Shown piece after piece: positions 1 to 64,000 of a DNA stretch of 64,000 bases; the stretch's first letter is position 1; each line of letters starts with the position of its first letter. This stretch comes from Candidatus Zixiibacteriota bacterium (GTDB lineage: Bacteria; Zixibacteria; MSB-5A5; GN15; FEB-12), in the NCBI GenBank assembly GCA_024278935.1, contig JAJRSF010000062.1, forward strand, positions 1-64,000. Reading direction: 5' to 3'. The translations under genes and the position numbers were made by a program. The notes beneath the pieces are model-generated. The model did no database searches. It saw only the letters and a list, made by a program, of their open reading frames with translations, and was not told the DNA's origin.

Positions 1-1666
1 ACAACAACTGAAAGCGTCCAATCAACAACTTTCGGCAAGCGAACAACAACTGAAAGCGTCCAATCAACAACTTTCGGCAAGCGAACAACAACTGAAAGCG
101 TCCAATCAACAACTTTCGGCAAGCGAACAACAACTGAAAGCATCCAATCAACAACTTATAGCAAATGAACAACAACTTAAGATTACGAATCATGAATTAC
201 TACAATTTCAGCAAAAACTTTCACTTCATGTGCAGCAAACACCTCTAGCAGTCATTCAATGGGATTTGAATTTCAATGTAACTGAATGGAATAAGGCAGC
301 TGAAAAAATATTTGGTTTTAGTTTTGAAGAAGCTCATGGGCGTCATGCGGCAGGATTGATTGTACCTGAATCTGCTAAGGAAATTGTCAATGAAGTTTGG
401 GCAGAACTTTTGGCACAAAAAGGTGGGGCTCGTAGCACAAATGAAAATATAACTAAAGCTCGCGACATTATAATGTGCGAATGGTACAATACTCCTTTAA
501 TCGATGAAAATAATGTTGTTATTGGTGTGGCATCACAAGTTTTAGATATTACCGATCATCGTCGTCTTCAAGAGTTAGAATCACGTGCTGATAGACTTGC
601 TTTGGCAGGTACTATCGCCGGACAGGTTGCTCATGATTTTAATAACCTACTGGGACCGATAATGGCATACCCGGAACTCATACGAGATGAACTTCCATAC
701 GATCATTCAGCAAGAGCATATCTTGACGACATAGAAAATGCAGCCACAAAAATTGCTAATATAAATCAGGATCTTTTGACTATGGGGAGAAGGGGACATT
801 ACAACCAGGAAGTTCTAAACTTGAATCAAGTTTTACTACAAGCTGTCAAAGAGTTAGAACTCAGAACAAAAACTGTAGTATGCACAAAAGAGTTTAGCAA
901 AGACCTTCTAAACATCAATGGTGGAAACGCCCAACTGCATCGTTTGTTCACCAACCTATTTGTGAACGCACAAGATGCTATGCAAGATATTGGGGAAATT
1001 TCTATTAAGACTGAAAATTACTATGCCGATGATACATCGATTGCTTTTAATCGTGTGCCCAAAGGTGAATATGTAAAAGTTACTATAAGTGATACAGGAT
1101 GTGGAATTAAAGATGACTTGATAGGAAAAATTCTTGATCCATTCTTCTCGACAAAAACCACCGACAAACAACGTGGTTCGGGACTTGGCTTAAGTGTTGT
1201 TGATGCTGTTGTAAAGGATCACAAAGGATTCCTCGATGTGAGCAGCATGGTCGGACACGGCACATCCTTTTATCTCTATTTTCCTATCGTGAGAAAAGAT
1301 ATTCGTAAAAGTAGTATTGAAAATTCATTTAACGGTACTGAAAATATATTGATAGTCGACGACGATGGCATGCAGCGAGAAGTTGCCGCGACACTTTTAA
1401 AAAGCTTAGGCTACAAAGTTCAATCAGTTGAAAGTGGTGAAAAAGCTGTTGAGTTTTTAAAAGATAACCCTCAAGACCTCATTATTCTTGACATGGTTAT
1501 GCCTGATGGTATCGATGGGACTGAAACGTACAAACGTGTTTTAGAATTATATCCAAAACAAAAAACTATCATATTGTCCGGATTTTCAGAAACTGATAAA
1601 GTCTTTAATGTGCAACGGATGGGAGCCGGTGCCTTTGTGAGAAAGCCGATTACAAAAAAATCATAG
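1..1666 (+). CDS. Hybrid sensor histidine kinase (coiled coil-PAS-HisKA-HATPase-receiver), 5' end off the window
   Basis: The reading frame is open from position 2, so the gene starts upstream; a GTG at 230 is internal. It begins with tandem QQLKASN/QQLSASE heptads (a coiled coil), then a PAS domain (about nt 236-570), a HisKA segment with the phospho-acceptor His in AGQVAHDFNNLL (nt 610-645), an ATPase domain with N box (LFTNLFVNAQDAM), G1 (SDTGCGI) and G2 (GSGLGLS), and a C-terminal receiver with DDD and the phospho-acceptor Asp in LIILDMVMPD. The receiver stops abruptly after KPITKKS. In the other frame the sequence runs on as IIATAVRTELDRE to a TAA at 1699-1701, so one A seems to be missing from the seven-A run near 1660. 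No transmembrane segment is seen in the visible part. No partner gene lies beside it, and its signal is unknown. Confidence 0.9.
   Translation, partial: QQLKASNQQLSASEQQLKASNQQLSASEQQLKASNQQLSASEQQLKASNQQLIANEQQLKITNHELLQFQQKLSLHVQQTPLAVIQWDLNFNVTEWNKAAEKIFGFSFEEAHGRHAAGLIVPESAKEIVNEVWAELLAQKGGARSTNENITKARDIIMCEWYNTPLIDENNVVIGVASQVLDITDHRRLQELESRADRLALAGTIAGQVAHDFNNLLGPIMAYPELIRDELPYDHSARAYLDDIENAATKIANINQDLLTMGRRGHYNQEVLNLNQVLLQAVKELELRTKTVVCTKEFSKDLLNINGGNAQLHRLFTNLFVNAQDAMQDIGEISIKTENYYADDTSIAFNRVPKGEYVKVTISDTGCGIKDDLIGKILDPFFSTKTTDKQRGSGLGLSVVDAVVKDHKGFLDVSSMVGHGTSFYLYFPIVRKDIRKSSIENSFNGTENILIVDDDGMQREVAATLLKSLGYKVQSVESGEKAVEFLKDNPQDLIILDMVMPDGIDGTETYKRVLELYPKQKTIILSGFSETDKVFNVQRMGAGAFVRKPITKKS
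2..169 (+). repeat. Four tandem 42-bp units coding a two-heptad coiled coil
   Basis: Units lie at 2-43, 44-85, 86-127 and 128-169. The first three are identical at DNA level; the fourth carries a few changes (SASE becomes IANE). A fifth partial unit follows (QQLKITN). Each unit is in frame and codes 14 residues, QQLKASN plus QQLSASE. The array probably extends beyond the left edge. Identical DNA suggests recent slippage or recombination, so the coiled-coil length may vary between strains. Confidence 0.95.
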
Positions 1667-1839
1667 CTACCGCAGTTCGAACAGAACTGGACAGGGAATA
1701 ATAGAGCTATCTCAGTAAATAGCTATGACTTAGAAATTTATTACTTTTGTAAATCAGCTATCTGAAGAATAAAAACCACTTTATTCTATAATAGATATAA
1801 CCAAAAAAATCGCAAATTGTAGGTTAATCCCTTATAAAC

Positions 1840-1868
1840 TTGACAAATTTGAACTTGTTTGTTATATT
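1840..1868 (+). promoter_or_regulatory. Sigma70-type promoter of the Ig/multihaem gene
   Basis: TTGACA at 1840-1845, a 17-bp spacer, and TATATT at 1863-1868. The ATG at 1963 lies 94 bases downstream, giving a leader of roughly 85-90 nt. The rest of the 1667-1962 gap is AT-rich and shows nothing else I recognise. The promoter match is near consensus; transcription itself is inferred. Confidence 0.65.
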
Positions 1869-1962
1869 TTTCACAATATAGAACAAGTAATACAATATCA
1901 AAATTATCTTTATTTCGATATTATACTTACTATTAATAATTTAAGGGTGAAATAGTAGAGTT

Positions 1963-4900
1963 ATGATAAAAAAATCGATTTTATGCATTTTTATAATATT
2001 CGGGGTGGCAGCAGTTGCACATTCGCAATCTATCATTCCAATATCATCATTTTCAAACAGTCAGGAAAACACAAGTTCATCGTCATTTCAAAATTCCGAT
2101 GTTGTCATATCTGGATCAAATTTAATCAATGGGCAAGAGTATCTGATTTTTTATTCTGTCGCGTATGGCGGTGGAGGTACATCTGATCTCCCCGAAGTAA
2201 CAGTAAGTTATGGCTCTACCGATATCGCAAATGGTGCCGATGAAGGTTCCTCAAGTGGAACTCCCGAGGCAATGCGGGTAGCTTCGCTACATGGTTATTA
2301 TATTTTAACAGGCGATGGAACTTCGGACTTACGAATCAGGTGGAGGATTCAATCCGGTGCTGATGCATATATTACCGGTAAATCACTCATAGCAATTCCG
2401 CTCAATTCCCTGACGCTCAATACCGACTATTGGTACGCTGTTCAAAATGGTGATGCCTCAGAAATTTCAACGACATCTTCGTTTACAAATTTAATTACAT
2501 CAACAGTCAGTCTGCCGGAGACCGGTGACTATCTTGTACTGATGAGTGCTGAAGGGTGGACGCAGAACGGTTCTGCAAATGACGGCGAAGCATTCCGCAC
2601 TGTCATAAACAGTTCAACTCAAAAAGATGTGATGGTTAAAGAATGGGAAAATGATAACGCTCGTCGTTCGTTTTCATATGCACGGATACATAGTCTGAAT
2701 GCCGGTAACAATACTTTTGATTTAGAAGTTGGTTCAGGCAAAGGGTCAAATTCAAAATCTTTTCGTCGGGGAAGGATTATAATTATCAAGTCAAGTTCTT
2801 TTGAACAGATGGTCTCGACATCAAATAATAATGACTTCACTAACACATCCAATTACTCTTCATTCGGAAACTACTTAAGCCAATCGTATACACCAAACCA
2901 GTCGGAGCATGTTGTCATTATTGGTAACGCATGGTGTGAACAAGGACAAAATTTTCGTTCAGTTATCATGCGACTCGAAAACTCAACCGACAACAGTTTT
3001 TTCTCAGACTATATTTCCGATGATGCCAAACTTCTCGGCTTTGATACACCAATGCTTTCAACCTTTGGAACCGAACAAATTTCATCACAGAAAAATTATG
3101 TTTTACAGGTTTCAGGCGAGTCATCATATTCAACCGCTAACCACTTTCAATATGGCGACTTAATTGTATGGAGTATGACTCAGGTCTCATCAATGCAACC
3201 ACCGGTTGTCACAGATATTCCCAACCAAACAATTTCCGAAGGTTTCACTTTTGCAACAATTAGTTTAGACAATTATGTAAGTGACCTTGACAATATTGAT
3301 TCTGAAATCTCTTGGACATACTCTGGCAACACAGAACTTACCATAACTATAAATGCGAGTCGTGTTGCGACAATTACAATTCCAAACCTAGATTGGAATG
3401 GTGCCGAAATAATTACATTCCGAGCTACCGACCCTGATTTACAATTCTCCGAAGATGTTGCCACTTTTACCGTGACTGCCCAAAACGATGCACCGGTTGT
3501 GACAAATATACCGAACCAAACTATTGATGAAGGTTTAACTTTTACAACTATCACACTTGATAATTTTGTGTCAGATATTGATAACAATGATGCCGAAATG
3601 GTCTGGACGTACTCAGGCAATACAGAACTTACCGTGAGCATTGATGCAAGCCGTGTAGCAACAGTAACAATTCCAAATCTGAATTGGAATGGCACCGAGA
3701 CTATTACGTTCCGAGCAACCGACCCGGGAACTCTTTGGTCAGAAGATATTGCAACATTTACTGTGACTGCACTCAATGATAATCCAACAATTTTAGCAGG
3801 TGCATCAACAGTTACAACTTCTCCTGTAAACAGAGTAGGTAACAATACAACAATTTTTTCAGCCGACTTTACCGACATTGATCAACCGCTTGTCAGTTCT
3901 TTTTCAGTTACTCTGAAAATAAGAGAACCGAACAACACAACAGAACTTATCCTAGTAAATAATCTTACCGATGGTAACGGTGGACTTACCGTTGTTGATA
4001 ATGGCGGAGGTTTTTACACCGCAAGTTTTACATACGACCCATCTGTTGGACAGACACTTGGTTTATATGATTTATACTTTGAAGTGAACGATGGTGCTGT
4101 TTCAGCTATTGATGGTTTTGCAAATAACATTGATGAACTTGAAATCATACAGGTCAACACCCCAACACTAGTAGCAGGTGCTACCCAAGTTTCTGTTTCA
4201 CCTGTCAATAGGTTTTTAACAAACAGTACAATAATATCAACAACATTCAATGACCTTGACCAACCGGGAGCGTCAGCATTTACCTGTAGTTTTAAAATTC
4301 GCCAACCTGACAATGCAACAGAATTATTTTTAGTGAACGGACTTACTAATGGAAACGGCGGACTTTCAATAGTTGACAACGGCGGCGGTTCCTATACCGC
4401 AAGCTACACCTATAACCCTGACGATGTGCAAGTCCTCGGTCTATACGATTTATATTTTGAAGTAACCGATGGAACCGGAAGCGGGGTTGATACATATGCG
4501 AGCAATTCTGATGAACTAGAGATCAACGAAGTCCTTCCACCTGCTTCACCGATTATTATAGCAGGAGCATCGGCAGTCAGTTTTTCTCCGGTCAATCGTC
4601 TTGGCAATAGTGCAACAACTATCACCGTAGACTTCACCGATAGCAATATGCCACCTGTGTCATCGTTCATAGTTCTTCTAAAAGTTCGAGAACCTAACAA
4701 CGCAACCGAGTTGATTCTTGTAAACAATTTGTCCAATGGTTCCGGCGGTTTATCTATTTTAGATTATGGTGACGGTTCTTATAGCGTAGGCTTTACTTTT
4801 AATCCAAACGATGCACAAACTTTAGGATTCTATGATATCTATTGTGCAATCGACGATAACACTGGCACCGCAACAGCAGTTGATGACTACACAAACAATC

Positions 4901-7641
4901 TTGATGAATTTGAAATAATAGAGTCACTTAATAATGAAGCACCAACAGTACAGTCCGATGCTACCATTGCAGTTCCCGCTGGTGTTGAAAGAATCGGCAA
5001 CAACCCAACAACGATTTCGGCACAATTTTCTGATTTAGATATTCCGGGCATCACTGCGTTCCAAGTAAGTTTTAAACTTCGGTACTCAGTCGACCAGTCT
5101 GAAATTATTCTCGCCGACAATCTTACCAATGGTACTGGTGGAGTTACAATTTCTGATTTAGGAGCAGGTCTGTACGAAGCATCTATCAGCTGGAACCCTC
5201 CCGATGCACAACCGCTCGGTTTTTATGATCTGTATTTCCATGTGACCGATGGTATTGATATTTCAATAGATCGGTTTGCAGATAATCGTGAAGAGCTCCA
5301 ACTTTTTGATGCAATCTCAAACAACCCACCTGCCTTGGTAGCCGACACAACTTTTGCTCTGCCAATTTCTGTCAATAGAATTGGTACAGAATTTACAATG
5401 TTAAAAACAGCTTTCTGGGATGCCGACTATCCCGGCAACGGAGCTTTTACCATAACAATTAAGGTGCAGGACCCATTGCTATTAGAAACTATTATAGTGA
5501 ACTCTGCCAAACATGGCGAACAAGGACTACGTGTTGTCCATCGAGGTGATTCACTTTATGAAGCATCTGTCTTATGGGATCCTAGTGTTGTAGCTGTGAC
5601 TGGTTTATATGATTTATATTTTGAAGTTACCGACAACAACGGTGCATCGGTCATTGATGGCTACGCAATAAACGCAGGCGAACTTACAGTTACGTCGTCG
5701 GCTCCTTTAGGCGATGGGTTCCTTCTGCATCGCACCAATGATGCCGAAGGATGTGGAGGTCCGACCAGTGCCTGTCATAACCTCAAAGGACATAAAGCAC
5801 AAGACTGCCGAACCTGCCATGAACCTCATTCGACTACTAATATTTACTTGGTGAAAGACTCAATCCAAACTCCGAACTCAGGGCTTCGTGAAGTTATTTT
5901 TAAAACGCTTGGAATCGGAGACCCATACAATGACCCCGACCCTGTTGTAGGCGATGCTACTTCGGGTGTACTTGCCGATGATGCCGATGGTGTCAACACC
6001 GGTGTATGCGAAGTTTGTCATACCGCTGTGAACCATCATACCAACGATGATTCCCATGCCGGACAAGCACACCACAACGCCGAAGACTGCACTAGCTGTC
6101 ATAGTCATGCCGATGGTTTTGCTGGTGGTGAATCGGGTGGTGGTGATGGATGTTCTTGTCACTCAGAAATTTTATCGTCGATGCAAGATGGCACCGCATC
6201 GTCGTACCATCATTTTATTCAGACAGATAATGCTGACTACAATGTAACATCAAAAACTTGTCTGATGTGTCATGTACATCATGATATTTTCAGACCTGAC
6301 CTCAACCCTGGATTTGGACAACGAGCAAGCAATCTTCGGGCTGACATAACAACACCGGTGGTGCAGGGTGATGCGACGGTTCTCGCAAATTCTGATTATC
6401 TTGTGACTGGTACAGGTGGCATTTGTCTTTCTTGTCATACTTCTACGCAAACAAAAAGTTACGTTCAACCGGATGGAACAACACAAACACCTCTGCTTTC
6501 AAAAACAGATTATGACAATGCAACTTCGGCTCACAACTATAGCATTCCGATTACATTTGCAAGTGACGGTTCTATTTTTAATTCTAACTGTACTAAGTGT
6601 CACAATGATAATATGACAAAACAATATCAGAACTCAACAAGAACTGTCAGCACTCATGACTCCGACATTCGTCGAATGCTTGACTCGCTTGGCAATGCCA
6701 CACCATCTGACCCCCTTGAAGAACAATTTTGTTTTAGTTGTCATTCAACAACATCAAACCCGAATGCAGGTGCAAATCTAGATTTCTTTGGCGTCAAAGG
6801 GATGGGTGTAGACGCTATCAATATCGAAGCAATTTTTAACCAAACTTTCAGCCACCCTGTTTCGGCAACATCGGGAGTGCATTCACCACTTGAAGATGCC
6901 GGCACGATGGCACGCCATGTTGAGTGCGAAGATTGTCATAACCCTCATGCTGCAGCAACAGGTATAGGCGGTACAGGGTTGCCGAACTCACTCATAGGTG
7001 TCAGTGGTATCGATGAACTCGGTAATCCGATTGCATCGGTTACCGCAAGTCATCAAATCTGTTTCAAGTGCCATGGTGATAACCCGGGCAACAATACCCA
7101 AATAACTAGACAGTTTAACAATGACTTAAACACACGGCTTGAGTTCAGCTCTGCATCTGCTTCGTACCATCCTGTTACAGCAGTAGGTAAAAACAATAAT
7201 TCTCCATCGCTAATAAATGGCTGGACAGAGACAAGCATTATGACTTGTTCTGATTGTCACGCATCTTCGGTGGGAACTGTCAACGGACCGCATGCATCTG
7301 AGAATAATTACCTGCTCAAACTTCGGTATGATTCAGGTGACAACTTAGCTGAATCTGCATCTCGGTATGCGTTATGTTATTCTTGTCATGATAGAAATTC
7401 AATTCTAAATGATGAGAGTTTTGGTGACCACGACAAGCATATCAGAGGTGAAAATGCTCCTTGTTCGGTTTGTCATGATGCCCATGCCTCTACGGGTCAG
7501 GAACATTTGATTAACTTTGATATCAATGTCTGTACACCGGGCGGAGGTCGACTTGAGTTTACAGATGATAGTCCGACTCAATTTAGAGGAACTTGTTATG
7601 TGACATGTCATGGGAAAGATCATACCCCAAAAACTTATTAG
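1963..7641 (+). CDS. Giant secreted Ig-like/cadherin-like repeat protein with C-terminal multihaem cytochrome c domain
   Basis: 1,892 residues. A Sec signal peptide (residues 1 to about 22, ending AHSQ) is followed by a beta-rich region (about 25-410) containing related strands such as YLIFYSVAYGG and YLVLMSAEGW. Two cadherin-like repeats start near 413 and 511 (both with IPNQTI), then five repeats of about 105-130 residues start near 607, 733, 863, 993 and 1122, each with an N-terminal AGA/DAT motif and GLYDLYFEV-type strands. From about 1264 to the end there are 12 canonical CXXCH haem motifs (CRTCH to CSVCH) in doubled-CXXCH arrangement, plus variant CX6CH, CXCH and CX3CH sites, and many spare His residues. 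I infer a periplasmic or surface-anchored electron-transfer protein held away from the membrane by an Ig stalk. No C-terminal anchor or sorting domain is visible. It is transcribed alone. Confidence 0.88.
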   Translation: MIKKSILCIFIIFGVAAVAHSQSIIPISSFSNSQENTSSSSFQNSDVVISGSNLINGQEYLIFYSVAYGGGGTSDLPEVTVSYGSTDIANGADEGSSSGTPEAMRVASLHGYYILTGDGTSDLRIRWRIQSGADAYITGKSLIAIPLNSLTLNTDYWYAVQNGDASEISTTSSFTNLITSTVSLPETGDYLVLMSAEGWTQNGSANDGEAFRTVINSSTQKDVMVKEWENDNARRSFSYARIHSLNAGNNTFDLEVGSGKGSNSKSFRRGRIIIIKSSSFEQMVSTSNNNDFTNTSNYSSFGNYLSQSYTPNQSEHVVIIGNAWCEQGQNFRSVIMRLENSTDNSFFSDYISDDAKLLGFDTPMLSTFGTEQISSQKNYVLQVSGESSYSTANHFQYGDLIVWSMTQVSSMQPPVVTDIPNQTISEGFTFATISLDNYVSDLDNIDSEISWTYSGNTELTITINASRVATITIPNLDWNGAEIITFRATDPDLQFSEDVATFTVTAQNDAPVVTNIPNQTIDEGLTFTTITLDNFVSDIDNNDAEMVWTYSGNTELTVSIDASRVATVTIPNLNWNGTETITFRATDPGTLWSEDIATFTVTALNDNPTILAGASTVTTSPVNRVGNNTTIFSADFTDIDQPLVSSFSVTLKIREPNNTTELILVNNLTDGNGGLTVVDNGGGFYTASFTYDPSVGQTLGLYDLYFEVNDGAVSAIDGFANNIDELEIIQVNTPTLVAGATQVSVSPVNRFLTNSTIISTTFNDLDQPGASAFTCSFKIRQPDNATELFLVNGLTNGNGGLSIVDNGGGSYTASYTYNPDDVQVLGLYDLYFEVTDGTGSGVDTYASNSDELEINEVLPPASPIIIAGASAVSFSPVNRLGNSATTITVDFTDSNMPPVSSFIVLLKVREPNNATELILVNNLSNGSGGLSILDYGDGSYSVGFTFNPNDAQTLGFYDIYCAIDDNTGTATAVDDYTNNLDEFEIIESLNNEAPTVQSDATIAVPAGVERIGNNPTTISAQFSDLDIPGITAFQVSFKLRYSVDQSEIILADNLTNGTGGVTISDLGAGLYEASISWNPPDAQPLGFYDLYFHVTDGIDISIDRFADNREELQLFDAISNNPPALVADTTFALPISVNRIGTEFTMLKTAFWDADYPGNGAFTITIKVQDPLLLETIIVNSAKHGEQGLRVVHRGDSLYEASVLWDPSVVAVTGLYDLYFEVTDNNGASVIDGYAINAGELTVTSSAPLGDGFLLHRTNDAEGCGGPTSACHNLKGHKAQDCRTCHEPHSTTNIYLVKDSIQTPNSGLREVIFKTLGIGDPYNDPDPVVGDATSGVLADDADGVNTGVCEVCHTAVNHHTNDDSHAGQAHHNAEDCTSCHSHADGFAGGESGGGDGCSCHSEILSSMQDGTASSYHHFIQTDNADYNVTSKTCLMCHVHHDIFRPDLNPGFGQRASNLRADITTPVVQGDATVLANSDYLVTGTGGICLSCHTSTQTKSYVQPDGTTQTPLLSKTDYDNATSAHNYSIPITFASDGSIFNSNCTKCHNDNMTKQYQNSTRTVSTHDSDIRRMLDSLGNATPSDPLEEQFCFSCHSTTSNPNAGANLDFFGVKGMGVDAINIEAIFNQTFSHPVSATSGVHSPLEDAGTMARHVECEDCHNPHAAATGIGGTGLPNSLIGVSGIDELGNPIASVTASHQICFKCHGDNPGNNTQITRQFNNDLNTRLEFSSASASYHPVTAVGKNNNSPSLINGWTETSIMTCSDCHASSVGTVNGPHASENNYLLKLRYDSGDNLAESASRYALCYSCHDRNSILNDESFGDHDKHIRGENAPCSVCHDAHASTGQEHLINFDINVCTPGGGRLEFTDDSPTQFRGTCYVTCHGKDHTPKTY

Positions 7642-7660
7642 TCGGAATAAAATATTATTT

Positions 7661-7699
7661 AAAGAGTACATTAAAAAAACAGATGTACTCTTTTTTTTT
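7661..7699 (+). terminator. Intrinsic terminator of the multihaem gene
   Basis: A perfect 11-bp stem (AAAGAGTACAT at 7661-7671 with ATGTACTCTTT at 7683-7693) with an 11-nt loop runs straight into a T tract ending near 7699. It lies 20 bases after the stop codon. Confidence 0.85.
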
Positions 7700-7763
7700 C
7701 TCAAAACACAAGTATGAGAGTATATCTTCGGTAAATAATGTTCTTTATAGGTCTTTATTCAAA

Positions 7764-7792
7764 TTGACTCTTTAATATTAATTATGTATATT
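7764..7792 (+). promoter_or_regulatory. Promoter of kinase-hydrolase gene, very short leader
   Basis: TTGACT (7764-7769), 17-bp spacer, TATATT (7787-7792), then 13 bases to the ATG at 7806. A start site about 7 bases past the -10 box would leave a leader of about 6 nt and no room for a ribosome-binding site. The same box sequences and distances recur before the next kinase gene. Confidence 0.7.
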
Positions 7793-7805
7793 TTAAGTCA
7801 ATACA

Positions 7806-9656
7806 ATGAAAAAAAATAGCAACGACAATTCACATACCGATATTCTCTTGGCAAAAAATTCTTTGGTACATCACCATCGCATCATCAAAAAGATTGGTGC
7901 CGGCGGTATGGGTGAGGTGTATCTTGCTGAAGATACAAAACTGAAGCGTCAGGTTGCTCTGAAATTTTTGCATAAAGATCAAACGAGTAATTCTCTCCTG
8001 TTATCTCAATTTCTAAAAGAAGCCCAAGCAGTAGCACGTTTGCAACATCCCAATATTATAACAGTTTACGAAGTTAACGAATATAAAGAGATGCCATATA
8101 TTTCTATGACATACATTGAAGGGCAACCTCTTAATGAGTTTGTGGCGAATAAATATCTTTCGGTGGATGAGATTATCGAGATTGCTATACAGATCGCTTC
8201 GGGACTTACCGAAGCACATCAAAGAGGTATTACTCATCGAGATTTAAAACCAAGTAATATCATGGTTGATAAAACTGATACAATAAAGATTCTAGATTTT
8301 GGCTTAGCAATTTTAACAGATATAGAATCATTAGATGACCCCGACCGTACCGCTACCAGTAATCAATTTGGAAATCATATTGCCGGAACTCTTTTGTATA
8401 TGTCGCCGGAACAATTACTTGGGCATGAGATAACGCACCAGGTAGATATTTTTGCTTTTGGTTTGATCATGTATGAGCTAGTATCAAAACAGCATCCTTT
8501 TTCAGCAGATTCTGTGTCTGAAATTTCAGCAAAAATACTGCGTGACACACCAGAAAAATTATCAAACTTTCGGGAAGATATTCCTTACGATTTAGGTCGA
8601 ATCATCACTCGTTGTTTACATAAAAACAGACTTAAGCGATTCCAATCTGCCCGTGATATTCTTAATGAACTAGAAGAACTTGTCAACCAACTTAAAAATG
8701 ACATCAACGTAAATATTATTAATAACGGAACGACTAAATCTGCACCTACTCTTACCGAAGAATCTTTTGTACTGACCACAGACTTAGTTCGTAAATTATC
8801 AACCAAGAATCCAAAGATGATTGGCACTAAACTCGCCTATATAGATAATCAGGTTTCTTCCGATGAACTTATATTTTATCTGCATGGCATGGGTGGTGAT
8901 CACAGGCAGTTTTCAGATGCACTTCGTCAGTTGCCGTATCGTGCGATTGCTTTATCATTGTACGGTTTTGATGAAAATGCACTGCTCAGAGTTCCTCTTG
9001 CACTGCATGATTATTCTATTTTACTCCATGCGCTACTAAAAGATATCTGCCGAAGATTAAAACCGAAAAAAATTGTTCTGGCAGGTTTTTCTTCAGGAGC
9101 CGACCATCTGCTTCATTGTCTGACTTCTGAATTATTTAATGATATCAAAATTACCGGGATGTTATCACTCGGAAGTAATATTCATGTAGAAGATTGTTTT
9201 GCTTCAAGTAAAATTGCCGAGATGACATCAGGCGATGAAAATCAAATTCTTTCAATTATTAAACTATTTAGTAGTAACGCATCGTCAATAAGTGACTGGC
9301 TGATTTTACATAACTATCTTGTTATGGCATTCTCTAAATTTGGAATAGAAACAGAACCATTTAGAAAATATGCAGCTGATATTTTAGAACCTTTTAAAGA
9401 TCGGAATTGGACTCAGTTTCCAAACTGGTATAAGCATTGTATAAAAAATATTCCTCATGTCCGCTTTATTGTTGATACCGGTGGGTACAATACTTTAGAT
9501 GAGCTTATGCAGAAACATCTTGAAAATAATATTCTTGGTGATAGTTTTGACGAAAGTACAATGGTTCGTGTTTCAGAGTCACATATGGATTTAGTAACAA
9601 CTAAAGATGTCGTAAGATATACCCATGACTTTATGGAGTTGATAAACTCTAAATAA
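7806..9656 (+). CDS. Serine/threonine protein kinase fused to an alpha/beta-hydrolase domain
   Basis: 616 residues, no membrane segment. The N-terminal eukaryote-like kinase has a glycine loop (GAGGMGEVY, 31-39), catalytic Lys53, HRDLKPSN at 144-151, DFG at 164-166 and SPEQ at 200-203, so it looks catalytically complete. A linker (about 290-350) leads to an alpha/beta-hydrolase domain: strand plus oxyanion segment LHGMGG (359-364), nucleophile elbow GFSSG with Ser429, a late acid candidate, and a likely catalytic His at about 593 (SESHMD). The hydrolase part resembles the phospholipase/carboxylesterase branch by motif only. A kinase fused to a serine hydrolase is not a combination I recognise as standard; the hydrolase may be an output domain controlled by the kinase. 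The gene is transcribed alone from its own promoter and is a paralogue of the next gene over the kinase part. Confidence 0.85.
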   Translation: MKKNSNDNSHTDILLAKNSLVHHHRIIKKIGAGGMGEVYLAEDTKLKRQVALKFLHKDQTSNSLLLSQFLKEAQAVARLQHPNIITVYEVNEYKEMPYISMTYIEGQPLNEFVANKYLSVDEIIEIAIQIASGLTEAHQRGITHRDLKPSNIMVDKTDTIKILDFGLAILTDIESLDDPDRTATSNQFGNHIAGTLLYMSPEQLLGHEITHQVDIFAFGLIMYELVSKQHPFSADSVSEISAKILRDTPEKLSNFREDIPYDLGRIITRCLHKNRLKRFQSARDILNELEELVNQLKNDINVNIINNGTTKSAPTLTEESFVLTTDLVRKLSTKNPKMIGTKLAYIDNQVSSDELIFYLHGMGGDHRQFSDALRQLPYRAIALSLYGFDENALLRVPLALHDYSILLHALLKDICRRLKPKKIVLAGFSSGADHLLHCLTSELFNDIKITGMLSLGSNIHVEDCFASSKIAEMTSGDENQILSIIKLFSSNASSISDWLILHNYLVMAFSKFGIETEPFRKYAADILEPFKDRNWTQFPNWYKHCIKNIPHVRFIVDTGGYNTLDELMQKHLENNILGDSFDESTMVRVSESHMDLVTTKDVVRYTHDFMELINSK

Positions 9657-9703
9657 AGCAGTTTTAATGCAAATATCTTTATTCTTGAGCTCAAATATTA
9701 AAA

Positions 9704-9732
9704 TTGACTCCATATTGTTAAGTATATATATT
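9704..9732 (+). promoter_or_regulatory. Promoter of second kinase gene, copy of the first
   Basis: TTGACT (9704-9709), 17-bp spacer, TATATT (9727-9732), 13 bases to the ATG at 9746. Box sequences, spacer length and distance to the ATG all match the promoter at 7764-7792, although the spacer sequences differ. The duplicated unit therefore includes the control region. Confidence 0.7.
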
Positions 9733-9745
9733 AAAATATAATACT

Positions 9746-12226
9746 ATGACAGAACAAAACGACGACAATACCCATATCCATATAGTCTTGGCAAAAGACA
9801 CGATGGTACAGCATTATCGCATCATAAAAAAAATTGGTGCTGGTGGCATGGGGGAGGTATATCTTGCTGAGGATACAAAACTCAAGCGTCAAGTAGCTCT
9901 GAAATTTCTCCCGCATCATTATCTCCCAAATGATGATATTAAATTACGGTTTCAACGTGAAGCTCAAGCAGTCGCCAAATTAAATCATCCTAATATCGTA
10001 ACCATTCATGAAGTTTCAGAATTTAATGGTCGACCATTTTTTGTCATGGAAAATATCGATGGTAATTCCCTACATCACTTCATAAAAGAAGAAGCATTAC
10101 CAATAGATTCGATTATCGAGTATGCTATTCAAACCTGTCAGGGGTTGGGAGAAGCGCATCGGAATGGAATTATACATAGAGATATAAAACCTGCTAATAT
10201 TGCTGTTGATAATACAAATAGAATAAAACTGTTAGATTTTGGTTTGGCTACTTCAGAGGGGGATGATAAATTAACCAAAACAGGTTCCACTCTTGGAACA
10301 GTTGCCTATATGTCTCCCGAACAAGTGTCAGGACGAGAGATTGACCATCGCTCTGACCTTTTTTCATTGGGTGTTGTATTGTATGAGTTATTATGTGGAA
10401 GAACCCCGTTCAAAAAAGATAACGAAGGAGCAACCTTAAAAGCTATCATTGAAAAAGATCCCGAACCACTCAGCAGATATAAATCAGAGGTGCCTGATAA
10501 ATTACAAGAAATTATCTCACAGCTTATCGAAAAAGATAAAGAACTTCGTTATCAATCTGCCGAGGGTGTTATTGCTGATTTAAAACGGTTGATGTATGAC
10601 TCACAGCAATCTTCATTTAGACCAGAACAATCAAAAAAGAAAAATATCTTTCTGTTACCGATTTCTATTTCAGTTGTAGCAATTGTTTTGATTACTGTTT
10701 GGACTTTGTTATTCAATAATAAAGAAGATACCAAAGAGATAAAAATTCCTGTTTTAGTCGTGCTTCCATTTGAAAATTTAGGATCGGATAAAGATGAATA
10801 TTTTGCTGATGGTATCAGAGAGGAAATCGGTTCACGATTATCTTCTATTAAAGGACTTAGTGTGATCTCACAAAGGTCCGCTGATAATTATAAAAAAACA
10901 GATAAGAGTATAGAACAAATCGGTACGGAAACAGGGGCTGATTATGTTCTTGAAGCTACCATAAGATGGGATAAATCGGGTAACATTGACCGTATCCGCA
11001 TAACACCAAGGCTAACCAAAACATCAGATAATTATCTGATGTGGGCTGAAAATTATGAAGAACAGCTTGTTCAGATTTTTGTCGTTCAATCAAAAATAGC
11101 TGAACAAATTGTAAATGCTCTAGGATTGACATTGGTGGATACGGACAAGGCTGCTCCAGACTATGCTCCAACGACCAATATGGAAGCTTATAATTACTAT
11201 CTACGAGGGCTTGAGATTTCCAGCCATACCTTTAGAATGTCTGAGTTTCAAGAGTCAGTCAGTATGTTTGACTCTGCTATTGCGTTAGACTCAAGTTTTG
11301 CTTTAGCTTGGGCACATAAGTCTATTAATCATTCAACATTTAATTTTTTCTTCACTACTGTGGACTTCAACTATCATAATGAAGAAGCTTTAAGAGCTGC
11401 AGAAAAATCTCTTGCTCTTGCTTATAATCTTCCGTCAGCGAAAATTGCAATGGGAACCTACTACAATTATATTGAGAGAGATTATGATAAAGCATTAGAG
11501 TACTTTGCATCAGCCAAATCTGAAACTATCAGCAATGCTGAACTTTCTCAGGCTATTGGAGTTGTTAAAATGCGACAGGGGGAGTGGAATGAAGCACTCT
11601 CACATTTTGAAGAGGCAATTCAAATTGATCCGTTGAATGATATAAGGTATTATTATATAGCGAACTGTCTCTCTATGACTCGTGATTATGAAGCGGGTGA
11701 GAAGTATATTAACCGAGCCCTTGTTCTTGATCCTACTAATGTAGATGCAGCTTATATGAAAATTTTTGTAAATCAGTTACGTTATGGGACAATAGAGCAT
11801 GAAGAAAATTCATTCAGTAAATTAACTGATAAAGCAGGTTTGGCTGAAATCTCAACCTATGAGCTTGTTTCAGCAACAGCTCTTGGCTTATGGCGATTTA
11901 TTATAGATAGAATTGATTATAAATTGGAAATAAAAAATATTCGTCGTCTCGGCAATATTCGAGGTTCTATCAATGAAAGACAGCAACATATGTTACATCT
12001 GAGTATTGCTCAAATATATGACCTGATTGGACATAATGATTCAGCACTTGTACATTATGATTCTTCACGAATTATTTTAGAAAATGTGATAGAGCAAGGT
12101 GTGTATGAATTTCATGCCTTCGCCGAACTTGGTGTATCATACGCATTTCTTGGTATGAAAGATGAAGCGATAGAAGCAGGTATCACAGCCAAAGAATTGA
12201 TGGCGGTTAGTGACTGTCATTGGTGA
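9746..12226 (+). CDS. Membrane serine/threonine protein kinase with TolB/FlgO-like and TPR sensor region (C-terminus cut by in-frame TGA)
   Basis: 826 residues up to the stop. The kinase domain (about 26-280) has GAGGMGEVY, ALKF, HRDIKPAN, DFG and SPEQ, and its first 45 residues are nearly identical to the preceding kinase. A transmembrane helix follows a KKK stretch (about 298-320), so the rest is periplasmic. Residues 333-475 resemble the TolB/FlgO-like amino domain usual in this family (VVLPFENLGSDKDEYFADGI). TPR units follow to the end. The frame stops at TGA 12224-12226 after SDCHW, but reading continues in the same frame into a normal family C-terminus, so the gene is probably interrupted by a point mutation. 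A kinase of this architecture would pass a periplasmic signal to cytoplasmic targets; the signal is unknown. Confidence 0.88.
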   Translation: MTEQNDDNTHIHIVLAKDTMVQHYRIIKKIGAGGMGEVYLAEDTKLKRQVALKFLPHHYLPNDDIKLRFQREAQAVAKLNHPNIVTIHEVSEFNGRPFFVMENIDGNSLHHFIKEEALPIDSIIEYAIQTCQGLGEAHRNGIIHRDIKPANIAVDNTNRIKLLDFGLATSEGDDKLTKTGSTLGTVAYMSPEQVSGREIDHRSDLFSLGVVLYELLCGRTPFKKDNEGATLKAIIEKDPEPLSRYKSEVPDKLQEIISQLIEKDKELRYQSAEGVIADLKRLMYDSQQSSFRPEQSKKKNIFLLPISISVVAIVLITVWTLLFNNKEDTKEIKIPVLVVLPFENLGSDKDEYFADGIREEIGSRLSSIKGLSVISQRSADNYKKTDKSIEQIGTETGADYVLEATIRWDKSGNIDRIRITPRLTKTSDNYLMWAENYEEQLVQIFVVQSKIAEQIVNALGLTLVDTDKAAPDYAPTTNMEAYNYYLRGLEISSHTFRMSEFQESVSMFDSAIALDSSFALAWAHKSINHSTFNFFFTTVDFNYHNEEALRAAEKSLALAYNLPSAKIAMGTYYNYIERDYDKALEYFASAKSETISNAELSQAIGVVKMRQGEWNEALSHFEEAIQIDPLNDIRYYYIANCLSMTRDYEAGEKYINRALVLDPTNVDAAYMKIFVNQLRYGTIEHEENSFSKLTDKAGLAEISTYELVSATALGLWRFIIDRIDYKLEIKNIRRLGNIRGSINERQQHMLHLSIAQIYDLIGHNDSALVHYDSSRIILENVIEQGVYEFHAFAELGVSYAFLGMKDEAIEAGITAKELMAVSDCHW

Positions 12227-12433
12227 GGACCTGACGCAGTCATGGTCATGGCTCAGATTTACACACTCGTTGGGGAATATGAATTAGCAATTGATGAATT
12301 GGAATACGTATTATCAATTCCTTCCTGGGCTTCAGCTAAATATCTCAGATCAGACCCTCTTTTTACTCCGCTTTATGATTTACCTCGATTTAAAAAGTTA
12401 TTAACTGATTTTGAAATTAATAATGCACATTAG
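12227..12433 (+). pseudogene. Severed C-terminal TPR segment of the preceding kinase
   Basis: Directly after the TGA, and in the same frame, the sequence codes GPDAVMVMAQIYTLVGEYE and ends with LSIPSW and PLYDLPRFKKLL motifs that typically close TolB-TPR kinases. An internal ATG at 12242 could be called as a separate 63-residue gene but has no convincing ribosome-binding site. The family usually has a basic residue before GP, so CGA to TGA is the simplest explanation. Readthrough is possible but unsupported. Confidence 0.75.
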
Positions 12434-12511
12434 ATAACAGATTTGGAGCAGTAGTAGGAAACAAAGATAGAAATAAAAAGTTAAAGAATAAATCTATTCA
12501 ATACATTCTAA

Positions 12512-12628
12512 AAAAAAACATCCCGCCTCTTCAATTATGTTCCTAATGAGGGAGATCGAGTTGATCTAATAGGAAGCAATGTATCCTATGCAAGGAGAAG
12601 AGATGGGATATTTGAGGTGATTGCTTAA
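12512..12628 (+). pseudogene. Possible remnant of a coding region
   Basis: A short open stretch without a start codon codes 38 residues that look protein-like (SRLFNYVPNEGDRVDLIGSN, then YARRRDGIFEVIA) and ends in TAA TAG. I do not recognise the family. It may be the tail of a lost gene; chance is also possible. The remainder of the 12,434-12,682 gap shows nothing. Confidence 0.25.
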
Positions 12629-12682
12629 TAGCAGTTGTGGGTACATACTATAAGGCAATTATATTTTTGTTCTTATTTCATC

Positions 12683-13576
12683 TTATGATTCATCATCATT
12701 TTCAATTTTATGCCCTTCTATAAGCAGCACTTTCATAATATCAATCGCTTCGGTGTTGTGTGCTTCGGCAGTTTCTTTCATCGTATTTTCAAAATTAACA
12801 TCTATGCCGGCAGTTTGTAGTCTTTGTAAAGCTACTGTAGTATCAAGTCCAATCCGTTCACACATATATGCGACAGACTTTTTACCAAATCCGGTACCAG
12901 AAAATTTAACTATAACTTCATCCGGGGTTAATGTCTCAAGAACTTCAGTTTCAGGGACAGGTTCAAATTTCTTGATAAGCAAATATATGTTCATTGGCGA
13001 AATATCGTTGTTCTTCCCAATATCTTCCAAAGTCTCTTCAACAGATTCAAATTTGATTCCGTTCGCTTTGAGTTCATCAGATGCTTTAGTAATATCAATA
13101 TCCATCTTCTTCGTGAAATTTTTGAACGATAACAATTCAGCATGCCCAAACGGTGGCTCGTAGGCATCTTCAATTACCCATGAATCTTTAATCCACTCAT
13201 TAAAATCAAGTAAGTATGAAAGCGGAGGATGAGGCCAAATTGCCCCGACAACAATCCAGATAGAAAGAACAGAAGAGATAATTAATTCACGCTGGAGCTT
13301 CACACCTTTGCGAGTTTTGTCTTTGAAATAGCTCATGAGTGGTTTCCAGTTGTAGTAGGTGTGAAAACCGCCAGCGATAATAAATAAAACTGAGGACAAA
13401 ATATGTATATTTCCCCAATCGGTCTTAGTTAGAGAAATCATTTCCCATGTCGTCCAATAAGCTACTCGTCCGGCCGGAACAATATATAGAACTAACCCGG
13501 TTACTGACATTATAATAAAACCGAATAGAGTAAAAAATGAGGTTAATCCTCGTTTGTGTATTTTATTGTCTGACAT
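12683..13576 (-). CDS. DUF4405-type membrane protein, probably haem b binding
   Basis: 297 residues. The N-terminal half has four hydrophobic helices (about 12-33, 50-68, 97-117 and the intervening segment) with His residues at the helix ends (NIHILS, GGFHTYYNWKPL), the pattern of DUF4405/cytochrome b561-like proteins. The C-terminal half is soluble and charged, with two related blocks (KKMDIDITKASDELKANGI and a later DTTVALQRLQTAGIDVNF). A ribosome-binding site (GGAG) lies 11 bases before the ATG. It stands alone, facing the MarR operon. I infer a role in membrane electron transfer; partner proteins are not adjacent. Confidence 0.65.
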   Translation of the reverse strand: MSDNKIHKRGLTSFFTLFGFIIMSVTGLVLYIVPAGRVAYWTTWEMISLTKTDWGNIHILSSVLFIIAGGFHTYYNWKPLMSYFKDKTRKGVKLQRELIISSVLSIWIVVGAIWPHPPLSYLLDFNEWIKDSWVIEDAYEPPFGHAELLSFKNFTKKMDIDITKASDELKANGIKFESVEETLEDIGKNNDISPMNIYLLIKKFEPVPETEVLETLTPDEVIVKFSGTGFGKKSVAYMCERIGLDTTVALQRLQTAGIDVNFENTMKETAEAHNTEAIDIMKVLLIEGHKIENDDES

Positions 13577-13807
13577 CTATAAATCTCCGTCTTGTTTTAC
13601 AGTTAGATACCGAAATTTGATATATGATTCAGCTTATTTTTATTAATTCAAAAATGAATTGCGATAAATAAAATGTCCATCCAATAAAGACCTTAGAGGT
13701 AAACTAATACCTCATACTCCAGTTTCGTAAACGTATATTGTATAGGAGAAAATAAGAAATAGGGGAAAACGCAAAGACGTTAAACTAATTATTTTTAAAA
13801 AATTGTG

Positions 13808-13860
13808 TTGACTAAATTTAAAATACCGATATCTTAGCCAAAGATAGTTGCATATGCAAC
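13808..13860 (+). promoter_or_regulatory. Promoter and palindromic operator of the MarR-efflux operon
   Basis: TTGACT at 13808-13813 is followed after 16 bases by a weak -10 (TATCTT at 13830-13835). A perfect 14-bp palindrome GTTGCATATGCAAC sits at 13847-13860, with a further GTTGC half-site just after it, ending 18 bases before the marR ATG. Position and symmetry fit autoregulation by the MarR protein; binding is inferred. The upstream part of the 13,577-13,878 gap shows nothing else. Confidence 0.6.
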
Positions 13861-13878
13861 AGTTGCTAATAGAACTAA

Positions 13879-14328
13879 ATGGCGGAAGATGTGAAAAAAA
13901 CAGAAAATATATTAGGACGATTGATTGGTGTGAGTTGGCGAAGTATGAGAAGACAGCTCGACCAGAACATTATTGAATCCAATTATGAGGTATCAGCCGA
14001 ACAGGGAATTATACTTTCTATGCTGAGCCACTATGAAAAAGTGAATCAGCAAATGCTCATTGAATTCATTAATTGTGAAAAAACAGCAATTACAAGATGG
14101 ATTGATCATTTAGCAAAAATGAAACTTGTCAAAAGAAGCCCTGACAAAAATGACCGTAGACAGAATATTTTGTCTTTAACCGCAAAAGGAAAATTATTTG
14201 CGGCAAAATTTATTGATGTTGGGATTTTAACTGAGAATCAAGCATTGCGGGGAGTCGATCCTAAAAAAGCAAAAATTTGCAAAGAAGTATTAAAACAAAT
14301 AATTTTAAACTTAGAAACGATACAATAA
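13879..14328 (+). CDS. MarR-family transcriptional regulator
   Basis: 149 residues, the usual MarR length. The winged helix-turn-helix covers about residues 38-105: the recognition helix region is CEKTAITRWIDHLAKMKLV, and the wing has the conserved DKNDRRQNILSLTAKG. It is the first gene of an operon with an RND adaptor, RND pump, TolC and MutY-like genes. It probably represses the operon through the palindrome just upstream, relieved by a small ligand such as an exported compound. There is no clear ribosome-binding site before the ATG. Confidence 0.88.
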   Translation: MAEDVKKTENILGRLIGVSWRSMRRQLDQNIIESNYEVSAEQGIILSMLSHYEKVNQQMLIEFINCEKTAITRWIDHLAKMKLVKRSPDKNDRRQNILSLTAKGKLFAAKFIDVGILTENQALRGVDPKKAKICKEVLKQIILNLETIQ

Positions 14329-14342
14329 CAATAGAGGAATGT

Positions 14343-15482
14343 ATGATGAAGTATATGAAATACATAATTCCGGTAGTGATAGTAGCTGTCGGATTTGTAG
14401 GAATGAATTTTTTAACGAGCTTAAAAAAGAAAACTGCCAAACAAGAAGTAGAGGTAATCACAAAAATTGTCTCAACAACAGAGGTTAAGCTCCAGCCGGT
14501 TATGACCCATATCAATCTTTTCGGAAGAGCCACAACTACGGAACCTATTATGTTGAACTCTGAGGTAAACGGTATCCTCGAAAAAGGTAATATTGACTTC
14601 AAAGTTTCTGAGACTTTTTCAAAAGGTGACCTCATTTGTAAAGTCGATGATCGCCAGGCACTCTATTCTCTTAACTCTGCCAAAAGTGATCTGCTAAACG
14701 CCCTTGCCAACTTGCTACCGGAAATCAAAGTTGATTTTGAAAAAGACTATATGGTTTGGCAAAAATATTTTAACAACTGCACCTTTGATACAAAACTTGC
14801 ACCACTTCCTGAAATAACAAACGATAAGATTCATCTCTACTTGTCACGCTTTAATGTCTATAAACTTTTTTATAATGTTTTAAATCTTGAAATTGTTTTA
14901 GAAAAACATTATTTCTATGCTCCGTTTAATGGCTCAATAACAAAAACAAATATACAAGCCGGTTCTTCTGTACGCCTTGGAGTTCTCATCGGTGAGATTA
15001 TAAATACTCAGGATATGGAAATAGCTGTCCCGGTAGATACAAAAAATATTTTATGGATTGATAAACATAATAGTGTAAGAATTCGTTCTGCTGAATTTTC
15101 CAATGAATGGACTGGTACAATAACTCGGGTTGGTTCAAATATTGATACAAGAACCCAAACGGTTGATGTATACATTAAAGTCAATCAGGAAAAAGAGAAT
15201 CAACTTCTTAATAACGTTTTTGTAGAAGTTGAATTTTCCGGCAAAGAAATCGAAAACTCTTTTGCCGTTCCATCTATGGCACTCTATGAAGAATCATACG
15301 TCTATCTTCTCAAAGATGGAACCTTACTAAGACAAGATGTAAAACTTATACGCCGTGAATCTAGCCGGGTTATTATCACAGGTGGTATTCAAACAGGTGA
15401 TATTATCGTAGTCGAAGCATTACAAGGTGTCGCATCCGGTATGTTAGCTCGTTCGAAATCAAATATGTCGGGAGATATCTAA
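14343..15482 (+). CDS. RND efflux periplasmic adaptor (membrane fusion protein)
   Basis: About 379 residues. The ATG at 14343 (or the adjacent one at 14346) is preceded by AGAGGA at 14333-14338; an upstream in-frame start at 14277 would lie inside marR and is rejected. An N-terminal hydrophobic anchor (about 6-22) is followed by a barrel-sandwich/lipoyl pair (VNGILEKGNIDFKVSETFSKGD with its second half FYAPFNGSITKTNIQAGSSV), a beta-barrel with RVGSNIDTRTQTVDVY, and a membrane-proximal domain. The alpha-hairpin is short. It bridges the inner-membrane pump and TolC. Its stop codon overlaps the next ATG (TAATG). Confidence 0.87.
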   Translation: MMKYMKYIIPVVIVAVGFVGMNFLTSLKKKTAKQEVEVITKIVSTTEVKLQPVMTHINLFGRATTTEPIMLNSEVNGILEKGNIDFKVSETFSKGDLICKVDDRQALYSLNSAKSDLLNALANLLPEIKVDFEKDYMVWQKYFNNCTFDTKLAPLPEITNDKIHLYLSRFNVYKLFYNVLNLEIVLEKHYFYAPFNGSITKTNIQAGSSVRLGVLIGEIINTQDMEIAVPVDTKNILWIDKHNSVRIRSAEFSNEWTGTITRVGSNIDTRTQTVDVYIKVNQEKENQLLNNVFVEVEFSGKEIENSFAVPSMALYEESYVYLLKDGTLLRQDVKLIRRESSRVIITGGIQTGDIIVVEALQGVASGMLARSKSNMSGDI

Positions 15483-18400
15483 TGCAAAGAATAATGGCAT
15501 ATTTAATTAGATATCCAATTTGGGTACAAGTGTTCATGGGATCCGTTATTTTATTTGGACTGATCTCTTTAACACAAATTAGGTTCTCGTTTTTCCCGGA
15601 AGCAATTCCACGGATTATTACGGTCGAAGTAAGGTACCCAGGTGCATCACCTGAAGAAGTTGCCGAAGGTGTGATTCTTAAAATTGAAGAAAACATTGAA
15701 GGTCTTCTCGGGATTGAACGGGTAACATCGATCTCAAAAGAAAATGTCGGTATCGTAACTATCGAGACAACTATTTATTCAGATATTGATAAAGTTCTTA
15801 CCGATGTAAAAAATGCAGTCGATCGAATTATATCCTTTCCGCAAGATGCTGAGAATCCAATTATTTTCAAACAGGAATTTGCAGCTCTCTCACTTGTAAT
15901 TGGTATTAACGGAGATACAGACTTATACAATCTAAAAGATATATCCGAAAAGTTTCGTGATGATCTTTTGGCAACCGATGAAATTTCGCAAGTTTCTATT
16001 TCAGGACTTCCTGAATTAGAATTTTCGATTGAACTCTCAGAAGCAAAACTTCGCGAGTATCAACTCCGTTTTGACGACATCAAAACATCAGTTCTCAAAT
16101 CAAATCTGAATATCTCAGGTGGTAAATTTGATACTGAAGATGAAGAGATTTTAATTCGTGCATGGGGTAGAGGTTACTACGCTGAAGACATTATGAATAT
16201 TCCTATTCGGGGAAACAGCGATGGTACTGTAATTCTTCTCCGAGATGTTGCTTCAGTTCACGAACAATGGGAAGATATTCCGAATAAGGTTTTCTATAAT
16301 GGAAAATACTCAACATCTCTCAATATTACTCAAACAGCAAGTGAAGATATTTTAGTTATCGCTGAAAAAGCAAAAGAACTTATGCAAATTTTTAATGAAG
16401 AGCATACTTCAGTGCAAGCAGTAATTCTAAGCGATAAAACAGTTCCACTTACACAGCGTATTGAGTTGCTTGTTAGAAATGGTATCATTGGTTTGATACT
16501 TATAATTATCTGTTTAGGATTTTTCTTAAACCTGAGACTCTCCTTTTGGGTTGCGGCGTCTATTCCGTTCTCTTTTGCGGGTATGTTTATCGTCGCATTG
16601 TTTGCAGGAATAACTGTTAATGTTATGACTCTGGCGGGTATGATTATTGTGGTCGGTATCTTAGTCGATGATGCGATTGTAGTCGGTGAAAATATATTTG
16701 CACATTTTGAAAGAGGCAAATCAGCTCTGCAAGCTGCTATCGATGGTTCCAAAGAAGTTATCGCTCCGGTAATGACTTCAGTCTTTACAACGGTCATTAT
16801 ATTTTTAGGACTGTTTTACTTAGAAGGCAGACTCGGAGAAATGATGTGGCAGATGTCACTAGTCGTGGTCGCTTCGCTTCTGTTTTCACTTATTGAAGCG
16901 TTCCTAATTTTACCATCGCATTTGGCACACTCTAAAGGATTAAATCATGATCAAAAAGTCAATCCAATTAGAAAAAAGATAGAATCTATTATAAACAAAT
17001 TCACGCATAATTTTTATGGTCCAATTTTGAAAACCGCTTTAGCTCATAAATGGATTGTGGCAATTGTTCCGATAGCTTTTATAATGCTTACCGTTGGTCT
17101 TTTAAAAGGCGGACTGGTCGGGGTTACTTTTTTCCCGAATGTTGATGGCGACAGTATACCTATTAATATCTCTCTTGTTGCTGGTACCCAAGAATCAAAA
17201 ACAGATTCTATTTTATATGAGATTGAAAAAATCTGCTGGCAGATTAATGACGAAATTAAAGAAGAAAGAATTGACAAAAAAGATGTCGTTCTTTCTATCC
17301 AAAGAGAAATTGGCAGCAACGGAATCGGTGAATCAGGAAGTCATACTGGTAAGCTATCAGTTCAGCTCTTAGATGGCGAAGCTCGCGACATGGAAAGTAA
17401 TGATATTTCCAATCGTATTGCTGAAGCTGTTGGGATGATTCCTGAAGCGTTAAACTTAACATTTACCGAGAGCAATCGTTTTGGTAAAGCAGTTTCAATT
17501 TCGCTTTTGGGTGAAAACACAAAAGAGTTAGATAAAGCAACAACATTATTACGAGCCGAATTAAAGAACTTTGCAACACTAAAAGATATCACCGATTCAA
17601 ATCAAAAAGGTCGTCGTGAAATTGACATCAAACTCAAACCTTTAGCCTACTCACTCGGGCTAACTCTGCAAGATATCGTCGGGCAGATTCGTCAAGGCTT
17701 CTTTGGTCAGGAGATTCAACGAATTCAAAGAGGGCGAAATGAACTCAGAGTTTGGGTCAGGTATCGCCCGGAAGATCGCTCTTCATTAAATAATCTTGAA
17801 CAACTTCGTATAAGAACTATGAGCGGGGCAGAGTATCCATTTGCTGATTTGGCGTCGTATACTATTAAACGTGGTATAACGCAGATAAATCATCTGACAA
17901 GAAAACAAGAGATCAAAGTCGAGGCGAATCAGTCTGACAGTAAAGATGATCTCGGCCCTATACTTGAAGAAATCGAACTTGATGTGTTCCCAAAAGTTCT
18001 CGCACAAGTAAAAGGTGTCACCGCTCACTTTGAAGGACAGTCTCGAGAAGCAGGGAAAATGCAACGTTCAATGAAAACTTCTTTTGGTATCGCATTACTC
18101 TCAATGTTTATCTTAATCGTGTTGGTCTTCAGATCATACGCACAGGCAGGTATGATATTTTCATTGATCCCTCTTGGCATTCTTGGTGCGATTTGGGGAC
18201 ATGGCATACAGGGAATCCAACTAAACCTTTTGTCAGCTATTGGTATTTTAGCCCTGTCAGGAATTATCGTCAATGACTCTATTGTGTTTGTTGATCAGAC
18301 TAATCGGTTTTTAAAAGCAGGTCAAAAAATTAATGATGCGGTCTATAACGCCGGCATCGCTAGATTCCGTCCTATTTCGCTGACGACTCTTACAACCGCA

Positions 18401-18679
18401 CTCGGCATGGCACCACTTATTTTAGAAACAAGCAGGCAGGCGAAGTTCTTGATTCCAATGGCAGCGTCGGTTGCTTATGGATTAGTATTTGGAACCATAA
18501 TCCTACTGGTTATTTTACCTGCATATTTCGTGGCTTTTAATACAATCAGATTAAAATTCGCACATATTTATATTGATAAATCAGCAACTAGAGAATCTGT
18601 TGAACCTGCCGTAAAAGAACTCACAAATATTTTAGATTCATATAATTCAGAAACAGAAATGGAGGATAAAAATGCGTAA
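15482..18679 (+). CDS. RND-family inner-membrane efflux pump (AcrB/HAE1-like)
   Basis: 1,065 residues, the full family length. Twelve membrane helices are arranged as 1+5 and 1+5 with two large periplasmic loops. The proton-relay helix shows GILVDDAIVVGENI with the paired Asp residues, and the second half has GIIVNDSIVFVDQTN. GGGAG lies six bases before the ATG, which overlaps the adaptor stop by one base, so translation is probably coupled. The substrate cannot be told from sequence; drugs, lipids or metabolites are all possible. Confidence 0.93.
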   Translation: MQRIMAYLIRYPIWVQVFMGSVILFGLISLTQIRFSFFPEAIPRIITVEVRYPGASPEEVAEGVILKIEENIEGLLGIERVTSISKENVGIVTIETTIYSDIDKVLTDVKNAVDRIISFPQDAENPIIFKQEFAALSLVIGINGDTDLYNLKDISEKFRDDLLATDEISQVSISGLPELEFSIELSEAKLREYQLRFDDIKTSVLKSNLNISGGKFDTEDEEILIRAWGRGYYAEDIMNIPIRGNSDGTVILLRDVASVHEQWEDIPNKVFYNGKYSTSLNITQTASEDILVIAEKAKELMQIFNEEHTSVQAVILSDKTVPLTQRIELLVRNGIIGLILIIICLGFFLNLRLSFWVAASIPFSFAGMFIVALFAGITVNVMTLAGMIIVVGILVDDAIVVGENIFAHFERGKSALQAAIDGSKEVIAPVMTSVFTTVIIFLGLFYLEGRLGEMMWQMSLVVVASLLFSLIEAFLILPSHLAHSKGLNHDQKVNPIRKKIESIINKFTHNFYGPILKTALAHKWIVAIVPIAFIMLTVGLLKGGLVGVTFFPNVDGDSIPINISLVAGTQESKTDSILYEIEKICWQINDEIKEERIDKKDVVLSIQREIGSNGIGESGSHTGKLSVQLLDGEARDMESNDISNRIAEAVGMIPEALNLTFTESNRFGKAVSISLLGENTKELDKATTLLRAELKNFATLKDITDSNQKGRREIDIKLKPLAYSLGLTLQDIVGQIRQGFFGQEIQRIQRGRNELRVWVRYRPEDRSSLNNLEQLRIRTMSGAEYPFADLASYTIKRGITQINHLTRKQEIKVEANQSDSKDDLGPILEEIELDVFPKVLAQVKGVTAHFEGQSREAGKMQRSMKTSFGIALLSMFILIVLVFRSYAQAGMIFSLIPLGILGAIWGHGIQGIQLNLLSAIGILALSGIIVNDSIVFVDQTNRFLKAGQKINDAVYNAGIARFRPISLTTLTTALGMAPLILETSRQAKFLIPMAASVAYGLVFGTIILLVILPAYFVAFNTIRLKFAHIYIDKSATRESVEPAVKELTNILDSYNSETEMEDKNA

Positions 18680-19763
18680 GCTTATCCTTGGAATAATATT
18701 ACTACTCGCTACATCAACCAACGCTCAACAGTTGCTCAGTTTAGAAGAAGCGATCTCTTATGGTTTGCAACATAACTACAGCATACAAATTGTTGAAAAT
18801 CAAAACAAAATTGCTGACCAAAACAAAGCAATCGGTCTGGCGGGGTTCCTTCCTAAAATTGACATTACCGGTTCTACTACAACTATTGACAATGAAACCG
18901 AAACAGATACATCGCTTGTCAACTCTGACATTCAAAATCTGAAAGCGGAGATCCTTCTCAACTGGACTCTCTTTGATGGCTTTAGAATGTTTGCCAATAA
19001 AAAGCTTTATAACGATTTAGCGGAGCTATCATCTTTTCAAACAAAAGATCGAATTGAACAAACGATAGTTCTCATATCACAGTCATATTTTAATATCATC
19101 CAGCAGGAAAAACTCCTGGATGCATCTAAAAAATCAAAAGAGATTTCCGATCTTCGTTTAAAAAGAGAAAAAACCCGCAACTCACTTGGCGGGGCGTCAT
19201 CGACTGATTATTACAAGGCAGAAGTCGCTTATAATATTGACCATACTCGGTTTTTGCAACAACGGACAAATGCTAAACTTGCCTATGAACAACTTAATAT
19301 GTTATTAGGTAGAGACCCATCGGAACAATTTGTAGTTGAAAAAGAAATCAAACTGCTCGATTTACAATTTTCCGAAAGTGAAATAATTAAAAAAGCACTC
19401 GATGCAAGCAGCGGACTTAAATCTGCTGAGCTACAAGAAAAAATTGCAGGACGGAAAGTAAGCGTTGCCAAATCTCTATTTTACCCAAGAGTTGGACTTG
19501 TAGCCGGGTATAATTATAACGACCAGGCCAGGACTTCAACGATGAACGATTTTACTTCTCCAGAATTTACAACTACGACCAACGATGCTACCGTCGGGCT
19601 TGTGTTAACATTTAATCTATTCAACGGCAAAAAAGATAAAGTCGCACTAAGCAATGCCAAGATCGAAAAGAAAAATCAACAGCTTGCCTACATGGATGCC
19701 AAAACAGACTCAAAGGGTATGTCTCTGAAATCTATACAAAATATAATCAGCAAAAAGAGATAG
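18672..19763 (+). CDS. TolC-family outer-membrane efflux protein, truncated by frameshift
   Basis: 363 residues before a premature stop. There is a signal peptide (about 1-18, ending TNAQQ), then the typical TolC helical repeat: LSLEEAISYGLQHNYSIQ, a first beta pair (INWTLFDGF type), a long helical hairpin, and a second repeat with LTFNLFNGKKDKVAL. The ATG has GGAGGA upstream and overlaps the pump gene by 8 bases. After about residue 345 the frame is lost; the missing end is found one frame away. It forms the outer-membrane channel of the pump, if expressed. Confidence 0.85.
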   Translation: MRKLILGIILLLATSTNAQQLLSLEEAISYGLQHNYSIQIVENQNKIADQNKAIGLAGFLPKIDITGSTTTIDNETETDTSLVNSDIQNLKAEILLNWTLFDGFRMFANKKLYNDLAELSSFQTKDRIEQTIVLISQSYFNIIQQEKLLDASKKSKEISDLRLKREKTRNSLGGASSTDYYKAEVAYNIDHTRFLQQRTNAKLAYEQLNMLLGRDPSEQFVVEKEIKLLDLQFSESEIIKKALDASSGLKSAELQEKIAGRKVSVAKSLFYPRVGLVAGYNYNDQARTSTMNDFTSPEFTTTTNDATVGLVLTFNLFNGKKDKVALSNAKIEKKNQQLAYMDAKTDSKGMSLKSIQNIISKKR

Positions 19764-19972
19764 TTGCTCTTGAACAGCATAATATAAAATCAGCCGAACA
19801 GAATTTAAAACTCCATCAGGAACGTAACAATCTTGGTGTCGCAAATTCACTTGAGTTCCGTGATGCTCAGCTGTCACTTTTTCAGGCAGAGACTTCGCTA
19901 ATCTCGGCTCAGTTTCAAACTGCCGTATTCCGTTTGGAAATAGAAAGGATTATCGGTATACTTTCTAAATGA
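19712..19972 (+). pseudogene. C-terminal part of TolC in the shifted frame
   Basis: This frame codes KGYVSEIYTKYNQQKEIV and continues through LEFRDAQLSLFQAETSL to IERIIGILSK, the usual TolC ending. Its TGA overlaps the next gene's ATG (ATGA), as expected for an intact operon. One base appears lost somewhere near 19,700-19,715. Whether the loss is real or an assembly error cannot be told here. Confidence 0.8.
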
Positions 19973-20778
19973 AAGTAGATGTTCAAGAAATAAAATCTTT
20001 TCAAAGAAAAATTCGGGAGTTCTATCGCCAACATGGCAGAGAACTCCCTTTTCGATTAATAGATGATCCCTACGCTGTCACTGTTTCAGAAATTATGCTT
20101 CAGCAAACTCAAGTCGATAGGGTCCTTCCAAAATACCGTGCATGGCTTAAAAAATATCCAACATGGAAAAAACTTTCCCTAGCATCCAACAAATCTATTC
20201 TAGCATCTTGGTCAGGACTTGGCTACAACCGAAGAGCATTGTATCTTAAAAGTATTGCTGAAATCATAATAGAAAAATATCATGGCGTAATGCCGTCTGA
20301 CATTAAAGAGCTCAAGCAACTCCCCGGTATCGGCGAGTATACTTCCCATGCGATATTAATTTTTGCTTTTAATAAACGTCTAGCAACTGTTGATACAAAT
20401 ATTCGCAAGGCTCTCTTAAGTGAATTTAATCTACCGCCTGATACATCTGATTCAGAAATTCAAGAACTTGCTCAGCTTGTTCTTCCGAAAACAAAAATCC
20501 GCCAGTGGCACTATGCTCTGATGGATTTCGCCAAAACACTGCCCAAAGAAATACATTTGATATATAAAAACAAATACAAGCAGTCAAAATTCGACGGCTC
20601 CATCCGACAAATTCGTGGCGAGATAATTCGACAGCTCACAACCCAACCATTTATCACACACAAAGATATAGCAAAGATAACAAAACGTACAGAGACCGAT
20701 ATCGCTCAAGCAGTTAGCGATTTACAAAAAGACAAAATTATAATCATTAAAGAAGATAAAATTTATTTGCAAAAATAG
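19969..20778 (+). CDS. MutY-like adenine DNA glycosylase without the iron-sulfur loop
   Basis: 269 residues. The HhH-GPD fold is clear: ELPFR, DPYAVTVSEIMLQQTQV with the catalytic Glu41, WSGLGYNRRA, the helix-hairpin-helix LPGIGEYTSHAI (about 118-129), and catalytic Asp142 in ATVDTNIRKAL. These are MutY signatures, the enzyme that removes adenine opposite 8-oxoguanine. The four cysteines of the usual [4Fe-4S] loop are absent: after ALMDFAKTLPKE there is no CX6CX2CX5C. The C-terminus (about 205-269) looks like a small winged helix rather than the NUDIX-like MutT domain. It starts within the TolC stop (ATGA), so it belongs to the efflux operon, an unusual place for a repair gene. Confidence 0.8.
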   Translation: MKVDVQEIKSFQRKIREFYRQHGRELPFRLIDDPYAVTVSEIMLQQTQVDRVLPKYRAWLKKYPTWKKLSLASNKSILASWSGLGYNRRALYLKSIAEIIIEKYHGVMPSDIKELKQLPGIGEYTSHAILIFAFNKRLATVDTNIRKALLSEFNLPPDTSDSEIQELAQLVLPKTKIRQWHYALMDFAKTLPKEIHLIYKNKYKQSKFDGSIRQIRGEIIRQLTTQPFITHKDIAKITKRTETDIAQAVSDLQKDKIIIIKEDKIYLQK

Positions 20779-20818
20779 ATTATCATTAAATATTATTTTA
20801 ACGAATCTATATATTGGT

Positions 20819-22381
20819 TTAACCTCTCGGTCTTTTAATCGTATCCAATAGAGTTCCGTCACGCCATTCGATAACATGCACAACCTCATCAGTAGTTTCA
20901 GTTAGCTTCGGAAGTTTCCCAAAACTTTCTGCTTTCTCATTTGATTTCAGCACTAACTCATCCATTGTAATAAGAGTGACGTCAAATTTCTCAGCAGAAT
21001 TTTTCAACTCAGCAACATAACTGCTTTTACTTTTTGGATTGATCACCGCATACTCTTCAGTCACGACTACATCAATAACCTCACCCGGCGTAGTTTTCGT
21101 ATATACTTTCTCAACAACTTTCGGGAAGCCTTTCCCGTTTTTACCGGTTGCAAGAGGAAGGAATATAATTGTCAGATCAGCACCTGCGGCAACATCTTGT
21201 CCACCACCAATACCACCGATAATCCGACCGTTGGCACAAACTGTATTCAAATTAAATTCTAAATCAACTTCCAATGCCGAGAGAACTGCGAGATCCAAAA
21301 GGTTCACAGCAGCTTCTCTGTTCACTACCGATGCATAGTAAGCGGTAGATATCTGATGATGATGCGGATTTGTTCGCATCGACTCAAACATCCGTTCATT
21401 CGGTTCAAACAGTTGCCCATGCATCAGCTGAAACAAAGTTCCTTCATCAAGCATATCAACATGAAGCGATGTCACCCCGCCGATAGAAAAATTAGCTCTG
21501 ATTTTTTCTTCTTTTAATATATTGCGAATATTTTCTAAAATCAAAAGTCCTGCCCCGGAACCTACTTGGAAAGAAAAATCATCTTCAATAACACCCGATG
21601 CTTTTATCACATTGGTAATATTATCAGCAACGGCAGCGTTAAACGGGTTCGAACGAGCATGTTCAATATCAAGTGTCCCCGAACCAATCCCCGAATTCAA
21701 ACCGGGGTCATCAACAGGTACAACAAAGTCAACCTGCTCCATAGACAACTGAGTTGGCATGACAACTTTTTTCTGAACAGTGCCTGCCAATAAACAAACA
21801 TACTCGGCATACTCAGCATCAGCAGAAAACAATCCAATCGGACCACAGAGATGTTCATCTTTACCATAGATCCCATTCGCATTTCCATAAATATCGGCAA
21901 TAGGCACCGGACCAAAAGCAACTTTGACAGTTACTTCCCCGGTTTGCAATTTGCGTACCCGATTACCGTGCGAATAGCCAACACCAACCCAGGGGAGAAG
22001 CTCGCCCTGCATAAGATGCTGTCCGATTTTGCGGTATAGATTGCCGTAGATACCACCGATGACACCATCTTTGATTGCTTCAAACAACCACGGGTCACAA
22101 TTATCAAAAAAGGCGTTACCGTAAATTTTTATATCTTTTTTATTATACTCCCGAAGTTTTGCAACAATCATCTGCAAACCACAATCTCCGGTACGATAAT
22201 AATGAGGGTATGAAATCGTGTCGCCGTCGCTGATAACTTCCATGACCATATCAAGCGTCGCAGTCTTATCATTTCGATTAGGGATATGCTTGGTGATTGA
22301 ACGCCCGGTTAATCGACCGCTAAGCTCTTGTTTCGGAAAAGCTTCGGTGAAAAGTTCGTATTTCTTATTATTATAAATCAT
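20819..22381 (-). CDS. citF: Citrate lyase alpha subunit / citrate CoA-transferase, orphan
   Basis: 520 residues, matching CitF length. Diagnostic stretches include GDTISYPHYYRTGDCGLQM near the start, ISHGGR-like YSHGNRV, IYGNANGIYGK, GSGAGLLILENI, FSIGGVTSLHVDML, LSALEVDLEFNLNTV, GGIGGGQDVAAGADL and the closing VIEWRDGTLLDTIKR. In citrate lyase, CitF transfers the acyl-carrier thioester to citrate, and CitE cleaves it. Neither citE, citD (acyl carrier) nor citX/citG lies nearby, so this copy may work with genes elsewhere or as a stand-alone CoA-transferase-like enzyme. It converges with the MutY gene. An AAGGA site lies 7 bases before the ATG. Confidence 0.85.
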   Translation of the reverse strand: MIYNNKKYELFTEAFPKQELSGRLTGRSITKHIPNRNDKTATLDMVMEVISDGDTISYPHYYRTGDCGLQMIVAKLREYNKKDIKIYGNAFFDNCDPWLFEAIKDGVIGGIYGNLYRKIGQHLMQGELLPWVGVGYSHGNRVRKLQTGEVTVKVAFGPVPIADIYGNANGIYGKDEHLCGPIGLFSADAEYAEYVCLLAGTVQKKVVMPTQLSMEQVDFVVPVDDPGLNSGIGSGTLDIEHARSNPFNAAVADNITNVIKASGVIEDDFSFQVGSGAGLLILENIRNILKEEKIRANFSIGGVTSLHVDMLDEGTLFQLMHGQLFEPNERMFESMRTNPHHHQISTAYYASVVNREAAVNLLDLAVLSALEVDLEFNLNTVCANGRIIGGIGGGQDVAAGADLTIIFLPLATGKNGKGFPKVVEKVYTKTTPGEVIDVVVTEEYAVINPKSKSSYVAELKNSAEKFDVTLITMDELVLKSNEKAESFGKLPKLTETTDEVVHVIEWRDGTLLDTIKRPRG

Positions 22382-22412
22382 TTTAAAATCCTTACTTTTT
22401 TCAAGTAAGAGA

Positions 22413-22440
22413 GATATATCTCTTTTATTTTCAATGTCAA
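22413..22440 (-). promoter_or_regulatory. Promoter of citF
   Basis: On the minus strand, TTGACA (22440-22435) is separated by 16 bases from TATATC (22418-22413), about 31 bases before the ATG at 22381. The -10 region lies in a GAGATATATCTC palindrome, a possible repressor site. Confidence 0.55.
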
Positions 22441-22522
22441 GCTCGAATTAAATTCTCTGCATATATTTGGAACTCTTTAATTTTCTACATGTTTCAATAG
22501 TATGAAATCAGAAGGAGTTTTT

Positions 22523-23071
22523 ATGAAAAAACAGAAAAAAACGATATTCTTACTAATCACTTTAGTTGCTCTCAGCCTATTATTTATTTACAATTCACCT
22601 ATATCTCAAACAACCAAGGAATCAAAATTGGAAAAAGATAAAAAAGAACTCACGCCAAACGCCGATGGTAAAATTGTTCTGACCGAAGCAGAATGGCGGG
22701 AACGTTTGACCGATGACGAGTACCGTATCTTGCGTGAAGGCGGAACAGAACGTGGCGGGACAGGCAAATATTACCATAACAAAACCGACGGAACCTACAG
22801 TTGTTATGCCTGCGGTTATAAACTTTTTGATTCAAAAACTAAGTATGATTCAGGTTCAGGATGGCCGGCATTTTTTAAACCGGCAACAGATTCTTCAATA
22901 GCCGAAATTAGCGATGAGTCGTTAGGAATGCGACGAGTCGAAGTTCGCTGCCAGCGGTGCAACTCGCATCTTGGGCATGTATTTGAAGATGGTCCCAACC
23001 CGACCGGATTACGTTATTGTGTAAACTCAGCATCATTGTTATTCAAGCCTGACTCTACCGAGAAAAAATGA
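22523..23071 (+). CDS. msrB: Peptide methionine-R-sulfoxide reductase MsrB, membrane-anchored or exported
   Basis: 182 residues from the ATG at 22523, chosen because AAGGAG sits at a good distance upstream; an ATG at 22502 lacks one. Residues 5-22 form a hydrophobic signal or anchor. The MsrB domain (about 45-175) carries the zinc cysteines (CYACG and CQRCNSHLGHVF) and the catalytic Cys in LRYCVNSASL. It reduces methionine-R-sulfoxide in proteins, here probably in the periplasm. Its stop overlaps the next gene (ATGA). Confidence 0.93.
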   Translation: MKKQKKTIFLLITLVALSLLFIYNSPISQTTKESKLEKDKKELTPNADGKIVLTEAEWRERLTDDEYRILREGGTERGGTGKYYHNKTDGTYSCYACGYKLFDSKTKYDSGSGWPAFFKPATDSSIAEISDESLGMRRVEVRCQRCNSHLGHVFEDGPNPTGLRYCVNSASLLFKPDSTEKK

Positions 23072-23634
23072 ACGAAAAATATGTTGTACTAGATACCGAG
23101 CGTCTATTTATCAGGCAGACACACATCAATGACGCTGTTGAAATTGCCGACTACTTTAACAGAAACCGCAAGTTTCATAAACCGTTTGACCCTATTCGCC
23201 CCGATCAATTTTTCACAGAAAACAACTGGGTGCAGTGTGTCTCAGACGATTTACAAAAATTCAGAAACGACCAATCATTAAGACTATTTTTATTTGATAA
23301 AAATTCTCCCTATCGCATTATCGGAATGATACATTTTTCAGGTTTTATTCGGGGAGCATTCCAAGCAGCATACCTTGGCTATTCACTTGATGAAAACTGT
23401 CAGGGAAATGGGTTTATGCAAGAAGCGTTATCAAAAGCGATAGAATATATGTTTACAACTTTAAACTTCCATCGCATAATGGCAAATTGTATGACCACCA
23501 ATGAAAAAAGTTTGCACGTTCTCAAAAAATTAAATTTTGATACCGAAGGAACCGCAAAGGGTTATTTATATATCAATGGAAAATGGGAAGACCATATCTT
23601 AACAGCCCTCACCAACAAAGAACATTCGTTTTAA
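23068..23634 (+). CDS. GNAT acetyltransferase, RimJ/RimL-like
   Basis: 188 residues. It starts TERLFIRQTHINDAVEIADYF, has the acetyl-CoA binding turn in YSLDENCQGNGFMQEAL (about 105-121) and the RimJ/L signature HRIMANCMTTNEKSLHVLKKLNF, then GTAKGYLYINGKWEDHI. It probably acetylates the N-terminus of a ribosomal protein or another amine. The ATG overlaps the msrB stop by four bases, so the two are co-translated. Confidence 0.88.
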   Translation: MNEKYVVLDTERLFIRQTHINDAVEIADYFNRNRKFHKPFDPIRPDQFFTENNWVQCVSDDLQKFRNDQSLRLFLFDKNSPYRIIGMIHFSGFIRGAFQAAYLGYSLDENCQGNGFMQEALSKAIEYMFTTLNFHRIMANCMTTNEKSLHVLKKLNFDTEGTAKGYLYINGKWEDHILTALTNKEHSF

Positions 23635-23846
23635 TCTATATCACCAAGCTCTTGCATATTTGCAATCAGCTCAAACTCAGTTCGACCGGTCTCAAGCATC
23701 ATCGTAACATATGGGTGACACCGTTTGCAATTATCCCCAAATCGTACATGCTTTTGTAATTCTTCTATTGTCGTAGCATTATTTTTGGAAGCTATTTTTT
23801 TAAGTTCTTTGAGAGTTTTCCCAAAGCAGACACACCGTGTTATCAA
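23631..23846 (-). CDS. BFD-like [2Fe-2S] protein
   Basis: 71 residues with four cysteines in the BFD pattern: CVC near the start and CKRC in RFGDNCKRCHPYV, followed by MMLETGRTEF. Bacterioferritin-associated ferredoxin-like domains of this size bind a [2Fe-2S] cluster. The start is TTG at 23846; GAGGGG about seven bases upstream (overlapping the end of the radical SAM gene) supports it and no ATG is available. Its stop codon overlaps that of the convergent acetyltransferase. It is co-transcribed with the upstream radical SAM gene. Confidence 0.72.
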   Translation of the reverse strand: MITRCVCFGKTLKELKKIASKNNATTIEELQKHVRFGDNCKRCHPYVTMMLETGRTEFELIANMQELGDID

Positions 23847-23848
23847 TT

Positions 23849-24760
23849 TTACCCCTCAGAACAAGATGTTCCCGCAGAGAAACAGGAGAAACAACGATGA
23901 TGCCCCAGCATAATTTTGACATCAATAGATTCTTTAAGTGTTTTGCTCAAATTATATTGATCGTCATCATCAACAAGAGTGCAGGCGTAGACTCCGGTTT
24001 GCCCATTCTTTTTCACAATCATACGACTATAAGCACACATAAATTCAGAACGTGATTTTTCATTTTTATATGTTGTCATACAGTTCTCAGTAATTTGTGG
24101 TACATCAACCGATTTATTTGCTTTAAACAGATTATAAAAAACTATCAACGGTGTCTTTTCAGGCAGTTCTGCTTTTATAAAGAGTTGTCTAAACTTTTCT
24201 TCGACCGCTTTTTTATCTTCGCTCTGCCTGCCATATCTTGCAACAGAAACAGAGAAACCATTTTTATGCAGAAGAGTCAGCGTTTCAATTGCATACGCAA
24301 AAGACCCTTTGCCTCTGCCAGCATCATGTTCTTTTTCATCAGGATGGTCAAGAGAAATTCGAAACTTCAGTTTATTCGGTTTATCTTTTAATTGAAGCAC
24401 TTCTTCGAAGTTAGTGCGTATCGGTCCGGTACCATTGGTAAGCACCATACATGGGCGATGTTCTAAAGCATAAGAAAGTATCTTCACAAACTCCTGGTTT
24501 ACAAATGGCTCACCACCGGTAAATGAAAAACGTTCAACACCAATCTCAACCGCTTCGTCGATATATTGTTTTGCTTCTGCAAAAGTTAACAGTTCTATTC
24601 GTCTGTCACCCGGTTTGGCATCTTCAAAACAAAACGAACAACCTAAGTTACAATCGGTACCGGTATGAAACCAAAGTTCTTTTAATTTTTCTGCCTGAAT
24701 ATATCCACGCTTGACTCCATCGGGAGTCGTAAGCCAATTCTTTGATGTAGTCTGATGCAT
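23849..24760 (-). CDS. Radical SAM protein
   Basis: 303 residues. CNLGCSFC (about 37-44) binds the [4Fe-4S] cluster, and FSFTGGEPFVN is the SAM-binding GGEP motif. Cysteines near the C-terminus (NCMTT, FMCAYS, VYAC, CFSCFSAGTSC) suggest one or two extra clusters of a SPASM/Twitch-like extension. The substrate is unknown. The following BFD-like gene could supply electrons. The C-terminal stop lies two bases before that gene. Confidence 0.82.
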   Translation of the reverse strand: MHQTTSKNWLTTPDGVKRGYIQAEKLKELWFHTGTDCNLGCSFCFEDAKPGDRRIELLTFAEAKQYIDEAVEIGVERFSFTGGEPFVNQEFVKILSYALEHRPCMVLTNGTGPIRTNFEEVLQLKDKPNKLKFRISLDHPDEKEHDAGRGKGSFAYAIETLTLLHKNGFSVSVARYGRQSEDKKAVEEKFRQLFIKAELPEKTPLIVFYNLFKANKSVDVPQITENCMTTYKNEKSRSEFMCAYSRMIVKKNGQTGVYACTLVDDDDQYNLSKTLKESIDVKIMLGHHRCFSCFSAGTSCSEG

Positions 24761-24947
24761 ATTATATCTTTATAGTTTTAAGTTATTGTTATATATGAAA
24801 ACAATACCAGTTTCTATTTGTTCCAAAGAAGATAATATTTAATTAGATAAATAGGTACCTTTATTCTTACTTTGATTTATATTTTATATAGTATACTTTT
24901 AATTAACTAAATTTTTTTAAGTAACAAGAGACAAGAAAAGATGATAA

Positions 24948-25949
24948 ATGTCCAATAAAGACCTATTACAGCAACTATTATCTCATAAGACCATGATTTA
25001 CGATGGTGCCATGGGTACAATGATTCAGAGCTATAAGCTAAAAGAATCTGATTTTCGTGGGAATCGTTTTGCCAATCACCCTGTTGACCTAAAAGGAAAT
25101 TTTGATATTTTATCGCTGACTCAACCAAAACTTATAACTGAAATCCATTCTGCTTATCTAAAAGCAGGGGCAGATATTATTTGCACGAACTCATTTAACG
25201 CCTCTTCAATCTCGCAATCAGATTACCAAACAGAAAAGTATGCTTACGATCTGAATGTTGAATCAGCAAAAATTGCAAAATTAGAAACAGATAAATTCAC
25301 ACTACTTGATAAAAGTAAACCTCGCTTTGTCGTCGGTTCAATAGGACCTACAAATCGCATTTGTGCTACGTCACCCGATGCTACCAATTCTAAAATACGG
25401 GCAGTTGATTTTAATGCGATGCAAGCATCTTACTATGAACAGGCAAAAGGACTTCTCAATGGTGGCGTTGATATCTTACTGGTCGAAACAATCTTTAACA
25501 CTCTCAATGCCAAAGCTGCACTCTCTGCTATCAAACAACTTCTTGATAAACGTAACATTCCCGACTTTCCAATTTGGATATCAGGAACTATGACAGCCGA
25601 TAACGAACGAACTTTATCAGGGCAGACTGCCGAAGAATTTTGGAAATTTGCATCTACCTACAAACCATTTGCTGTCGGACTGAACTGTGTGCATGAACCA
25701 AGCAGAGTAAAACCTTTTATCATACAACTTTCAAAACTTGCCGATTGTTCTATCGCTCTGTATCCTAACACCGGATTTCCAAATCAGGCAGGGGCATACG
25801 ATGTTACTCCAATTCAGTTAGCATCCACTTTAAAAGAATTTGCTGAAGACGGCTTGCTCAATATTGTCGGAGGATGTTGTGGTTCGACGCCGGAACATAT
25901 CTTGGCAATCAAAGATGCTATACAAAAGAGTAAACCGAGAAAAATATAG
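24948..25949 (+). CDS. Homocysteine-binding (S-methyltransferase) domain of methionine synthase, stand-alone
   Basis: 333 residues that align in order with the first domain of MetH: YDGAMGTMIQSYKL, FRGNRFANHPVDLKGN, GPTNRICATSPD, ISGTMTADNERTLSGQT, and zinc-ligand cysteines in GLNCVHEP and GGCCGSTPEH. It ends (KSKPRKI) where MetH normally passes into the folate domain. No folate, cobalamin or activation domain follows in the next kilobases. It could be one piece of a split MetH whose other parts lie elsewhere, or a homocysteine methyltransferase using another donor. ahcY and metK, which act in the same cycle, are in this window at 58.7-61.2 kb. The upstream gap shows no clear promoter. Confidence 0.85.
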   Translation: MSNKDLLQQLLSHKTMIYDGAMGTMIQSYKLKESDFRGNRFANHPVDLKGNFDILSLTQPKLITEIHSAYLKAGADIICTNSFNASSISQSDYQTEKYAYDLNVESAKIAKLETDKFTLLDKSKPRFVVGSIGPTNRICATSPDATNSKIRAVDFNAMQASYYEQAKGLLNGGVDILLVETIFNTLNAKAALSAIKQLLDKRNIPDFPIWISGTMTADNERTLSGQTAEEFWKFASTYKPFAVGLNCVHEPSRVKPFIIQLSKLADCSIALYPNTGFPNQAGAYDVTPIQLASTLKEFAEDGLLNIVGGCCGSTPEHILAIKDAIQKSKPRKI

Positions 25950-26111
25950 CCTCACCTCATTTTACCGAACTAATAACCACTTATATGACTGGCAATAATT
26001 TCCAAACTCAATAGAATTATTTTCCCTTTTAAAACAAAATCGCAACAAAAAAACATCTAACCATAGCTGTAAACCTTTGTAGTACAAAGCTATAAATAGT
26101 TTGTTTCAATT

Positions 26112-26127
26112 TGGCACATGCTTTGAT
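26112..26127 (+). promoter_or_regulatory. Sigma54-like -24/-12 element, imperfect
   Basis: TGGCAC, five bases, then TTGAT. The spacing equals the sigma54 consensus (TGGCAC-N5-TTGCA), but the key C of the -12 GC is A. It lies about 40 bases before a small gene. No enhancer-binding protein or rpoN is in the window. Confidence 0.25.
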
Positions 26128-26168
26128 ATGTAATAATGTGAAACTTAAACATGTCATGGAGTGACAAA

Positions 26169-26339
26169 ATGAGTAGTATGAAATATTCTAAAACGAACAA
26201 GAAGAAATCATCATTTTTTGCCTTTGTTCCACAGGGAAATACCTTGGTAGAAGTCCTCACATCGCCAAAAAAAATTGTCGAAACTTTAAAAAAGAACTCT
26301 CTTGATTATAAGAAAAATTATAAAATAAATAATAACTAA
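26169..26339 (+). CDS. Small basic protein of unknown function
   Basis: 56 residues from the ATG at 26169, which has GGAG seven bases upstream; an ATG at 26151 has none. The sequence is Lys-rich (KYSKTNKKKSS) with a hydrophobic middle (FFAFVPQGNTLVEVLTSP). I do not recognise it. Good start signals make it more likely than chance. Confidence 0.45.
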   Translation: MSSMKYSKTNKKKSSFFAFVPQGNTLVEVLTSPKKIVETLKKNSLDYKKNYKINNN

Positions 26340-26346
26340 TTAGCTG

Positions 26347-26376
26347 TTGCATTTTATTTCAAATATTTATTATATA
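26347..26376 (+). promoter_or_regulatory. Putative promoter of the 26.4-kb lipoprotein
   Basis: TTGCAT (26347-26352), 18 bases, TATATA (26371-26376), then only five bases to the ATG at 26382. If real, the transcript would be leaderless. Confidence 0.35.
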
Positions 26377-26381
26377 CAATT

Positions 26382-26867
26382 ATGAAAACTTTGTTAGCTC
26401 TGCTACTCATTATAACTTTAGCCACATTTGGTTGTTCGCAAACCAATGAACCTAGTTCTGTTGCTGAAACAAATATCGAAGAACTTATAAAATCTCCCAC
26501 GACTCTCCAAATTGACAGCACAAATTTTTCTATGACCGTTTTACTCTACCGTGACTTTATGCCGATTGCTCCTATCGACGGGAGAGAGATGATGGCGATT
26601 ATTCATATTCGTTCAACAGATAGCACAGGCTTCCCGTCAAATATCGATGCCGACAAACTATGGGTAATTGACTCAACAAATGTTTGGGAAACAATTCTTA
26701 TTGACGATTTTGCTGTAGACTCTATTTTTCAAATTTCAAAAAAAGCTACAAACGGACCAAAGTGGGAAACAGGCATCTTTGTTGATGTTGTCGTTCGCAT
26801 AGTAGAAGATGATTCTATTTATTATTTTCTCAAAGCTGAAGATATAAAAATAGAACGTACGGATTAA
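26382..26867 (+). CDS. Lipoprotein of unknown function
   Basis: 161 residues. Lys, a hydrophobic stretch and the lipobox LATFGC (Cys18) mark signal peptidase II processing. The mature part is acidic and beta-rich (DSTNFSMTVLLYRDFMPIAP, HIRSTDSTGFP, WVIDSTNVWETIL) and may be a small periplasmic beta-sandwich. No family recognised. It converges with the DUF1579 gene with a four-base gap. Confidence 0.7.
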   Translation: MKTLLALLLIITLATFGCSQTNEPSSVAETNIEELIKSPTTLQIDSTNFSMTVLLYRDFMPIAPIDGREMMAIIHIRSTDSTGFPSNIDADKLWVIDSTNVWETILIDDFAVDSIFQISKKATNGPKWETGIFVDVVVRIVEDDSIYYFLKAEDIKIERTD

Positions 26868-26871
26868 ATAT

Positions 26872-27099
26872 TTATTTTCGTTTGTAAGAAATAGCCCAGG
26901 CAACTTGCCACGTTTTTTGGTTATCAACCGATTTTTCCCAACTCCAACTAAATGAATTATCGCCTATGTCAAACCAGACCATCCGTTGATAAATCGTTGA
27001 ATCATTTTTTTGATATGACCTCGATAAAATCATACTATCTCCGACCATACCACCAACAAAATCCAAATAGCTCCCCTGATCGTCAACCCATGTCTGATG
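26872..27099 (-). pseudogene. C-terminal remainder of the DUF1579 gene, same frame
   Basis: Directly after the TGA the same frame codes HQTWVDDQGSYLDFVGGMVG and continues to AWAISYKRK, completing a protein of about 167 residues. The ATG at 27066 is an internal Met, not a likely start. Confidence 0.8.
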
Positions 27100-27375
27100 T
27101 CACTTTTGTGTTCGTACATTATATGTAGTTAAAGACATGCCGTTAAATTTCGCTCCTGGGTTACCGTCAAATTTTTCCTGTATAACACAATCGTTATACG
27201 ACTTCGTAATTATGTTTGAACCATGAAGCGAATCACTCCAGGTAAGTTCCCATTGACCGACCCAAAAATCAAACTGTGAAAATTCTGGAGTTGAACAAGG
27301 TTTTAAATTTGTTTGTGCATCAGAGGTTGATACGCCTATAAGCAGAAGAGTGAAAATCAGAATTAGCTTTCTCAT
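27100..27375 (-). CDS. DUF1579-family secreted protein, N-terminal part before in-frame TGA
   Basis: 91 residues: a signal peptide (ending TSDAQ), then FDFWVGQWELTWSD and CVIQEKFDG, hallmarks of DUF1579. The frame stops at TGA (27102-27100) after NVRTQK, where the family has a conserved KWHQTWVD: here K, stop, HQTWVDDQGSYL. A TGG to TGA change (one base) explains the break. The ATG overlaps the upstream membrane gene's stop (ATGA). Confidence 0.8.
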   Translation of the reverse strand: MRKLILIFTLLLIGVSTSDAQTNLKPCSTPEFSQFDFWVGQWELTWSDSLHGSNIITKSYNDCVIQEKFDGNPGAKFNGMSLTTYNVRTQK

Positions 27376-27725
27376 ATTTTCCTTTCTCGTTTTTCTTTCA
27401 GAAGATATACGATAGTCAGCCCCGAAAAAATTGCCATCGAACCAAAAATTAAATATGTCCCAACCGTTGGGTTCGGATGAGCCGATACTCCAAAAAGAGT
27501 CATATACGAATACATTAGAAAATTAAGCGATACCCACACAAGTATGATATAATAGTAGAATGAATTTTTAGCATAGTACAAAAACGAAAACACAGTAGTG
27601 ACCAACGCTATCGAACCATTTAAGTAGAGCGGCATAGTTGCCGATGTTCTCAAATAACCGGCAATCCCCATAAGCATCACATAGCCAGCAAAATAATAAA
27701 GTAATTTCAATTTTTTCTCATGCAT
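27372..27725 (-). CDS. Small integral membrane protein
   Basis: 117 residues with four hydrophobic helices (about 8-24, 32-50, 56-76, 85-109) and a basic tail KEKRERKI. No family recognised. It lies between GDPD (three bases upstream) and DUF1579 (ATGA overlap), so all three are probably one transcript. Confidence 0.6.
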   Translation of the reverse strand: MHEKKLKLLYYFAGYVMLMGIAGYLRTSATMPLYLNGSIALVTTVFSFLYYAKNSFYYYIILVWVSLNFLMYSYMTLFGVSAHPNPTVGTYLIFGSMAIFSGLTIVYLLKEKRERKI

Positions 27726-27728
27726 AAA

Positions 27729-28409
27729 TTATTCCAATCTCGAAGGGTCATTTGTTATAATTCCAAATAAATTTTTCTTCACAAATTTCTCTTTTGCTTT
27801 TTGTTTATCTACTGTCCACACAATTATCGGTTTCCCAATCTTCTCTAATTTTTTCAAATACCCAACTTTACAAAGAGCTTTATGCGGAAGAAGATAGTCA
27901 ACGAACTTTGGGATAGAATTTAAAAGCAGAGGTTTGTGAAAGAGATACCCAGAAGAAATATTAATATCTAAATTTTGAATTGCTTCCAATGAATGTTTAT
28001 AAAATGATGTAAACAAGAAATTTTCAATGCTAAAATATAGCAACACTAAATCAACAATCTGTTTTTCATAACCGGATTCTTTTAACTCAATGTCCAAAGA
28101 AATTTTATCTTTACACAATTTCAGAACTTCTTCTAAAGTAGGTACTTGATATGCAGAATTTTTATTGCACTCCAGAACCTCAGCATAATTCATTTCAGCT
28201 AATAATTTCTTCTGGTTTTTAAGCGATGGGTCGTGATGCACAACTAGAACATCATCTTTGGTTTTGCGAATATCAAGCTCTATCGCATCGGCTTGCATAT
28301 CTATCGCTATTTTGAACGCTTCTACCGTGTTTTCATAGGCAAAGCCCGATGCTCCCCTATGAGCTATGATATACGTTTGTGCTGAATCTTTTTTATGAAA
28401 TGAAAGCAT
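27729..28409 (-). CDS. Glycerophosphodiester phosphodiesterase
   Basis: 226 residues. GDPD motifs: IIAHRGASGFAYENTVEAF (catalytic His and metal-binding Glu), ADAIELDIRKTKDDVLVVHHDP, DIELKESG, and the ending IIVWTVDKQKAKEKFV plus GIITNDP. It hydrolyses glycerophosphodiesters to glycerol-3-phosphate and an alcohol. There is no signal peptide, so it is cytoplasmic. It sits in a minus-strand run with PAP2 and PfkB. Confidence 0.9.
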   Translation of the reverse strand: MLSFHKKDSAQTYIIAHRGASGFAYENTVEAFKIAIDMQADAIELDIRKTKDDVLVVHHDPSLKNQKKLLAEMNYAEVLECNKNSAYQVPTLEEVLKLCKDKISLDIELKESGYEKQIVDLVLLYFSIENFLFTSFYKHSLEAIQNLDINISSGYLFHKPLLLNSIPKFVDYLLPHKALCKVGYLKKLEKIGKPIIVWTVDKQKAKEKFVKKNLFGIITNDPSRLE

Positions 28410-28420
28410 CGTCTGATTAG

Positions 28421-28972
28421 TTAATATATTTTTCTTGGAATTTTTTTAAATAGCATAATCATAATAGTGGCAGCAAAAGCGCCGACCAATGCCCCCGCAA
28501 TAATGTCCGACAAATAATGCACTCCCACAAAAACTCTGCTTAACGCAATCAATGATGCGTACACAAAAAGATATATTCGTGCATTTTTATAAAAGTAAGA
28601 AAAGAATACCGCCTGCCCAAATGCGTTAGCAGCATGTGCCGATGGCATAGATTTTCCACCACCACAACCAACTAATAAATTGATTGTCTCAACGTCCAAA
28701 GTATGGCATGGTCTCAATCGTCCTATCAAGTTTTTCAAAAACCCGGCAGAAATCTGATCAGAAAGAACCATGACAAATATCGAACCAAGCACCATCCATC
28801 GCATTGTCTTATTCCCCTTCCACAAAAGAAGAATCATTGCCAACCCGTAGATAACTCGCAAGCCTTTGTCGTTGGTAATCAGAGGCATCAAAAAATCAGT
28901 CACACCGTTTGCAAGGGTATGATTCAAAAAGAAAAATATCGACTGGTCAATTTGCTGAAGCATTTCAAACAT
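28421..28972 (-). CDS. PAP2-family membrane phosphatase
   Basis: 183 residues, about five helices. The three acid-phosphatase motifs are present: KNLIGRLRP, SMPSAHAANAFG (with the catalytic His) and SRVFVGVHYLSDIIAG. Such proteins dephosphorylate lipid phosphates, for example undecaprenyl pyrophosphate or phosphatidate. Its start overlaps the PfkB stop by eight bases. It is next to a glycerophosphodiesterase, which suggests lipid head-group turnover. Confidence 0.9.
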   Translation of the reverse strand: MFEMLQQIDQSIFFFLNHTLANGVTDFLMPLITNDKGLRVIYGLAMILLLWKGNKTMRWMVLGSIFVMVLSDQISAGFLKNLIGRLRPCHTLDVETINLLVGCGGGKSMPSAHAANAFGQAVFFSYFYKNARIYLFVYASLIALSRVFVGVHYLSDIIAGALVGAFAATIMIMLFKKIPRKIY

Positions 28973-29927
28973 AGTAATACCTATTCTTTTTTGAATTTAA
29001 AAACGCTAACAACTCTTTTTTATTTGGAATGCCACTTCTTGCTCCGGCTTTGGTGCATTTTAGTGCTGCTGCCGCAGAACCATATTGCATTCGTTCAGCA
29101 AGAGTTTTCCCGTTTAGCAGTGCAAACAAATAACCGCTATGATAACAGTCACCGGCACCTGTTGTATCTACATTTTTAACTTTGTGTGCTTTCTGATTTA
29201 CAAACATATCATTCTCAAATTCTTTCCCGGTAGAACCTTTAATACCTTCTGTGATAACAATCGTACCTTTGCAAAATTGAGAAAGTTTGTCGATAGCTTT
29301 TTTCACATTTTTCGTTTTCGTAAACGGAAAAGCATATTCATCGGCAACAACAAGATGGTCGACATATGGGAAAACCTCACTGACATCATTTCGCACCGAA
29401 CCAATATCAAACGAGACTATCACTTTATTACGTTTCGCCCATCTAGCAAGTTTCATCGTAGCAGGCATATCTCGTCCATCGAGATGCAGAATTTTTGGAA
29501 TCGGCAACATCGCAAGTTTTATATCATTTGGCGTCACAGAAATCTCTCTCGAAAGCACCATCGTACGACTTCCTGATTTTTCTATAAACCCCGATGCCAA
29601 AGCAGTTGGTTTGTTTTTCTTGATTATAAAACTTGTATCAACTTTTTCTTTTCGTAACTCTGTAAGAAGAACCTCACCAAATGGGTCATTGCCAATCGGT
29701 GCAATCAGAGCAGATTTTAATCCGAGCCGTGCCATGCCGACTGTTACGTTCGGCACCGGTCCACCACCCTGCATCAAAAAAGATTCCGCATCAACTTTAA
29801 TTCCTACCATTGGATATTTCTTTACCGTAAAAAGCAGATCAAACGGAATTATCCCCATGCCTAATAAATCAATTTTAGGAAAGTCTTTCAATGACAGCCT
29901 TTCCACCGGACAGTTCGATAATTTCAT
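28965..29927 (-). CDS. PfkB-family carbohydrate kinase
   Basis: 320 residues. The ribokinase fold shows GGGPVPNVTVGMARLG at the substrate site and the catalytic DTTGAGDCYHSGYLFALL with the base Asp. The family phosphorylates sugars or nucleosides; the substrate is not readable. The ATG overlaps the end of the YigZ gene by 53 bases; a GTG at 29906 is an alternative that still overlaps. It is followed by PAP2 in the same run. Confidence 0.87.
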   Translation of the reverse strand: MKLSNCPVERLSLKDFPKIDLLGMGIIPFDLLFTVKKYPMVGIKVDAESFLMQGGGPVPNVTVGMARLGLKSALIAPIGNDPFGEVLLTELRKEKVDTSFIIKKNKPTALASGFIEKSGSRTMVLSREISVTPNDIKLAMLPIPKILHLDGRDMPATMKLARWAKRNKVIVSFDIGSVRNDVSEVFPYVDHLVVADEYAFPFTKTKNVKKAIDKLSQFCKGTIVITEGIKGSTGKEFENDMFVNQKAHKVKNVDTTGAGDCYHSGYLFALLNGKTLAERMQYGSAAAALKCTKAGARSGIPNKKELLAFLNSKKNRYYYV

Positions 29928-30486
29928 CTTCTAATTTTTCAACAAGTGAATTTCTGATTTCAAGTTTTGCATCTACCATATCAGAGAACTGTGCATCTTT
30001 TTGTTTCGCTCCAATTTTTATGACAACCTGCATTAATTTATTATACAATGGTAAAGCAAGCCTGACTTGCAATAAAGTAGTCTGGTAAATTTTTGTTTCA
30101 CCTGATTTTTCCAACACAGCTTTAACACAATCACCATAGGCACGCACCAACCCACCTGTACCAAGTTTTGTCCCACCAAAATACCGCGTTACAATTACTA
30201 AAGTATTGGTAAGGTTGTGACCATGCAGAACGTCGTACATCGGTTTCCCGGCAGTGCCATTCGGCTCGCCGTCATCGGAATACTTAAATTTTTCATCAGT
30301 ACCGCTTCCGATTATATAAGCATAGCAATTATGATTTGCGTTGTATTCTTTTTTTCTAGTAGATTTTAACTGAGCATCGATCTCATCAAACGAAAAAACT
30401 TTGTATGTCCGCCCGATAAACCGAGAGGCTTTGATTTTTATCTCACGCTCTGCTTCTTCAGCGATCGTAATATAAAAATCATCCAT
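29875..30486 (-). CDS. YigZ/IMPACT-family protein (UPF0029)
   Basis: 203 residues. IKASRFIGRTYKV and KKEYNANHNCYAYIIG lead into the family signature YSDDGEPNGTAGKPMYDVL and TRYFGGTKLGTGGLVRAYG. The C-terminal part resembles the EF-G domain-IV-like tail. Bacterial YigZ has no settled function; eukaryotic IMPACT acts in translation control. It lies four bases after dprA. Confidence 0.87.
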   Translation of the reverse strand: MDDFYITIAEEAEREIKIKASRFIGRTYKVFSFDEIDAQLKSTRKKEYNANHNCYAYIIGSGTDEKFKYSDDGEPNGTAGKPMYDVLHGHNLTNTLVIVTRYFGGTKLGTGGLVRAYGDCVKAVLEKSGETKIYQTTLLQVRLALPLYNKLMQVVIKIGAKQKDAQFSDMVDAKLEIRNSLVEKLEDEIIELSGGKAVIERLS

Positions 30487-30490
30487 ACTA

Positions 30491-31393
30491 CTACACCAAC
30501 GATTTTGTTATGTCATCCAGTTTATCTAAACCGACCAATGGCACCGCACCACATTTAACAGCATAGTTGAGCGACTCAGAGTCTACCAAATTAAAGCGTG
30601 GGTCTATCAGTATAAAAACCATTTTACCGATTTGAGAACAGCAGTCCAAGATGTCATACACAAAAGGATCATCTTTGTAAAATTCAGTTATAATGACCGC
30701 TTGCGAAATTGCGGCAAGTAATCTATTTGATGATGCTCTGTTTTCAGATTCAAACTCTTTCTCTTCGGTAAATTCAGTTATCAAGCCACCGTTCTGCACT
30801 ATATCAATAGCAATCGGACGGTTCTCTTCCGGGTGAATATTTTCAAGTCCCGATTCTAATACCGAGAATGTTTTTCCGTCAGAGACTTTAGCTCCTAAGT
30901 GTGAAGAGATATTTACACCTTTTTGTAGTCCTGATAATATCTGCACTTTATCATCAGCCAATTTTTTAGCAATCATGGTTGTCAGTTCGATACCATCGTT
31001 CGATGCTGTCTGCGTTCCAATCAGTGATACCAATTTAGCTGTTGGGTCAGGGATAACACCTCTATAAAAAAGAAGCGATGGCGGGTCGTTCAGTTCAAAA
31101 AGATTTTCAGGATACTCGTCGTCAAAGCGAGTTAGAATCTGAATATCTTTATCTTGTAGAAGTTTGTAATATGTTTTTGCGTCATCTAAAAATTCCGATG
31201 CCTGAGCTATATCGTTAGCAACTTCAGCATCCATACCCTCAATCGCCATAAGAGTTCCGGCATCACTTGCCAAAATCATTTCAATAGTACCAAAATGTTT
31301 CAGCAATGCTTCCATCATTCGTGGCGTAATTTTACCATACCGCACAAGAGCCAGTACAGCAATTTTTGTCTCTTTTTGTTTTTGATTTGTCAT
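30491..31393 (-). CDS. dprA: DprA/Smf-like DNA-processing protein, divergent
   Basis: 300 residues from the ATG at 31393; an upstream ATG at 31417 is less likely because a promoter lies between them. The HhH-like N-terminus (VRYGKITPRMMEALLKHFG) and the Rossmann domain (PPSLLFYRGVIPD, SLIGTQTASNDGIE, QILSGLQKGVNISSH, ENRASSNRLLAAIS) follow DprA order. The usual GSR and RNR motifs are weakened to GTQ and SNR, so single-strand DNA binding may be altered. DprA loads RecA on incoming DNA during transformation; no other competence gene is nearby. Confidence 0.72.
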   Translation of the reverse strand: MTNQKQKETKIAVLALVRYGKITPRMMEALLKHFGTIEMILASDAGTLMAIEGMDAEVANDIAQASEFLDDAKTYYKLLQDKDIQILTRFDDEYPENLFELNDPPSLLFYRGVIPDPTAKLVSLIGTQTASNDGIELTTMIAKKLADDKVQILSGLQKGVNISSHLGAKVSDGKTFSVLESGLENIHPEENRPIAIDIVQNGGLITEFTEEKEFESENRASSNRLLAAISQAVIITEFYKDDPFVYDILDCCSQIGKMVFILIDPRFNLVDSESLNYAVKCGAVPLVGLDKLDDITKSLV

Positions 31394-31399
31394 AAATAT

Positions 31400-31427
31400 A
31401 ATGTAGCAGATTTGCAATCAATGTCAA
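31400..31427 (-). promoter_or_regulatory. Promoter of dprA, apparently leaderless
   Basis: Minus-strand TTGACA (31427-31422), 16 bases, TACATT (31405-31400), then six bases to the ATG at 31393. A start site seven bases past the -10 would coincide with the A of the ATG. No ribosome-binding site is present. Confidence 0.5.
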
Positions 31428-31441
31428 CAAAGCTTACAATT

Positions 31442-32344
31442 TTACGAGCTGAATATAACCAGCAATGCCCCGATAATAGCTAAGATAATTCCGATTATTT
31501 TTTTCAAACTCATTTCTTCTTTTAAGATAAAATATGCCAGTATAAATATAATAACGGAATTGGTCTGATTCAGTGCTGCCGCAGTTGATGCCTGAGTATA
31601 TTTCATCCCGCCCAACCAAAATATCATAGCAACATAAGCTCCTAAAAACGAACCTAATACTGTACTGACTCTAATCCCATTTGCAAATACAGTAGCTATA
31701 ATTTTGCGACGGTTTTTATTAAAAGCTAATAGAACTGTTAATACTATAACACCACTTAACAATCGAACCGTCGTGACCCACATCAGCGGTTGAGTCTCAA
31801 GGACAGGCTTTACAATGACAACCCCAAACGCGGTAAGGACCATTGCACTCGCTCCATAGAGCAATCCTTTTATCATTTTTTGTCTATCTATCGGCTTTCC
31901 TTCGGACTTACTTGTTGCAGTCAGCACCGCAGAAAGAATCAGGAGTACCCCAATCATTTGCCAGAAGGTAAGCGACTCGCCTAAGAGTATAAAAGAAAAT
32001 CCGATCACAAACGGAGAGTAGAGCGAATCAACGATAGCGGTAAGTCCTGCTCCCAAATGATTCAGACATTTAAAAAAGAATGTATCGGCAATACCAATTC
32101 CGATTGCCCCACTCAGAAAAATTAAAAAATAATCGTAGTCGGCAATATCTCGAATTTGTAATTGATTGATAAAATAAAGGGTCGGTATTAAAAGAAGAAC
32201 TGCCAGAGAATTCTTAAACAGGTTTAACCCAATCGGGTGTACAGTCTCACCACTTTTTTTAAAGAGAATCACTGCAACTGCCCAAATTATGGCAGTAGTG
32301 ATTGCCATAATTTCGCCTATATAAGGTATCTGTTCTATATTCAT
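31442..32344 (-). CDS. EamA-family transporter (drug/metabolite transporter)
   Basis: 300 residues forming ten hydrophobic helices in two EamA repeats; the first begins GEIMAITTAIIWAVAVILFKKSG and the second after KPIDRQKMIKGLLYGASAMV. LNQTNSVIIFILAYFILKEEMSLKKIIG is the typical last-repeat motif. Substrates of the family are amino acids, nucleosides or drugs; the one here is unknown. Confidence 0.87.
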   Translation of the reverse strand: MNIEQIPYIGEIMAITTAIIWAVAVILFKKSGETVHPIGLNLFKNSLAVLLLIPTLYFINQLQIRDIADYDYFLIFLSGAIGIGIADTFFFKCLNHLGAGLTAIVDSLYSPFVIGFSFILLGESLTFWQMIGVLLILSAVLTATSKSEGKPIDRQKMIKGLLYGASAMVLTAFGVVIVKPVLETQPLMWVTTVRLLSGVIVLTVLLAFNKNRRKIIATVFANGIRVSTVLGSFLGAYVAMIFWLGGMKYTQASTAAALNQTNSVIIFILAYFILKEEMSLKKIIGIILAIIGALLVIFSS

Positions 32345-32510
32345 TGCACCATTCTTCTCATAGAACTGGCAATGTATTCATTTAAAAATGGAAATCAAGC
32401 ACGATTTTATGCAATCTTGTTTTCTTATAATTATTGCTATAACATTCTGATTGGAAGAATTTAATTTTTATACTATATTCAAATATTATAATTTACACCA
32501 AAAGGATTCT

Positions 32511-33347
32511 ATGAAAAAAATTCTACTCATACTCTGTTTGCTATGCATAAGCTGTTCTCAGGAACCTCAAAGCCTCGATGATCTCCGTTCGGCAGGTAAA
32601 AAAGCATTTATAAAAGCTGACTATGCCGCTGCCCAAAAATATTTTGGACAGGCACTTCTGATAAAATCTTCCGACAAAGAAGTTCTCTACTTTCTTGGAC
32701 AAACATTTCAGAAACAAATGCAAAATGACTCTGCACTCTTTTATTTAAAACGAGCAGATATTTTACATACAAACGACAGAGAACTGAATCTGGCAATCTA
32801 TACTTCTGCAAAAATTGTGAAAGATTATCAAAATGCTTTAAAGGCGATTATGGTTCTTATCAATACCGGCGATGCTCCCGAAAAATATTATTATGAACTC
32901 GCCGATTATAATCTCAGAACCGGATCTGTCGCAGTAAGTTTTTACTATCTCAAATTAATCTGGAATGAGGGAACTGAAAATCCGGCTATTTATTCAAATC
33001 TTGGCAATGTTGCGGCACAAATTGACTCCCTTGATTTTGCTATAAAAATCATGGAAGAAGCTATCGACAAATTTGGCGAAGAAGAAACTTTCATGGTAGA
33101 CTTAGCTATTTATAAAGCGACAGTAGGTAAATTAACTGAATCAGAAAACATGTTAAGATCCCTTCTTGCTAAATCTCCAAGCTCCAAAATAGCAAAATTT
33201 GCATTAGGAAATATACTAGTCATATTTGACTCTAATGAAAAAAATGAAGAAGCTCTTAAAATTTATGAAGAGCTTCGGGTCGAGTTTGGTAATGTTTTAA
33301 GTCTTGATTCTCTTATTATAGACTTGCTTCAAAAAATAGAGAAATAA
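32511..33347 (+). CDS. TPR lipoprotein
   Basis: 278 residues from the ATG at 32511, which has AAAAGGA upstream; a start at 32451 has none. The signal peptide ends in a lipobox (LCISC). At least five TPR-like helical pairs follow: ADYAAAQKYFGQALLIKS, VLYFLGQTFQKQMQNDSALF, AIYSNLGNVAAQIDSLDFAI and others. It probably acts as an outer-membrane-attached scaffold in the periplasm. It is transcribed alone and followed by a GC-rich double hairpin. Confidence 0.78.
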   Translation: MKKILLILCLLCISCSQEPQSLDDLRSAGKKAFIKADYAAAQKYFGQALLIKSSDKEVLYFLGQTFQKQMQNDSALFYLKRADILHTNDRELNLAIYTSAKIVKDYQNALKAIMVLINTGDAPEKYYYELADYNLRTGSVAVSFYYLKLIWNEGTENPAIYSNLGNVAAQIDSLDFAIKIMEEAIDKFGEEETFMVDLAIYKATVGKLTESENMLRSLLAKSPSSKIAKFALGNILVIFDSNEKNEEALKIYEELRVEFGNVLSLDSLIIDLLQKIEK

Positions 33348-33353
33348 AAAGAG

Positions 33354-33406
33354 GGGCAGGATCCGTAAAGATCCTGCCCAACGCAGGGTTGTCTCTGAAA
33401 GAGACA
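33354..33406. terminator. GC-rich double hairpin after the TPR lipoprotein
   Basis: A 10-bp perfect stem GGGCAGGATC/GATCCTGCCC (33354-33363 with 33370-33379, loop CGTAAA) is followed by TGTCTC/GAGACA (33390-33395 with 33401-33406, loop TGAAA). No T tract follows on the plus strand, but on the minus strand the first hairpin is followed by CTCTTTTTATTT. It may terminate the minus strand, stabilise the upstream mRNA end, or be one of the palindromic repeats seen elsewhere. Confidence 0.55.
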
Positions 33407-33507
33407 GAGGGGGGTTATTTGTTTACTTGCTTCTATATATTGTAACAGTTAAGAATCAATTTTTGTTCAATAATTAATAAAAGAAATCGGTATCGCAAAT
33501 TATACGA

Positions 33508-33535
33508 AAAAACCCCCGACCGCAAAGTCGAGGGT
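33508..33535 (-). terminator. Intrinsic terminator of the MORN-like lipoprotein gene
   Basis: Minus-strand ACCCTCGAC and GTCGGGGGT form a nine-pair stem with one G-T pair around TTTGCG, followed by six T. It lies about 27 bases after the stop codon of the gene at 33562. Confidence 0.8.
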
Positions 33536-33561
33536 CTTCAATTGTTAAATCATCAGAAGAG

Positions 33562-34704
33562 CTACATGCCATCTCGCATAGCATCTTCAGACCCATCCAT
33601 GCCACTGCGGCATCGAGTTTTCCATCGTCCCTGCATAAAGCCTTTACCAACTTCATCAGATGAACGGTAGCGACCTTCTAATACACCAATCTGCATTCTT
33701 TCAGAACTAAAAATCTCAGCCATAAATTGACCATGTGCCATTGTACTGTCATCAGCCTGGTTCCGATAGGCTCCTTTTATAAATCCTTCAAACTGCCCAT
33801 CACGACCAATATACTTACCGAAAATAACATTGTCGCCATCGTCATTTTCTCCAAAATGCCCATGCACAAACCCGCTGATATGCCCATCTTCTCCAATCCA
33901 CATTCCTCTAAAGAGTCCCTGACCATTCTCATCATATCCCCAGAATCCATTAAAGAATCCGGCAGGACATTCACGTTGATCAAGTTTTAAAGCGTGGAAT
34001 GCAACCGCATTTGAATCAGCAAGATAGACAATAGTATCAAGTGCTTCTAATTCTTGTAAAGAAAATGTACGGCTATACGGACCTGTCGTAAATGTGACTT
34101 CAACATCGTCAGCAACCGGTGGGAGTGTATCAATAACAAGAAGTTGTGTCGAATCACCAAGAGAGTCAACTTCCCACACATACGATGAATCAAAAATCGG
34201 CGGAAGAGGTGGTACTATCAAGTCAATAGCGATTCCGTCATTATGTACCGTAGTATAAGAAATCCATTCAACCAAAGTTCTGTCATCACGAGGAAGTATA
34301 AAATCCTGATTTAATTCCCAATGAATTAAACGGCGTATAACTTCTCCACCACGACTAATCTGAAGTGAACCTGTCCAATCAGTTGCACTTGTCACAGTTG
34401 AATCATACCGAAGCTTACCCCAAACTACCCGAAAATGGTATCGCCCGGCCTGTGGTGCCTCAAGTAATGAATCAAACCCGGGTGAACTTAAAATCGGATC
34501 ACCAAATTCATTATCATCAGATGACTCAGTTATCAGTTGTGCGTCATCAAATGCAAAACTTTCATTTGTGGCAGTATATCCGCCAAATTCAGAGTTCAAA
34601 TCAAGACTGCCTAATTCATCGGTCGAGTCAGTTGATGTTTTTGAACAACCTACAAATGCCAGTAAAAGCACGAGACTGATCAAAAGTAAAGTTTTCTGTA
34701 TCAT
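33562..34704 (-). CDS. Lipoprotein with MORN-like glycine repeats
   Basis: 380 residues from the ATG at 34704, chosen because GGAGG lies just upstream; an ATG-like start at 34716 precedes that site. The lipobox is AFVGC. A first region (about 60-230) is beta-rich. The C-terminal third is a run of short repeats of the type GFWGYDENGQGLFRG, GFVHGHFGEND, GKYIGRDGQFEGFIKG, GRYRSSDEVGKGFMQGRW, like MORN or hairpin-stack repeats. Function unknown; surface or periplasmic structural role inferred. Confidence 0.7.
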   Translation of the reverse strand: MIQKTLLLISLVLLLAFVGCSKTSTDSTDELGSLDLNSEFGGYTATNESFAFDDAQLITESSDDNEFGDPILSSPGFDSLLEAPQAGRYHFRVVWGKLRYDSTVTSATDWTGSLQISRGGEVIRRLIHWELNQDFILPRDDRTLVEWISYTTVHNDGIAIDLIVPPLPPIFDSSYVWEVDSLGDSTQLLVIDTLPPVADDVEVTFTTGPYSRTFSLQELEALDTIVYLADSNAVAFHALKLDQRECPAGFFNGFWGYDENGQGLFRGMWIGEDGHISGFVHGHFGENDDGDNVIFGKYIGRDGQFEGFIKGAYRNQADDSTMAHGQFMAEIFSSERMQIGVLEGRYRSSDEVGKGFMQGRWKTRCRSGMDGSEDAMRDGM

Positions 34705-34829
34705 TAAATCCTCCAAGAAGAGTTATTGAGCCGGTATTGTTATCTTGTTGTAAGATATTCTCTTACAACGTCTATGTCGTTGAGTTACAGGGTTAAGACA
34801 ATTTGATGACAAAAAAAGATTAATAATAT

Positions 34830-34884
34830 TTGACTTTTTGTCGAAACTTATGTATAAATAGATAGATGAATGTCTATATATAAG
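34830..34884 (+). promoter_or_regulatory. Promoter and operator of the arsR-type gene
   Basis: TTGACT (34830-34835), 17 bases, TATAAA (34853-34858). Overlapping the -10 and start site is an inverted repeat from CTTATGTATA (34847-34856) to TATATATAAG (34875-34884), with ATAGATAGATG inside, resembling the half-sites of the palindrome at 35200-35231. Together they suggest autorepression. Confidence 0.6.
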
Positions 34885-34899
34885 AAGAAAGCAAAATAA

Positions 34900-35184
34900 A
34901 TGAACGATCAATGTTGCCAGATATTTCACGCATTAAGTGACAAAACAAGACTCAAGATTCTAGAACTTATTAAAGACAAAGAGTTTTGTGTCTCAGATAT
35001 CTGCAAACATTTTGAAATGACCCAACCGTCGATTTCTCATCATCTTGATATTCTCAAAAGGGCAGGTTTGGTGAAGTCATATAAAAAAGGACGAGAAGTT
35101 TACTATACATTTTTTAAAACAACAATTGTTGAATGCTGCTGTAAACAATTTTCGGTTTTTGACCTAACGATAAAATCGAAATAA
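34900..35184 (+). CDS. ArsR/SmtB-family metalloregulator
   Basis: 94 residues. Winged helix-turn-helix: FHALSDKTRLKILELIKDKEFCVSDIC, then MTQPSISHHLDILKRAGLVKSYKKGREVYYTF. EFCVSDIC corresponds to the ELCVCDL metal-binding motif of ArsR proteins, with cysteines shifted; CC at 5-6 and CCCK near the C-terminus add thiols. It probably senses arsenite, antimonite or a soft metal, and represses itself and the Cys-rich gene downstream through shared operator half-sites. Confidence 0.85.
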   Translation: MNDQCCQIFHALSDKTRLKILELIKDKEFCVSDICKHFEMTQPSISHHLDILKRAGLVKSYKKGREVYYTFFKTTIVECCCKQFSVFDLTIKSK

Positions 35185-35199
35185 TATTTTTTTAACTAA

Positions 35200-35231
35200 A
35201 CATATAGATGTCAGTCTATTCATCTATATGT
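35200..35231 (+). promoter_or_regulatory. Perfect 11-bp inverted repeat, probable ArsR operator
   Basis: ACATATAGATG (35200-35210) and CATCTATATGT (35221-35231) are exact reverse complements around a 10-base spacer. A weak promoter (TTAACT, 17 bases, TCTATT) overlaps it, so a bound repressor would block the small gene at 35251. Confidence 0.6.
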
Positions 35232-35250
35232 AATTAAAGGAGATATAATT

Positions 35251-35447
35251 ATGAACATTTGCGGAAGAGATACAAAACAACTTTGTGAAGATTTCAAATG
35301 CGATTTACAAAAACTGACAATGGCATAACCATCACGCTTTCTTCAGATGACAAAGAAAAAGTCGAAAAACTACACTCCATGACAGATTCTTGTATTGAAA
35401 AGTGTTGTTGTAAAGATGACAAAGATAAGTCAAAATCTTGCTGCTAA
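35251..35447 (+). pseudogene. Small Cys-rich protein gene, apparently frameshifted
   Basis: A strong AAAGGAG precedes the ATG at 35251. The first frame codes MNICGRDTKQLCEDFK and soon stops at 35326-35328. From 35298 the other frame codes MRFTKTDNGITITLSSDD and ends with MTDSCIEKCCCKDDKDKSKS-CC at 35447. One lost base near TTCAAATG (35294-35299) joins them into a protein of about 65 residues with about nine cysteines, a plausible metal-binding peptide for the adjacent ArsR system. A second start at 35298 without a ribosome site is the alternative. Confidence 0.6.
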
Positions 35448-35454
35448 AAATTAA

Positions 35455-35478
35455 AAGGGAGTGTGACGACACTCCCTT
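35455..35478. terminator. Bidirectional terminator hairpin
   Basis: AAGGGAGTGT (35455-35464) pairs perfectly with ACACTCCCTT (35469-35478) around GACG, between two convergent genes. T-rich sequence follows on the plus strand and A-rich precedes it. Confidence 0.7.
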
Positions 35479-35504
35479 GATTTATCTTAAAAAATTATAA
35501 GAAA

Positions 35505-36023
35505 TTAACTCTTATTATTTTCGAATTCATCTAAAAGTAAAATCGTTTCATCTATCCATTGAAATAATGAGTCCTGCTGTTCATTTTCAATAAGCAAACC
35601 CCAGTGCATAAGACGATAGCTTAGAAGTGGCATCTCACCCTCTTCGACTTCTTCTTTAAGTTCATGCAAAATTGCACGTTGAGATTCTTTACTTTTAAAA
35701 GGAAAGCCGTTAGTAAAGTCAAGATGTTCCCGTGCTTCTTTCACATGCGATGTCAATAAAGAATTAACTCCCGGAATATTAAAATACCATGGTTCGTTTG
35801 TGTTGGCAGAATGGCAATCGTAGCATGACGCTTCAAGCATCGGTTTGACAGTTTGAAAAGATTGGTTGATTTGTGCATACAATGAATCTTGCGAAATGAT
35901 TGTTGTGTCAGCAAGATTCTCAGTTTCAATTTTTTCATCATCTGAGCTATAAATCACTTGCACGGCAAAAAAACAACAACACAAAAAACTAAATAGAATT
36001 ATAATCTTTTTTTGTTTAAACAT
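35505..36023 (-). CDS. Haem-binding periplasmic protein (Haem_bd-like, CXXCH)
   Basis: 172 residues from the ATG at 36023, which has AAGGAG seven bases upstream; a GTG two codons earlier lies between them. An N-terminal signal or anchor (IIILFSFLCCCFFAVQVIYS) precedes a domain with one haem site CYDCH followed by SANTNEPWYFNIPGVN and MPLLSYRLMHWGLLI, the Haem_bd pattern. It is a probable single-haem periplasmic electron carrier or sensor. It lies upstream of nothing on its strand and 17 bases after murQ starts its own unit. Confidence 0.75.
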   Translation of the reverse strand: MFKQKKIIILFSFLCCCFFAVQVIYSSDDEKIETENLADTTIISQDSLYAQINQSFQTVKPMLEASCYDCHSANTNEPWYFNIPGVNSLLTSHVKEAREHLDFTNGFPFKSKESQRAILHELKEEVEEGEMPLLSYRLMHWGLLIENEQQDSLFQWIDETILLLDEFENNKS

Positions 36024-36040
36024 TTCCACTCTCCTTATAC

Positions 36041-36955
36041 TTAAATTTTTGAAATAAACCCATCAGCTTTTTCAAGCAGACAGTTCGCTTCATCTATTGA
36101 ACAATTTTTTTTATGCATCACTAACGCTATCTTTACAGACCCACTAGCTGATTTTAATAAACTATCAGCATCTTCATAAGAGATATTTAATAACTCCATC
36201 AATGTTTTACGAGAGCGAGCAGAAAGTTTTTTTGATGTCGACTGCAAGTCAACCATGCGATTACCATAAGTCTTGCCAAGGAGAACCATCGCTGTAGTCG
36301 AGATCATATTCAGAGTCATCTTCTGTGCAGTCCCTGATTTCATTCTGGTTGAACCGGTGATAACTTCGGGACCAACAGGAAGTTCAATCATAAAATTTAT
36401 AAATGAACGGTCATCCTTTTTATCCCATGCGTTACAAATCAGAAACGCCGTCGCACATCCGATTGAATGTCCATACTCTAAACCGCTTATAGTGTATGGT
36501 GTCCGTCGTGATGCTGCGATACCAATCACCATATCTTTAGAACTCAGCTTATGATTTTGTAAATCTGCAATCGCGGCATCTTTGTCATCTTCAACACCCT
36601 CTTTAGAGAGTACCAGCGTTTCATAGCCACCGGAGATAACACCAATAATCTGATTTGGATCAGAACCGAATGTCGGAGGACATTCCGATGCATCCAATAC
36701 GCCAAGCCTCCCAGATGTACCGGCGCCGATATAAAATATCCGACCTTTGTTTTTTAATGTCTCTGCAAATTTTTCAGCAGTTTGAGCAATCAGACCAATC
36801 TGTGATTGTACTATGTCAGCCACAAGTTTATCTTCGTTATTTATTATTTTTGCAATTTCAACTGCCGACATTTTATCAATATCAATTGAATTTTGATTCA
36901 GTTGTTCGGTGGCGAGCAGATCAAGGGTTTCTATAATTTTTTTGAATTCATCCAT
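36041..36955 (-). CDS. murQ: N-acetylmuramic acid 6-phosphate etherase
   Basis: 304 residues, full length. The SIS domain carries GRIFYIGAGTSGRLGVLDASECPPTFG, VISGGYETLVLSKEG, GIAASRRTPYTISGL and ELPVGPEVITGSTRMKSGTAQK. MurQ removes lactate from MurNAc-6-phosphate to give GlcNAc-6-phosphate in cell-wall recycling. The following gene starts 17 bases downstream, so they may share a transcript. No murK or anmK is nearby. Confidence 0.94.
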   Translation of the reverse strand: MDEFKKIIETLDLLATEQLNQNSIDIDKMSAVEIAKIINNEDKLVADIVQSQIGLIAQTAEKFAETLKNKGRIFYIGAGTSGRLGVLDASECPPTFGSDPNQIIGVISGGYETLVLSKEGVEDDKDAAIADLQNHKLSSKDMVIGIAASRRTPYTISGLEYGHSIGCATAFLICNAWDKKDDRSFINFMIELPVGPEVITGSTRMKSGTAQKMTLNMISTTAMVLLGKTYGNRMVDLQSTSKKLSARSRKTLMELLNISYEDADSLLKSASGSVKIALVMHKKNCSIDEANCLLEKADGFISKI

Positions 36956-36997
36956 GTGTAATGTATAGTGAGAAAAATAAGATGGAGCAAATAAAAT

Positions 36998-37798
36998 TTA
37001 GTTGGACACAACCTGAATCATTTTTTTCCGGGATACAACAATCGAGCCAAAATGACCGGTAAGCTTAGTAAGAGAAATATTGTCCGGTAATTGCGATGGA
37101 AGAGCGACTGGTAGAATTTCAGATGACAAAGCTAAATCAGGTGACCCGGCATACCCATAGACATAAAAATTATACCAACCGGTAACGACAACATTGTTCA
37201 CTCTGAATGCATCAGGTGGAATCGTTGTTGACGTACCTAGTTCCGTGACATAAACCGAATAGCCAACATTGGTATACTCAGAACCAGCAGGTACAACGGC
37301 TACAATATAACCGTCAATGTTTGCTGCCGATGACCACTCGACAAACATCGATGTACCGTTTGTGTTTGGAATAGTTGAGTCAGGATAGTTTTTAATCCAA
37401 AGCGAATCAATCACAACTGTAGAAACTGTTTCAGCTAAGAATGTAGAATCAACAATATTCATAGTGATAGCTTGTGGAGCTAAATAAGATGTTGATATGT
37501 TCGTAAATGCATATATCGAATCAGTATTATCAAAACCTAAGGCAGAGTTTCCAAAGAAAATTTGAGCAGTTTGCAGTTCTTCTAAATCTTTGGTCATTAC
37601 TGCAGCAAAAGCACTGGTGTCGATTTTTTGTGCAAAAAGATTGATATCCTGCACAAATAAACCATTTAAAGTATATCTGTTATCTTCTCCGGGATCACCA
37701 CCGGTACCGCCTGTGCTTTCACAACCGCCGATAAAGGCTGATACAGCTATAACTAGGCATAAAATCGTACGTACATTTTTCATCTTATTCATATTCAT
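36998..37798 (-). CDS. Lipoprotein of unknown function, fibronectin-like fold possible
   Basis: 266 residues. Signal peptide with lipobox AFIGGC. A Gly-rich linker (STGGTGGDPGED) follows. The mature part is beta-rich; TSMFVEWSSAANIDGYIVAVVP and VTGWYNFYVYGYAGSPDLAL resemble a fibronectin type III domain. Several Met codons lie at the start (37798, 37792, 37783) and no ribosome site decides among them. It runs upstream of murQ on the same strand with a 42-base gap. Confidence 0.65.
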   Translation of the reverse strand: MNMNKMKNVRTILCLVIAVSAFIGGCESTGGTGGDPGEDNRYTLNGLFVQDINLFAQKIDTSAFAAVMTKDLEELQTAQIFFGNSALGFDNTDSIYAFTNISTSYLAPQAITMNIVDSTFLAETVSTVVIDSLWIKNYPDSTIPNTNGTSMFVEWSSAANIDGYIVAVVPAGSEYTNVGYSVYVTELGTSTTIPPDAFRVNNVVVTGWYNFYVYGYAGSPDLALSSEILPVALPSQLPDNISLTKLTGHFGSIVVSRKKMIQVVSN

Positions 37799-37849
37799 TA
37801 TATCGACTATTTAAGACTATAATTGAACAATTATTTATTATTTTTATTT

Positions 37850-37906
37850 GTAGGGCTGAGGCCTGCCTCAACCTCACATTTAGGAACAGGCAGGCCAGTT
37901 CCCTAC
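37850..37906. repeat. Modular palindromic element (GTAGGG...CCCTAC)
   Basis: Outer repeats GTAGGG (37850-37855) and CCCTAC (37901-37906) bound an internal palindrome in which GGCCTGCC pairs with GGCAGGCC. It is one of at least eight related elements in intergenic gaps of this window. Confidence 0.65.
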
Positions 37907-37988
37907 AAAAACAAATAAACAATTCATCTGAAAACCATCCCGTGCTTGATAGTACCTGCAGGTACCACGAAATCCAGTAAGTACGGAA

Positions 37989-38084
37989 GTTATCCACAAT
38001 AGAAATAAACTTTTTCGCTGTAATTTCATCATATTCATAAAGTTATAGCAAAATGGGTTCGTTTTTCGAAATAGCGTTTTTTTG
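37989..38084. repeat. 96-bp intergenic repeat, copy 1
   Basis: It runs from GTTATCCACA to GCGTTTTTTTG and matches 55520-55615 at 82 of 96 positions by my count. Both copies lie just 3' of a palindromic element. On the minus strand both can be read as KKTLFRKTNPFC-like peptides, probably not a gene. The rest of the 37,799-38,323 gap shows nothing recognised. Confidence 0.75.
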
Positions 38085-38340
38085 TAGTTAGTTCTTATAA
38101 TTTTTAAATGATTCAATATCATATAATACGGGGTAGAGAGTGAATCTGCGTTGGTTGTATAGAAGTTTTGAAATTAAATATAAACTGACAGCCTATGTCA
38201 GTGGTAAGGTTTATATAGTAGTCAGAAAAACAAAGTAGGTCGGGTTCCATTGGTTTGGAATAGCTAGATTCCAAAATCAAGAAACACGACAAAATTATAA
38301 CTATTTTTGGAGGTAACTTTATAATGGCTTCTTTTTAGAT

Positions 38341-38832
38341 ATGTACACAGATGATATGCACTACTTGTCTGATTCACGTGAGCTAATATTGAATGATAAG
38401 TCAAGAGTTAGAAGTAATGAATTGATCCATGGGGCATTTAGTCGATTACTGTTGGTTCAGTTGATAAGCACAATTGAGTTTCTACTTGAGGAATGGGGAA
38501 GTAAATCAGAAAATGTAAATTTTGAATTTATGAAAAGCGGTCATAATCTTAATAAAATCCAACCTCTTATTGATGAATTGGAAAAGTCAGGTCGAGAAAT
38601 AGATCATGATGTTGTAAAAGATTTTATTGCGGGAAAAATATTGAGGAATTCTATTGTTCATTCTAATTTAGGCGAAGACAATAAACAGTTTTGTATAGAT
38701 AGAGATTTACCCGAGACAGTAACTTTACTTGGAGAGCCACATTGGAGTAGGTTTTATAACGTATATACTCAAATGACAATGTATATCTGGCAATCGATTA
38801 AAGATTTTGATGAATGGCCATTAAGGAGCTAA
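38341..38832 (+). CDS. HEPN-like protein of unknown function
   Basis: 163 residues, all-helical by composition. RNSIVH near residue 101 fits the RX4-6H motif of HEPN ribonucleases, placed at the start of a helix as expected. The best ribosome-binding site (GGAGG, 38309-38313) is ten bases before an ATG at 38324 that reads only MASF before a stop. Adding one T to the T run gives MASFLDMYTDD in frame with the gene, so the true start may be 38324 with a one-base loss. No MNT or other antitoxin partner is adjacent. HEPN proteins act as RNases in toxin-antitoxin, phage-defence and stress systems; this role is inferred. Confidence 0.5.
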   Translation: MYTDDMHYLSDSRELILNDKSRVRSNELIHGAFSRLLLVQLISTIEFLLEEWGSKSENVNFEFMKSGHNLNKIQPLIDELEKSGREIDHDVVKDFIAGKILRNSIVHSNLGEDNKQFCIDRDLPETVTLLGEPHWSRFYNVYTQMTMYIWQSIKDFDEWPLRS

Positions 38833-38915
38833 AATCATGTCGGGTTTCTCACAATTAAATTTTTTGGAATCGGAACACCGACCTACTGGACTATAGAAAA
38901 TAATTATTTTGTTAG

Positions 38916-38938
38916 CCCACCGCTTGCGGTGGGTTTTT
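38916..38938 (+). terminator. Intrinsic terminator
   Basis: CCCACCGC (38916-38923) and GCGGTGGG (38926-38933) form a perfect eight-pair stem followed by TTTTT, 84 bases after the HEPN-like gene. Confidence 0.8.
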
Positions 38939-38953
38939 ATTCTCGAACAGACC

Positions 38954-39013
38954 CACACTCCAAGGGGTGTGCCACCAGTCGCACATTTAGGAACAGACAG
39001 GCCAGTTCCCTAC
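38954..39013. repeat. Modular palindromic element, partial
   Basis: CACACTCC/GGGGTGTG hairpin (38954-38971), then a segment that shares CACATTTAGGAACAG and GGCCAGTTCCCTAC with the element at 37850-37906, ending in CCCTAC at 39008-39013. The left GTAGGG is missing. Confidence 0.55.
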
Positions 39014-39157
39014 GAATACCATTTCGAGAGTGGCAGACGCCCCCATCAATCACATTTTCTCAACAGATCCAAAGTAAAATCTTAATCTCCCCGATTCTAT
39101 AACGATTATTTTATAGGAGAATAATTATGTACACAAATAACATCTTATCCAATTATT

Positions 39158-39282
39158 TTGACAATCACCACAACACTTGTATCGATAAACCAAATTTTAC
39201 AAAACGAACCCATTTATAATTGAAAGGAACAGGAAAAAACAAAAATGACAAAACAAAGCCAATTTACTGTAAGTGAAAGATG
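39158..39282 (+). other. Gap with possible promoter and gene remnant
   Basis: TTGACA (39158-39163), 16 bases, TATCGA could be a promoter. A 12-codon frame MTKQSQFTVSER (39244-39282) then stops, and no long frame follows before the terminator at 39375. AACGAACCCATTT at about 39205 matches the core of the 96-bp repeat in reverse. It may be the scar of a lost gene; I see nothing else in 38,833-39,374. Confidence 0.25.
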
Positions 39283-39374
39283 ATAATTAGATTACAAGGA
39301 AAAAGTTTAAAAGACTGGATCCGTAATCAAGTTGGGAATGACATTGGGAGACATCGGTCAAATATAAAACCCAT

Positions 39375-39403
39375 AAAAAAAGCGGAGCTTTTTACAGCTC
39401 CGC
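39375..39403 (-). terminator. Intrinsic terminator of the sigma-MMPL-porin cassette
   Basis: Minus-strand GCGGAGCT and AGCTCCGC form a perfect eight-pair stem followed by seven T, 24 bases after the last gene of the cassette. Confidence 0.85.
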
Positions 39404-39426
39404 CCATAATGAAAGAGGAGGTATTT

Positions 39427-39621
39427 TTATTTCTTTTTGTAAAACAGTCCGCCAATAATCATTTCAGCGGGACAAAATTTTGTAATCGAAGACTGAAAAA
39501 GATTGACGCCTACAAAGAGAGTCAAGTATAACCAGTAGCCCTCAGGGAAGAAATAATTCAGAGTTAGAGAGGAGATTATTATTGTTCCAGCCATAAATCG
39601 GATTGAGTTTTCTAAAGTCAT
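39427..39621 (-). CDS. DUF2892 small inner-membrane protein
   Basis: 64 residues with two hydrophobic helices. ENSIRFMAGTIIISSL, WLYLTLFVGVNLFQSSITKFCPAEMIIGGL matches DUF2892 (YgaP C-terminal type) including FCPAE. AGGAAAGG lies upstream of the ATG. It is last in the minus-strand cassette, 17 bases after the beta-barrel gene. The single Cys could matter in sulfur or redox roles, but function is unknown. Confidence 0.8.
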   Translation of the reverse strand: MTLENSIRFMAGTIIISSLTLNYFFPEGYWLYLTLFVGVNLFQSSITKFCPAEMIIGGLFYKKK

Positions 39622-39638
39622 ATTCTTACCTTTCCTAA

Positions 39639-40928
39639 TTAAAAGTTATAAGTCATTTTTGTATAAATATTATCATTAAATGAAAGTTGTCCAAAATCTG
39701 TGTTCGGGTGTGTACCGCTAAACAGATTTCCGCCAACTGTCAATGTTATTTCATCGGAATATTTGTATTCGGTTGAAAACCGAAAATAAGTATCTTCTTC
39801 ATCAGGTGAATAAAAAACAAAAGCCGAGAGCATGACAGTTTCTTCAACCATTAATTTTGTCCAGCGACTTGTTATCAGATGTTTGATCTCATCACGGTAA
39901 TGCAAACTTCCGTCCTGTTGTGCTTCAAAGAGATCATAGTCAGCCATCTTGTCAGCCTGCCATTGGAGATTGACCGTTAAGTTGGTAGCAACCTGACGTT
40001 CAAAACCGACCATGCCGCTCATTGATGAATTCGGCATAAACGGGTTATCACCATCGGGATCATCTTTAGAATTATAGTAGCCACCTTCAAGCCAGAAAAT
40101 GCCACCAAATTTTGCACCACGAATCGAGGCACCATAGAGTTGCATTCTAGGGAAGAGAGGCATCATGGTAGACGCATCAACACCGATTGGACTTTTATAA
40201 AATCCTTTGTAGGCATAGAGTGCAACCGAATACATGCCAACCTGTTTTTGGAAACGCATAGCGATTTCTGAATTTTTAAAAGTTTTTGCAGGCTCTTCAG
40301 GGTTGAAATAATATTGTTCACCTAGCCCAGTGGCAACGATTCCTCTATAAAATCCACCAGCACCATCAGGACTCATTGGAGTAAAATAACTTAGCTTGTC
40401 ACCTTCAGGCAGACGGTTAGATTCAAATGATGGCGAGAAGACAAACGAGAAGGCACCCATTGAATTATAGTATTCCATCCGAAGAGCATTTTGTGGAGCT
40501 TTTAAATATTGGTCATCTCGTCCTAAGAAAAATGAACGATAATCTTTAGCGAAAACGTCATTGATAAAAATCAAATCACCGGTACCCCAGGTGAGAACCT
40601 GACGCCCGATTTTAAAATCAAGTTTATCACCTAAACGAAACTTCATATACGCTTCTCTGATTTCCCAGTCATATTGTTCCTGGTCATCAGCGAGTCCGTC
40701 ATAGAAAAAATCAACTCGTGAGAAAAACTCACCGTTGTCACCGATAGATTCCATACGTAACTGCAATCTCGTTTCAGATATTGATTGGTCAGACTTGGTT
40801 GGGTTGTCCCCTTCAAGTTGTCCGCCGAAGAGTCCTTGCACATAACCGTCGGTGTAGAGTTCCGCATTTGTTGTTGGAACAGTAATGAGTAATAAAATAG
40901 CTATTATAAAATATGATATGTTTTTCAT
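39639..40928 (-). CDS. Outer-membrane beta-barrel protein linked to an MMPL exporter
   Basis: 429 residues with a signal peptide ending TTNAEL. The rest alternates polar and hydrophobic residues in strands with periplasmic turns (SETRLQLRMESIGDNGEFFSRVDFFYDGL, DFKIGRQVLTWGTGDLIFIND) and ends with an aromatic C-terminal strand (YTKMTYNF), as outer-membrane barrels do. The GRQVLTWG motif recalls DUF1302-type porins found with MMPL/LolA-like genes. It probably forms the outer-membrane exit or receptor for the exported lipid. Confidence 0.72.
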   Translation of the reverse strand: MKNISYFIIAILLLITVPTTNAELYTDGYVQGLFGGQLEGDNPTKSDQSISETRLQLRMESIGDNGEFFSRVDFFYDGLADDQEQYDWEIREAYMKFRLGDKLDFKIGRQVLTWGTGDLIFINDVFAKDYRSFFLGRDDQYLKAPQNALRMEYYNSMGAFSFVFSPSFESNRLPEGDKLSYFTPMSPDGAGGFYRGIVATGLGEQYYFNPEEPAKTFKNSEIAMRFQKQVGMYSVALYAYKGFYKSPIGVDASTMMPLFPRMQLYGASIRGAKFGGIFWLEGGYYNSKDDPDGDNPFMPNSSMSGMVGFERQVATNLTVNLQWQADKMADYDLFEAQQDGSLHYRDEIKHLITSRWTKLMVEETVMLSAFVFYSPDEEDTYFRFSTEYKYSDEITLTVGGNLFSGTHPNTDFGQLSFNDNIYTKMTYNF

Positions 40929-40941
40929 TTTATCAGCTCAC

Positions 40942-41745
40942 TTATTTCTTAATGTATTTGCGAGGAGGATTCTTTAGATAACGTTCGGTGAAAATATCAT
41001 CTTTGACACCAACGTTATACGAAATTTTATCAAACGTCACTGTTGTATGTCCGCCTTTTTTAATGTTATGCATAGTGCGAACGATGATAGTAGTGATACC
41101 ATCTACAACTTCAATTTTATCAGCGGTAAATTTTTTGACGAGCTTATCTTTTTTACTGAAATATTCTTCTTTTAAAGGAAGCATAGTTTCTTTGTCTATG
41201 TAAGATAATTTGCGAGCAAAGCCTTTGTAAGCTTCTTTTGGAACTGATTCAATAACATAGACAGCTTTGCCGTCGAGAGTTTCATCAGCTTTTAAAGTAT
41301 GGTTATCTTCTATCCAGTGACGACCGGAAATATCTTCATAGGAAAAATCAGAACCTACAAAACTTGAATTCTTATCATCAGCAGAAATGGGTTTAACCAA
41401 ATCAATAGATGGAATATAAATCCAACGTTGATCGTTACCTTCAGAAGTTTTATGAACTAAAAAAGTAATGCGGGATACGTCGGATGGTTTTTTGAAGTAT
41501 GTATAATATTTTTGGTTACCACCTTCTTCAATGTCCAAACGAATCATAGTAAATTCTCTAACACGTTCTTTCCCTTTTTTAGAAACGATAGTCATGTTAA
41601 CATCGGTAAGTCCATCATCACCTGCGTAAAAATATGCAAGGTGAGACTGTTTCATAAGTTCGGTAGCATCTGCCGCTGCTGCATTACTACTTGAGATTCC
41701 AAGAATCAGCAAGAGCGCAAAAAGTGTTGTGGTTAGTTTTTTCAT
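40942..41745 (-). CDS. LolA-like outer-membrane lipoprotein-sorting protein
   Basis: 267 residues from the ATG at 41745, which has AGAGGA eight bases upstream (a TTG at 41751 is rejected). A signal peptide ends NAAAAD. The body follows the outer membrane lipoprotein-sorting family (LolA fold): DVNMTIVSKKGKERVREFTM, YYTYFKKPSDVSRITFLVHKT, RWIYIPSIDLVKPISADDKN, SFVGSDFSYEDIS, and YIDKETMLPLKEEYF. It probably shuttles a hydrophobic molecule between the MMPL exporter and the outer membrane. Spacing to the barrel gene is 13 bases. Confidence 0.85.
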   Translation of the reverse strand: MKKLTTTLFALLLILGISSSNAAAADATELMKQSHLAYFYAGDDGLTDVNMTIVSKKGKERVREFTMIRLDIEEGGNQKYYTYFKKPSDVSRITFLVHKTSEGNDQRWIYIPSIDLVKPISADDKNSSFVGSDFSYEDISGRHWIEDNHTLKADETLDGKAVYVIESVPKEAYKGFARKLSYIDKETMLPLKEEYFSKKDKLVKKFTADKIEVVDGITTIIVRTMHNIKKGGHTTVTFDKISYNVGVKDDIFTERYLKNPPRKYIKK

Positions 41746-41779
41746 TTTCAAATCCTCTTATTATTATTTTCTTTTTCTA

Positions 41780-42865
41780 CTATTTAAATAAAGACTTTTT
41801 AAACATTTGTGTTATCGATGGTAACAGTAACATTGTGACCAGTCCTGATACAATCATGATTGCGAAGAAAAATGCTCCAACAGTAATGTATGGTACTAAG
41901 GTAGAGAAGAGCATAGGAAGGAAGCCGATTGCGATAACCATAACGTTTCTGGAAATCGCTCTGCCGGTACCTTCAAATATTTCATTAAATGATTCATCAA
42001 AGTTCTGAGTCCGTTTATGAATAACTCGCAGTCGTTGTATAAAATGAATCGCAAAATCAATCGAGAGCCCAAGCGTAAGCGATGAAAGCACCGCCACAGG
42101 CATATCGTATGGTTTGCCAATGTATCCGATGAATGCGTAGATCGCCATTACGGTAATTGTAAGCGGAAGCATTGAGAAGAAGCCCCACTTAAATGAGCGG
42201 AACAAAAATACCATCATAAGAAACACTACCACAAATGATGATGCCAATGATTTCTGCATACCGGAAACCATCTGGTTCTGCCATTCAATATTTATGTACG
42301 GCAAGCCAGCCCATTTCACTGTAATACCTTCTGGCGGAGGGTTCTCGCTTAAAAATTTATTTCCGCGATCAACAACAGCCGAGACAGCAAGGTTATCACC
42401 ATTTTTCAACTGAACCCAAAGGTTCGCTTTGTCATATTCAGGAGTGACAAATTCGAAGAGATCATCCGGGTCACCACCTGACATTTCAAACACAAAGAGC
42501 AGTTGAGCGACCTCAAGCTGGTTGTCTGGAATAACCATCTTAGATGAGTCAGCGGTATATAGTTCATATCTAATTTTTTTAATAATATCTGTAACACCGG
42601 TTGTTGACCCGACTGTTTCATTCTTTGAAAGTTCCTGCTGAACAGCATACATATAGTTAAGCAGCTCAGGAGATTTCATCGAACCTTCTTCTTCACCTTC
42701 AAAGACAAGGTAATTCATATAGGTGCCGGCAAGATGTGCATTCATAGCATTGTCAGCAATTCGGATAGGATGTGATTTCTTAAACCAATTCACCGGGTTA
42801 TCATTGACAACAATAAGTGAAAGTCCATAGCCTGCTACAACGATTACTATCGCAAAGGTTGAGAT
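41780..42865 (-). pseudogene. MMPL/RND exporter, C-terminal half in the shifted frame
   Basis: This frame begins with ISTFAIVIVV at about 42865, continues through NDNPVNWFKKSHPIRIADNA, a second periplasmic loop and five helices (LTLGLSIDFAIHFIQRLR contains the repeat's relay-like region), and ends FKKSLFK. The ATG at 42793 is internal. A 34-base gap separates it from the LolA-like gene. Confidence 0.83.
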
Positions 42866-44076
42866 GATAAGTTATAGTTTTTGTGAGCAAAGCCTCTGAA
42901 TGTGTGCATCAATTTGGCAAGCATACTTGATTCTTCATCAGTATCTTTACCGAAGTTCTTCAAAGTTTTTTCAGAGATAAGCATTGCGATGGAAGGGTTG
43001 ATAGTAAGTGATAAGAACCATGCGACAACAATACCAAAAGCAACAAAGATACCAAAAACCCGAACCGGTGGAATTGGTGTAAGTGCTAAGGAAAGAAATC
43101 CGGCGACAGTAGTCAACGATGTAAAGAGCATAGGTACAAACAGTTCATTTATAGAATGTCTTAAAGTTTCTGCCTTACTATTATACTTCTGAAAATTATC
43201 ATGGAAAGCAGAAATAATATGAATCGAGTTCAGGACAGAAATCGGCATCAGAAATATCGGTATCATTGATGACATTATATGCACCGTGTTACCAGTAGCT
43301 ATCAAAAGTCCCATCGACCAAATAACAGACATCATAGCAACAATCATAGGAGCCATAATAACTTTGACTTGCCTGAAGAATAAAAAGAGAAGCAAGAATA
43401 TCACCGCCATAGCAGCCGGAGCAGAGCCTGCCATCTGAACAAACATTTCAGCACCAAAAGAATCTTCAGCGAGTGGTAAACCTGCAACATGATATTCGGC
43501 ATTGCCCCCACCTAAGCGGTCAGTAATTTCTTTTATTTCAGTATATAAACGGTGCGATATTTTTTTGGATTCGATCGGAATAAAAATCGCAATAGCTTTG
43601 CCGTCGTCAGATGCAATCTTCCCCCGCAGCAGAGGGTTCTCCATTATACGATTAAAAATAATCTGCGCTTCTTCGTCCGTTTCAATTTCATCTTCCATTA
43701 AAGGACCGATAACAACAGAACCGCCGGCACCTTGTTTAATATCATCGACCATAGAAATCGCCATGATATCATCAACAATGACACCCTCAAGTTCAGCGAT
43801 CTCTTCAGTTATGCGATAAACTCTATTGAGCTGGTCAGGAGTAAAAGCAGTAGGTTCAGCAATAATGCCAACTGCTATAAAGTCATATAGGTTAAAATTA
43901 TCTTTTGTGGCAGCATGGAACAGACGAGTAGGTTCATCAGATTCCAACATATTTTGTGGATCAGTATCAATCTTTATTTTAGGAAACTGCATCGCAAAAA
44001 ACGCAGTAATTAAAACCGCAAGACCAATAACAATCCAAGGCTTTTTAATTGAAAATTCTATAATTGCCTTTTTCAT
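42847..44076 (-). CDS. MMPL/RND lipid exporter, N-terminal half before a frameshift
   Basis: 409 residues: a first helix (PWIVIGLAVLITAFFAMQFP), DTDPQNMLESDEPTR typical of MMPL exporters, a periplasmic loop, then five helices with SMIPIFLMPISVLNSIHIISAFHD. After HKNYNL the frame goes wrong. The next frame continues ISTFAIVIVVAGYGLSLIVV and joins the second half. One base seems to be lost around 42,866-42,875. Two-repeat MMPL proteins of this size (about 766 residues joined) move lipids such as hopanoids or glycolipids. Confidence 0.83.
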   Translation of the reverse strand: MKKAIIEFSIKKPWIVIGLAVLITAFFAMQFPKIKIDTDPQNMLESDEPTRLFHAATKDNFNLYDFIAVGIIAEPTAFTPDQLNRVYRITEEIAELEGVIVDDIMAISMVDDIKQGAGGSVVIGPLMEDEIETDEEAQIIFNRIMENPLLRGKIASDDGKAIAIFIPIESKKISHRLYTEIKEITDRLGGGNAEYHVAGLPLAEDSFGAEMFVQMAGSAPAAMAVIFLLLFLFFRQVKVIMAPMIVAMMSVIWSMGLLIATGNTVHIMSSMIPIFLMPISVLNSIHIISAFHDNFQKYNSKAETLRHSINELFVPMLFTSLTTVAGFLSLALTPIPPVRVFGIFVAFGIVVAWFLSLTINPSIAMLISEKTLKNFGKDTDEESSMLAKLMHTFRGFAHKNYNLSSQPLR

Positions 44077-44264
44077 AAAACCGAAATTCCTTTCAATATA
44101 TATTTTTTCTTTTCATTGTTCTTTAGATGGTGTCGTCTTATAAATGATGCAAAATATATTGAGTTAAATGCCGGAAATCAAACATAACATTATGGTATAT
44201 AATGGGTAAGAGGATAGTTTTAGGGTGGTTTATTAATATGCTACAGGTATATTAGAGAGAGAAA

Positions 44265-44519
44265 TCAGCTTTTTTTGCCGAACTTCTTGTCCCAACGTGC
44301 TTTGAGTAGGTTGTTGAGCTTCTTTTCAAGCGATTCAGGCAGTTTTTCTTCTTTACCCTCACGGCAAAGTTTGACCGTCTGACGCATAGTATCGACCATA
44401 ATACGGCAATTATTGCACTCACCGATATGTGCTTCTATTTCAGCACATAATGATGAATCAATTTCACCGTCAAGATAGTCATTTAATTCATTTATATATT
44501 CAAGACAATTTTTGGCCAT
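44265..44519 (-). CDS. Zinc-finger anti-sigma factor
   Basis: 84 residues from the ATG at 44519; GAGGAA just upstream fixes the start, and a longer frame from 44606 would run through the sigma gene. HIGECNNC (with the earlier Cys) is the HX3CX2C zinc anti-sigma signature. No transmembrane helix is present, so it is a soluble type. It overlaps the end of the sigma reading frame by 20 bases, confirming the pair. Confidence 0.85.
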   Translation of the reverse strand: MAKNCLEYINELNDYLDGEIDSSLCAEIEAHIGECNNCRIMVDTMRQTVKLCREGKEEKLPESLEKKLNNLLKARWDKKFGKKS

Positions 44520-44709
44520 ACCGTTCCTCGAAAGTTTTTGATAGGAAGTCTCTAACGACAAGTTTTGCACGGAGGACTCTTGATTTTGTCGACGCGACCG
44601 TTTCATCTATCATTTCGGCTATCTCTTTTATAGATAGCTCCTCAAAGTATCGCAAAAGAAAAACTTCTTTAAACTGATAGGGAAGTTCGTCAATTGCTTG
44701 TTGAATTAT
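44500..44709 (-). pseudogene. Region 4 of the ECF sigma factor, same frame after the stop
   Basis: The frame codes IIQQAIDELPYQFKEVFLLR and YFEELSIKEIAEMIDETVAS, a standard sigma region-4 helix-turn-helix, then ends in TGA at 44502-44500, overlapping the anti-sigma start. With region 4 lost, promoter -35 recognition would fail. Confidence 0.85.
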
Positions 44710-45102
44710 TTATTTAAGCTCTGCTGATTCAAGTTGCGAGTGGGGATCATCCCAGTCAAAAAGCTGCAGACTCTTATCCTGATGCATATCTTCAGATGAG
44801 TTCTGTGGCAAATATTCAGTAAGTTCTTTTAGTACAGTCTGTTTCTGCTTTGCTAAAAGAGCTCGTGACTGGTTAAGAGCTATCGAATACAACCAGGTTC
44901 CAAAGGCAGAATCTCCTCGGAATTTATCAATATTGTCTATTGCTTTTATAAGCGTTTCCGAGACAATATCTTCAGCATCTTGTTTGTTGCCGGTCATTTT
45001 TAAACCAAGAGCATAAAGCTTTGACTTGTTTGTTTCAATTAACCTACTAAATGCTTCAAAATCACCAGCTTGAGCTAATTTAATATCTTCTTTTTCATTC
45101 AT
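44710..45102 (-). CDS. ECF RNA polymerase sigma factor, cut after region 2 by in-frame TAA
   Basis: About 130 residues from the ATG at 45102 (a longer start at 45171 adds a hydrophobic non-family extension). Region 2 is complete: LAQAGDFEAFSRLIETNKSKLYALGLKMTGNKQDAEDIVSETLIKAIDNID and FGTWLYSIALNQSRALL. The frame stops at TAA (44712-44710) after LESAELK. Region 4 follows in the same frame. CAA or GAA to TAA is the likely change. The factor, if intact, would drive the exporter cassette downstream, checked by the anti-sigma. Confidence 0.85.
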   Translation of the reverse strand: MNEKEDIKLAQAGDFEAFSRLIETNKSKLYALGLKMTGNKQDAEDIVSETLIKAIDNIDKFRGDSAFGTWLYSIALNQSRALLAKQKQTVLKELTEYLPQNSSEDMHQDKSLQLFDWDDPHSQLESAELK

Positions 45103-45332
45103 TTGATTATAAGATAGGCAAAATGATGCAATAAAATAACAACTATTTTTAAATATAATTCTATTTATCATAATTATGCCATTTTTTTATGCCCAATATA
45201 AGTAGGCTTTGCTTGTCTATGATTTTAATGAAAATTTTAAAAAAAATATGTTGGAAATTAAATAAATTTTATTACATTGTGTCCGATTAGAAAAGAAGAA
45301 TTTATTATTTTCTGATTATAAATTTTTAAGAT

Positions 45333-45424
45333 TTGGATATCCGGGTCATAGAGCACTTGATCTACAACTGTGGTATCCAATATTTTCCCGTAACGTTCCC
45401 CTCCCCCGTTGCGGGATTTTTTTT
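45333..45424 (+). ncRNA. Possible small RNA ending in an intrinsic terminator
   Basis: TTGGATA (45333-45339) pairs with TATCCAA (45374-45380), followed by a terminator with stem TCCCGTAACG/CGTTGCGGGA (45386-45395 with 45407-45416) and eight T. It lies in a gap between a divergent pair, with no plus-strand gene before it that would need a terminator. It could also be a 5' regulatory leader of the kinase gene at 45464. No Rfam family recognised; the segment GGGTCATAGAGCAC recalls a tRNA D arm but no cloverleaf forms. Confidence 0.35.
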
Positions 45425-45463
45425 GCTTGGAATTAAATAATTCTCTTATAAGTTATAAAGAAT

Positions 45464-46012
45464 ATGAAGCAGAAAAGAATCCATATCACAGGTGCCTCCG
45501 GTTCCGGTACGACAACTTTGGGTAAAGCTCTCGCTACCAATTTAGGTTATAGCCAACTAGACACTGACAAATATTATTGGCTTCCAACAGAGCCACCCTA
45601 TCAGGAAATCCGAGCTGTAGAAGCAAGGCAAAGTCTGCTTCAAAAAGATATGCTCAAATATGACAGTTGGATTTCAACTGGTTCAATATGTCGCTGGGGT
45701 GATTTTGCTTTAGGCTATTTCGATTTGGTTATTTTTTTGTATATACCGCACAATGTAAGAATCAAGCGATTATTTGAACGAGAAAAAACCAGATGTCCAG
45801 AATCATTTACAGAAGACTCTATTCGTGCAAAACAATTTAAAGAATTTATCGATTGGGCAAAACTGTACGATGACGGCGGAGAAGAAGTCCGCTCTTTGTA
45901 TATGCACAACCAATGGCTCAAAAAACTCTCCTGCCCAATTTTAAGAATCGAAGAAGAACTGCCAGTCGAAGAATTAATTGCGAGAGTAGAGACATTTATC
46001 GAAACCTTGTAG
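45464..46012 (+). CDS. P-loop NTPase, adenylate-kinase-like
   Basis: 182 residues. Walker A is GASGSGTTTLG (about 10-20), then LDTDKYYWLPTEPPYQEIR, SWISTGSICRWGDF and VIFLYIPHNVRIKRLFERE, the layout of small nucleotide or AAA-type kinases of unknown substrate. The stop codon TAG (46010-46012) is part of a TTGTAGG element end, so the last residues (ETL) may have been set by the insertion. Confidence 0.7.
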   Translation: MKQKRIHITGASGSGTTTLGKALATNLGYSQLDTDKYYWLPTEPPYQEIRAVEARQSLLQKDMLKYDSWISTGSICRWGDFALGYFDLVIFLYIPHNVRIKRLFEREKTRCPESFTEDSIRAKQFKEFIDWAKLYDDGGEEVRSLYMHNQWLKKLSCPILRIEEELPVEELIARVETFIETL

Positions 46013-46205
46013 GTCGGGTTCAAGCGAACAGAGATAGGTGGATGCAGAACCCGACAAAATACCCGTCATTACGAAAGACATCAGGAGTGTGGCAATCTCA
46101 TCTGTAAAGCTATCTATAAAAAAGCAGGTCTCAAAAGCGAGACCTGCCCTACAGAACTAGTAGTTCAATATCTTTAAAAAGGCGGAACCACTAAAGGGTT
46201 CCGCC
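46009..46205. repeat. Cluster of three palindromic elements between convergent genes
   Basis: (1) GTAGGTCGGGTTC from 46009, pairing with GAACCCGAC near 46047-46055. (2) GCAGGTCTC/GAGACCTGC at 46124-46132 and 46139-46147, followed by CCTACA; the same hairpin occurs at 58627-58656. (3) GGCGGAACC/GGTTCCGCC at 46181-46189 and 46197-46205, followed by CTACA; its sister is at 57541-57571. They may act as bidirectional terminators. Confidence 0.7.
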
Positions 46206-46226
46206 CTACAAAAATTTACAATAATT

Positions 46227-47237
46227 CTACTCCTGTTTCCCAAAATAAAGCCTCAACATATACCAAACTGTCGCCACCATCAGCAGAAAGAAAAGTAAGA
46301 AGAATAAAAACGGCGACCATGCAATCCTAACAGTCATCTCCGATGGGTCGTAAAATCCGACCAACGATAATTTGCGCAAGACATGCCTGGTATAAATCAT
46401 CGCTATAAACGAAACCGTCAGCATCGACGATGCAATCGCGAACCGTTTCTTAAAGAGAAAATGCAGAGAACCCAACGAGAGTATAAACGAAATCGTCACA
46501 AGCCAAATCGCCGGTGATTTCATAAACGGTTTCATCAGTTCACCAAGACCCATCATATATGCAAAGCCTGTTGCTATGGCAGCAACCATTCCCCAGAGAT
46601 AAAAATCTTTTCCGACTTTAAAAGCGGTTTCATTTTTCCGACCGATGAATGCTACAAAGAAGCCACCAACAGTCACAGCTCCGGTCACCATATGTAACCA
46701 TCTGAACAGATAAGAACCTACGTCAGGATTGATAATTGTCCCGCCTTGATTCTCGGCATAGAGCAGCTTATACAAATCAGGTTTTTCAGCAAGAGCAAAT
46801 ACCGATGAATAGATATATGAAACATACAGCAGACAGGCAAATGCTATCGACAAATATATTTTTTGTCTGATAGCTGTCGTTTGTTTAAATGACAATGCAT
46901 ACAGAAAATAATAAGCAATCATAACCACTACAAAGATCATCAACCAGAGCCATCCCGAAATAATCGATGCTGCGTAAATTTGTTTTGAATAGACAAGCTG
47001 TACAAACAGAAGAGGAGCCACTCCAAACGTAACAGTCATCGCCATCGCATTTGGGAGGAGCTTAATATATTTTTGTACAAACGGATTGTTCCACTTATCA
47101 TCAAAATTACCAAAGAGCAGAATTATAATTCCGCCAAACAAAAAATTCATTGCTATCAGATGAAGCGAGAGTGTTACTATATGGAGAATTTCAATTAACC
47201 ATAAAGGAGTCGAAAGAAAATTAGAATCCGGCATCAT
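46227..47237 (-). CDS. Polytopic membrane partner of a bd-like oxidase
   Basis: 336 residues with eight hydrophobic helices. His residues at helix ends (EILHIVTLSLHLIAM, FRWLHMVTGAVTVGG) could bind haem or quinone. It overlaps the stop of the upstream oxidase-like gene by one base, so the two are translated together. I do not recognise a named family; it takes the place of subunit II. Confidence 0.65.
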   Translation of the reverse strand: MMPDSNFLSTPLWLIEILHIVTLSLHLIAMNFLFGGIIILLFGNFDDKWNNPFVQKYIKLLPNAMAMTVTFGVAPLLFVQLVYSKQIYAASIISGWLWLMIFVVVMIAYYFLYALSFKQTTAIRQKIYLSIAFACLLYVSYIYSSVFALAEKPDLYKLLYAENQGGTIINPDVGSYLFRWLHMVTGAVTVGGFFVAFIGRKNETAFKVGKDFYLWGMVAAIATGFAYMMGLGELMKPFMKSPAIWLVTISFILSLGSLHFLFKKRFAIASSMLTVSFIAMIYTRHVLRKLSLVGFYDPSEMTVRIAWSPFLFFLLFFLLMVATVWYMLRLYFGKQE

Positions 47238-48748
47238 CAGTTTTTCTCCTTTTCATTTAATGACATAATATAATCAATCAACGCTTTCCGTTCTTTTTCA
47301 TCACCGGTGAATTCCGGCATTTCATCGGCAAAGTCTCCCGCCATATCTAAAATATCACCGAGATCCTCTTCAGTACTGCCGAGTAAAGTTTCCGACTTAT
47401 CGTTAAACCCACCAAAAATATGACACTTGCCACAACGCAGATCATACACTTTTTTCCCAAGTGCGATTCCATCAAGATTATAAATTTCAGAAATATGTCG
47501 TTTGTCAATTTGTTTGTAAATATGCGATGCCACCATCTGTGCTTCTTCTTCAGTACCAACAAACGGAGGCATATTAGCTCTGATCACATGGGTACCCATA
47601 ATTATCTGGGCAATAAACGTTTCATCGGTACCATCAAATGCTGGCTTAAGCGGTTTGTATCCGTCGAAAGTATGGCAACTGCGACAGGCACGTCTGAACA
47701 AGTCAGCAGGCTTATCAGCGGTTTGGAATTCAATAGATTCCAGCAATCCTTCCTCCTGATATTTTTCAGCATTGGCAACATCGATACCATTAGCGTACAT
47801 ATAATTTGTAATGACATATGGTTTCCGAATCGACTCACGCATCCATTCATACTCACCAAACCATCCGAGTGCGAGAACCATGGCAACAACACCAACCACG
47901 ATGTTATATTTTTTCGGAATCAAAAATCCAAAGACAACCAATACAAATGCCAGAAAAGCGGCGTAGATATAAGTAGCGTTCATCGCTTTAATCGGTGTTA
48001 AATTTGCCTCAAGGGCAGCGTCTACAATCTCTTTAGGAATTGCGGAGACATACCATAACATTGTTGGAATCATTATAGCGAGTCCGCCGATCGCCCATAG
48101 AGAATTAAAACGAACGATTCGTTTTTTGAAATCATCAGCTTTATAACGTGATGCGACAAACAAGGCATAAACTCCACCAAGCATAATACAGATACCGGTG
48201 CGTAGCCAGAGCGATGACCAGAATGTCGGGTTGAAATATCCATCCCAGAAATTACCGGTCACAACCCAATCTCCGGGTGTGAGCATATAGGTGACAATGC
48301 CGTTGATAATAAAAAGTGACATCCATGCAGAGACAAAATAAATCCACCCGATTATAATATGGTTTTTCGCAGAAAGAGTTTTCCATCCATAGAAATATAA
48401 AAGTGCCGCAATAATTTCTATGACAAAAAATGTCCATTCAGCCGCCCATGCCCATACATAGTTATGTATCAGAACTTCAGTCGCAGCAGGGTTGAGCAAG
48501 CCAATAATAAACCAGATGCCAACACCTGTTAAGGCACCAAAGACAACCGAGACCAAAACAAAAAACTTACTCAGTTTTTCTAAGAACTGCAATTTGAGTT
48601 GGTCGTTATTTTTACGGGCAATAGTTTCGGCGATAACTAAATACAACCCGCCACCAATGGCAAAATGCGAAACAAAAACATGGATAACCGCAATCGCCGC
48701 CATGATAATGCCGTATCCAATATCAATATCCCAAAATGGGTAGTTCAT
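47237..48748 (-). CDS. Cytochrome bd-oxidase-like subunit fused to a dihaem cytochrome c
   Basis: 503 residues from the ATG at 48748, which has GGAGAG upstream (a TTG at 48760 lies before that site). The first 320 residues form about nine helices resembling CydA-like membrane subunits (HVFVSHFAIGGGLYLVIAE with His ligand candidates, GIWFIIGLLNP, WAWAAEWTFFVIEI). A C-terminal periplasmic part has two haem c sites, CRSCH and CGKCH, each with downstream Met candidates (ANMPPF, DEMPEF). It probably passes electrons between quinol and a periplasmic carrier. The quinol loop of classical CydA is not obvious. Confidence 0.75.
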   Translation of the reverse strand: MNYPFWDIDIGYGIIMAAIAVIHVFVSHFAIGGGLYLVIAETIARKNNDQLKLQFLEKLSKFFVLVSVVFGALTGVGIWFIIGLLNPAATEVLIHNYVWAWAAEWTFFVIEIIAALLYFYGWKTLSAKNHIIIGWIYFVSAWMSLFIINGIVTYMLTPGDWVVTGNFWDGYFNPTFWSSLWLRTGICIMLGGVYALFVASRYKADDFKKRIVRFNSLWAIGGLAIMIPTMLWYVSAIPKEIVDAALEANLTPIKAMNATYIYAAFLAFVLVVFGFLIPKKYNIVVGVVAMVLALGWFGEYEWMRESIRKPYVITNYMYANGIDVANAEKYQEEGLLESIEFQTADKPADLFRRACRSCHTFDGYKPLKPAFDGTDETFIAQIIMGTHVIRANMPPFVGTEEEAQMVASHIYKQIDKRHISEIYNLDGIALGKKVYDLRCGKCHIFGGFNDKSETLLGSTEEDLGDILDMAGDFADEMPEFTGDEKERKALIDYIMSLNEKEKN

Positions 48749-48879
48749 ATAACTCTCCAAACTTATAGTTAATATTTACAAATATTATGAACTAATACGA
48801 TAGCAGAAGCAAGTTTAATAGTGAATTTATTATCAATTATAAATTTGTTTTATATACACGTTAGTAACGATTACATGCA

Positions 48880-48912
48880 TAAAAAAAAGGTCAAAGAATA
48901 TATCCTTGACCT
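48880..48912 (-). terminator. Intrinsic terminator
   Basis: On the minus strand AGGTCAA pairs with TTGACCT around an AT-rich loop and is followed by eight T. It is about 150 bases beyond the stop of the surface-repeat gene. Nothing else is recognised in 48,749-49,063. Confidence 0.65.
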
Positions 48913-49063
48913 TGAAGTTATATCTGTTTTTGTCGCCCAACAATAATCACATCTGTTTTATGAGGTCTTGATTTCTCTTTAGAGGAATCGTGAATAGACT
49001 TATCGACAGGGCAGACTCTATAGTAAAGACTACGTACAGGTAAATAAGGCTACGTTCACGTAG

Positions 49064-49558
49064 TTAAAATGACCAGTTGATAAACGGAAAAACAGGGAAC
49101 TGCCCATTTTGTTTGATCACATTGACAAGCCCAATCTGCAAACCATTCATAGTACCTGCATAGTTGACAATCCCGAGTTGGAAACCGCTCATGTTTTGGG
49201 CGTGGTTAACAAGCCCAAGTTGGAACCCTTCGCATTTACCTTTCACAGAGTTGTAAAAATGTTTTTGAAATCCAACAAAATCACCTTCTACAATACCCAC
49301 TGCTCCAAGTTGATACCCTTTGGAAATTCCCGATGTATTATGTTGCACTAATCCGAAATCAAACCCTACAACCGACGTGTTTTTGCCATACAGCAAACTC
49401 AATCGAACACCTTGTACTGCTTCACCCTCTGAAACAAGTTGCACCGGATTAAATAATGAGATTTGAATTGGTTTTGCTTCTTCCGCATGTACTGAAATTG
49501 AAAGTCCTAATACAAAAAGAAAAACAAATGATGTGATGGTTAGTAACCTTTTTGACAT
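49064..49558 (-). CDS. LA_2272-type surface-repeat protein
   Basis: 164 residues from the ATG at 49558, seven bases from AAGGAC; an ATG at 49564 is too close to it. A signal peptide ends VHAEE. The mature part is a series of short repeats such as GYQLGAVGIVEGDFVGFQKH, GFQLGLVNHAQNMS, GFQLGIVNYAGTMN, GLQIGLVNVIKQ, ending in PFINWSF. This repeat is known from Leptospira-type surface proteins; a small outer-membrane barrel is likely. Function unknown. Confidence 0.75.
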   Translation of the reverse strand: MSKRLLTITSFVFLFVLGLSISVHAEEAKPIQISLFNPVQLVSEGEAVQGVRLSLLYGKNTSVVGFDFGLVQHNTSGISKGYQLGAVGIVEGDFVGFQKHFYNSVKGKCEGFQLGLVNHAQNMSGFQLGIVNYAGTMNGLQIGLVNVIKQNGQFPVFPFINWSF

Positions 49559-49584
49559 ATTCATGTCCTTTCGATTTATCTGAA

Positions 49585-49731
49585 TTATTTTAATTGATGG
49601 TTTGGAGTAAAAAGCTGACGCACAGTCAGCTCAACGACCACCACCGATGTCACCGCTACTGCCATAAGAATCATATACATGACAATAATTTGTAGCAAGA
49701 CAGCATCGAGCGGATCGGCTCCAGCCAAATC
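49585..49731 (-). pseudogene. fetB: FetB-like permease, end in the shifted frame
   Basis: This frame codes DLAGADPLDAVLLQIIVMYM and a last helix, then ends at TAA 49587-49585. The three segments together make about 250 residues, the usual FetB length. Two independent lesions make loss of function likely if the sequence is correct. Confidence 0.78.
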
Positions 49732-50105
49732 ATACCGGTCATCGCACCCGGCAGAGCCACCAGCCCGACAGTTTTCATAGAATTCAAAATAGAAATCATT
49801 CCGGTCGTGACAGCGTTCCGAATATAAAGTGCTGATGAAACCCGCCAGCTTTTACCAAGCGAAAGTGCTGTTTCAATCGGTAGTTTGTTGGAAAGAATAT
49901 CCGATGTTATCCTGTTGATAGAAAGTGCGGCGGCATTCATTGAGTTACCGATAACCATTCCACCAAGTGGGATAATATACCGTGCTTCAAAAGTTATAAT
50001 TTTAAGCAGTGCCATCAGTCCGATAGTTAAAAAAGAACCAAACAAAATTGCAAAAAGTATCAACAGAAATGGCGACTTTATTTCTTTAACTCGACTTGAT
50101 GCTGC
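49732..50105 (-). pseudogene. fetB: FetB-like permease, middle segment, same frame
   Basis: After the TAG the same frame continues AASSRVKEIKSPFLLILFAI and the family core YIIPLGGMVIGNSMNAAALS, LPGAMTGMI. Near 49,728-49,733 one base is missing; the called frame then runs out of register to a stop at 49671. Confidence 0.78.
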
Positions 50106-50336
50106 CTAGGCTCCAACTAAAGACATGATAAGAAGTGTCGCAATAATCAGCCAGATAGATTCTAAATCAAATATAAAATTCAGAGCATACCCAACAGCTA
50201 CAAGTTGTATAAATGAACGGATAGAACCAATAGCAATATCTTTTTCAACTTCAATTTTCCAAAACCTGCTAATTGCAATCGAGATAGCAACCATGATAAG
50301 TGAGAATAGCACTTCTGTCATTCCGGGATTGTTCAT
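50106..50336 (-). pseudogene. fetB: FetB-like permease (UPF0014), first segment before in-frame TAG
   Basis: 76 residues, two to three helices (LFSLIMVAISIAISRFWKIE, IRSFIQLVAVGYAL), matching the start of FetB, the permease of an iron/metal exporter. It stops at TAG (50108-50106) after MSLVGA. The ATG overlaps the fetA stop (ATGA). CAG to TAG fits. Confidence 0.78.
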
Positions 50337-51046
50337 GACAGCTCTCTCGCTTTGTAACGTTTGCCGGCATCGGACTGAGGGTTTTCCAGAAGCGTCTTAA
50401 TATTACCAGACTCGGCAATCATCCCATCAGCAATCAAAATCCCGGTCTGCCCAAACCGCATAGCTTGTTCAGGGTTATGCGTGACAATAATAGTCGTAAG
50501 GTTTTCTTCGCTTGTAATTTCTTTAATAAAGTTTTCAAGAGATTCAGTTATAGATGGGTCGAGTGCAGAGGTTGGTTCATCAAGAAGCAAAACATCAGGG
50601 CTTGTAAGAAGCAACCTTGCAAATGCAACCCGCTGTTTTTCTCCGACAGATAATTTTTCTACAGAACTCTCAAGCATATTTGTAGAGAGATGCACTCTCT
50701 CAAGTAGTGCAGTCATTCTGTTCTCTGAAATTTGATCATCTACAAACAGAAAATTATCTCTGACCGTTTTTTCAAACAGGTGTGGTGTCTGAAAAAGATA
50801 CCCAACTTTTTTCCGTAACGCACATACGCTCAGTGCATCTATATTTTGATCATCATATACAATCTTACCTGAACTTAGTTCATCAAGACGATTCAGCAGT
50901 CGCAAGAGTGATGATTTCCCCGATCCCGAAGGACCTATAATTGTATAAATCTGATTTTTTAAAAATGTATACGAAATGTTTGAGAGAATTTTTTTATCTC
51001 CAACAATTCTACTGACTTGTGAGAGATCTAAAACTTTTTTATCCAT
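50333..51046 (-). CDS. fetA: FetA-like ABC transporter ATPase
   Basis: 237 residues. Walker A GPSGSGKSSLL, Q-loop LFQTPHLF, signature LSVGEKQRVAFARLL, Walker B VLLLDEPTSALD and H-loop VTHN are all intact. It is the ATPase for the adjacent FetB permease. The ATG overlaps the YhaM stop (TAATG). With fetB broken, this ATPase may have no partner. Confidence 0.85.
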   Translation of the reverse strand: MDKKVLDLSQVSRIVGDKKILSNISYTFLKNQIYTIIGPSGSGKSSLLRLLNRLDELSSGKIVYDDQNIDALSVCALRKKVGYLFQTPHLFEKTVRDNFLFVDDQISENRMTALLERVHLSTNMLESSVEKLSVGEKQRVAFARLLLTSPDVLLLDEPTSALDPSITESLENFIKEITSEENLTTIIVTHNPEQAMRFGQTGILIADGMIAESGNIKTLLENPQSDAGKRYKARELS

Positions 51047-52029
51047 TAGGAGTCATCAGTTTTAGTCGGGTCAGCCTCACCAAAATAAAGATACCGTCCG
51101 ATAAGATTAACATAGTCAGACCATCCGACTCCGTCATGCCGTTCACGAATACGGTCAATAGCACCCATCTTGGAATCAATCTCATCACAGTAGTACAACA
51201 CAAACGCCTCAGGCATCTGCGGTACAACCGGTGTTGCATAGGCGAGTTCACCTTGATGTGAGAGAACCATATGCCGAAGTTTCATCAACAGTTTCTCAGG
51301 GAAATTTTCTATCTGCTTTGCTTTTTCGCAAATCCAAACATCGGCAAGACAAATATGCCCAACCAAACGTCCTTCATCGGTGTAGTCGATTGTTGCTTTT
51401 GTAATATAGGTTTCAATCTTTCCAATATCATGAAACAGCCCGCCAAAGATAAGATAGTCTCTATCCAAATAATCATAGCCATGCGATACCCGCAATGCAA
51501 GTTCAGCAACATTGGCAGAATGTTCCGACAGTCCACCAACATACGAATGATGCCAGAGTTTCCCGGCAGGTGCTTCCAAAAACTTTCGCATAATTTCTTC
51601 ATCAGCCCAAAACAGCTCAACCAGATTTTTTATATATGAGTTTTCAATTTTTTCAGTCAAAGCTAAAATCCGAGCTTTCCGCTCATCGTTTGACTGTTTG
51701 GAAAACGGCAAAATATCTTCAATTGTGTATTCATCGTCAAGGGCAAGACGAATCCGATTGATTGTCATCTGCGTTTTATTATTATATTCGCCAATCTGAC
51801 CACGAAGTTTGACAACCATACCCTCTTCAAGCTCGGCAAGAGTAAACTGGTCAGGCTCCCAAACGACACCATTGATTCTGCCCGAATAATCACCAAGTTC
51901 CAGAGATACAAATTTCCCCTTGGCGTATTCCCGTATAGTTTTTTTACGAATTGAGAAATACGATGTTATCATATCGCCTACAACATAATCGGCGATTTTT
52001 TTATCCGATAAATTCTTTTGATCTGCCAT
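51046..52029 (-). CDS. YhaM-like 3'-5' exoribonuclease (OB fold plus HD domain)
   Basis: 327 residues. An N-terminal OB domain (about 25-105, KFVSLELGDYSGRINGVVWE) is followed by an HD domain: LWHHSYVGGLSEHSANVAEL, FGGLFHDIGKIETY and MVLSHQGELAYATP carry the metal ligands. Length and order match YhaM/CBF1. It is first in an operon with fetAB and diverges from lptF. Confidence 0.87.
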   Translation of the reverse strand: MADQKNLSDKKIADYVVGDMITSYFSIRKKTIREYAKGKFVSLELGDYSGRINGVVWEPDQFTLAELEEGMVVKLRGQIGEYNNKTQMTINRIRLALDDEYTIEDILPFSKQSNDERKARILALTEKIENSYIKNLVELFWADEEIMRKFLEAPAGKLWHHSYVGGLSEHSANVAELALRVSHGYDYLDRDYLIFGGLFHDIGKIETYITKATIDYTDEGRLVGHICLADVWICEKAKQIENFPEKLLMKLRHMVLSHQGELAYATPVVPQMPEAFVLYYCDEIDSKMGAIDRIRERHDGVGWSDYVNLIGRYLYFGEADPTKTDDS

Positions 52030-52149
52030 ACCATAAATATATACATTTTATACCCTCATAGCCAACTGAATATTTTTTGAAAATATTGCAATAAAAAAAA
52101 TTGTTATCTTGAATATGTGTGTATAACATGTATCTTATAAAGATATATT

Positions 52150-53550
52150 ATGAAGATACTTAGCCGCTACATACTGAAAGAACATATTGCACCGTTTCTC
52201 TTTGCATTTTTTACCATTACATTTTTATTGGTAATCGATTATGTACCGAAAATTACAGATTCTGTTATGGATAAAGATATTTCAGTTTGGATTGCCTTGG
52301 AATTGCTTGCTCTAAATTTGGCTTGGATGCTTGCCCTTTCGGTGCCTATGTCGGCGTTGGTTGCGACCCTTATGGCATTCGGGCGGTTGACTTCCGATTT
52401 TGAAATAACAGCAATCAAAGCATCCGGTATAAATATGCTCAAGATTCTGATACCGGTTCTCATGGCGGGCGGAGTTTTGACCTACGGCATGATTGAGTTT
52501 AATGACAAAGTTCTGCCGGACTTAAACAAAAAAGCCCGCGAGCTTCGCCGTAATATTTCTGCTATGCGACCGACATTGGTTTTCCGTTCGGGCGTATTTA
52601 TCTCAGACATCCCCGGTTATTTAGTGCTGATAGATAAAATCGACCATACAACTTCACGAGTCGAAAATATTCGTATCACCGATACCAAAAACCCAAGCAC
52701 GCCCAAAATTATTATTGCCGAATATGGTTTCTTGAAAATGACCGATGGTAATAAAAATATGCAGTTTGATCTTTTTAACGGGGAGATTCATTCACTCGAT
52801 GTTAACGATTCTGAAAATTTTCGTAAAGTAAAATTTCAGAATCAGGTTATCAATGTTTCGGGAACCGGGTCAGAATTAAAACGGAACGAATCGTCAAGCC
52901 GAGGCGATCGTGAAAAATCTATCGCAGCTATGCAAAAAGTTGTCGACCAATCGACAAGTCAGTTTGAACCAAACCGCAAAAAAATTATGAAACCTCTTAC
53001 CGAACATATGGAATATCTTTTTGCCGACACATTTGTCTACCGTGGTGCTTTAACGGGTAAAGGTTTTCCGAACTCCAATGATACAACTATTACCGAAGAT
53101 ACAATCATCACAGCCGAGATGATTGCTGAGCAAGATTCTCTAGCGGTGCAGTATTTGAAATCTTCGATGGCAAACCTTATGCGGTCAACCGAAAGTGGTA
53201 AGAAAAATATAAACCATGCCAAAGAACGAATCGCAAAATTTGAAGTTGAGATTTACAAAAAATATTCTATCCCCGGAGCAATTATCGCATTCATACTTAT
53301 CGGTGCACCACTAGGTATTATGTCGAAGAAAAAGGGGATGGGCATAGCCATCACGATTTCAATACTTCTCTTTATCTTTTACTGGGCATCGTTAATTGCC
53401 GGTGAAGATATCGCCGACCGTGGACTGCTCTCACCCTTCTGGTCGATGTGGGGAGCAAATTTTATTATCGGTGGCATAGGAATCTATCTGCTTTATTTAG
53501 TTGTAACTGAAAAACAAATTTTTTCTTTCTTTCGGAAAAAAATAAGATGA
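52150..53550 (+). CDS. LptF/LptG-family lipopolysaccharide export permease
   Basis: 466 residues. Three N-terminal helices begin ILSRYILKEHIAPFLFAFFTITFLLVIDYV, with SVPMSALVATLMAFGRLTSDFEITAIKASGI typical of YjgP/YjgQ. A periplasmic jellyroll domain follows, then three C-terminal helices after SIPGAIIAFILIGAPLGIMSKKKGMG. An insertion of about 80 residues (roughly 235-345) makes it longer than usual. It overlaps the next gene by four bases. With LptB elsewhere, the pair extracts LPS from the inner membrane. Confidence 0.9.
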   Translation: MKILSRYILKEHIAPFLFAFFTITFLLVIDYVPKITDSVMDKDISVWIALELLALNLAWMLALSVPMSALVATLMAFGRLTSDFEITAIKASGINMLKILIPVLMAGGVLTYGMIEFNDKVLPDLNKKARELRRNISAMRPTLVFRSGVFISDIPGYLVLIDKIDHTTSRVENIRITDTKNPSTPKIIIAEYGFLKMTDGNKNMQFDLFNGEIHSLDVNDSENFRKVKFQNQVINVSGTGSELKRNESSSRGDREKSIAAMQKVVDQSTSQFEPNRKKIMKPLTEHMEYLFADTFVYRGALTGKGFPNSNDTTITEDTIITAEMIAEQDSLAVQYLKSSMANLMRSTESGKKNINHAKERIAKFEVEIYKKYSIPGAIIAFILIGAPLGIMSKKKGMGIAITISILLFIFYWASLIAGEDIADRGLLSPFWSMWGANFIIGGIGIYLLYLVVTEKQIFSFFRKKIR

Positions 53551-54635
53551 TACTTTTTAAAAAATTAGACAGGTATGTTCTCAAACTATTTTTTGTAACA
53601 CTGTTCGTTGTAACAATTGCAATCGGCGTTATGATACTTGTCATCAATCTTGTAGAACTGCTCAGACATTTTATGGATAACAATGTTCCTGTCGAACAGA
53701 TTGTTGAATATTATCTCTATTTTGGAGGATGGGTCCTCAAATTATTTTTCCCAGTTTTTGTTCTTCTTGCAACTCTTTTCTCGTTATCCTATTTTGCCAA
53801 GCATAATGAAATTTTAGCAATGAAAGCATCGGGGCTTTCGCTCTACCGTATCACGGCACCGTTGTTAGTTGTCGTGCTGATTTTATCGGCGGGACATTTT
53901 TATTACAATGAATATATTTTCCCACCAGCTAATAAACGTCTTGTAGAAATCAAAGAGTTCGATATAAAAAAACGTTCCAAAAGAAGATACGACCAAGCAA
54001 CAAATTTGTATCGTCAAATTTCACCCGGGAATTTTTACACTATTTCACTTTTCTATGTCAGTAAAAAAGAAGGTAGTGACTTTAAAATGTACCAGACAAA
54101 AGATAACAGTTTAAAAAAACTTATCATCGCAAAAAAAATCACCTATACCGATTACAAATGGGTTGCTCGCAACGGTATTATTCGGACGTTTGATGACACC
54201 ACTGCACAATCATATACCGAGTTTGATTCACTCTATCTCGACCAGATAAAAGATAAACCGAAAGATTTCTCTCGGCGGGTTGGTAAACCGGAAGATATGG
54301 GGCTTGATGAGCTCAAAGAATATATTGCTCTTATGAAACGAACCGGCGGACCGCATGTGCGCGAATCTATCGACCTACAAATTAAATACGCTTATCCACT
54401 TGCTTCTTTTATCGTGGTGCTTCTTTCGATTCCATTTGCGGCGAACCCTCGCAAAGGTGGCACGGCGGTTTCATTTTCAATTGGAGCATTGATAGCCTTA
54501 GTATATTTCGTTCTCTTTACAATTTTACAATCAGCAGGTTATAACGAAAAAGTCCCCGACTATGTTGCGGTATGGGGAGTGAACTGTTTCTTTTTGCTTG
54601 TCGGGTTGATCGGACTTATCAAAGCGAGGAAATAA
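53547..54635 (+). CDS. LptG/LptF-family lipopolysaccharide export permease
   Basis: 362 residues, normal family length. It starts KLDRYVLKLFFVTLFVVTIAIGVMILVINLVELL and contains LFSLSYFAKHNEILAMKASGLSLYRI, the periplasmic domain, and the last helices after KYAYPLASFIVVLLSIPFAANPRKGG. It pairs with the preceding gene as the two LptF/LptG halves. Its TAA overlaps the methyltransferase ATG. Confidence 0.92.
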   Translation: MILFKKLDRYVLKLFFVTLFVVTIAIGVMILVINLVELLRHFMDNNVPVEQIVEYYLYFGGWVLKLFFPVFVLLATLFSLSYFAKHNEILAMKASGLSLYRITAPLLVVVLILSAGHFYYNEYIFPPANKRLVEIKEFDIKKRSKRRYDQATNLYRQISPGNFYTISLFYVSKKEGSDFKMYQTKDNSLKKLIIAKKITYTDYKWVARNGIIRTFDDTTAQSYTEFDSLYLDQIKDKPKDFSRRVGKPEDMGLDELKEYIALMKRTGGPHVRESIDLQIKYAYPLASFIVVLLSIPFAANPRKGGTAVSFSIGALIALVYFVLFTILQSAGYNEKVPDYVAVWGVNCFFLLVGLIGLIKARK

Positions 54636-55417
54636 TGGCTAATAAACATAATGAACAAAACCGTGATGTTTGGAACGAAATTGTTGAACTGCATTACAAC
54701 CATCCCGATTATAAATTGAATGAATTCTTGGATGGTTGGAACTCTCTCAAACAGATTGAAAAAGATGCGCTCGGTGATGTAAGTGGGAAATCGCTCATGC
54801 ATCTCATGTGTCAGTTCGGGATGGACACTCTATCTTGGGCAAGGCTAGGTGCCGATGTTACCGGTGTTGATATCTCCGATAAATCTATCGAGTTCGCAGA
54901 TAAACTGAAACAAGCGGCAGGTATTCCCGAGGCACAGTTTATCCGTTCAGACATTTATGATTTGATTGGCAAGAGTGATAAAAAATTTGATATAATTTTT
55001 CAATCGCATGGTACCCATTGTTGGATTGAAGACCTCGACAAATGGGCAGAGGTCATTGCGCATTACCTGAAACCGGGCGGAACATTTTTTATCGTCGACG
55101 GACATGCTATTGCTGATCTCTTTTTATGGGACGATGAGTTCACTTATTTTCATAAAGGTCCTTACAAAGAATCAAACTGGAATGACTATTGTGACCGCTC
55201 TTACAAAGTTAAAGGCGAGTCGGTCGAGTGGATGCATAAGCTATCGGACTTTGTTAATGCGATGGTCAAAGCAGGTCTGACCGTTGTAGCTATGGACGAA
55301 TACAATCATAGCTATTACGACATCAAAGGTGACTGGGTTCAAAAAGGCGACTACTGGCATCCACCCGACGGCGCCACAAAATACCCTCTCATGTTCTCAA
55401 TGAAAGTGACAAAGTAG
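54635..55417 (+). CDS. SAM-dependent methyltransferase (class I)
   Basis: 260 residues from the ATG at 54635 (GAGGA upstream, TAATG overlap); an upstream start inside lptG is rejected. Motif I is atypical (GKSLMHLMCQFGMDTL), then ADVTGVDISDKSIEFADKL, FDIIFQSHGTHCWIEDLDKW and LKPGGTFFIVDGH. The substrate is unknown. Translational coupling to lptG suggests envelope-related work, but co-location may be chance. Confidence 0.85.
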   Translation: MANKHNEQNRDVWNEIVELHYNHPDYKLNEFLDGWNSLKQIEKDALGDVSGKSLMHLMCQFGMDTLSWARLGADVTGVDISDKSIEFADKLKQAAGIPEAQFIRSDIYDLIGKSDKKFDIIFQSHGTHCWIEDLDKWAEVIAHYLKPGGTFFIVDGHAIADLFLWDDEFTYFHKGPYKESNWNDYCDRSYKVKGESVEWMHKLSDFVNAMVKAGLTVVAMDEYNHSYYDIKGDWVQKGDYWHPPDGATKYPLMFSMKVTK

Positions 55418-55451
55418 CCTTAAGGCTGTTATATAAAATTATATTATATTC

Positions 55452-55515
55452 GTTGTAGTGGCGAACCTATGTGTTCGCCATAAACAGGGTAGACACTTAG
55501 GTCTACCCCTACAAC
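55452..55515. repeat. Modular palindromic element with 7-bp terminal repeats
   Basis: GTTGTAG (55452-55458) and CTACAAC (55509-55515) are perfect inverted ends. Inside are two hairpins, TGGCGAAC/GTTCGCCA (55459-55480) and GGGTAGAC/GTCTACCC (55487-55508). It is the most complete element of the family in this window. Confidence 0.75.
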
Positions 55516-55519
55516 AAGA

Positions 55520-55615
55520 GTTATCCACATCGTCAAACAACTTTTTCCTTGTAATTTTATCAAATTCATAACGTTACAGCAAAATGGGTTTGTTTTTCGA
55601 AATAGCGTTTTTTTG
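55520..55615. repeat. 96-bp intergenic repeat, copy 2
   Basis: Matches 37989-38084 over its full length, with the last 27 bases differing at one position. It follows the palindromic element after four bases. The remaining gap to 55868 shows nothing recognised. Confidence 0.75.
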
Positions 55616-55868
55616 CTTTTAGTAACTTTCACTTAAGATTTTAATTCATAATTGTATTTAACGAAACTTTCCTTTAGATTCATATAAAAGAGGACTAGTG
55701 TATCTTTTTGCGGTGGTTTTGTAGGGAATGTGAATGAAGTAATCTTTCGACTCTTATCAGTCATTGTGAACGACCGCAGGGAGAGTGGCAATGTCATCTT
55801 TAAGATTGACAACTTAGACTAATTTTCTGTTTATTCATTATAAATTAATTGTGACTTCTGGAGGTGTT

Positions 55869-56672
55869 ATGAGCAGTATTTCATTTGGAATTATGGTTTT
55901 TATCGTATTTGTTGTTTCATTTTACATTACTAGTTTTTTTGTGAACCAGAAAGAAAATAAAAAGAAATTTCAAGCCATTTCACTAATTATCTTTATTGTT
56001 CTGTTATTTTTTTCTAAAAGTGTAATTATGCCTAGTATTAATGCGTGGATGTTTCGGAGTAACCTAGAGGAAGAAATTGACAACATTCCATATATAATAA
56101 GTATTAAAAAATATGAACCTGAGATATACAATTTAATGATGCAAGAAATGCAGAATGAAGTTAAGAAAGGGAAAGTAGGTAATTCTTTTATAACAAAAAT
56201 TTCAGCAAAATACAGTATGGTAATATTTGAAAAAAAATTACCAGTTGCATCAGATGAGGCTGTTATAAATTTTATCAAAACGAATAACAAAATAATGAAT
56301 GAACTTAAATCTATAGATGTTAGATATTGTTACAACTATCTGTTATCTATTAATGTTTCAGACTCGATAATTAATTCGGTAACTTCCCAACTTAATTTGT
56401 TATCCGCCCTTAATGATGTTATTGTGTCTAGATCAGAAAACCCTCAAGAAATACCTCAGCTAGTTGAAATACAGATTTATTTAGATGATGTTTATAATTT
56501 ACTTTATCAAATATATGGTGATGATATTTCGATTCTTGAAGAGCCTTCAGATCCAAATATTGACAAAGAATTATATTGCACTATGATAATTGACTACTAT
56601 CGTTTGATTCTTGAGCTTGATTCCGTTGATGCTAGTAAATTAACTAGGTGGTTAATGAAAACAGAGGATTAA
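55869..56672 (+). CDS. Membrane-anchored protein of unknown function
   Basis: 267 residues from the ATG at 55869, which has GGAGG at a good distance; a start at 55851 precedes it. Two hydrophobic helices (about 5-22 and 33-52) are followed by a soluble helical domain rich in Ile, Asn and Ser. No family recognised. It stands alone among repeats and may be acquired. Confidence 0.55.
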   Translation: MSSISFGIMVFIVFVVSFYITSFFVNQKENKKKFQAISLIIFIVLLFFSKSVIMPSINAWMFRSNLEEEIDNIPYIISIKKYEPEIYNLMMQEMQNEVKKGKVGNSFITKISAKYSMVIFEKKLPVASDEAVINFIKTNNKIMNELKSIDVRYCYNYLLSINVSDSIINSVTSQLNLLSALNDVIVSRSENPQEIPQLVEIQIYLDDVYNLLYQIYGDDISILEEPSDPNIDKELYCTMIIDYYRLILELDSVDASKLTRWLMKTED

Positions 56673-56790
56673 TTTTTCTCTACAAATATTCTACTCAATA
56701 CATGTTGAATCCTGTAATTCTTTATTCTATGAACAACTTAATAATAAGAGTAAATTTATATGTTTCAAAATCACTACAAAATATATTAGC

Positions 56791-56813
56791 AAAAATGGCT
56801 TTAAGCCATTTTT
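56791..56813 (+). terminator. Intrinsic terminator
   Basis: AAAAATGGCTT, one T, AAGCCATTTTT: an 11-pair palindrome ending in T, 118 bases after the unknown membrane gene. Confidence 0.6.
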
Positions 56814-56904
56814 CAAGTCAAAGCCATTCCATTGTACTAATATGCTGTTGAGTTGGTTATAAAGAATTTAAGGCTAAAAAAAGGTTCTAAAAAAACTTTT
56901 TTAT

Positions 56905-56956
56905 ATGCGAAACGAACCCATTTTTCTTATAATTGCTTCCCCTCTAATAAGAGGGG
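56905..56956. repeat. Repeat fragment and hairpin in a long gap
   Basis: CGAAACGAACCCATTTTT is the reverse of the 96-bp repeat core and also resembles 39,205. CCCCTCT/AGAGGGG (56939-56956) forms a hairpin right after it. No gene is seen in 56,673-57,057. Confidence 0.4.
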
Positions 56957-57057
56957 ATTAAGGGGTGTGTAAACTTTGATTACTAATAAAATTAATACAG
57001 AAAAAGTATAAAAGTTTTATTTATTGCTCTTTTAATTCTGATTCAGTTTATTTATCT

Positions 57058-57546
57058 ATGATAATAATTATACGAGGTCCTTCGGGAGCAGGGAAATCTT
57101 CGGTTTGTCAAGCATTGGCAAAGATACACAAGCCGTCGATTGTTATTTCTCTCGATGAAATCCGACATTGGGTTTCAGGCTGGACATTTTCAAACGACGA
57201 AGCAGTACTCGCATTACAATCGGCAGCATCAACAGCACAGCTGTATCATGACCAAGGCTATACCGTTTTTATCGACCATGTGTTTTTGCACAGGTGGGAG
57301 TATGATAAATTTGTCAAAAATGTTAATATAGATGAATCGCAAATTAAATTTTTCAGATTAACAGCAGATTTGAATATTCTCATAGAGCGAGACAACGGTC
57401 TACCTGATAATCTGAAAATGGGAAAACGGGTCGAGACATTATACGAAGAGTTCCAAAGTTCTGATGAAGACAGAGGCATAACGATTGACACAACTACTAT
57501 GTCTGTAGATGAAGTAGTTGACAAGATATGTACTGAATACTTGTAG
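57058..57546 (+). CDS. P-loop kinase, chloramphenicol-phosphotransferase-like
   Basis: 162 residues. Walker A GPSGAGKSSVCQAL (7-20), then ISLDEIRHWVSG, a VFIDHVFLHRWEYD catalytic-type strand and FRLTADLNILIERDNG. It resembles CPT/AAA_33 small-molecule kinases. The stop TAG (57544-57546) lies within TTGTAGGG, the left end of a palindromic element, exactly as in the P-loop gene at 45464. Confidence 0.7.
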   Translation: MIIIIRGPSGAGKSSVCQALAKIHKPSIVISLDEIRHWVSGWTFSNDEAVLALQSAASTAQLYHDQGYTVFIDHVFLHRWEYDKFVKNVNIDESQIKFFRLTADLNILIERDNGLPDNLKMGKRVETLYEEFQSSDEDRGITIDTTTMSVDEVVDKICTEYL

Positions 57547-57632
57547 GGCAGAACCACTAAAGGGTTCTGCCATTATTCCAATTTTGTTTAGTTGTAATAG
57601 AATGAAATTTTAAACGCACCCCAAGGGGTGCG
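57541..57632. repeat. Palindromic element and second hairpin after the P-loop kinase
   Basis: TTGTAGGG, then GGCAGAACC (57547-57555) pairing with GGTTCTGCC (57563-57571); the loop ACTAAAG is shared with the element at 46181. A further CGCACCCC/GGGGTGCG hairpin is at 57615-57632, related to that at 38954. Confidence 0.7.
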
Positions 57633-57673
57633 CCACCCGATTACGATGATTGTTAATATAGAAAAGAGAACGT

Positions 57674-58165
57674 ATGGATTTTAAACATGCCGTAAAAAAT
57701 CAATACCAAGCATCACTTGATATGCTTGGACAAGCAATCGAAAAATGTCCCGATGCTATGTGGAACGACCAAACATACACAAACAAATTTTGGCAACTTG
57801 CCTTTCACACCCTTTACTTTGTTGATTTGTATACTCAAGGAACGGATAAAAATTTTGTCGCGTGGGAGAAACATAAAGATGGTTTCGAGTTCCTCGACCG
57901 TCTTCCTGAACAAGCCCCTATCCCAATTGACGATGCGTACAGTAAGGCTGAAATTTTAGAGTATTATAATCATATTCTAAAAAATATCGAGGCTCGTATT
58001 GATGCAACTGATATGGAAGTCATTTCTGAAGTAAGCTGGATACCATTTACGTCGTTTGAGTTGCAGCTGCATAATATCAAACATATCCATCATCATGTTG
58101 GTATGATGTTTGACCGTCTTCGCAATAGCGATATCGATGTCGAATGGAAAAGACGCGAAGAGTAG
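57674..58165 (+). CDS. DinB-family protein
   Basis: 163 residues, the usual size of the four-helix DinB fold. Metal-ligand His candidates are in LAFHTLYFVDLY (about 45) and HNIKHIHHHVGMMFDRL (about 134-144). DinB-type enzymes are metal-dependent, often thiol transferases; the substrate here is unknown. It is followed after 27 bases by the Imm40-like gene. Confidence 0.78.
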   Translation: MDFKHAVKNQYQASLDMLGQAIEKCPDAMWNDQTYTNKFWQLAFHTLYFVDLYTQGTDKNFVAWEKHKDGFEFLDRLPEQAPIPIDDAYSKAEILEYYNHILKNIEARIDATDMEVISEVSWIPFTSFELQLHNIKHIHHHVGMMFDRLRNSDIDVEWKRREE

Positions 58166-58192
58166 GTAAAGAATAATGAACAAGAGGTCAGT

Positions 58193-58570
58193 ATGAATCA
58201 AGTATCTGCTTACATGGATTTAATTAGAGTAAAAGGGATGTCTTTATCAGTAATAAACCCAGGGAGTGAAGAGGTTGCATTATCTATTGATGATGCTTTA
58301 AAAGCTGTAAAACTACTTGAAGGAACAGGTTTATATATCTATGGTGGAGATATTATGACAATAGGGGATAAGGGACTAGCATATGCAAATGTCGATTGGG
58401 GTTCTGAATATCATTCTCTTGATTGGTTCTATGAGCCAGTAAAAGATAAAACAAGAATTGAGAATGCTACTTTGAGTTATAATGCTGCGAGAGTAGCTAT
58501 TGATAAAGCATCAAAAGTTGCAAGTAGTTTAGAAAAAGAGTGTCTTATTGTTTTGGTTGTCTTTGGTTAA
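58193..58570 (+). CDS. Imm40-like immunity protein, orphan
   Basis: 125 residues. ALSIDDALKAVKLLEGTGLYIYGGDIM and YANVDWGSEY follow the Imm40 pattern (helix, ILGGDVY-like strand, then an Asp-Trp-containing turn), and SYNAARVAIDKA is the closing helix. AGAGG lies before the ATG. Such proteins protect against contact-dependent or polymorphic toxins; no toxin gene is adjacent. Confidence 0.55.
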   Translation: MNQVSAYMDLIRVKGMSLSVINPGSEEVALSIDDALKAVKLLEGTGLYIYGGDIMTIGDKGLAYANVDWGSEYHSLDWFYEPVKDKTRIENATLSYNAARVAIDKASKVASSLEKECLIVLVVFG

Positions 58571-58626
58571 GACTTATAATTCTGAATGCCAATAGATAAA
58601 CTAAATCTGATAAATAATATAAAAAA

Positions 58627-58656
58627 GGCAGGTCTCAAAAGCGAGACCTGCCCTAC
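58627..58656. repeat. Palindromic element, sister of 46124
   Basis: GGCAGGTCTC (58627-58636), AAAAGC, GAGACCTGCC (58643-58652), then CTAC. The stem and loop equal those at 46124-46147. Confidence 0.7.
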
Positions 58657-58689
58657 AAATATTATAACTACTTGACGTATTTCGTCAGG

Positions 58690-58710
58690 AAAAAAATAGG
58701 CTTCAGCCTA
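58690..58710 (-). terminator. Terminator of the metK-ahcY operon
   Basis: Minus-strand TAGGCT/AGCCTA hairpin followed by seven T, 17 bases after the ahcY stop. A CAGCC...GGCTG hairpin lies just before it. Confidence 0.65.
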
Positions 58711-58726
58711 AAACAGCCTGTGGCTG

Positions 58727-59989
<1,263 letters not shown>

Positions 59990-61150
59990 TTACGCATCCT
60001 TTGCAAGTATTTTTGCTTTGTTCGTTTGTTCCCATGAGAACTCTTTTTCAGTCCGACCAAAATGACCATAGGCGGCAGTTTTACCGTAGATAGGTTTCAG
60101 CAGGTTGAGAGATTTTATAATTCCTCTTGGGGTCATATCAAAATGTTTGTTTATCAGTTGTACAATTCTTTTTTCAGAGACTTGATGAGTCTTGTCGGTG
60201 AAAACCATAAGTGAAACCGGTTTTGCAACACCGATAGCGTAAGCAAGTTGGATTGTACATTTTTCAGCAAGCCCCGATGCGACCACATTTTTAGCAATGA
60301 AGCGAGCCATGTAGCATGCTGAACGATCGACTTTTGTAGGATCTTTCCCTGAGAATGCACCACCTCCGTGCGACGCCATGCCGCCGTAGGTGTCGACAAT
60401 AATTTTACGTCCGGTCATACCTGTGTCAGACTGAGGACCACCGATAACAAATTTACCGGTTGGGTTTACTAAGAACTTTGTTTTTTTATCAAGAAGTCTT
60501 TTTGGAATAATCGGTAAAATTACAGTTTTAATAATTTCATCAATTGATTTTTTTGTAATCTTTTTTCCGGTACGATCTAATATCTCTTCGGTATGCTGCG
60601 ATGAAATCACAACTGTGTCAACACGGTATGGTTGCCCATCTTTGTATTCAACAGTAACCTGAGATTTTCCATCAGGTCCAAGATATTTGAGCTTACCTGA
60701 TTTGCGAACTTTAGCAAGCTGACGAGCCAGTTTGTGAGCCAGCATAATCGGCAACGGCATAAGTTCTTTTGTTTCTTTACACGCATAACCGGTCATAAGA
60801 CCCTGGTCACCGGCGCCACCTGTGTTGACACCTTGGGCAATATCAGGTGACTGCATGCCGATAGCATTTAAGATTGCACAAGTGTCATAGGCGAATCCGT
60901 ATTTGCTGTCGGTGTAACCGATATCTTTGACAACTTTGCGAACTACGCCTTGTACGTCGACATAGCCTTTTGTCGTAATCTCACCGCCGACAATAATGAG
61001 TCCGGCAGTAACAAATGTTTCGCAGGCGACTCTTCCTTTTTTATCCTGTTTTAATATCGCATCTAAAACAGCATCGGAAACTTGATCGCAGAGTTTATCG
61101 GGATGACCTTCGGTCACCGACTCTGATGTAAATAAAAAGTTATTAGCCAT
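59990..61150 (-). CDS. metK: S-adenosylmethionine synthetase
   Basis: 386 residues, full length. [61 protein letters not shown] and [19 protein letters not shown] are the ATP, phosphate-binding and catalytic motifs. GGAG lies 7 bases before the ATG. It is first in the metK-ahcY operon. I see no SAM riboswitch upstream. Confidence 0.97.
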
Positions 61151-61558
61151 CTATAATCTCCATTTAATTTTATATCTATTCTTACAGCTATATAACGCAG
61201 TTTTTTCACAAAATAACAACTTAAATTATTTGATTTTTCTGTGATAATTATTAATAGCTTACAGCTGTTTTTACTGTTCTTGTTCAGAAAAAAGTATAGG
61301 AGGGAAGTGTTCCGATTCTATAAAATATATATAGAGGAAATCTTGGCGTCTTGACATCATATCATTTGGTAGGTCGGACATTCTTGTCCAACCAATAGAA
61401 TTTGGTTTTATCAAAAAGATTGTATAGACAGGGTATTGCCTAAGAATGTAAGTAGATAACTAAATTTCAATAGTTGATTATTTGTAAGATTTAATAGGAA
61501 ATTATAGTTTATAATAAGACAGGCATTGCCTGAGACAGGGGTCAATCTGAGCCAGGTA
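61151..61558. other. Long gap upstream of metK with palindromic element
   Basis: It holds the metK leader, a palindrome TTGGTAGGTCGGACA...TGTCCAACCAA at 61366-61394 (same GTAGGTCGG family), and AGGCATTGCCT at about 61530. TATAGACAGGGTATTGCC and AAGACAGGCATTGCC are near copies of each other. No gene, rRNA, tRNA or known riboswitch recognised. Confidence 0.5.
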
Positions 61559-62188
61559 TCAACCTGTGAATGAGCCGATCCAGTCATTGATTAAAAACTG
61601 AACCCTACCAATCAGAAGTGACACACGACCCATCACGGTATAACCAAAATGAGAACCAAAGGCAATCATAATAAACCAGATACCAACTTTGGCGGTGACA
61701 CCTAAAGCTCCTGTATGTTCGTGTGAGAAGTAGAAATATATAAGAGTTGAAATAACCCCGACAACAATTATTATCGCAAGAATCGTCGCACCAAAGCCAT
61801 CACCATTAGCAAGCGAAAGCATCGTGCTTTGTATCTGTGGTAAGACCAATCCGTGAAGTTGTGATACAATAAAAATACCTGCGGTGATACCCATAACAAA
61901 TGCGAGTGAGATACGTGATATCCATGAATATTTTTGAGAGAAGCGAGTGAACATTAAGAAGCCTAATATACCGGGTATAATAAGCCACCATCTTCCGTTC
62001 ATCATAGGATCCCAGAGAGATTGTAAAATCACCGCATCCCAAATCAAGCCTACTTGATAGCCAACAGTCAGTCCGGCAAATATATGTTCAGCAACTCGGT
62101 AGAACGGATTGTCTTTGTACATAAATGAGAACAAGGCAAGCGTCACAAAGGCCATTAACCAAAGTTGAAAAATTTCTATTCCGCTCAT
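61559..62188 (-). CDS. Membrane protein of the DUF6754-linked operon
   Basis: 209 residues, six hydrophobic helices (IFQLWLMAFVTLALFSFMY; FAGLTVGYQVGLIW; WLIIPGILGFLMF; SLAFVMGITAGIFIVS; and two more). No family recognised. It is last in the operon and its ATG overlaps the preceding stop (ATGA). Confidence 0.65.
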   Translation of the reverse strand: MSGIEIFQLWLMAFVTLALFSFMYKDNPFYRVAEHIFAGLTVGYQVGLIWDAVILQSLWDPMMNGRWWLIIPGILGFLMFTRFSQKYSWISRISLAFVMGITAGIFIVSQLHGLVLPQIQSTMLSLANGDGFGATILAIIIVVGVISTLIYFYFSHEHTGALGVTAKVGIWFIMIAFGSHFGYTVMGRVSLLIGRVQFLINDWIGSFTG

Positions 62189-62766
62189 GCGACACCCTTC
62201 GGTTTTCTGCGTCCAATAAAGAAACTGATGTTTCCAAGCAGGACTAAAAAGATTATAAGCAGATGCACTAGTGATTGGGCAGACATGCCTTTTACGGCAG
62301 CATCTTTATGACCAACTAAAATTTCATATTCCGCGGCACCTTTCATTCCACCAAGCAATCCTTTGAATTGTCCCGATGCTACGAAGGCGTAATACTTAGG
62401 AGCTCCAACTGCTGTGGTACCACAAACCATAGGGACACCAAATTGTGCGTTTACAATAGAGACCCAATAATCAGCGGTGGCATTGTCGGCAACCTCAAAG
62501 AGGAATGAAATCGAATCATAGTTTGGAGTCTGTTGCATCAGAGGTAATTCTGATAAAAGAGTTCCAGAATTATCAGTTGGGAAAATATCAGAAATCGCTT
62601 GTCCCATGCCCGACATAACGGCGACATAGTTTGCTTTATATCCTAAATTTACAAAATCAACGCCATACACTTTATCATATTTTTCTGCCATCATACGGGT
62701 AATTGTTTCAGCCATCGATGGTCCGCCGAGCGGAATATTTGAAAGAGTCACGACTTTTATATCTTT
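62185..62766 (-). pseudogene. Second part of a two-helix-anchored Rossmann-like protein, shifted frame
   Basis: The frame reads KDIKVVTLSNIPLGGPSMAE, then YGVDFVNLGYKANYVAVMSG, VCGTTAVGAPKYYAFVASGQ, and a C-terminal helix LLIIFLVLLGNISFFIG. The ATG at 62751 is probably internal. Joined to the upstream part by one extra base it gives about 277 residues. Confidence 0.65.
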
Positions 62767-63017
62767 ACTAAAAATTGGTGCAGGGCTGCGATTGCCATCG
62801 GTTCACATTCGGCAATTGTAGATGGGTAGTAGTCAAAGACAAGCATGACAGTTGAACCATCTTCAAGCTCATCAATAGTATCATAGACAGCTTGTGCGTG
62901 TGGGGTGATTGAAATCGGTAATGACATCGGGAATAAAAACGGTATAATAACCGTAATAGCAACCATCAGATAAATCCATCTGCGATCCATCTTTTCCATT
63001 TTTTGCCAAATATTCAT
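62757..63017 (-). CDS. First part of a two-helix-anchored Rossmann-like protein, before a frameshift
   Basis: 86 residues: an N-terminal anchor (WIYLMVAITVIIPFLFPM), then a periplasmic strand-helix start DGSTVMLVFDYYPSTIAECEPMAIAALHQ. The frame stops after FLVKI; adding one base near 62,770 gives ALHQIFSKDIKVV and joins the next piece. I do not recognise the family. Confidence 0.65.
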   Translation of the reverse strand: MNIWQKMEKMDRRWIYLMVAITVIIPFLFPMSLPISITPHAQAVYDTIDELEDGSTVMLVFDYYPSTIAECEPMAIAALHQFLVKI

Positions 63018-63020
63018 TTG

Positions 63021-63683
63021 TTACCCTTTCCCCATATATGTGCGTTCAATACCTAGAATAATACGAAGCGACATCGATGCTGCCCCGAGAGCGGCGCCGA
63101 TAATAATACCACGCTGGACAGCCATGTTTATACCGCCCATAATATATGTTTCTAAGAAATAAGGAATATCAATCCAAGGAACTAAATTTAAAATCCATTC
63201 ACCCATCGGAACACGCCACAGCATCACAAAAGTTGCGGTTATCAATAGAAGCGTCGCTTCCGCAGATCTGGCACGGAATGCACGATATGCAGCCGATGCG
63301 ATATAAAAAGCGAGAGTGGCAAACATCGTTGCCATCATAGGTGACATAAGATATTGGAACAACCAGTCATAGACCGAGCCATCGTTTCGTCCGAAATACG
63401 AAGACCATTCAGGAGATAAACCCGACGGGATCGCCATTGTAAAAATAGCTATCAGAGTAAGGATTTTATATTTCCATCCCTCTTTTTTTCGTTTGACGGC
63501 TACCCAGTTAACTTTTGTGATAGAAACTACACCAAGTAAAAGTGTGAATCCACCAACAATAGTCAGCCAAATTTTGAGTTCCTGTCCTAATAGTCCGAGC
63601 CAGTTTTGATCATCAAAGAAAAACGATACAACTAAAATCAGACCGGATAGGAAGGCAACTAATACAGGTAGGGTTGTTTTCAT
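63021..63683 (-). CDS. Membrane protein of the DUF6754-linked operon
   Basis: 220 residues with about five helices (TLPVLVAFLSGLILVVSFFF; IWLTIVGGFTLLLGVVSI; ILTLIAIFTMAIPSGL; MMATMFATLAFYIASAA; ATLLLITATFVMLW). The C-terminal amphipathic part has MGGINMAVQRGIIIGAALGA. Gaps to its neighbours are three and 23 bases. No function known. Confidence 0.65.
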   Translation of the reverse strand: MKTTLPVLVAFLSGLILVVSFFFDDQNWLGLLGQELKIWLTIVGGFTLLLGVVSITKVNWVAVKRKKEGWKYKILTLIAIFTMAIPSGLSPEWSSYFGRNDGSVYDWLFQYLMSPMMATMFATLAFYIASAAYRAFRARSAEATLLLITATFVMLWRVPMGEWILNLVPWIDIPYFLETYIMGGINMAVQRGIIIGAALGAASMSLRIILGIERTYMGKG

Positions 63684-63706
63684 TTATTTAAAAACTCCAA
63701 TAAGTT

Positions 63707-64000
63707 CTATACAGCGGTGAATAGAGATTTAAAAAATTCACCATATCCAAAGGATGTTAACAAAACACCCAAAATAATACAAACGATAAGCAGGACTTTC
63801 ACAAAATCCTGACCTTTTAAACCACCAAGCATCACAGGTTCGTGAGATAAATAAGCCGATGCGGCGTATAATTCTTCACCCATCAATGTGTAATCACAGG
63901 CGGCGATAAAAAATGGAAGCTGTTCCGGGCGAGCAGTACCGGCAATCTGAATCGAACCGGCGGCGTTACCTGTTTCAGCCAAAAGAAGCGATTCAGCAAA
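63707..64000 (-). CDS. DUF6754-like membrane protein, 3' end only
   Basis: The frame is open to the right edge, so the start lies beyond the window; a TTG at 63982 is internal. The visible 97 residues include LLLAETGNAAGSIQIAGTAR, FFIAACDYTLMGEELYAASA, YLSHEPVMLGGLKGQD and a last helix VLLIVCIILGVLLTSFGYG. The LMGEELYAASAYLS segment is the DUF6754 feature I recall. It is upstream in the operon. Confidence 0.6.
   Translation of the reverse strand, partial: FAESLLLAETGNAAGSIQIAGTARPEQLPFFIAACDYTLMGEELYAASAYLSHEPVMLGGLKGQDFVKVLLIVCIILGVLLTSFGYGEFFKSLFTAV

Follow-up and report, generated by a model that had tools for sequence, protein, structure and literature searches.

INTRODUCTION

Bacterial Ser/Thr kinases with unusual tails are common; most have repeat or binding domains attached, and the accessory domains at the C-terminal end are usually inputs. 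In plants, D14 is, like KAI2, an alpha/beta-hydrolase receptor. In planctomycetes, kinases have C-terminal WD40 and TPR repeats (PMC11032199), and the alpha/beta hydrolase KAI2 has been described as a receptor (PMC10504578, PMC8837635). The catalytic triad of the hydrolase RsbQ is needed for signaling via the Ser/Thr phosphatase RsbP in Bacillus subtilis, and the RsbQ-PAS sensing module is coupled to several output domains; RsbQ-type hydrolase modules are described as having an unknown physiological cue (PMC3183031).

The locus described here resembles Hanks-type kinases with TPR, WD40, or PASTA tails in having an N-terminal Pkinase domain with the full motif set, a variable C-terminal domain, and several copies per genome, but the protein is soluble, it has no repeats in its tail but an alpha/beta hydrolase that looks intact, and its kinase domain belongs to a clade of its own with a longer activation loop. 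As in RsbQ-RsbP, a triad-bearing alpha/beta hydrolase is tied to Ser/Thr phospho-signaling, a likeness drawn by functional analogy: RsbQ is a separate protein that acts through a PAS domain on a PP2C phosphatase, whereas here the hydrolase sits on a kinase and there is no PAS domain. Plant KAI2 and D14, likened to this protein by description only, are not fused to kinases.

RESULTS

A kinase and an alpha/beta hydrolase in one soluble chain

The fusion gene occupies positions 7806 to 9656 on the forward strand of the window, that is, the whole 64,000-nucleotide stretch of a Candidatus Zixiibacteriota contig (JAJRSF010000062.1) that was analyzed. It starts with ATG and encodes 616 aa with no transmembrane-like segment (maximum hydropathy, 1.29), so the soluble chain would place its hydrolase in the cytosol together with the kinase. 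The first-pass annotation had read this gene as a complete kinase domain followed by an alpha/beta hydrolase, and both the complete kinase and the joining of the two in one chain were borne out; in ten genomes the kinase and hydrolase halves both keep their catalytic residues. The kinase domain (positions 7881 to 8666, + strand; residues 26 to 287), which was delimited by Pfam, genome search, and alignment, is covered by PF00069 (Pkinase) with an E value of 3.3e-55. It has GAGGMG, Lys53, Glu72, HRDLKP, and DFG in place and thus every feature of a Hanks-type Ser/Thr kinase (P-loop, VAIK lysine, HRD, and DFG); in the alignment these motifs are retained in nearly all family members, and HQD replaces HRD in one (L003/L028). 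The PASTA (PknB/Stk1) kinase model NF033483 matches the kinase part only, at 287 bits against a cutoff of 450, and the PASTA layout is absent from the fusion protein, which lacks a membrane helix.

Beyond a linker of about residues 288 to 318 (8667 to 8759, + strand), which evolves faster than either domain, residues 319 to 616 (8760 to 9653, + strand) form the hydrolase domain with its helical cap, delimited from subthreshold Pfam matches, an AlphaFold (AF2) model, PDB folds, and the family alignment (A1). Pfam matches of the window protein to alpha/beta hydrolases are real (Abhydrolase_1, E value of 4e-4), yet all fall under the curated cutoffs; 7 of 10 family members match Abhydrolase_2, the best at 2.3e-5. 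Modeling of the domain with ten homologs gave a pLDDT of 71.8 and a pTM of 0.72, with strands and helices in the order typical of alpha/beta hydrolases, whereas a single-sequence prediction of the whole protein (pLDDT of 37) was set aside. When the domain model was compared to the PDB with Foldseek, it matched alpha/beta hydrolases at E values of about 1e-8 and TM scores of about 0.5, including esterases, haloperoxidases, haloalkane dehalogenase, and MenH. Judged by the weak Pfam matches, the model, and these fold matches together, the region from about residue 319 to 616 is an alpha/beta-hydrolase fold. One PDB sequence match, of residues 168 to 204 of the hydrolase piece to PI3K-gamma (E value of 0.003), disappeared when the family profile was used, and we regard it as chance.

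The predicted triad follows the sequence order of the superfamily: Ser429 as nucleophile (9090 to 9092; A1 column 111) in the elbow GFSSG, which fits the G-x-S-x-G pattern, Asp557 as acid (9474 to 9476; column 239), and His593 as catalytic histidine (9582 to 9584; column 275), all on the + strand. All three are unchanged in ten aligned members with 42 to 77% identity to the window protein. The structure prediction called for in the first-pass annotation places them where they would be expected in this fold, with Ser429 at the elbow between strand 104-110 and helix 112-122, Asp557 at the end of strand 233-239, and His593 past the last strand, 268-271 (A1 numbering). That annotation had also pointed to HGMGG, GFSSG, and a late histidine, all of which are present (HGMGG at residues 360 to 364), but the HG is not conserved in the family, where HS, PP, PA, and HP occur. 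The triad is predicted to be enzymatically active. The cap, roughly residues 458 to 536, is poorly modeled (pLDDT below 50), and the substrate class therefore cannot be read from it; the high conservation of W180, H184, Y186, and FSKF within it (A1 numbering) suggests a specific ligand.

Nei-Gojobori dN/dS estimates were 0.10 to 0.15 for the kinase and 0.07 to 0.33 for the hydrolase, low values in both halves from which we conclude that both are maintained by selection. Among diverged pairs the linker gave 0.20 to 0.43 compared to 0.07 to 0.15 in the domains, with dS there near saturation, and in close pairs it was higher, on very few changes. In these codon comparisons, kinase and hydrolase are both under purifying selection and the linker is looser.

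Distribution and descent of the fusion

The hydrolase domain alone served as the query against 98 relatives and then against 132 Candidatus Zixiibacteriota genomes. It was matched in 11 of the 132, a patchy distribution, and was essentially intact in 10, in every one of which it is joined to the kinase; two separate genes were never seen among the 132. Nine of the ten genomes hold a full-length chain, and the copy in the tenth (G070), cut by a contig end, still begins inside the kinase; G093 has a second fusion copy that a contig end also cuts. The eleventh genome (G031) contains a 146-aa remnant in which the N terminus of the kinase is joined to the C terminus of the hydrolase (L011 / L037:7309-7749), evidently decayed and lost through internal deletion or frameshift.

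Phylogenetic analysis separated the fusion kinase domains, as a single clade, from the TPR kinases (support, 99/99); the tree of the hydrolase domains agrees with the kinase tree broadly, if not in full. Taken together, the separate clade and the broadly matching trees point to one old fusion whose halves then descended together, which is the simplest reading. One fusion gene (L033; G064:C148) is 94% identical to those of L029/L030, as is the adjoining gene (94%), while the genomes are placed in different families, and this may represent a recent transfer or a misbinned contig. No significant match was found in viral contigs or phages. We also read nine matches to the alpha/beta-hydrolase profile in long frames of the relatives, taken as a sample from among the matches listed (down to an E value of about 1e-6; 41 genomes); the nine, which include MenD-MenH, isochorismatase-hydrolase, and DPP-like proteins, had no kinase motifs, and none was an independent kinase fusion. 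Outside the phylum, WP_331761798.1, a plasmid protein of Streptomyces sp. NBC_01546, matches the hydrolase core (tblastn E value of 1e-4; hhalign E value of 3.6e-12 over 172 columns at 23% identity) and has the same GFSxGAD elbow, but its N-terminal side has hydrophobic segments that may anchor it in a membrane, and it lacks a kinase; this type of hydrolase therefore exists apart from the kinase.

Gene neighborhood

A tandem paralogous kinase that is not part of the fusion follows at 9746 to 12226 (+ strand). The first-pass annotation had ascribed to it a membrane-TolB-TPR tail; the Pkinase domain, one membrane helix near residue 301, and the TPR tail are present, but no Pfam model matches the middle part, where TolB had been proposed, above threshold (only LpoB, E value of 0.098). 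A TPR-type kinase also stands directly after the fusion gene in G002. The two window genes are nearly alike over their first roughly 55 codons only, through the P-loop and VALKFL (7806-7975 versus 9746-9915; 72 to 84% DNA identity, dropping to 56% in the next stretch), and both tandem copies read IIKKIG/KRQV in G000 and IIEKIG/KRNV in G002. These matching starts hint at exchange between neighbors; alternatively, they might reflect selection on the P-loop. The fusion activation loop is 9 residues longer in the alignment than that of the TPR-type neighbor and holds several Thr/Ser, and this, together with the separate clade, argues that the pair is not one kinase module with a swapped tail.

No partner gene other than further kinases is conserved next to the fusion; the surroundings vary between genomes, with tandem TPR-type kinases in some and, at one locus (L031; G022:C4:198000-214000), a cluster of about six genes, or pieces of genes, for Ser/Thr kinases around the fusion gene. 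An RsbP-type PAS protein is absent beside the hydrolase, where the adjoining gene is the TPR kinase; the nearest PAS protein seen, 6 kb away, is a hybrid histidine kinase at 2 to 1666 (PAS, HisKA, HATPase, and receiver) with the coiled repeat QQLKASNQQLSASE on its N-terminal side. Between them, positions 1963 to 7641 encode a secreted-looking protein of 1,892 aa with Ig/cadherin-like repeats and a C-terminal multiheme region (doubled CXXCH, cytochrome c7).

DISCUSSION

The hydrolase is probably either a chemical sensor of the kinase or an output that the kinase controls. By analogy with described systems, we favor a cytosolic Ser/Thr kinase with a C-terminal hydrolase as its sensory module, to which we give a probability of roughly 0.4. 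The pocket under the helical cap would bind a small metabolite, whether an ester, lactone, thioester, or acyl compound, and probably turn it over; this event would alter how active the N-terminal kinase is or how it pairs, and the kinase would then phosphorylate target proteins. The input role, the kind of ligand, and the way in which the halves are coupled are points that we infer from the attachment to a kinase in all 10 genomes, the invariant triad, the selection on both domains, the retained kinase motifs, and precedent, in which accessory domains are usually inputs and RsbQ lies upstream of phospho-signaling. The lack of any conserved partner but kinases also fits a self-contained sensor-kinase. 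On the other side, the invariant triad would suit a plain enzyme equally well, and the fusion has no counterpart of the PAS domain through which the RsbQ signal passes. More tentative than the sensory role itself is the narrower proposal of a one-chain hydrolase-receptor kinase, in which a hydrolase that cleaves a small molecule would directly gate a Ser/Thr kinase and do the job of RsbQ and RsbP in one protein.

The first-pass annotation had instead called the hydrolase an output, with one kinase module joined to two outputs; this was not established, and precedent points at least as much to input. A kinase that senses some other cue and phosphorylates itself or the chain, switching an esterase or thioesterase on or off, is possible but ranks below the sensory reading. 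The intact triad under purifying selection, the full kinase motifs, and the longer activation loop with its several Thr/Ser would suit such an effector, but the chain has no separate sensor domain, and a C-terminal domain is usually an input in bacterial kinases. Two activities without mutual control, for example with the hydrolase serving the pathway of the kinase targets, in effect a fused operon, would explain the fast-evolving linker and the distant homolog without a kinase; we consider this unlikely, as the fusion is never split in the phylum genomes searched. It is more doubtful still that the hydrolase is a noncatalytic binding domain with a relic triad: the oxyanion-side HG varies, as could happen where catalysis is unneeded, but Ser, Asp, and His are invariant across ten divergent members. 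An anti-phage kinase system like PD-T4-6 is very improbable despite high PADLOC scores for that system, since the matches span only the kinase, such models are matched by generic kinases, no PADLOC model matches the hydrolase domain, and no conserved neighbors indicate a defense island.

Some proteins of other phyla that combine Pkinase and Abhydrolase domains are listed in public databases, and a search of the open literature, incomplete in coverage, yielded no account of this architecture. The conserved, intact-looking hydrolase tail is a further variant among the tailed bacterial kinases and not a separate class of system. If the sensory reading of the fused hydrolase is true, a soluble, enzyme-bearing class would be added to the bacterial Ser/Thr kinases, and a sensor and kinase in one soluble chain would permit direct screening for ligands by kinase readout.
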